From IMG/VR virus record IMGVR_UViG_3300014933_000358, positions 1 through 20,096 of that record: 20,096 bases of DNA; one strand, given 5' to 3'. Numbering within the stretch: the first letter of the stretch is position 1; each line of letters opens with the position of its first letter. The DNA is from a virus. Below are positions 1 to 20,096 of this stretch, one piece after another. The translations under genes were made by a program, and so were the position numbers. The notes below the pieces were generated by a model. It was not told where the DNA came from and ran no database searches. It worked only from the letters and a program-made list of their open reading frames with translations.

Positions 1-22
1 ATGCGGGTTGTGTAATTGCCAT
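1..22 (-). CDS. 5' end of the next late gene (partial, product unknown)
   Basis: Only the first seven codons (MAITQPA) are inside the window. The ATG at 22-20 is preceded on the minus strand by GAGG about six bases upstream, and it follows the stop of the 354-residue gene by 8 bases. This is the same tight spacing as the rest of the late operon. By position it should be a tail or neck gene, but seven residues do not allow identification. Confidence 0.5.
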
Positions 23-30
23 GATTGACC

Positions 31-1095
31 TCAAACAATGATTGGAACGGGAAAGTTGTGGGGAATCGGGGTCAACTTGATAGTGGCCTTGGTGATCAGC
101 CGCCGTGCAAATTGCCTTGTTCTGTATTGGTAATAATCAACCTGAACGGTCATTGTTTTCTTTTGGGCAATGACCTGAAATTCAGTTTGGTTTACCTTTA
201 CGTCTACCGGAACGGGAACATTTTGGATCCCGTATTCTCCATTTTCTGAGTTGGACAAAACCGCCAACTGGAAATCCAGTGCAGCGTCATTGTTCAAGCC
301 ATACATGGTGAATTCGATTGTATCAGTGACAAGCTGGCCTTGATCAAGGTTGTCATTGTACAAAGGATACCCCGCTATCCCTTCTGTTTGCTTAATGTCT
401 GCCGTTACATATGGCGGTGTCAGGTTTTTTGGTGACAAAAACGATGGATACACCGGAATGCTTGGCGTGGACAGTGCCAACCAATATGGCAAGCTGTTGG
501 AAACAATTTGCTGGTTGGGCTGGATCTTGGCCACGTTGTCAACAATCTGGGTTGCCATCGTGCTGTACACAGCTTTGCCGTGGTAATGCCAAAGTCCAGC
601 CAGTGAATATCTGTTGTTCTGGTTGCCGAACGCCACCCGTGCGCCATTTGGAATGGTCACAATGTACATTTCATTGGGCGCAACCGATTCAAACGGATTG
701 ATTTGAGTCTTGGTCGTGAATGAAATCTGCTGGTTTACGTAAGTAGTATCCGGATCCTGACTGATTTCTTGCGATAGGTGCAGGCTTCCGTTGATGCTGA
801 AGGAATACCGCTGCATCTGTTCAGGGGTCAGTTCAACTTCCAAAGAAAGTGCATCGTATAGGGTTGTGCCGAACATGGTTCGTTTGTACAGTGCGCTCAG
901 TCCCTTGCGGCCAATGTAATTTGGCAGTTCAGTGGCTTTGATCCAAAACACGTATCCGTCCAGCGGCAGCACAACCCGTTTGTATAAATCAAACGTATAG
1001 GTTTGCTCCCCTGAAATCAGGGCAATCGCGCCAATTAGACCGGCGGCCTTATCGGATGAACCCGATTGCTGGCTGGCCTCTGTGATGGTTGCCAT
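31..1095 (-). CDS. Phage structural protein, probably neck/tail (354 aa, unidentified family)
   Basis: A 354-residue protein (MATITEASQQ...) with no signal peptide, membrane segment or catalytic motif. It is rich in Thr, Gln, Asn and alternating hydrophobics (for example around residues 150-200 and 310-345), the composition of a beta-rich virion protein. The ATG at 1095-1093 lies directly after the upstream stop codon (1096-1098). It is last of the chain capsid protein - 168 aa - connector - neck protein, so a role in the head-tail joint or tail is inferred from order alone. It is too long for a tail-terminator protein, and I do not recognise its family. It contains two of the window's unusually frequent GGATCC sites (225 and 752). 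Confidence 0.7.
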   Translation of the reverse strand: MATITEASQQSGSSDKAAGLIGAIALISGEQTYTFDLYKRVVLPLDGYVFWIKATELPNYIGRKGLSALYKRTMFGTTLYDALSLEVELTPEQMQRYSFSINGSLHLSQEISQDPDTTYVNQQISFTTKTQINPFESVAPNEMYIVTIPNGARVAFGNQNNRYSLAGLWHYHGKAVYSTMATQIVDNVAKIQPNQQIVSNSLPYWLALSTPSIPVYPSFLSPKNLTPPYVTADIKQTEGIAGYPLYNDNLDQGQLVTDTIEFTMYGLNNDAALDFQLAVLSNSENGEYGIQNVPVPVDVKVNQTEFQVIAQKKTMTVQVDYYQYRTRQFARRLITKATIKLTPIPHNFPVPIIV

Positions 1096-1515
1096 TTATG
1101 TATCGCTTATCCAGATCCGCAAATGCGTCCGGAGCGTACCAGTGTCCACAAAGGATTGTCCACGCCGCTTCGCGCCCTTGATTCTGCTCCTGCCTTCAGC
1201 CGCCATCTTGGTTGGCACCCCAGCCGATACCCCCGCCAGCTCTTCAAGCGTCAAAAACTCCTGAAACTGGTTTTCGATTTTCTCCAGCCCTTCCTGAAAC
1301 GGGTTTCCGGCTGGCTGACCGGCCAGAATGTTTGCCAGCTGGCCATTCACGCTTTTCACCAATTCTGACTCAATATCATCATGGTGGATTTCGGCAAATT
1401 TGGAAAAGACCCCGTATTTCGATTCAAGTGCTAGAGCAACGTCATACAGTGGTTTGGGCGGTTCGCTTTTGTTGACCACCTCAAGAACGTCATTGACCCC
1501 AAGGTTGAGCTTCAA
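1096..1515 (-). CDS. Neck / tail-completion protein, HK97 gp10- or virion-morphogenesis-like
   Basis: A 139-residue protein. The C-terminal quarter contains RGQSFVDTGTLRTHLRIW (about residues 118-135). This matches the '(L/F)VDTG.LR.S(I)..W' signature of small neck or head-completion proteins (HK97 gp10 / Mu gpG-like). The middle (residues 60-100) is helical. No ATG is available near the 5' end: the frame begins with TTG at 1515, whose TTGA overlaps the TGA stop of the upstream gene. Translation is therefore likely coupled. The protein would act at the head-tail interface during assembly. The family call rests on the short C-terminal motif and gene order. Confidence 0.6.
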   Translation of the reverse strand: MKLNLGVNDVLEVVNKSEPPKPLYDVALALESKYGVFSKFAEIHHDDIESELVKSVNGQLANILAGQPAGNPFQEGLEKIENQFQEFLTLEELAGVSAGVPTKMAAEGRSRIKGAKRRGQSFVDTGTLRTHLRIWISDT

Positions 1516-1958
1516 GACAAGCCCCAGAGTGTCCCCAGCTGCTGAAGGATGGCCAATGCCTGCCTGCCATATGGATCCTTAACCCGTTGCAGATCTATCA
1601 AGGACAGATCCTGAAGCCCTTTCCCGATGGTCATGGATTGGCTGGTTGCTTCATTGGACGCGGAACTGATCACCCCCGCCATGAAATTGCTGACCCCAAA
1701 TGAATTTCTGGCATTGGTGAAAAATACTTGGCCGGACGGATCTTGCTGATACTGGATCAGGTTTGATGCCCCCCAGTTATAGACGGCAGCCGTGTACAAG
1801 GATTTGCTGTACACATTCAGGTTCAGCGGGATCCATTCAATGGAATAGTCCAATGCCACTTGGAAGCCTGCATCATCATCTGCCATGACAGCTTCAGGAA
1901 TGCCGACAACGGTTCGGCAAAATGCAATGAATCCAAGTAGCGTTGGCGTGGTATCCAT
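1512..1958 (-). CDS. Head-tail connector / head-completion protein candidate
   Basis: A 148-residue protein starting MDTTPTLLGF. It contains a helical N-terminal segment with an acidic DDDAG patch (residues 27-31) and a Tyr-rich centre (SIEWIPLNLNVYSKSLYTAA). Short helical proteins of this kind, two or three genes after the capsid gene, are usually adaptor proteins that bind the portal ring. The ATG at 1958-1956 starts 9 bases after the upstream stop. The gene ends in TGA overlapping the TTG start of the next gene. I cannot assign a named family with certainty. Confidence 0.6.
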   Translation of the reverse strand: MDTTPTLLGFIAFCRTVVGIPEAVMADDDAGFQVALDYSIEWIPLNLNVYSKSLYTAAVYNWGASNLIQYQQDPSGQVFFTNARNSFGVSNFMAGVISSASNEATSQSMTIGKGLQDLSLIDLQRVKDPYGRQALAILQQLGTLWGLS

Positions 1959-1967
1959 CTGTCTGCT

Positions 1968-2474
1968 TTACCTTTTCTTGCCTTTTTTGCCGGTTGGCTC
2001 AAGACCTTGTTTGACCACGGTGATGGTTTCGCTGAATCCGGTGCCTTCATCGGTTGGGTTCCGCTTTTCCTCCACCACCTCAATTTCCAGCGGTGCGGTT
2101 TGTCTGGATCCGAATTCACGCGCCTTTTCCTGCAAGATGTGATCTGTGGCGGCAGCAGTGTTTTTTCGGGTTTCTAACGCACGCTCAATGTTTTCCTGAT
2201 CCTTCTGGCTGATACCGGCCTGAATTGCCTCCACCGAAATTGGCTTATGGGCATAGGCAAGACCTGAAAAACCTTTTTTGACGTTGTTGGCTGGCTGCAT
2301 CCCATAAATGGAATGCTGCTTGATGATCTGCTCGGTGTCAGCCTGATCCAAACTCAGGCAAATTTGCGAACCTGCTCTGATTTTGTGATGGAAAGGACGC
2401 GGATTTTCCACCAGCATGTAAGTGAACAAAAAATCCGATTTGGAACAATTTGCAATGTAAAGTTGATGACTCAT
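1968..2474 (-). CDS. Small virion-module protein with basic C-terminus (168 aa, unknown)
   Basis: The likely start is the ATG at 2474-2472 (MSHQLYIANCSKSDF), which has GGGGA seven bases upstream. The open frame continues further upstream, but only inside the coding region of the capsid gene in another frame. The N-terminal half (residues 1-75) looks like a compact beta domain. The C-terminal half is helical and charged and ends TGKKGKKR. It is translated downstream of a hairpin terminator that separates it from the capsid gene, so it is probably made in smaller amounts. Proteins of similar size and place are seen after DUF2184 capsid genes, but I do not recognise a specific function. Confidence 0.65.
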   Translation of the reverse strand: MSHQLYIANCSKSDFLFTYMLVENPRPFHHKIRAGSQICLSLDQADTEQIIKQHSIYGMQPANNVKKGFSGLAYAHKPISVEAIQAGISQKDQENIERALETRKNTAAATDHILQEKAREFGSRQTAPLEIEVVEEKRNPTDEGTGFSETITVVKQGLEPTGKKGKKR

Positions 2475-2484
2475 AAATTTCCCC

Positions 2485-2516
2485 GATAGAAAGACCGTCC
2501 CATATTTCAGGGACGG
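2485..2516 (-). terminator. Hairpin terminator/attenuator after the capsid gene
   Basis: On the minus strand CCGTCCC (2516-2510) pairs with GGGACGG (2501-2495) across an 8-base loop, followed by TCTTTCT. It begins 11 bases after the capsid stop codon. The interrupted T tract suggests a leaky intrinsic terminator, letting the capsid gene be over-expressed relative to the genes behind it. Confidence 0.65.
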
Positions 2517-2526
2517 CCATGTTACA

Positions 2527-3552
2527 TCAAGCGTACTGAGCTGACAGAACCGTGACAGCTTCCGGACGGATTGCCCAGCCAGAAGTCGAACGGAGCGTGA
2601 ACAGCGTGGTAATCGCACCATCCGGCAGCGGAGTGGGGATTTCACGCGGAGCAGCCATATCGCACAGCATCAAGCTGGTTGCCTGAATGTTTGGTGCCAG
2701 TGTCGCAAATGCGTTGGTATTAACCACGCTGTTTGCCTTTGGAACCTTCAGTTCAGGTGCAACCAACAGGATTGCGTCAGTACCACCGGCACCCTGACCA
2801 ATCAGGGTATCGTCTACGGCAAATTCCACCGTATCGCCGCCAGCCCACTTTGCCACCGTCTCAATCAGTCCGGCAGCTGTCTCAACGCCAGCACCTACGC
2901 GCTGGAACTGGGTCAGGCTAACAACGCCTGAATAGCTGATCTGGCTGATGAAACGCTGCGGAGCCAAGAATACCAAGCGGAGTGGCTGGCCAATCTGCAA
3001 GGTACTGGTTTTCAGGCTACCAATAAGGTTCAGCAGGAACTGCGCCAATTGGCCGGAATCCCATGTGGAGTACGTTGTGTTGCCGTTGGAATCTGATCCC
3101 AGATTGACGTTCGTACCTGCTGAAGTCAGAAGCCCTTCACCGTTGGCCGGATTGAATCCGTACAGCAGTGCATTACGCAACTGCTGCGCAATGCCCTGAC
3201 GGGCAGCCAAACGCATGGCCTCCGGAAGTGCAATGTTCCAATGGCTGGCGGCTGATTCATCAAAGCCGTCATATTGAGCGCGAGTCTGCAACCGGTACGT
3301 TGCGGTGCTGATCATTGATGGAATCACTGATGCACTTGGCAGCTGGTTGGCGGTTGATTGGTTGGCGGCAACTTGGGTTGTCAGCTGTACTTTCTTTGCA
3401 TACACGTACAGATCTGATTCTCCAAGCCGTGGCATTGGATTTTCCGATGCCAAAGTGGAAAAGGCACCGGAAGCCAAACTGTACTGCATGATCAACTCAG
3501 GCAGCATGTAGTTTGGATTTACGGTGACGTAACTAGGGGCAAATGCACTCAT
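2527..3552 (-). CDS. Major capsid protein, DUF2184 type
   Basis: A 341-residue protein with features of the DUF2184 capsid group. The N-terminus (MSAFAPSYVTVNPNYMLPEL) is followed by a segment with PMPRLGESDLYVYAKK (residues 39-54) and a helix-rich region with ARQGIAQQLRNALLYG (about 136-151). The C-terminus is beta-rich with repeated short strands and ends SAQYA. The length suits an HK97-fold major capsid protein without a delta domain; in this head type the scaffold is separate, here in the 629-residue upstream gene. AGGT lies upstream of the ATG at 3552-3550. The gene is followed at once by a hairpin terminator, as expected for a highly expressed virion protein. Confidence 0.8.
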   Translation of the reverse strand: MSAFAPSYVTVNPNYMLPELIMQYSLASGAFSTLASENPMPRLGESDLYVYAKKVQLTTQVAANQSTANQLPSASVIPSMISTATYRLQTRAQYDGFDESAASHWNIALPEAMRLAARQGIAQQLRNALLYGFNPANGEGLLTSAGTNVNLGSDSNGNTTYSTWDSGQLAQFLLNLIGSLKTSTLQIGQPLRLVFLAPQRFISQISYSGVVSLTQFQRVGAGVETAAGLIETVAKWAGGDTVEFAVDDTLIGQGAGGTDAILLVAPELKVPKANSVVNTNAFATLAPNIQATSLMLCDMAAPREIPTPLPDGAITTLFTLRSTSGWAIRPEAVTVLSAQYA

Positions 3553-3568
3553 TGTTTTTTACCTCGGA

Positions 3569-4180
3569 TTAGATCAAGCACAGAGCAAGTGCGCCCGTGT
3601 TTGTCCAGTTGGCGTTGCCTGTAACGCTGTCGTATGAAACCAACAGGTTATTTGTCAGGGTGATTTTCAGGATTTTCACTGGGAATGCGGTAGTCGTGCC
3701 AGTGCCTGTGATCCAATTGTTCACAAAGTCCCAATATAGCGGGGCTGATGCAATTGTTTCACCCTGAAGGGTCAAAGCTGGATTGATTGGAAGCGGAATG
3801 CGTGCGCCACTGCCAAAACGGTAGTAATTCACGCTCATGCCGCCAGAAAACAACGGAGCATTGCTTTGCGGGGTAGTAATGCCACCGAATGCTTGATTGA
3901 AAACGCAAATGCCGGTTGGATCATAGTCAGCAGCAGCGGCATAGATTGGTGCGCCCAATCCTACGTTGTTACCGGCTGAATCCAGCGGAATTGTTTCCAC
4001 GATGGGCATACCGCCCCAAACTGGTGATGTGTTGTCAGTAGCCCAAACGCCACCGCACAATGCAAATTTGACAGCAGGATCATCCTGCGCATCGCCCTGT
4101 GTGAAACCACCGGAATTCACGGCAAATAAGCCGGAAGCGGTGGTTGTCGCCATAGGGTTCAAAGAAATGGAATTCGACAT
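3569..4180 (-). CDS. Capsid decoration / structural cement protein candidate
   Basis: A 203-residue protein lying between the protease-scaffold gene and the capsid gene, the standard place for a head decoration or cement protein. It is Gly-, Thr-, Ala- and Asn-rich and almost free of charged runs (for example FSGGMSVNYYRFGSGARIPL), with a hydrophobic C-terminus GALALCLI, consistent with a beta-rich capsid-surface protein. It starts at the ATG at 4180-4178 with AAGGTAAA upstream, and ends 16 bases before the capsid start codon. Function is inferred from position and composition. Confidence 0.65.
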   Translation of the reverse strand: MSNSISLNPMATTTASGLFAVNSGGFTQGDAQDDPAVKFALCGGVWATDNTSPVWGGMPIVETIPLDSAGNNVGLGAPIYAAAADYDPTGICVFNQAFGGITTPQSNAPLFSGGMSVNYYRFGSGARIPLPINPALTLQGETIASAPLYWDFVNNWITGTGTTTAFPVKILKITLTNNLLVSYDSVTGNANWTNTGALALCLI

Positions 4181-4205
4181 TTCAATTTACCTTCAAGTGA
4201 ATGGA

Positions 4206-5003
4206 TTAACGGTTGACGTTGTGGGTACGGAATTCAACCACACGCATTGGTTCAACTTTGAATTGATCCAACCATGCGCTGACCTTACCCGTGAATGTGC
4301 TGATGGTGCGGCCAGCACGGTCAGTTGTGCGGTGTTCCACTAGGGCATCACCGTAAGCAACTGGCGACTTGGCAGCAACCATTGCATCTGCGTAGATCTG
4401 CTTTTCAGCAATTTCCAGCAACTTGGCATCGCTGATAGAACGCAGATTCACGCCCTTGTATGCATCGCTGTAACCCTGCAAACCGCGCAGTAAACGCTTG
4501 CGGTATGCGGTCACGCCTTCGCCCTGCAATGGGCGGCTGGCTGATTTGCCGAACGCGGCCAGAACTGAATCTGCCTTTGCGCGGTAATCGTCCATACGGG
4601 CATGTTTTTCGTCTTCCTTTTCGGCGGCCAGATCATCGTCATCGGGACGCATTTCACCGGCATGTTCGCCTTCAAGTGCATTTTCCACCGGATTGGATCC
4701 TTCGGCATCTTTCCGCTTTTTGTCGGCGGCCTTCAGCAGATGGTGACCGGCGGCCTTGCTCATGTGATGGTCGAACGCTTCTTCATCGTCCATTTTGACT
4801 TCAGAACCGGCCTCTTCATCGTCTTCTTTGACTTCATGATGGGCTGAATCATCGTCATCGTGCTTTTTGTCAGCAGCTTTGACTAGCGGTGCTGCTGGCA
4901 TGTTTTCCAGTGCATCTACACGCGCACTGATCTTGGTCATTAGGGAAAGCAGCTGATCCAGCTTATCGCTGGCCGCATCTGCCTTTGCTACTGCATCGGT
5001 CAT
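4206..5003 (-). CDS. Nested in-frame scaffold protein from an internal start
   Basis: Inside the 629-residue gene, codon 365 is an ATG (5003-5001) preceded by AGAGGT (5016-5011) with eight bases between, a ribosome site stronger than those of several neighbours. Translation from it gives 265 residues (MTDAVAKADAASDKLDQLL...) containing only the coiled, acidic/His-rich scaffold part. A scaffold made from an internal start within the protease gene is the arrangement known for lambda C/Nu3. That this site is used is inferred from the Shine-Dalgarno and the domain boundary. Confidence 0.55.
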   Translation of the reverse strand: MTDAVAKADAASDKLDQLLSLMTKISARVDALENMPAAPLVKAADKKHDDDDSAHHEVKEDDEEAGSEVKMDDEEAFDHHMSKAAGHHLLKAADKKRKDAEGSNPVENALEGEHAGEMRPDDDDLAAEKEDEKHARMDDYRAKADSVLAAFGKSASRPLQGEGVTAYRKRLLRGLQGYSDAYKGVNLRSISDAKLLEIAEKQIYADAMVAAKSPVAYGDALVEHRTTDRAGRTISTFTGKVSAWLDQFKVEPMRVVEFRTHNVNR

Positions 5004-6095
5004 GGGAATTACCTCTGGGTTATTAAGTTCAACGCCTGTTGGCGCACCGCCTTTGTCCCACACGCCCCGTGACCCTCTTTCTTTGGTCACAATGGCAATG
5101 TGATCTAGTAGGAACGCTTTGCCTTCTATCAAGAGCGGTTCGCCTTCCTCTGTTTTGAGCGTGGTGTTTTCGGCTGTATCGTCAAACACTACGCTCGGAC
5201 TCGTTGAGATTTCGCCTTCGCAAATCTCATTCATTGCCTCTTCATCATAGATCCGTGCGATTCCCCAGACTTCATCCCCTCGGATGTATGGCAGCATGAC
5301 CGCGCCAATCGCACGTTTCTTGAATTCCTCGCCGGTCAGGATGGATCCTTCAGGGTGATCCATGATGACCATTAGACCGTTGCAACGCTTCAAAAATTCA
5401 TCATTCAGGTACAGGGACGCGTCCCGCCAAACGTGTTCGCCAATGGCACTGCGGTATGCCAACCCTGTTCCGGTGATCCGCAACGCCAGCAGGTGCATGT
5501 TGGCGTACACCTGTGGTGATGACAGCAGCCCTTCAGCCATCAATTGGGCAACGTCATATTCGGTTTGTGCGCTGGCCACCCGTAGCGTCACATTCATGGC
5601 CGGATGCAGCGGTTGCGGTGCTTCGGACGGTTTGCACCAGACATAGCCGGTGGATTCATCGCACAAATGGACTGGGAACTGTTCAGGGATCCGTGCCAGA
5701 TAGGTCGCAAATTGGCCGTTGTCCTGTATCAGCTCCAGCTTGCCGGAATACTTCATGCCGGTTTCTTCTTCGGCCTCCCGCCTTGCGCACTGCTCCAGCG
5801 TCTCGCCATGCTCTTGATGGCCACCGGCCAGCCCAAACGTGTTGGGATAGTCCCCGCCGTCACCCCTACGCAATAACAAAGTTTCGCCGGAATCCGTCAG
5901 GAACATGATTCCCGCCGCACGGCCACCGGATCCGGAAGGCGCAATTGATGCCGCCTCAACCCGTGGGGTCAGCAGTGACTGATCATCCACAAATTCCTTA
6001 CCCACGCGCTGTGGAATGCCCACCTTCCGCGCAAATTCTGGATTATGGGCAACGCCCTGCATGAGCCTTTCTTGTGCTGCGGATTTGGCTGGCAT
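4206..6095 (-). CDS. Nudix hydrolase + DUF2213-like prohead protease + scaffold fusion
   Basis: A 629-residue multidomain protein. Residues 1-40 hold a phage N-terminal segment (SAAQERLMQGVAHNPEFARK). Residues about 58-175 form a Nudix domain with a complete box, G92-x5-E98-x7-REAEEETGM (106-114), so metal binding and hydrolysis look intact. Residues about 195-345 resemble a DUF2213 prohead protease, with DHPEG (246-250), a Ser cluster ISTSPS (296-301) and DHIAIV (331-336). Residues 365-629 are a scaffold-like region with acidic/His tracts (DDDD, HH, DDEE) and a basic helical tail. The protease would remove the scaffold during prohead maturation. Protease plus scaffold is usual; the Nudix module is the oddity and its substrate is unknown. 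The ATG overlaps the MuF stop (TAATG). Confidence 0.8.
   Translation of the reverse strand: MPAKSAAQERLMQGVAHNPEFARKVGIPQRVGKEFVDDQSLLTPRVEAASIAPSGSGGRAAGIMFLTDSGETLLLRRGDGGDYPNTFGLAGGHQEHGETLEQCARREAEEETGMKYSGKLELIQDNGQFATYLARIPEQFPVHLCDESTGYVWCKPSEAPQPLHPAMNVTLRVASAQTEYDVAQLMAEGLLSSPQVYANMHLLALRITGTGLAYRSAIGEHVWRDASLYLNDEFLKRCNGLMVIMDHPEGSILTGEEFKKRAIGAVMLPYIRGDEVWGIARIYDEEAMNEICEGEISTSPSVVFDDTAENTTLKTEEGEPLLIEGKAFLLDHIAIVTKERGSRGVWDKGGAPTGVELNNPEVIPMTDAVAKADAASDKLDQLLSLMTKISARVDALENMPAAPLVKAADKKHDDDDSAHHEVKEDDEEAGSEVKMDDEEAFDHHMSKAAGHHLLKAADKKRKDAEGSNPVENALEGEHAGEMRPDDDDLAAEKEDEKHARMDDYRAKADSVLAAFGKSASRPLQGEGVTAYRKRLLRGLQGYSDAYKGVNLRSISDAKLLEIAEKQIYADAMVAAKSPVAYGDALVEHRTTDRAGRTISTFTGKVSAWLDQFKVEPMRVVEFRTHNVNR
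5011..5016 (-). promoter_or_regulatory. Internal Shine-Dalgarno for the nested scaffold start
   Basis: Minus-strand AGAGGT ending eight bases before the in-frame ATG at 5003. It sits exactly at the change from the protease domain to the scaffold region. Confidence 0.55.
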
Positions 6096-6910
6096 TATTT
6101 CGCGGAGTTCAGAAGCCTTCGCCCCTTTTCGGTCAGCATGTCATCGGGCAATGAAGCAATGGAGTAAATGTACGTGTAACGGCACTGGCAGAACACTTCT
6201 TCTGCTGGTTGCGTTATGTCCTGAGTGTAGCCATGCTTTCCAGCCTTCATCAACCCCTCTCGAATCGCCCAGTTGTCTGCCACTGCATAGATTTTGCCAT
6301 CCCGCTCCTTGTGGTCTTCGCGGTAGTCGTACCCAGCCGTGCGCCAGCGTGAGTGCCACTCAGCGGCAATTGCGCGGTTGTCCGTGGCAATGGTTGCATT
6401 CAGGGCGGCTGCAAATTTCTGGCTTTGGTCAATGATCACCCGCCGCTCTTGATACGTCAGGGCAATCACCGCTTTCCGGATCTTGGTTTTTTCCTTGCGG
6501 ATTTCTACCGCCTTGCTGCCGCCTTTGGGAATACTGGTTGCCCAGCCCTCAAACCGCCGCAATGTGGATGAAATGGCCTCTTGCCGGTTCAGCTTGATCA
6601 GGTTGGCACTGGCCAGCATTCGCCGTTCCAGCTCCCGCCGCATGGTTGGTTTCAGCATGTCCACGCTGAATTTGGTCACGGTTGGGTTTTGCTTCAGTGC
6701 GCCGCCACGGATGATCTGCCGGTTATAGACCGCCTTCAGCACCCGCCGTACTTCAGCTTCTGAATGTTTCGGCGACCCCAATTGCCTGTCCAGTGCTTCT
6801 TTTAGTAGACGGATCCAGCGATTTAGGTCAGCCTGTGACGTATAGCCCTTGGCTGCAAAGTAATCTATTGCTTCAGTCAAAACCTGAAAGAATGTTTTGC
6901 GGCTGGCCAT
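6095..6910 (-). CDS. MuF-like phage head morphogenesis protein
   Basis: A 271-residue protein. The C-terminal part carries the signature of Mu gpF-like minor head proteins: W-H-S-R-W-R-T-AGYDYREDHKERDGK (about 185-206), then KHGYTQDITQPAEEVFCQCRYTYIY with the paired Cys (about 225-251). Such proteins bind the portal vertex inside the procapsid and some are ejected with DNA. It stops in TAATG overlap with the protease-scaffold gene. The ATG at 6910-6908 has no visible Shine-Dalgarno (cacaaatctaatacttaa precedes it). The space where one would lie is occupied by the promoter of the divergent plus-strand gene, which suggests an insertion at this junction. Confidence 0.8.
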   Translation of the reverse strand: MASRKTFFQVLTEAIDYFAAKGYTSQADLNRWIRLLKEALDRQLGSPKHSEAEVRRVLKAVYNRQIIRGGALKQNPTVTKFSVDMLKPTMRRELERRMLASANLIKLNRQEAISSTLRRFEGWATSIPKGGSKAVEIRKEKTKIRKAVIALTYQERRVIIDQSQKFAAALNATIATDNRAIAAEWHSRWRTAGYDYREDHKERDGKIYAVADNWAIREGLMKAGKHGYTQDITQPAEEVFCQCRYTYIYSIASLPDDMLTEKGRRLLNSAK

Positions 6911-6912
6911 TT

Positions 6913-6946
6913 AAGTATTAGATTTGTGTGGGTTTTGTGTTAAAAT
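6913..6946 (+). promoter_or_regulatory. Promoter of the plus-strand gene, with an operator half-site
   Basis: TTAGAT (6918-6923), 17 bases, then TAAAAT (6941-6946; five of six matches to the -10 consensus). The -35 is embedded in AAGTATTAGAT (6913-6923), the same arm, in the same register to the -35, as in the three 38-bp operators elsewhere in the window. The second inverted arm is degenerate here. The element likely drives the 60-residue gene and may be weakly controlled by the same repressor. Confidence 0.55.
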
Positions 6947-6964
6947 CGGGGTGGAGGAAATAAT

Positions 6965-7147
6965 ATGATTCCAGAAGAACCAATGTTTTTGAGCGTTGAA
7001 GGGTTGCCAGTTAAAGTTGAATGGCGTTCTTGCTTGGCTTTTGATGTTCCCAATGGCAGACCATATAGTTTGGTTGAAGCCCTACACAGGGGATATAAAG
7101 TCAGCCCTGAAGAATGGGAAAAATTGGTAGCTGAACACGCCAATTGA
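6965..7147 (+). CDS. Small plus-strand accessory (moron-like) protein, 60 aa
   Basis: The only convincing plus-strand protein gene in the window. It encodes 60 residues (MIPEEPMFLSVEGLPVKVEW...), with an acidic N-terminus, a beta-like middle and a C-terminal helix (SPEEWEKLVAEHAN). It has GGAGGA seven bases before the ATG and its own sigma-70-like promoter just upstream. It lies inside the head operon but in opposition to it, converging on the 93-residue gene with stop codons back to back (7145-7147 and 7148-7150). Late transcription would run antisense to it, so it is best expressed when the late operon is silent, as in a lysogen. Function unknown; immunity to the neighbouring effector fusion is one possibility. 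Confidence 0.65.
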   Translation: MIPEEPMFLSVEGLPVKVEWRSCLAFDVPNGRPYSLVEALHRGYKVSPEEWEKLVAEHAN

Positions 7148-7429
7148 TCACATCCATTCCGGTGGAATTTCTGGGGCTATGACGTTGCCCATTTCGTCAT
7201 AGCCATTGGCTGCATTTTCTTCATCCTTTTCTTTGTCAGCGGCAATTTGCTCTTCCTTGCCGCCTGCATACACATCCCGAATAAATGCTGGCCGAAAAAT
7301 TTCATCGGTCATAAATTCAATTTTCTTTTGATTTATAACGCCATCATCCAGACACGCTTCAAACTTTTCTTCCACTGTTACTGGTTCATTTTCTCGGATT
7401 TTGATTACGACTTCACTGAACTTGCTCAT
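7148..7429 (-). CDS. Acidic 93-residue protein directly behind the portal-effector fusion
   Basis: 93 residues (MSKFSEVVIKIRENEPVTVEEK...), strongly acidic, with a charged stretch GGKEEQIAADKEKDEENAA around residues 56-74. No membrane segment or known motif. The ATG is 8 bases after the portal-fusion stop and has AGGTGA overlapping that stop, so the two are translated as a pair. Its place immediately after a gene with a toxin-like domain, together with its acidity, is what an immunity protein would look like. It could equally be a small head protein. I do not recognise its family. Confidence 0.65.
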   Translation of the reverse strand: MSKFSEVVIKIRENEPVTVEEKFEACLDDGVINQKKIEFMTDEIFRPAFIRDVYAGGKEEQIAADKEKDEENAANGYDEMGNVIAPEIPPEWM

Positions 7430-7437
7430 GTATTCAC

Positions 7438-10400
7438 CTATTTTTTCCCAAATTTTTCAGCGTAAATGTCTTCAATCAACCAACCCATTGCCAATGCTGT
7501 ACTTCTTGGCTGTGGGTTATTCAAGTATTCAGCCCAACATTCAGCAATAAATTCCATTTTATTTTCTGCGGCATATTCACTCACCAGCTCCTTCATGCCT
7601 GCTTTACCGTCTTTGCTGGCATCTTCCCATATTTTTTGCATTCTGGGATCAGTAAAACCTCTGGTGCCAACTCCGGTTTTATCAACCAATTTCAACAAAT
7701 TATCCATTTGATGACCGTATTCATGATCAGCGACAGATTTTATAGTGTCGCATCCTACTGGATGCCATTTGATCGCAAGTGATACATCTAATGTTTTTTG
7801 AAACAATTCTGTATCAGCAGCATACTTTTCATTAAAGAACACTCCTTTCCAATCACGTTGAGTGTCATAAGTATGTGCATCACCAACGCTATATGCCCAC
7901 GTTTTGCCACTGGTTTTTTCCAGCTTATGTCTTCTGTTTAGAAAAGCCTCAACTTCTTTTTCCAGCTGCTCTTCAGTCAGATTTGGTTGGATTTTCTTTA
8001 CAGCAAGTTTAGCCCACTCTTTTTCTGAACTTTTTCCTGCCTTAACAATATCCTTTGCCCTGACCTGAATGGATCCCATGTTTCTTTGTTCTGCGGCCAA
8101 TTCAGGGAATTTTTGCAAATGGAATGACAGCGATTCAATCTGAGCATTTACAACATCAATGTTCATTTTTCCAAAATTAGCGGCTGCCGCGTAATTGCTT
8201 TGAACAACAAACCTTGCAGCATCTGCAACCGTTTTTTGTGGGGTATATGGAACAAAATTTGTTTTGTTCTTTTCCACGCGCTGCCTGTCTATTAAGGCAT
8301 CCGCATGAGTCTTTTCAATCAATTGCTGTCTACTTTTAGCTTGATTTGCATTTAGCTCTTGTTGGATTTCCCATTTTTTATGGGACTCCATCATTCTGGG
8401 CATACCGTAATCTCTTATGCTGTCTCCCCAACTTTCGGCCTGTTCTTTATCCATGCCCAACTTGACCATTTTTTCAATGGATTGGGTTCTTAATTCATCA
8501 AGCTCCAGCAATAATTTTCCAAGATCAGATTGGCCAGCGTATGTATTATTTGCAATTGCTTGATTTAATTTCCAGCCCATGTCCCAAGCCTTTTGTTGTG
8601 CAGGCGTGAGAATAAATTTTCTGGCCATTGATCTGATTTGACTTGAATCCGTGGTTTCTTCTTTGATTTTGTTTACATATTCTTTTGCGGCTTCTTCACT
8701 CACGCCCATTTCTTTGACCATTTGCACGGCCTGCCTTTCTACTCTGTCAATTCCTTCGCCTGCCACAATAGCGGCCTTGAAATCATCAAGAATAGTGTCC
8801 CTTAAATGTGGGCTTTTTGTTTCCATACTCAATATGGATTTCGTGTCCTTTGACGTTCTTACCAAATCAGTCCATTTCTGGATTGCTTCCTGACGTATCT
8901 GCTCAACAACTTCCTTCGGCATATCACGTTCGGTCAGGTATTGCGTAACGGTGTCTTTGCCTTCTTCCAGCTTTTGAAGTTCACTTTCGGCCATTTCTTC
9001 CAGATTTTTGCCATCTGGCGTTTCTCTGGTTGGATCTGTTTTCCAGAAATTGATCATGCCGTCATGCGAGTTGCTGCCCCAGCTGGCCAATGCTTTTTGA
9101 TCACCGGTTAATTCTGTTGCAGCCGTCTTTTGCTCTCCGGCTGGCCTTGGTACTTTGAAATCCACATCCTTGGACTTGGACTGTACGCCCTCCAGCTTCT
9201 TGCCGTTCAGTTTGCCGCCAGCACCGCCCACAACCTCGCCGGATCCATTGATCAGCACATGCTGACCGTGACCCTCGCCATCCTTGCCTTCGCCGCCGTT
9301 TAACGTGATCCAGTGTTCATCGTCATTTGCGGCTGTAACCGCGTCAGCTTTTTTTGCGGTTGATTTCCCGCCTCCTTTGGATGCTCTGGCTTGGATTTTG
9401 TCCCATGCCGCATTGTAAACTTTCTTTTGTTCTGCAAATAATCTGAAAACTTCACGTTCTTCATTTTCAGTCAGCTGCCTGCCTTCGGCATTTGCATTTG
9501 TTTGAATTTTTCGTGCAGCCTCATACAGCTTGTGACCTTCGCCATCTTTTGCCTCAATCATTTCTTTGAAGTTCACCTGAACTTCAGTCACATGGCCGTC
9601 AATTTCAATGTTCATTTTAATGTCGCGGTATCCGTCCGGTGATTCGGCTTCGGATCCCTCAACCAACCCATTGCGCAAGCCCAGCGGTTTACCCATGCGC
9701 TGGCTGATCATGTCAATGGCTTTCAATGTCTGTTCAAAGTCATCCACCACAATGGTTCCGCGTACCAGATCTTTGATCTTGTTTGCATTGCCCTTGTAAT
9801 CGCCCACAATCTTTTCCACTGCACGCTTCACGCCTTTCAGCGGTGCCAGCATGATCTGATCCTGAACGCCCAGCTCAGTGGCAATCCCCAGCATCTGATC
9901 ATCGTATTTTGGCTTCAGCTTGGCCGCTTCTTTGTACTTCGCGCCTAAATCCTTTCTGGTTTGATCTGGCTTGATGCTTGAACCTTCAGCCTGTGGAATA
10001 TCAATGGATCCCAAATCAGACTCACGTTCTGCCAACTGTTCAGGCACGGTTAGTACTGGCTTTTCTTCTTTTGGTTCATGCGGCTGCCGTTCTTTGCGGT
10101 TGTATTCTTTGCGATTGTAATTTTCGTAATGTTCACGGGCAGCTTCTTTGGCCAACTCAAATGAAGATGACGTTTCTACCTTTTTGCCGGTTGGATCATA
10201 TACATAATAATTGCCTGACCTTGTTCCGGATATTGTAAAGCCCGTTTCTTTGCCGCCTACGGTCAACCCATGACTTGCTGGCATTTTCCCAAATCCAGTA
10301 CCCATCCATTGGGATTTTTGAGTGCGCTTGAATCCGTAATCTTTTGACTTATTGGCCGGTTCACTGGCCGCGCCGCCGCCGCTGCCAAACTTGCCATCCT

Positions 10401-11910
10401 TCGCCCGCGGGTGATCAGACTCTTTCCAATCAGAATCTGCTTTGGCAGCAATGCCGCCACCACCGCCGCCGTGGTCATGATCATGGCCGTCAGGCGTATC
10501 ACCGCCGCCCATGTCAGGCATACCGCCGCCCTCTTGTGGCGGTTCGTATTCGGCCAATGCTTCAATGTCCAGCTCCATCGGTGATGCAAACAGGCCGGTC
10601 ATGCCGTTGATGTTGTCCGTGAACCACTCAACCACCCGCGCCTTATTTTCTGGATCCACCATTGCGCCCAGCGTCTTCAGTACGTCAGCCATAGCTTTCA
10701 GCTTGTCTGAGTCACGCCGGATCTTTTCGGATTCCGGTTCTTCCAGCAGGGTTGGCCACTCTGTTTTGAACAGGTTATGTGCAAAATAGAAAAATTGTTC
10801 ATATGACATTTGCCCGATTTCTTCAGGATGGTCATTGGACAACGCTTGGTAGAATTCCTTATTCCATGCGCGGTGCTGAACAATTTTGTCGAAATAGGCA
10901 TACAGGCTGGCCATGTCATGGCGCAACCCCTCAATGTACTGCGCCACCGCCTTGGCATCTTCGGTGCCTTCCCCAAACCCTTGCGTGTATGCTTCATCCT
11001 TCAGCAGGATGGCCGGAACGTCACATGCCGCCGCAATGTTGGCAATGATGTTGTTCCGCGCCACGGTCATGGCCTTGTCCGTATTGTTCAAGTCGATTGA
11101 TTCAATGGATTCGTCAGGATTGATGGAAAGCACATTTCCGGTTTGCCCTTCCTTCAGCAGATCCCGCTTGCCAGTCGCGCCAGCCTGCATCAACCGATTC
11201 ACGATGGATCCAGATTGCTGGATCTTGGCAATCAATAGCCCCGCCTTCAGGGAAACCAGATCATCCACCGTCATGGTTTGGATGAATGATTTCAGCGGAT
11301 ACAACGCTCTCAAAAATAGGGATCTGCCGCTGAAACTGAAGCTGGATCCTTGGAATGAAAGGTAAATTGGCGTGCCGCAAAAAATCGTACATGTACGGCT
11401 TTGGTGGTACGGTTGTCCGGCGGCGGTAATGCTTTGGTTTGGCTTTTGGAAATCCGGTGCATTCGGGTTTTGGTTGGTCACAATGGATCCGGCCAGATTC
11501 AGCGGATCCAGCTGGTTAAAATACAGATCCGGCAGATCTGCCAATTTCCACGGATCAATTGGGTCAGTGGTTGGGATAGCGGGTGACCCGTAAACAATCG
11601 CTGATGCGCCATACACACGGGACAAATACATGGTGTCTCGGATGTGGTTTGTTGCCCCCAGCCGCTCCCATTCCCGTTCAAACGCTTCCTTCAGCTGATC
11701 TTCAATTGCGCACGGAATGTTGATCTTGCGGGACTTGGACAATGCCAGCCGGATTGGTTTTTCAATGATCTTTCCGGCCAGCGGGTGATATTCCCAAAGC
11801 AATTTGCATAGCTGGTAACTGACCGATGAACCAACTTGAACTTCATTGGCATCCAGAATTTTGAGCAATTCTGACGGCAGTACGGTGGAATTTATGTTAA
11901 TTGAACTCAT
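7438..11910 (-). CDS. Portal protein (DUF1073/HI1409 type) fused to RelA/SpoT-like and zincin domains
   Basis: 1490 residues, about three times a normal portal. Residues 1-460 are the portal (PLAGKIIEKP, SRVYGASAIVYG, FSFSGRSLF, ARNNIIANIAAACDVPAILL). Residues 461-495 are a Gly/His/Asp linker, followed by DHPRAKDGKFGSGGG (499-513). Residues about 655-840 resemble a RelA/SpoT nucleotide pyrophosphotransferase: KRAVEKI (695-701), KDLVRGTIVVDD (713-724), GYRDIKMNIEIDGHVTEVQV (760-779), keeping the family Asp (714) and Glu (776). HWITLNGGEG begins at 866. Residues 930-1220 are helical. Residues 1225-1490 look like a zinc peptidase with HEYGH (1396-1400) and EFIAECWAEY (1453-1462). The start is the ATG at 11910, overlapping the terminase stop (TAATG); a longer frame to 11961 lies inside terminase. 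The distal half is AT-richer than the portal half, suggesting acquired cargo. Confidence 0.85.
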   Translation of the reverse strand: MSSININSTVLPSELLKILDANEVQVGSSVSYQLCKLLWEYHPLAGKIIEKPIRLALSKSRKINIPCAIEDQLKEAFEREWERLGATNHIRDTMYLSRVYGASAIVYGSPAIPTTDPIDPWKLADLPDLYFNQLDPLNLAGSIVTNQNPNAPDFQKPNQSITAAGQPYHQSRTCTIFCGTPIYLSFQGSSFSFSGRSLFLRALYPLKSFIQTMTVDDLVSLKAGLLIAKIQQSGSIVNRLMQAGATGKRDLLKEGQTGNVLSINPDESIESIDLNNTDKAMTVARNNIIANIAAACDVPAILLKDEAYTQGFGEGTEDAKAVAQYIEGLRHDMASLYAYFDKIVQHRAWNKEFYQALSNDHPEEIGQMSYEQFFYFAHNLFKTEWPTLLEEPESEKIRRDSDKLKAMADVLKTLGAMVDPENKARVVEWFTDNINGMTGLFASPMELDIEALAEYEPPQEGGGMPDMGGGDTPDGHDHDHGGGGGGIAAKADSDWKESDHPRAKDGKFGSGGGAASEPANKSKDYGFKRTQKSQWMGTGFGKMPASHGLTVGGKETGFTISGTRSGNYYVYDPTGKKVETSSSFELAKEAAREHYENYNRKEYNRKERQPHEPKEEKPVLTVPEQLAERESDLGSIDIPQAEGSSIKPDQTRKDLGAKYKEAAKLKPKYDDQMLGIATELGVQDQIMLAPLKGVKRAVEKIVGDYKGNANKIKDLVRGTIVVDDFEQTLKAIDMISQRMGKPLGLRNGLVEGSEAESPDGYRDIKMNIEIDGHVTEVQVNFKEMIEAKDGEGHKLYEAARKIQTNANAEGRQLTENEEREVFRLFAEQKKVYNAAWDKIQARASKGGGKSTAKKADAVTAANDDEHWITLNGGEGKDGEGHGQHVLINGSGEVVGGAGGKLNGKKLEGVQSKSKDVDFKVPRPAGEQKTAATELTGDQKALASWGSNSHDGMINFWKTDPTRETPDGKNLEEMAESELQKLEEGKDTVTQYLTERDMPKEVVEQIRQEAIQKWTDLVRTSKDTKSILSMETKSPHLRDTILDDFKAAIVAGEGIDRVERQAVQMVKEMGVSEEAAKEYVNKIKEETTDSSQIRSMARKFILTPAQQKAWDMGWKLNQAIANNTYAGQSDLGKLLLELDELRTQSIEKMVKLGMDKEQAESWGDSIRDYGMPRMMESHKKWEIQQELNANQAKSRQQLIEKTHADALIDRQRVEKNKTNFVPYTPQKTVADAARFVVQSNYAAAANFGKMNIDVVNAQIESLSFHLQKFPELAAEQRNMGSIQVRAKDIVKAGKSSEKEWAKLAVKKIQPNLTEEQLEKEVEAFLNRRHKLEKTSGKTWAYSVGDAHTYDTQRDWKGVFFNEKYAADTELFQKTLDVSLAIKWHPVGCDTIKSVADHEYGHQMDNLLKLVDKTGVGTRGFTDPRMQKIWEDASKDGKAGMKELVSEYAAENKMEFIAECWAEYLNNPQPRSTALAMGWLIEDIYAEKFGKK

Positions 11911-13184
11911 TACAGAACCCTTGCATCGGTACAGCCGACAATCATGGAATATGCAGCGCAATCCAGCAGATCATCGGCACGTTTGTACGCTTCTTTGTCG
12001 CCAATTCGGAAAGTGGTGACCTGTTGTATCAGATGATTCATCGTCCTGCCTCTCCATTCCACGGTTTTATCGTAGGCATGGCGGCTGATTTTGCATTTGC
12101 CAGCATAGGCCGCACCGCCAGCAATCATCGCCCGTTCGTCCTTTCCCCGCGCCGTGATCTTAGAATCAATTGGCTTGATTGGCCACCCTCTTGCCCTTGC
12201 CTGCTGGATCAGCACCTGACCGCCAGCCGCGTCTTCTACCAGCAACCCAATGGATCCATTTCTGGCCTTGCACTGTTTGGCTAGGTCTTCGCACCGTTGC
12301 AGCACCCTTGGTGCCAGATGCTCAAGTGATGCGGCATCAATGGAATGCATTTCGTAATCCAGCCAGATTAGCTGGTGACCGTGGAATTCTGACAATGAGC
12401 AATACACAACCGCTGTTGCATCATGCTCAGATCCGGATTTGACCGCGCAATCCATGATGGCAAAAACCGCATCGCACATGTGCGGGTATTCCACCGGCTG
12501 GCCTTCATCCAAGAAATAATCTATGCGGAAAAACGCGTCCCCGTCCCAGCTGACAAATTCGGCCAGAAATTCCTGCCTCCATACCAGTGGATGCGCCATT
12601 TTCCTTTCCAGCTCCAGTTCGTCAGCCGGTACAAATGGGTTTCCGGATGTAGGTGCGTGGTGCGTTTTGAACCCCAGATTCGGGTCATGCCAGATCTGGT
12701 AAAAGAAATTCTCAGGATCTACCCCGCTTGGCGTGCTGGCCACCCACGCATCACCCCGCGTGGTCAGCAGGGTTGGCTTGATGCTCTTGCGCCATATGTC
12801 TGACATTTGGCCGTTCTTGGTGAACGCCGCTTCATCAATGCCTATCCGGTGATATTCGCGCCCACGCCCAGCCAGTTCATTGTTTTCCAGCGGCCAGAAA
12901 TCGACCACGCCGCCGGTCTTGGTGATAATTCGGCCATCATTCCGGCTGGAACTGGAAATCAGCGGCAGCAGGATTTCCTTGATAGCGTCATACGGTTCGG
13001 CCAGCTGCTTATGTTCAGGTGCAAAGAAACCAAACCGTCTGCCCTTGGCCGCCGTGTCAGCCGCCAATGTATTCAGCAGGATGGTTTTGCCGTAACGCCT
13101 GCCGCAACTGATGGCATTTAGCTTGCCCCTGTTCCGGTAAATATCAACCTGACCGGTGTGAAGGGTTGGCAGTTTGATAATCAA
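11910..13184 (-). CDS. terL: Terminase large subunit
   Basis: 424 residues; ATPase-nuclease that packages DNA through the portal. Walker A is CGRRYGKTILL (residues about 27-37). Walker B is YHRIGIDEAAF (about 111-121), with the catalytic acid after the Asp. The RNase-H-like nuclease carries acidic residues in AIMDCAVKSGSEHDATAVV and LLVEDAAGG. The closest known organisation is the HI1410-type terminase next to a HI1409-type portal. The frame begins with TTG at 13184, whose TTGA overlaps the small-subunit stop. There is no ATG before the Walker A motif, so the TTG start with translational coupling is well supported. Confidence 0.9.
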   Translation of the reverse strand: MIIKLPTLHTGQVDIYRNRGKLNAISCGRRYGKTILLNTLAADTAAKGRRFGFFAPEHKQLAEPYDAIKEILLPLISSSSRNDGRIITKTGGVVDFWPLENNELAGRGREYHRIGIDEAAFTKNGQMSDIWRKSIKPTLLTTRGDAWVASTPSGVDPENFFYQIWHDPNLGFKTHHAPTSGNPFVPADELELERKMAHPLVWRQEFLAEFVSWDGDAFFRIDYFLDEGQPVEYPHMCDAVFAIMDCAVKSGSEHDATAVVYCSLSEFHGHQLIWLDYEMHSIDAASLEHLAPRVLQRCEDLAKQCKARNGSIGLLVEDAAGGQVLIQQARARGWPIKPIDSKITARGKDERAMIAGGAAYAGKCKISRHAYDKTVEWRGRTMNHLIQQVTTFRIGDKEAYKRADDLLDCAAYSMIVGCTDARVL

Positions 13185-13543
13185 TCCGGTAACCCGCCCA
13201 CAATTTTGATTTCGTGTTCAGTGACGGTCTTCTGGCTGTCAGCCCAGCCCAACTGCTTCAGGCTGAATATGGCCATGCTTGGGTTCAGGGATCCGGTCAA
13301 TCCCCCCATTTCCAGTGCTGCTTCCTTTTTGGAAATCGCCTTTTTTATAGCGTCAGATAATTCGGGAAATTCATATAATTGCTGCCTATGCAGATTGTTC
13401 AGGTATGCAAATTCCGCAAGTATGGGAATGGGCGTGTTGGCAATGTACTGTTCCAGCAATTCCAGCAGTTGCTGCCGGTCATGCACGCGTGGCCTGCCCC
13501 TTGGTTCGCCTGTGGGTGGTGTCATGGCCGGATGGTACACCAT
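13181..13543 (-). CDS. terS: Terminase small subunit
   Basis: 120 residues. The N-terminal GRPRVHDRQQLLELLEQYI is followed by a helix-turn-helix-like segment (PIPILAEFAYLNNLHRQQLYEF). The C-terminal part SDAIKKAISKKEAALEMGGL...NPSMAIFSLKQLGWAD is typical of phage small terminases that recognise the packaging start site. It sits directly upstream of the large subunit and shares a 4-base TTGA overlap with it. The ATG at 13543 is favoured; a second in-frame ATG at 13525 is possible. Confidence 0.85.
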   Translation of the reverse strand: MVYHPAMTPPTGEPRGRPRVHDRQQLLELLEQYIANTPIPILAEFAYLNNLHRQQLYEFPELSDAIKKAISKKEAALEMGGLTGSLNPSMAIFSLKQLGWADSQKTVTEHEIKIVGGLPD

Positions 13544-13579
13544 TTCTGGCTTACCAATAACCGGCTGGTTTTCAGCTAT

Positions 13580-13867
13580 TTACGTCAGAATGTTTCCCGT
13601 GGAACATTTTGCGGCGTTCTTTTGCTCCTGCTGCTCTTTTGCGCGGTCTTCATCAAATAGCCTATCCAATATGCCCAAATCAAATGGGTCGCAACTGTTG
13701 AAAATGTGGGCTTCCAATTGTTTAGAGTTGTTTGGATTCTCTCTTAATTTGCGGTCAGCGTATTCATATCCCCGCCGCCAAATGCTTTCCTTGGTTTCCC
13801 TTCGCCACTTGAACAGCCATTGCAGGGACAGCCCTTCTTTGAACCCAGCCCAAAATGCTTTGCTCAT
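13580..13867 (-). CDS. Small charged protein upstream of terminase (95 aa, unknown)
   Basis: 95 residues (MSKAFWAGFKEGLSLQWLFKWRRE...). An aromatic/basic N-terminal half is followed by an acidic helical C-terminal half (FDEDRAKEQQEQKNAAK). There is no signal peptide; the Trp-rich start could be an amphipathic helix. It begins one base after the stop of the zinc-ribbon membrane gene and ends 36 bases before the terminase small subunit. Function unknown. Confidence 0.6.
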   Translation of the reverse strand: MSKAFWAGFKEGLSLQWLFKWRRETKESIWRRGYEYADRKLRENPNNSKQLEAHIFNSCDPFDLGILDRLFDEDRAKEQQEQKNAAKCSTGNILT

Positions 13868-13868
13868 G

Positions 13869-14081
13869 TCAGTTCCCCCATGTAATTAGCCAATGCCATG
13901 CATCGCTGCCCGTGATGTACATGACCACCACGTAAATTATGAGAATGCCCAGCACGGTCATGCAGCCATCTGCCTCAGATTGAGTCCGGCGAACATGGTC
14001 GCAATGTGGGCATAATTTCATCCTGACTTCATTCACCATCTTAACGCCGCATCCTTCACAATTTTCTATGTACTTGGTCAT
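13869..14081 (-). CDS. Small zinc-ribbon protein with one membrane segment
   Basis: 70 residues. An N-terminal four-cysteine zinc ribbon (CEGC at 8-11, CPHC at 24-27) is followed by one hydrophobic span (MTVLGILIIYVVVMYI, about 41-56) and a short Trp-rich tail. It would be a membrane-anchored protein with a metal-binding head. The ATG overlaps the preceding stop (ATGA). Position before terminase would fit a lysis or host-takeover role, but nothing in the sequence proves it. Confidence 0.65.
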   Translation of the reverse strand: MTKYIENCEGCGVKMVNEVRMKLCPHCDHVRRTQSEADGCMTVLGILIIYVVVMYITGSDAWHWLITWGN

Positions 14082-14389
14082 GTTTCATTTTCAGTTTTAA
14101 TGATTTGTTCCGGCTGGACTGACTCCAGCGCACGCCGCGCTTGTTCCGCACACCACGAACCGTTATGACTTAGGCCGGATTCATCGTCAGTCATGCCGCC
14201 GTGTTCGGCAATGTTTGTAAGCACTGTTTCAAGTCTTTCAATCTTCGCAGACTTTGCGGCAAGCTCTCGCTTGTAACAGTGCTTGCTTCTAACCTCCGCA
14301 AGTTCGCCAAGGCAAACTACGCACCATTCACCAAAAGACAATTCGGACTGAACAGCCCCGCAGTAATAGCAGGCTTGTTGTTCGCTCAT
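14078..14389 (-). CDS. Zinc-finger-like early phage protein (103 aa)
   Basis: 103 residues with CYYCGA (7-12) and CVVC (23-26), a probable zinc-binding knuckle. A coiled helix (AAKSAKIERLETVLTNIAEH) and a C-terminal helix follow. ATGA overlaps join it to the genes on both sides. Small Cys-knuckle plus coil proteins are common in phage early operons, generally uncharacterised. Confidence 0.65.
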   Translation of the reverse strand: MSEQQACYYCGAVQSELSFGEWCVVCLGELAEVRSKHCYKRELAAKSAKIERLETVLTNIAEHGGMTDDESGLSHNGSWCAEQARRALESVQPEQIIKTENET

Positions 14390-14694
14390 TCCTCTTCCTC
14401 CGCGTCTTCTATCCCGTCAGAAATAAGTTCTTGCAGGTATGCAAGACATTTCTCCCAGTCTGGTTTCCATGTCACACAACCGCTGCCATCGTTTCCCCGA
14501 AGACCACAATCCACGCGGCATCCTGACTGCATAAACTGTTTGCCCTCTGGTGCATCCAGCACGATTTCAAACCACAGCAATTCGCCTGTACGCGGATGGC
14601 GTTTAACTGGCTGACTATATTCAATGCCAATCCCGTTCGCTGCCGCCAGATCGTAAAATTTTTGCCTGTTCACCTTATTTGATTCCAAACCCAT
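14386..14694 (-). CDS. Hypothetical phage protein (102 aa)
   Basis: The start is taken at the ATG at 14694 (MGLESNKVNRQKFYDL); in-frame GTG and TTG codons lie 9 and 12 bases upstream. The Shine-Dalgarno is weak (GGTGG). The body contains HPRTGELLWFEIVLDAPEGKQF and two central Cys, ending in an acidic tail (DAEEEE). It probably belongs to the small uncharacterised proteins of early phage operons. It overlaps the next gene by ATGA. Confidence 0.6.
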   Translation of the reverse strand: MGLESNKVNRQKFYDLAAANGIGIEYSQPVKRHPRTGELLWFEIVLDAPEGKQFMQSGCRVDCGLRGNDGSGCVTWKPDWEKCLAYLQELISDGIEDAEEEE

Positions 14695-14756
14695 TGCCGC
14701 CACCAATTATCGCATATGTTAATGATTTCATTGTAATTTCTTATTTGATTGCAACC

Positions 14757-15536
14757 TTAAACCACTTTCACCCGCTGGATGATTGACTGCATCTGACCGT
14801 TGTATCTGGCGTGTTCCTTGATGCTGCCTTTGATCTTCAATCGTTCGCCAACTTCAGCCTGAAACCTACCTTTGCTGACCACCATCGCGCCGCTTTCATC
14901 CACCATGCTGACCACGTACACAACCCCATACTGACTGCTGTAATAGGCACGCTTCACCACCACAACATTCAATTCAATTCGCTGGCCTGCCTCCCCTACG
15001 TGTTTATCCGGATCCGCTACCGGCAAAACCGCATCTGGCTTGTGAGCGCGGATCCATTCCCTCAACTCCACCCAGATTGGATCTTCAATCCCGTTATTCA
15101 GGATCCATGACAGATAACCGGCATCCATTGATTCCAGCGGTTCGCCACGGTGCTTACCGAACGGCATCACGCCGTTACGCACGTTTTCCCGTTGGGCTTC
15201 AGCTCGTTCCAGCAACTTGGCCTCATAATCTGCCTGTTGCTGACGGATCCATTCTTCACGCCGCGCAATTTCTTCCGCGCTGGCACGCCTGATTTCTTTC
15301 AGTTCCTGTTCCAGCTTTTCTTTGCTGGCGTAAAGCGGAATGGCCATCTTTTCGGCATATTCTTTTGCCTTGGACAACGCTTCATCCGCGTCCTGACTCA
15401 GGTTAAAATGGTGAAAGCTCCTGACCTCCGCGTGACGCACGCCTGCAATGTACTGAACATGCAGGTAGTTTTCACGGAGCGTGAAATAATGATTTCTTTC
15501 ACCGATTCCAATGAAGAGATTAGGCACGAAAGACAT
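14757..15536 (-). CDS. DUF3820-like / OB-fold nucleic-acid protein (259 aa)
   Basis: Three parts are visible. Residues 1-60 form a beta-rich start. Residues about 65-120 are a charged coiled coil. Residues about 125-145 carry MPFGKHRGEPLESMDAGYLSWIL, the signature found in DUF3820 proteins and at the end of exodeoxyribonuclease X. Residues about 180-259 look like an OB fold (RIELNVVVVKRAYYSSQYGVVYVVSMVDESG...LKIKGSIKEHARYNGQ). A role in DNA metabolism is likely, perhaps single-strand binding or as a nuclease partner; no nuclease active site is seen. It is the first gene after the operator-promoter at 15574-15611, with GGAGA eight bases before the ATG. Confidence 0.7.
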   Translation of the reverse strand: MSFVPNLFIGIGERNHYFTLRENYLHVQYIAGVRHAEVRSFHHFNLSQDADEALSKAKEYAEKMAIPLYASKEKLEQELKEIRRASAEEIARREEWIRQQQADYEAKLLERAEAQRENVRNGVMPFGKHRGEPLESMDAGYLSWILNNGIEDPIWVELREWIRAHKPDAVLPVADPDKHVGEAGQRIELNVVVVKRAYYSSQYGVVYVVSMVDESGAMVVSKGRFQAEVGERLKIKGSIKEHARYNGQMQSIIQRVKVV

Positions 15537-15573
15537 GGTGATTTCTCCTGAAAAATGATGATTACGCCGTCAG

Positions 15574-15611
15574 AAGTATTACAACACATGATTAGATGCA
15601 TTGCAATACTT
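15574..15611 (-). promoter_or_regulatory. 38-bp operator-promoter, copy 1
   Basis: Minus strand: -35 TTGCAA (15606-15601), 17 bases, -10 TGTAAT (15583-15578). The arms AAGTATTGCAA and TTGTAATACTT are inverted and span exactly 38 bp. A conserved leader follows (GACGGCGTAATCATCA, then an A/T-rich stretch, GGAGAAATCACC) up to the start codon at 15536. Same element as at 15972 and 19480. Confidence 0.75.
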
Positions 15612-15614
15612 TCT

Positions 15615-15935
15615 TCATTCTCCTTTGGCCTTATCAATGGCTTTTCGTGCGATTTCGCCCAATGCGTATTGCACCTTTTCGCCAACCTCGCCTTCAGCTG
15701 ATAACCGTGCAATCTGCTCCAGTGCCGCCAGCAAATCAGGTGCAGCGGCCACCAGCTTGATGTTTGCTTCCCGCTCTAAGTCATCACGTTTAGATGAAGA
15801 CGGAAACGCGCAAATACTCCTGTTGTTTTGATCCATCACGCTTACGCCACGGAAAGCCTTGAAGCCATTTTCATAAACCGTGTAAAAATCCGATACTGCC
15901 GGAATGATCCAGCGACCCTGCGTGTGTTTGCTCAT
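15615..15935 (-). CDS. Hypothetical early phage protein (106 aa)
   Basis: 106 residues starting MSKHTQGRWIIPAVSDFYTVY, with SICAFPSSSKRDDLEREANIKLVAAAPDLLAALEQI in the middle. This 'H(T)xGxW...ANxxLIAAAPDLL.AL' pattern is very common among small phage early proteins of unknown function. GGAGA precedes the ATG and the operator-promoter copy 2 lies directly upstream. The stop is only 4 bp from the footprint of copy 1, so the two transcription units are packed end to end. Confidence 0.7.
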   Translation of the reverse strand: MSKHTQGRWIIPAVSDFYTVYENGFKAFRGVSVMDQNNRSICAFPSSSKRDDLEREANIKLVAAAPDLLAALEQIARLSAEGEVGEKVQYALGEIARKAIDKAKGE

Positions 15936-15971
15936 GGTGATTTCTCCGAAAATTGATGATTACGCCGTCAG

Positions 15972-16009
15972 AAGTATTAGAACAGAATCGGCACACGGTT
16001 GCAATACTT
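15972..16009 (-). promoter_or_regulatory. 38-bp operator-promoter, copy 2
   Basis: Minus strand: -35 TTGCAA (16004-15999), 17 bases, -10 TCTAAT (15981-15976), inside inverted arms AAGTATTGCAA / TTCTAATACTT. It drives the 106-residue gene. The plus-strand promoter of the structured RNA begins 10 bp away on the other side, so a protein bound here could affect both. Confidence 0.75.
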
Positions 16010-16018
16010 TTTTCTGTT

Positions 16019-16047
16019 TTGCTTGCCAGATCTGTTTTGGATACACT
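16019..16047 (+). promoter_or_regulatory. Putative promoter of the structured RNA
   Basis: TTGCTT (16019-16024), 17 bases, TACACT (16042-16047; four of six matches to the -10 consensus). Initiation seven to eight bases on would fall at about 16055, the first base of the closing stem of the RNA. Confidence 0.5.
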
Positions 16048-16054
16048 CCGCGTC

Positions 16055-16167
16055 AGGCGCAACCTATTGGTTCACGGGCAGTCACCTCCCGTATGCAGTG
16101 CGCCTCCCGTGGCTTTACTCCTGTCCACGGTAGAACCCCGCTAGAGCAATCCAGCGGGGTTTTTTTT
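16055..16167 (+). ncRNA. Structured phage RNA, C4-antisense-like
   Basis: Four nested or consecutive helices can be drawn by hand. A closing stem AGGCGCA (16055-16061) pairs with TGCGCCT (16099-16105). Inside it is a hairpin ACGGG (16074-16078) / CCCGT (16088-16092). Next comes CCGTGG (16107-16112) / CCACGG (16125-16130), then the terminator. The first hairpin region displays UCACCUCC and the second loop ACUCCU, both complementary to Shine-Dalgarno sequences. This matches the design of P1/P7 C4 antisense RNA, which blocks antirepressor translation. The C4 assignment is from memory of that family's look, not from a search. No plus-strand gene follows, so a target would be in trans or outside the window. 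Confidence 0.6.
16134..16167 (+). terminator. Strong intrinsic terminator of the plus-strand RNA
   Basis: AACCCCGCT (16134-16142) pairs perfectly with AGCGGGGTT (16153-16161) around a 10-base loop, followed by an uninterrupted run of T to 16167. It works in the plus direction; on the minus strand the stem is not followed by a T tract. Confidence 0.85.
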
Positions 16168-16319
16168 CAGATCCCATACTTTTTCAAGGCATGGTCAACA
16201 GTCACGTAAAACGCATACGGTGGAATGCATATTGTCGCTGCTGTTTGCCAAAAACCTTGGGAATATGAAATGCCGCAAGTCCACAAAAACAATGCAATTA
16301 GCCCATATACGTGCTTCAT
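16167..16319 (-). CDS. Small membrane/secreted peptide (50 aa)
   Basis: A 50-codon frame starting MKHVYGLIALFLWTCGISYS: basic start, hydrophobic core, then polar region. This could be a signal peptide with cleavage near GISYS or a membrane anchor. The ATG is two bases after the stop of the upstream gene, with GAGAG upstream. Its last codons run into the T tract of the plus-strand terminator. It is too short to identify. Confidence 0.55.
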   Translation of the reverse strand: MKHVYGLIALFLWTCGISYSQGFWQTAATICIPPYAFYVTVDHALKKYGI

Positions 16320-16321
16320 GG

Positions 16322-16546
16322 TCAGTGACTCTCGCCCCGAAACATCCGTTCAGCCGCCATTACAATTTTGGTTTTGATCAGAACCAGCCCAACAAATTCA
16401 TGGATTTCATCACCATCAAACCCATCTCCTAGCATGGTCACCAGTGCCATTTGCAGTAAAACCTGCACGGTATCCACATTTTCCATATCATCCGGTATGA
16501 CTTTCAGGATGCTTTGCATCAACTGAGTTTGCGATTCGGCACTCAT
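16322..16546 (-). CDS. Hypothetical protein (74 aa) linked to the DUF1828-like gene
   Basis: 74 residues (MSAESQTQLMQSILKVIPDD...), all-helical in appearance, with a hydrophobic centre (VQVLLQMALVTMLGDG) but no clear membrane span. The ATG overlaps the stop of the DUF1828-like gene (ATGA), so it is translated with it. No recognisable motif. Confidence 0.6.
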   Translation of the reverse strand: MSAESQTQLMQSILKVIPDDMENVDTVQVLLQMALVTMLGDGFDGDEIHEFVGLVLIKTKIVMAAERMFRGESH

Positions 16547-16986
16547 GCGTTGCCCTCCATATGCACAGTAAATGTGGTTTCCATTCTTTTTAGGAGGAAC
16601 GTTAGGTCGTGAATTCTGGTCATTGCCTGCCCGAACTGGAATACGGTTCTGCCTAATGATTCGGATGACGCATCCATATAGAACTCACCATCATCTTCGA
16701 TCAATCCTGTCTCAGCGATAATTTGTTCAAGCAATTTGCCGCGTGCGCCCTCCCTGAACTTTCCCAAGTCGTTTTCGTAGCTCATGTGCATAAGGGTCGT
16801 GCCCGCATCCGTTACCCGGAACCCACCTTTAGTAAGCCGCTCAAGAACAAAGGTGTAGGAATCGCCATCCGAAAATGTGAATGGTGTGTTAACGAGCAGC
16901 AGTCCGTTTGTGCGCTCGGTTATAGCGACATCAGCACATAGAGACTTGCATAGCATTGTCTTCAAAGATTCAATTTCGCTAGCCAT
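16543..16986 (-). CDS. DUF1828-like protein (147 aa)
   Basis: The start is chosen at the ATG at 16986 (MASEIESLKTMLCKSL), with GGAG nine bases upstream; the frame is open a further 12 codons. The region ITERTNGLLLVNTPFTFSDGDSYTFVLERLTKGGFRVTDAGTTL resembles the DUF1828 domain (pattern TPF..SDGD...V......G..RVTDAG.T). The rest is helical. It overlaps the upstream 162-residue gene by 8 bases. DUF1828 has no established biochemical role to my knowledge. Paired with the upstream gene it looks like a mobile two-gene cargo, possibly defensive or regulatory. Confidence 0.65.
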   Translation of the reverse strand: MASEIESLKTMLCKSLCADVAITERTNGLLLVNTPFTFSDGDSYTFVLERLTKGGFRVTDAGTTLMHMSYENDLGKFREGARGKLLEQIIAETGLIEDDGEFYMDASSESLGRTVFQFGQAMTRIHDLTFLLKRMETTFTVHMEGNA

Positions 16987-17467
16987 TGAATAGGTCTCCA
17001 TTAGTATTCTCTGGTTCTGCATTAAGACCCGAGATGTAACAGTCTTTTAGGAGCCAGTACAGAGCACCCTTGGCTGTTCGATATTTGTCCGTCTTTTCTG
17101 CAAAAGCCTCCGGTTTTCTGTTTGTTGCAATATACCGTTGAGTCGCTTTGTGGATATGGCAGTGGTACTCGAAACCATCACTCTCTAAAACATTATAATG
17201 CGGATGGCTTGGCCCATTGTATCGAACCAAATTAACCTCTTCCCCGCTAGGTGTCATCCATTTCAAACCGCAAGAAAAGCTTTCCGGGATTTTCGTGCTT
17301 TGCCTTACGAAAATCTCAAACTCCTCACTACCATCAATCGCTTCAACCAGATAATTCACCTGTTCATGGCGACCCACCTGTTTCTTTCGGGCGGAGGGAT
17401 TCTTTACCCGCTTTGGCAAGCTCAGCAATTTGTCAATTTTTTCATCAGTAAGACTCTCAGCGCCCAT
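16979..17467 (-). CDS. DUF6978-like protein (162 aa), partner of the DUF1828-like gene
   Basis: 162 residues. A basic start (MGAESLTDEKIDKLLSLPKRVKNP) is followed by a beta-rich core (LVEAIDGSEEFEIFVRQSTKIPESFSCGL, LVRYNGPSHPHYN, YHCHIHKATQRYI) with several His that could be functional, and a C-terminal helix. It resembles the family labelled DUF6978, often seen beside DUF1828 genes; I hold this name loosely. GGGAGA precedes the ATG. Unlike the structural genes it has no GGATCC site, and codon use (AAA, AAC, TCT) seems different, in keeping with recent transfer. Confidence 0.6.
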   Translation of the reverse strand: MGAESLTDEKIDKLLSLPKRVKNPSARKKQVGRHEQVNYLVEAIDGSEEFEIFVRQSTKIPESFSCGLKWMTPSGEEVNLVRYNGPSHPHYNVLESDGFEYHCHIHKATQRYIATNRKPEAFAEKTDKYRTAKGALYWLLKDCYISGLNAEPENTNGDLFNG

Positions 17468-17493
17468 TAGAAGTTCTCCCTGCTATCCGAAGA

Positions 17494-17592
17494 TTAATCC
17501 AGCGCAATCACTTTCAACGACTCAATTCCACGATCATCCACGATCTTTACCGCTACCTTGCGGTTGTCACCGGCATCGAATTGATTTCCGCG
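17494..17592 (-). pseudogene. 3' remnant resembling the end of a DNA methyltransferase gene
   Basis: A second frame overlaps the last 40 bases of the coiled-coil gene and runs on to a TAA at 17496-17494. It reads RGNQFDAGDNRKVAVKIV, then DDRGIESLKVIALD. This conserved-looking C-terminal string, KVAVKIVDDRGIESLKV, resembles the extreme C-terminus of adenine-type modification methylases or of restriction-associated subunits. No start codon precedes it and a TGA closes the frame upstream, so it can only be a truncated gene end. It lies where the DUF6978/DUF1828 pair joins the coiled-coil gene. The family call is from memory. Confidence 0.45.
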
Positions 17593-18680
17593 TCAGATAT
17601 ACATGCATCCAGCAATTCATGAATATCAGCTTTTTCCACGCCGCAGTTCAATAACAACGCGGCTGTCATGCTGAAAAACGCGGTGCTGCATACCGGTACG
17701 TCAACATCTTCCGGCATCAACTGCGCAATTTTGAACATGAATTTGGAAACTTTTTCCCTGAAAATAACTTCATCTTCACTTGGGACTTCATCCTGATCCA
17801 CTTCAATTTTAACTTCAGCCTGCTGGGGTGAATCTTCAGGCTGCTTTGGTGGATCTTCCGCTTTCTTGCTTGCCTCCAGTTCTGCCCGTTGCCGTTCAAT
17901 GTCAGCACGCTGGGCTTCCAATTCCTCACGGGCTAGGCGGTCACGTTCGGCAATGGCAGCACGTTCAGCTTCAATTTGCTCACGCGCCACGCGGTCACGC
18001 TCGGCCTGCTGCTCACGGGCAATCCGTTCCTGTTCGGCCAACTCTGCACGTTGCCGCTCCATTTCTTCCCGTTCTGCCTTCAGCTTTGCCGCGTCTTCCT
18101 CGGCCTGCACCTTGGCAATGTGCAATTCATCCAGCTTCAGCAATGTTTGATGCTTGGTTGTTGCGGCCAGCTCCGCGAATTCCTGAAATGATTCATCAAT
18201 CTGGATTTCCTCAATTTCAGAAATTTTGGCCTGCACCAGATCCGCTGAACCGCCAGCGGCCAGCAGGACGGTATCCCGAATGGCAATGATCCGCTTTTCA
18301 ATGTCGGAACGCCGCTTCATTTCAGCCGCCAGCCGTTCTGCCTTTTCACGCTCTTTGGCAGCGTCCCATGCCCCTTGCATATCTTCCAGCCGCTTTTCTT
18401 CTGGTTTGATCAATGCAATCAGTTCTTTTTCGTATGCAATCACGGCATCACGAAATTGCGTTGCATCTTCACGCGCCGCCTTCCCCTTTTTTTCAATGTC
18501 GATTCGGGTGAACTTTAATTGAACCCGCGCTTGATGGACTTGGTTGTATCCATCGGCATTGGTAATTTCCACAATGTCAGCAGATTTTGCCGCCAGTTGT
18601 TCTAGCTCGGCAACGGTTTTTTCATATCCAATGGCAACCACTGCACGTTGATGCAGTGCAATTTCTGTATTCTCAGTCAT
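17553..18680 (-). CDS. Phage coiled-coil protein (375 aa)
   Basis: Start at the ATG at 18680 (MTENTEIALHQRAVVAIGY) with AGG eight bases upstream. Residues 1-80 contain a helix-rich segment typical of phage DUF1351-like recombination-associated proteins (VEITNADGYNQVHQARVQLKFTRIDIEKKGK). Residues about 90-290 are an almost continuous coiled coil with repeated ERxAREQ/ERxAIAERDRLAREE units. Residues 290-315 are an acidic/Pro/Gln linker, and the rest a small helical domain with two Cys. It may support recombination or replication in the early operon; no enzyme motif is visible. The last 13 residues overprint a different gene's tail, so the present C-terminus may be a recombination product. Confidence 0.7.
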   Translation of the reverse strand: MTENTEIALHQRAVVAIGYEKTVAELEQLAAKSADIVEITNADGYNQVHQARVQLKFTRIDIEKKGKAAREDATQFRDAVIAYEKELIALIKPEEKRLEDMQGAWDAAKEREKAERLAAEMKRRSDIEKRIIAIRDTVLLAAGGSADLVQAKISEIEEIQIDESFQEFAELAATTKHQTLLKLDELHIAKVQAEEDAAKLKAEREEMERQRAELAEQERIAREQQAERDRVAREQIEAERAAIAERDRLAREELEAQRADIERQRAELEASKKAEDPPKQPEDSPQQAEVKIEVDQDEVPSEDEVIFREKVSKFMFKIAQLMPEDVDVPVCSTAFFSMTAALLLNCGVEKADIHELLDACISDAEINSMPVTTAR

Positions 18681-18942
18681 TTTTTTCACCTGTGTTACGT
18701 TCGGTTACAGACTGAAGCAAAGACCTGCTTAGTCTGAATTGCAATTCTAACATTTCCTCTTTTAGTCTTACATGTTCGTCATGCATGTTTTTTAATTCCA
18801 TTCCCATTTTGCATATGCCGCTTTCATAAAGTTCACCATCATGCACCATGCGGTATGTACCGCATGAATAAAATTCGGCAGCTGGGAAATGGCTGGACTG
18901 AACCAATCCAGCCGCGCATTTCGGGCATCTGTCTGTACTCAT
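18673..18942 (-). CDS. Zinc-ribbon phage protein (89 aa)
   Basis: 89 residues. MSTDRCPKCAAGLVQSSHF carries a CPKC knuckle, followed by further Cys at FYSCGTY and GICKM, giving a probable four-Cys zinc site. A C-terminal helical segment follows (MHDEHVRLKEEMLELQFRLSRSLL). Such proteins are frequent in phage early operons. The ATG overlaps the preceding stop (ATGA) and its own TGA lies 8 bases inside the coiled-coil gene. Confidence 0.7.
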   Translation of the reverse strand: MSTDRCPKCAAGLVQSSHFPAAEFYSCGTYRMVHDGELYESGICKMGMELKNMHDEHVRLKEEMLELQFRLSRSLLQSVTERNTGEKND

Positions 18943-19163
18943 TGAATCACCTTGGCTTGATCTACTGCAATTTGAATGGCTTCACGGACGTTTGCGCCCT
19001 TGTAATGCGCAATGGCAGATTCTGCACTCGCAAAGGACTTTCCATACCCAACCCCAGACCACGCCCTGCTGGACGCGTTGTGAACAACTACATGAACTTG
19101 TCCGGACGGATAAACAAGCACGCTGACCGGAATTTTTGACTCATGGCGATAATAGTGATGCAT
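18939..19163 (-). CDS. Hypothetical early protein (74 aa)
   Basis: The start is set at the ATG at 19163 (MHHYYRHESKIPVSVLVYPS), which has AGGAAC upstream. The open frame extends to 19223 but only across the preceding small gene. 74 residues with a beta-hairpin-like first half (SVLVYPSGQVHVVVHNASS) and helices after (SAESAIAHYKGANVREAIQIAVDQAK). Unknown function. Confidence 0.6.
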   Translation of the reverse strand: MHHYYRHESKIPVSVLVYPSGQVHVVVHNASSRAWSGVGYGKSFASAESAIAHYKGANVREAIQIAVDQAKVIQ

Positions 19164-19164
19164 T

Positions 19165-19296
19165 TTATTGTTCCTGTGGACGTTGAATTGCAATCTTGAT
19201 TGGTTCTGGAATTGGTTCACCAATTCCCAATTGAGGCGGTCTTGCGTGGCTAATCAACATCAATGCCAACGCCGCCAACATCGCTGCCGCTTTCAT
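19165..19296 (-). CDS. Small secreted or membrane peptide (43 aa)
   Basis: Reads MKAAAMLAALALMLISHARP, followed by a Pro/Ile-rich tail (GEPIPEPIKIAIQRPQEQ). The basic start and 13-residue hydrophobic core look like a signal peptide or membrane anchor. Its ATG overlaps the stop of the 48-codon gene (ATGA), and it ends 2 bases before the next start codon. Tight coupling on both sides supports it as a real gene despite its size. Confidence 0.55.
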   Translation of the reverse strand: MKAAAMLAALALMLISHARPPQLGIGEPIPEPIKIAIQRPQEQ

Positions 19297-19439
19297 TGTT
19301 CTTCCTCAACAACTTCAGCTTGTGGGTAATACCACATGGCTTCTCTGTATTCCTGTTCGGCCAGTTCTTCCCGAACCCAGCCACCGGCAGCCACTTCCAT
19401 TCTGCCGCCCCGAACCATTTCCAAACCTTCTTGCCACAT
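19293..19439 (-). CDS. Small early protein (48 aa) behind operator copy 3
   Basis: 48 residues, MWQEGLEMVRGGRMEVAAGG, then WVREELAEQEYREAMWYYPQAEVVEEEQ. It is the first gene of the transcription unit started at operator copy 3, with GGAGA before ATCATC and the ATG. Trp- and Glu-rich, probably a single helix; unknown role. It is supported by the conserved leader plus Shine-Dalgarno and by the ATGA overlap with the next gene. Confidence 0.6.
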   Translation of the reverse strand: MWQEGLEMVRGGRMEVAAGGWVREELAEQEYREAMWYYPQAEVVEEEQ

Positions 19440-19479
19440 GATGATTTCTCCGAAAAAATGATGATTTCCCGAACCGCAG

Positions 19480-19517
19480 AAGTATTAGAACACGACTGCG
19501 GATCTTTTGCAATACTT
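19480..19517 (-). promoter_or_regulatory. 38-bp operator-promoter, copy 3
   Basis: Minus strand: -35 TTGCAA (19512-19507), 17 bases, -10 TCTAAT (19489-19484), arms AAGTATTGCAA / TTCTAATACTT. The leader down to GGAGAAATCATC is similar to copies 1 and 2, but the part after the -10 is more diverged (GCGGTTCGGGAAATCATC). Its outer edge touches the stop codon of the 81-residue gene. Confidence 0.75.
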
Positions 19518-19763
19518 TTAGATCATTGATTTTGAAAAAACAAACGCAAATCCGGTTTCAGTGCCGCCGCCTATCAATTCGCCATAGGGTTCGCCAACCC
19601 ATTCCAATTTTGCGGCCAGTTGTTCTGCTGCCATCCTGTGGGCATTGCCCGTGTTTTCCCCATAGGGATAGCTGATTGTCAGGCTATGTTTGCACGCCTG
19701 TGCTTTTATTCTGGATCCCAGCCTATTGGTTGCCGGTAAAAACCTTGTGATTATTGCCTGCAT
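19518..19763 (-). CDS. Hypothetical early phage protein (81 aa)
   Basis: 81 residues beginning MQAIITRFLPATNRLGSRIK. The 'ATN..GSRIKA.A' start followed by NAHRMAAEQLAAKLEW is a recurring pattern in small phage proteins of unknown function. GGTGA lies six bases before the ATG at 19763. It overlaps the upstream gene by 41 bases and its stop abuts operator copy 3. Confidence 0.65.
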   Translation of the reverse strand: MQAIITRFLPATNRLGSRIKAQACKHSLTISYPYGENTGNAHRMAAEQLAAKLEWVGEPYGELIGGGTETGFAFVFSKSMI

Positions 19764-19926
19764 GTTGGTTCACCATTTCTAAATCATCATCACTTCCAGC
19801 CTCCCGTTCAAAGTCCCGCACGCAGTACCACGGAATGCCATCTGGATCTGTTTTCATGCCGCGCAAACACACCAGCCGTCCATATTGGCTGGTGCTATGT
19901 ACGCAATATCTACACTTTTTGACCAT
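19723..19926 (-). CDS. Cys-rich small protein (67 aa)
   Basis: The start is taken at the ATG at 19926 (MVKKCRYCVHSTSQYGRLVC), because TGATG overlaps the upstream stop; an in-frame TTG lies at 19950. Cys at CRYC, VCLRG and YCVRDF form a probable zinc site. The C-terminus is polar. Such short CxxC proteins are common in phage early regions; function unknown. Confidence 0.6.
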   Translation of the reverse strand: MVKKCRYCVHSTSQYGRLVCLRGMKTDPDGIPWYCVRDFEREAGSDDDLEMVNQHAGNNHKVFTGNQ

Positions 19927-20096
19927 CAAACCTGAATGGTCAACGGACAAATTGATACGGTTGAAACCGTGCGGGTATAGGTGCTGCCCAAATAGTCATA
20001 CACACATTGCTTGGTCATGCCGCCCGTATTCACCTCATATTTGAAAAACGCCGTGCCTGCATTTGCAGCGGCGGCCAGTGTCAATCCAAAAATTAC
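19926..20096 (-). CDS. 3' part of a small exported protein (partial at window edge)
   Basis: A frame open from the right edge, 56 residues: VIFGLTLAAAANAGTAFFKY and onward, ending SICPLTIQV. The first 13 residues look like the hydrophobic core and AxA cleavage site (ANA) of a signal peptide, so only a few N-terminal residues are missing. The mature part would be about 43 residues with two Cys that could form a disulphide. It ends in TGATG overlap with the next gene. Confidence 0.55.
   Translation of the reverse strand, partial: VIFGLTLAAAANAGTAFFKYEVNTGGMTKQCVYDYLGSTYTRTVSTVSICPLTIQV

What the first reader, a model, noticed from the sequence alone, without database searches (positions are those of the whole stretch)
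7438..11910. Portal protein carrying a RelA/SpoT-like domain and a zinc peptidase as C-terminal cargo
Seen: one uninterrupted 1490-codon gene starts as a HI1409/DUF1073-type portal (1-460), crosses a Gly/His/Asp linker, and then shows KDLVRGTIVVDD and GYRDIKMNIEI...TEVQV (RelA/SpoT pattern, Asp714 and Glu776 kept) and a terminal HEYGH...EFIAECWAEY zincin. Known: DUF1073 portals in some phages are fused to the anti-CBASS nuclease Acb1, and phage 'polyvalent' proteins combine metallopeptidases and toxin-like enzymes. Inferred: the portal is used as a carrier for a virion-borne alarmone or nucleotide pyrophosphotransferase effector that the zincin could release. I see no Acb1-like paired H-x-T motifs here, so this would be a new cargo type in the same slot.
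Basis: partly seen in the sequence, partly recalled or inferred. Interest (0 to 1): 0.9.

Follow-up and report, generated by a model that had tools for sequence, protein, structure and literature searches.

The report
Phage portal carrying alarmone-synthetase toxin cassette
An uncultivated bacterial virus has fused a predicted alarmone-making, toxin-like enzyme and a predicted protein-cutting enzyme onto the ring protein through which its DNA passes, and related viruses swap such cargo behind nearly identical portals, which suggests that the portal can serve as a carrier for interchangeable virus-borne toxins.

Summary
On the minus strand (ATG at 11910, stop 7440-7438) one 1490-codon frame encodes a DUF1073-type portal (about 1-460), an alarmone-synthetase domain (about 650-840) and a C-terminal zincin. 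AlphaFold2 folds 616-845 confidently (pLDDT 93.7). The best solved match by sequence and by fold is Tas1/Apk1, the (p)ppApp synthetase; D714, R717, E776 and Q778 are kept.

The portal tail is a swappable cargo slot. In 80 related viral portals the protein usually stops near residue 470. In others it continues into an Apk-like synthetase or a zeta-toxin-like kinase, or a zincin follows as the next gene. Near-identical phages carry different cargo after one linker. In one pair the synthetase and a small antisense gene were replaced together. That antisense gene accompanies the portal-linked synthetase in 7 of 7 clusters and in 0 of 38 without it, so it is a candidate immunity gene. Four such loci also carry an HD alarmone hydrolase.

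I read the window protein as a portal-borne polymorphic toxin, a new carrier for the known MuF-Apk2 type. It lacks the antisense gene. Activity, packaging, release and the zincin's role are untested. RelA/SpoT cargo on MuF, and other effectors on portals, were already reported.

The parts
7438..11910 (-). Whole fused gene: portal + linker + Apk-like synthetase + cargo header/middle region + zincin, 1490 aa
10531..11910 (-). Portal domain, residues about 1-460 (DUF1073/HI1409, PF06381; phrog_146)
10352..10448 (-). Gly-rich linker with the HPRxxDGKFxSGG motif, about residues 488-520, the point after which cargo differs in related phages
9391..9963 (-). RelA/SpoT-fold (Apk/Tas1-like) synthetase domain, residues about 650-840; D714, R717, R746, Y761, E776, Q778, H793
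9165..9316 (-). Second cargo header (DDEHWITLNGG...GGAGGKLNGKKL), residues about 866-915, shared with separate cargo genes that follow portals in related phages
7441..8364 (-). C-terminal zincin-like metallopeptidase, residues about 1183-1490 (HEYGH 1396, E1453)
   Evidence: phrog_324 6.3e-23; phrog_7153 3.3e-5; Peptidase_M90 E 0.009, below cut-off; no PDB sequence match
7148..7429 (-). 93-aa ORF directly after the fused gene, absent where the portal is followed directly by MuF; possible immunity gene of another type (position only)
6095..6910 (-). MuF-like head morphogenesis protein without C-terminal extension, 271 aa
11910..13184 (-). Terminase large subunit, its end overlapping the portal start

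Best explanation
The gene encodes a portal-borne polymorphic toxin. Shown by computation: a DUF1073 portal is joined in frame to an Apk/Tas1-type pyrophosphokinase domain with a conserved active site and to a zincin; the region behind this portal is a hot spot where cargo is swapped behind a constant linker; where Apk cargo ends the protein in relatives, a small convergent gene always accompanies it and can be replaced together with it, and an alarmone hydrolase is nearby in some. Inferred: in the portal ring the tail lies inside the capsid; the enzyme reaches the next cell with the DNA or acts on the producing cell; it moves pyrophosphate from ATP to the 3' hydroxyl of ATP/ADP (or GTP/GDP), draining ATP and making (p)ppApp or (p)ppGpp; immunity and hydrolase genes protect carriers. 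The zincin is either a second effector or a protease that frees the tail.
For: Sequence and fold: Tas1 best match, pLDDT 93.7. Active site: Tas1 D327, R330, E382, Q384 correspond to D714, R717, E776, Q778; K353 is R746 (Tas1 numbering from PMC12691689). Recurrent fusion: seven further distinct portal-Apk fusions plus one split version, L073; at least 8 state changes on the portal tree. Cassette exchange: L039/L041 99.86% identical over 3,554 nt to the linker, then different cargo; L071/L067 99.3% over 3,085 nt, then synthetase 54% and antisense protein 49% identical, then 96% DNA identity again. Linked small gene: 7/7 clusters with, 0/38 without; ribosome-binding sites and third-position bias. 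HD alarmone hydrolase in L039, L043, L045 and L051. Closest portal relative L024 has no cargo: portal then MuF.
Against: The window phage has neither the antisense gene nor an HD hydrolase in the window or the overlapping 38-kb record. Its syn3 position is K765, where Apk1 and the portal siblings have Asn. Its synthetase is not resolved as sister to the portal-Apk clade, so linked-gene evidence from siblings transfers only by analogy. MuF toxins were reported only in temperate phages (PMC5576092), and no tyrosine integrase or serine resolvase was found in these partial records. The antisense protein has no match to the Tas1 immunity protein. Twelve tails of about 1,000 aa in one capsid would be bulky. 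No biochemistry or proteomics exists.
Confidence: 0.62

Rival explanations
1. Early-infection effector rather than toxin with immunity: the virion-borne enzyme makes alarmone in the newly infected host to shut down its growth or rewire nucleotide pools for the phage, as proposed for polyvalent proteins.
For: The domain's closest viral relatives by fold are in polyvalent proteins (DdrB-like, ART-PolyVal), and it groups with polyvalent L013, L105 and L107. No immunity-like antisense gene or hydrolase in the window phage. No integrase found.
Against: In siblings the synthetase is always paired with a small gene and they are exchanged as a unit, which is toxin-immunity behaviour.
Confidence: 0.25
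2. The enzyme is of the toxSAS kind that pyrophosphorylates tRNA CCA ends (FaRel2, CapRel) rather than making free alarmones.
For: Same fold superfamily; CapRel and FaRel2 structures appear in the Foldseek list.
Against: They rank far below Tas1 and SaEAS. The RxT and EVQVN motifs match Apk types (PMC12226406), and alarmone hydrolases are linked in relatives.
Confidence: 0.1
3. The synthetase fold is an inactive structural or targeting module.
For: K765 replaces the Apk1 Asn370 that contributes to ATP binding.
Against: D714, R717, E776, Q778 and H793 are invariant in 17 diverse sequences; exchange with a partner gene.
Confidence: 0.08
4. Assembly or sequencing artefact joining separate genes.
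For: Only one distinct phage shows all three parts together.
Against: 100% identical overlapping second record, no stop over 4.47 kb; portal-Apk fusions recur in seven other distinct sequences.
Confidence: 0.03

Closest known systems
MuF-Apk2 polymorphic toxins of temperate phages (PMC12226406, PMC11699363, PMC5576092)
   Same: Phage head protein as carrier, C-terminal (p)ppApp-synthetase-type domain, small linked gene and alarmone hydrolase in relatives, head-gene cluster location
   Different: Carrier is the portal, not MuF (the MuF here is a separate short gene); the linked gene in relatives is convergent, overlaps the toxin's 3' end and has no detected similarity to the Tas1 immunity protein; Apk is internal, followed by a zincin; no sign of lysogeny found
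Tas1/Apk1, T6SS (p)ppApp synthetase (PDB 6OX6)
   Same: Best sequence and fold match; same catalytic residues except N370 (K765) and K353 (R746)
   Different: PAAR/T6SS carrier; about 25% identity in the fold alignment; syn3 motif differs
Polyvalent proteins and portal-fused PBECR, 2H, Nudix or ART domains (PMC5512222, PMC9503650)
   Same: Several effector domains plus zincin in one virion-associated polypeptide; portals already known as carriers of other effectors
   Different: RelA/SpoT on a portal not mentioned in the passages I read; cargo swapping behind near-identical portals and a cargo-linked antisense gene are not described there
Bordetella phage PHB04-type proteins (L007, L014-L022)
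   Same: Tas1-like domain in the gene overlapping the portal end, with an alarmone hydrolase within two genes
   Different: Separate ORF with other N-terminal repeats; portal of another type
Acb1-fused DUF1073 portals
   Different: No Acb1-like paired H-x-T motifs in this protein

Membership tests
DUF1073/HI1409 phage portal | Portal profile over cut-off and position next to terminase and MuF | tested here: met
   PF06381 49 bits (cut-off 33.8), phrog_146 1.1e-53; TerL upstream, MuF downstream
RelA/SpoT-homologue SYNTH domain | SYNTH fold | tested here: met
   AF2 pLDDT 93.7; Foldseek top hits Tas1, SaEAS, RelQ/RelP, Rel
RelA/SpoT-homologue SYNTH domain | Catalytic Asp, Arg, Glu, Gln | tested here: met
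   D714, R717, E776, Q778
RelA/SpoT-homologue SYNTH domain | Pfam RelA_SpoT (PF04607) over gathering score | tested here: not met
   No hit at E<=1 on the window protein; sibling L073 only E 0.021
Apk (adenosine 3'-pyrophosphokinase) | Apk-type syn2 (RxT), syn3 (GxN), syn4 motifs (PMC12226406) | tested here: inconclusive
   Window RGT / DIK / QVN; siblings RTT / D[IV]N / Q[IV]N; Tas1 RNT / GVN / QVN. Swapping motifs did not switch specificity in the paper
Apk (adenosine 3'-pyrophosphokinase) | (p)ppApp synthesis | not testable with these tools
   Needs biochemistry
MuF polymorphic toxin (Apk2) | N-terminal MuF domain | tested here: not met
   N-terminal domain is the portal; MuF is a separate 271-aa gene
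Polymorphic toxin system (general) | Constant N-terminal carrier with exchangeable C-terminal toxin | tested here: met
   In relatives: L039/L041, L071/L067; Apk and zeta-like cargo on one portal group
Polymorphic toxin system (general) | Cognate immunity gene next to the toxin | tested here: inconclusive
   Linked antisense gene in all siblings, function untested; absent from the window, where only an unassigned 93-aa ORF follows
Zincin metallopeptidase | HExxH with a downstream ligand and a family profile match | tested here: met
   HEYGH 1396, E1453; phrog_324 6.3e-23; M90 only 0.009. Fold not predicted
Acb1 | Paired H-x-[ST] motifs | tested here: not met
   Only HQS 169 (in the portal) and HVT 773 (in the synthetase domain)

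The most novel reading that the evidence does not exclude
DUF1073 portals are a so far unrecognised class of polymorphic-toxin carrier: one phage group exchanges complete toxin-immunity cassettes (alarmone synthetase, zeta-like kinase, zincin) at a fixed linker on the portal tail, with the immunity gene for the alarmone toxin encoded convergently on the opposite strand. In the window phage a synthetase and a protease are stacked on one portal, and the protease may free the enzyme for delivery.
Probability: 0.4. Interest if true: 0.85.

Novelty: new variant of a known kind. Interest (0 to 1): 0.72.

Why it matters
If true, the 12-copy DNA gate of the virion doubles as a toxin carrier, which makes stoichiometry, packaging and release of virion toxins directly testable and adds portals to MuF as a polymorphic-toxin platform. 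The linked antisense gene and the near-identical phage pairs with different cargo offer ready natural experiments on what virion toxins are for (host takeover, competition or superinfection exclusion), an open question for MuF toxins.

Tried and rejected
The antisense protein as a Tis1/IapK homologue: no PDB sequence match and no confident fold match; no Pfam family. An antisense gene or HD hydrolase in the window phage: none. Integrase or serine resolvase as a sign of lysogeny: none in partial records. The zincin's relatives in viral contigs by single sequence: only itself; PDB: none. Portal-Apk fusions in isolated phages: none found among 50,697 records by two tblastn searches. In bacterial genomes: 27 loci with the domain, none with the portal in the same fetched stretch. 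PADLOC: nothing. Internal translation start to make free cargo: only weak candidates at codons 464, 687 and 1443. NCBIfam gave nothing for the protein. The NUDIX next door as a dedicated alarmone hydrolase was set aside because relatives without the synthetase have it too.

Full report
What is there. The gene is on the minus strand, ATG at 11910, stop 7440-7438, 1490 aa. The frame has no stop in 4.47 kb, while the other five frames have 40-112. An overlapping virus record (L002) is 100% identical over 12,967 nt. The window is itself a 20,096-base virus record. Gene order on the minus strand: TerL, fused gene, 93-aa ORF, short MuF-like protein, NUDIX-DUF2213 protein, a 203-aa protein, major capsid-like protein.

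Domains. Residues 1-460 are a DUF1073 portal (PF06381 4.7e-13; phrog_146 1.1e-53). The C-terminal 305 residues match phrog_324 'head morphogenesis' (6.3e-23), the same family whose N-terminal part matches the neighbouring MuF protein. In phages of that family the MuF part and the C-terminal part would therefore sit in one protein, whereas here the C-terminal part is on the portal (inference). It carries HEYGH at 1396 and EFIAE at 1453.

The RelA/SpoT-like domain. Pfam's RelA_SpoT does not match, but phmmer finds Tas1 (6ox6) at 1.9e-10. A 9-sequence profile finds Tas1 at 4.2e-17 and RelA, RelSeq and small alarmone synthetases at 1e-5 to 1e-3. AlphaFold2 with 17 sequences gives pLDDT 93.7. Foldseek ranks Tas1 first (9.7e-7, TM 0.67 by target length), then the exported synthetase SaEAS, then RelQ, RelP and Rel. 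Apk1 residues R330, K353, N370, E382 and Q384 (PMC12691689) correspond to R717, R746, K765, E776 and Q778, and the metal Asp to D714. One search prints these two higher because the query start was set two residues too high; the motif positions printed in the same call fix the numbering. The Apk2 study gives RYT, GxN and YH as Apk2 motifs against AVR, SxH and IR in RSH enzymes (PMC12226406). The window reads RGT, DIK and QVN; its portal siblings RTT, D[IV]N and Q[IV]N. So it is Apk-like at two of three sites. Substrate choice cannot be read from motifs: exchanging them did not switch specificity in that paper.

The portal tail is a variable slot. A scan with a portal alignment returned 80 loci. 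Most portals stop at 468-497 aa. Portals of 748-772 aa end in an Apk-like domain (L036, L039, L043, L044/L045, L051, L061/L067/L068, L069/L071; L048 and L065 cut by the contig end). Portals of 818-880 aa end in a P-loop domain that weakly resembles zeta toxin (L060, L062/L064, L072, L076, L077; best Pfam E 7e-4, below cut-off). In L073 the Apk domain is a separate ORF right after a short portal. In L059 and L038/L040 an HExxH protein follows the portal and starts with a header that the window protein carries at about 866-915. The window protein thus looks like portal plus Apk cargo plus a second, zincin cargo (inference). The nearest portals, L024 (79%) and L003 (75%), carry none: portal then MuF.

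Cassette exchange. L039 and L041 are 99.86% identical over 3,554 nt up to the linker SDHPRGEDGKFVAG...GREVAA and then have unrelated cargo. L071 and L067 are 99.3% identical over 3,085 nt with 100% identical portals; then the synthetases are 54% and the antisense proteins 49% identical, and the DNA returns to 96% identity. On the portal tree well-supported branches force at least 8 changes of the Apk state (a quick tree without bootstrap).

A linked antisense gene. Converging on, and overlapping, the 3' end of the Apk cargo is a 66-77 aa gene (alignment A4), present in all 12 readable Apk loci and in none of the other portal loci. After dereplication this is 7 of 7 against 0 of 38. The p value of 2e-8 treats clusters as independent, so it overstates the case somewhat. 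Ribosome-binding sites and mostly third-position differences show it is a coding gene. It folds confidently (pLDDT 90) but has no PDB match. By analogy with IapK/Tis1 I propose it as the immunity protein; this is untested. An HD-domain alarmone-hydrolase-like gene lies downstream in L039, L043, L045 and L051, and within two genes of the Tas1-like ORF in PHB04-like phages, as aph1 does next to apk2 (PMC12226406).

The window phage differs. It has neither gene in the window or in the overlapping 38-kb record. Its synthetase groups with portal-Apk and polyvalent-protein domains (96/93) but is not resolved as sister to the portal-Apk clade (99/93). Acquisition separate from the siblings is therefore likely, since its nearest portals lack cargo. 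Only a 93-aa ORF without relatives follows.

Mechanism and novelty. I favour a portal-borne polymorphic toxin (0.62), with an early host-directed effector as main rival (0.25). Prior work: RelA/SpoT fused to MuF (PMC3482391, PMC5576092, PMC5512222); Apk2 shown to make (p)ppApp (PMC12226406); portals fused to PBECR and 2H domains, Nudix, and head or portal proteins fused to ARTs (PMC5512222, PMC9503650). New here, as far as the held papers show: the portal as Apk carrier, the swapping of cargo behind near-identical portals, the convergent linked gene, and the Apk-zincin stack. Two tblastn searches of 50,697 phage records found no such fusion, nor did 27 bacterial loci with the domain; these scans are not exhaustive.

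Noticed in passing
L072 2491-5133, L076 1836-4436, L064 2319-4910, L060 3388-5913, L077 241-2697: Portals fused to a P-loop domain weakly resembling zeta toxin; in L072 and L077 a 66-aa acidic ORF follows directly, a possible antitoxin-like partner.
   Followed up: partly
window 10385-10411 (HPRAKDGKF, residue 500) and 43 of 136 sequences examined: An HPRxx(x)GxF motif marks the linker or start of nearly every cargo behind these portals; possible packaging or recombination landmark.
   Followed up: partly
window 9165-9316: The DDEHWITLNGG...GGKLNGKKL header also weakly matches the N-terminus of phrog_62, an 1881-position family called DNA helicase (E 0.007), so it may be a general header of virion-borne polyvalent proteins.
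   Followed up: no
window 4206-6095: NUDIX domain fused in front of DUF2213 in the gene two after the portal; in several relatives a NUDIX gene or annotation sits at the same place even without alarmone cargo.
   Followed up: partly
L013 6056-12325: A polyvalent protein of over 2,000 aa carries the closest non-portal viral relative of the synthetase domain (40% identity).
   Followed up: no
window 15550-15586 and 15948-15984 (weaker copy at 19453-19489): A 37-nt direct repeat, 95% identical between the first two copies and 65% in the third, among small genes.
   Followed up: no
L007 5086-7351: Bordetella phage PHB04 has a Tas1-like ORF overlapping the portal end, annotated only as hypothetical, and an HD hydrolase two genes on annotated as a bifunctional (p)ppGpp synthetase/hydrolase.
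   Followed up: partly
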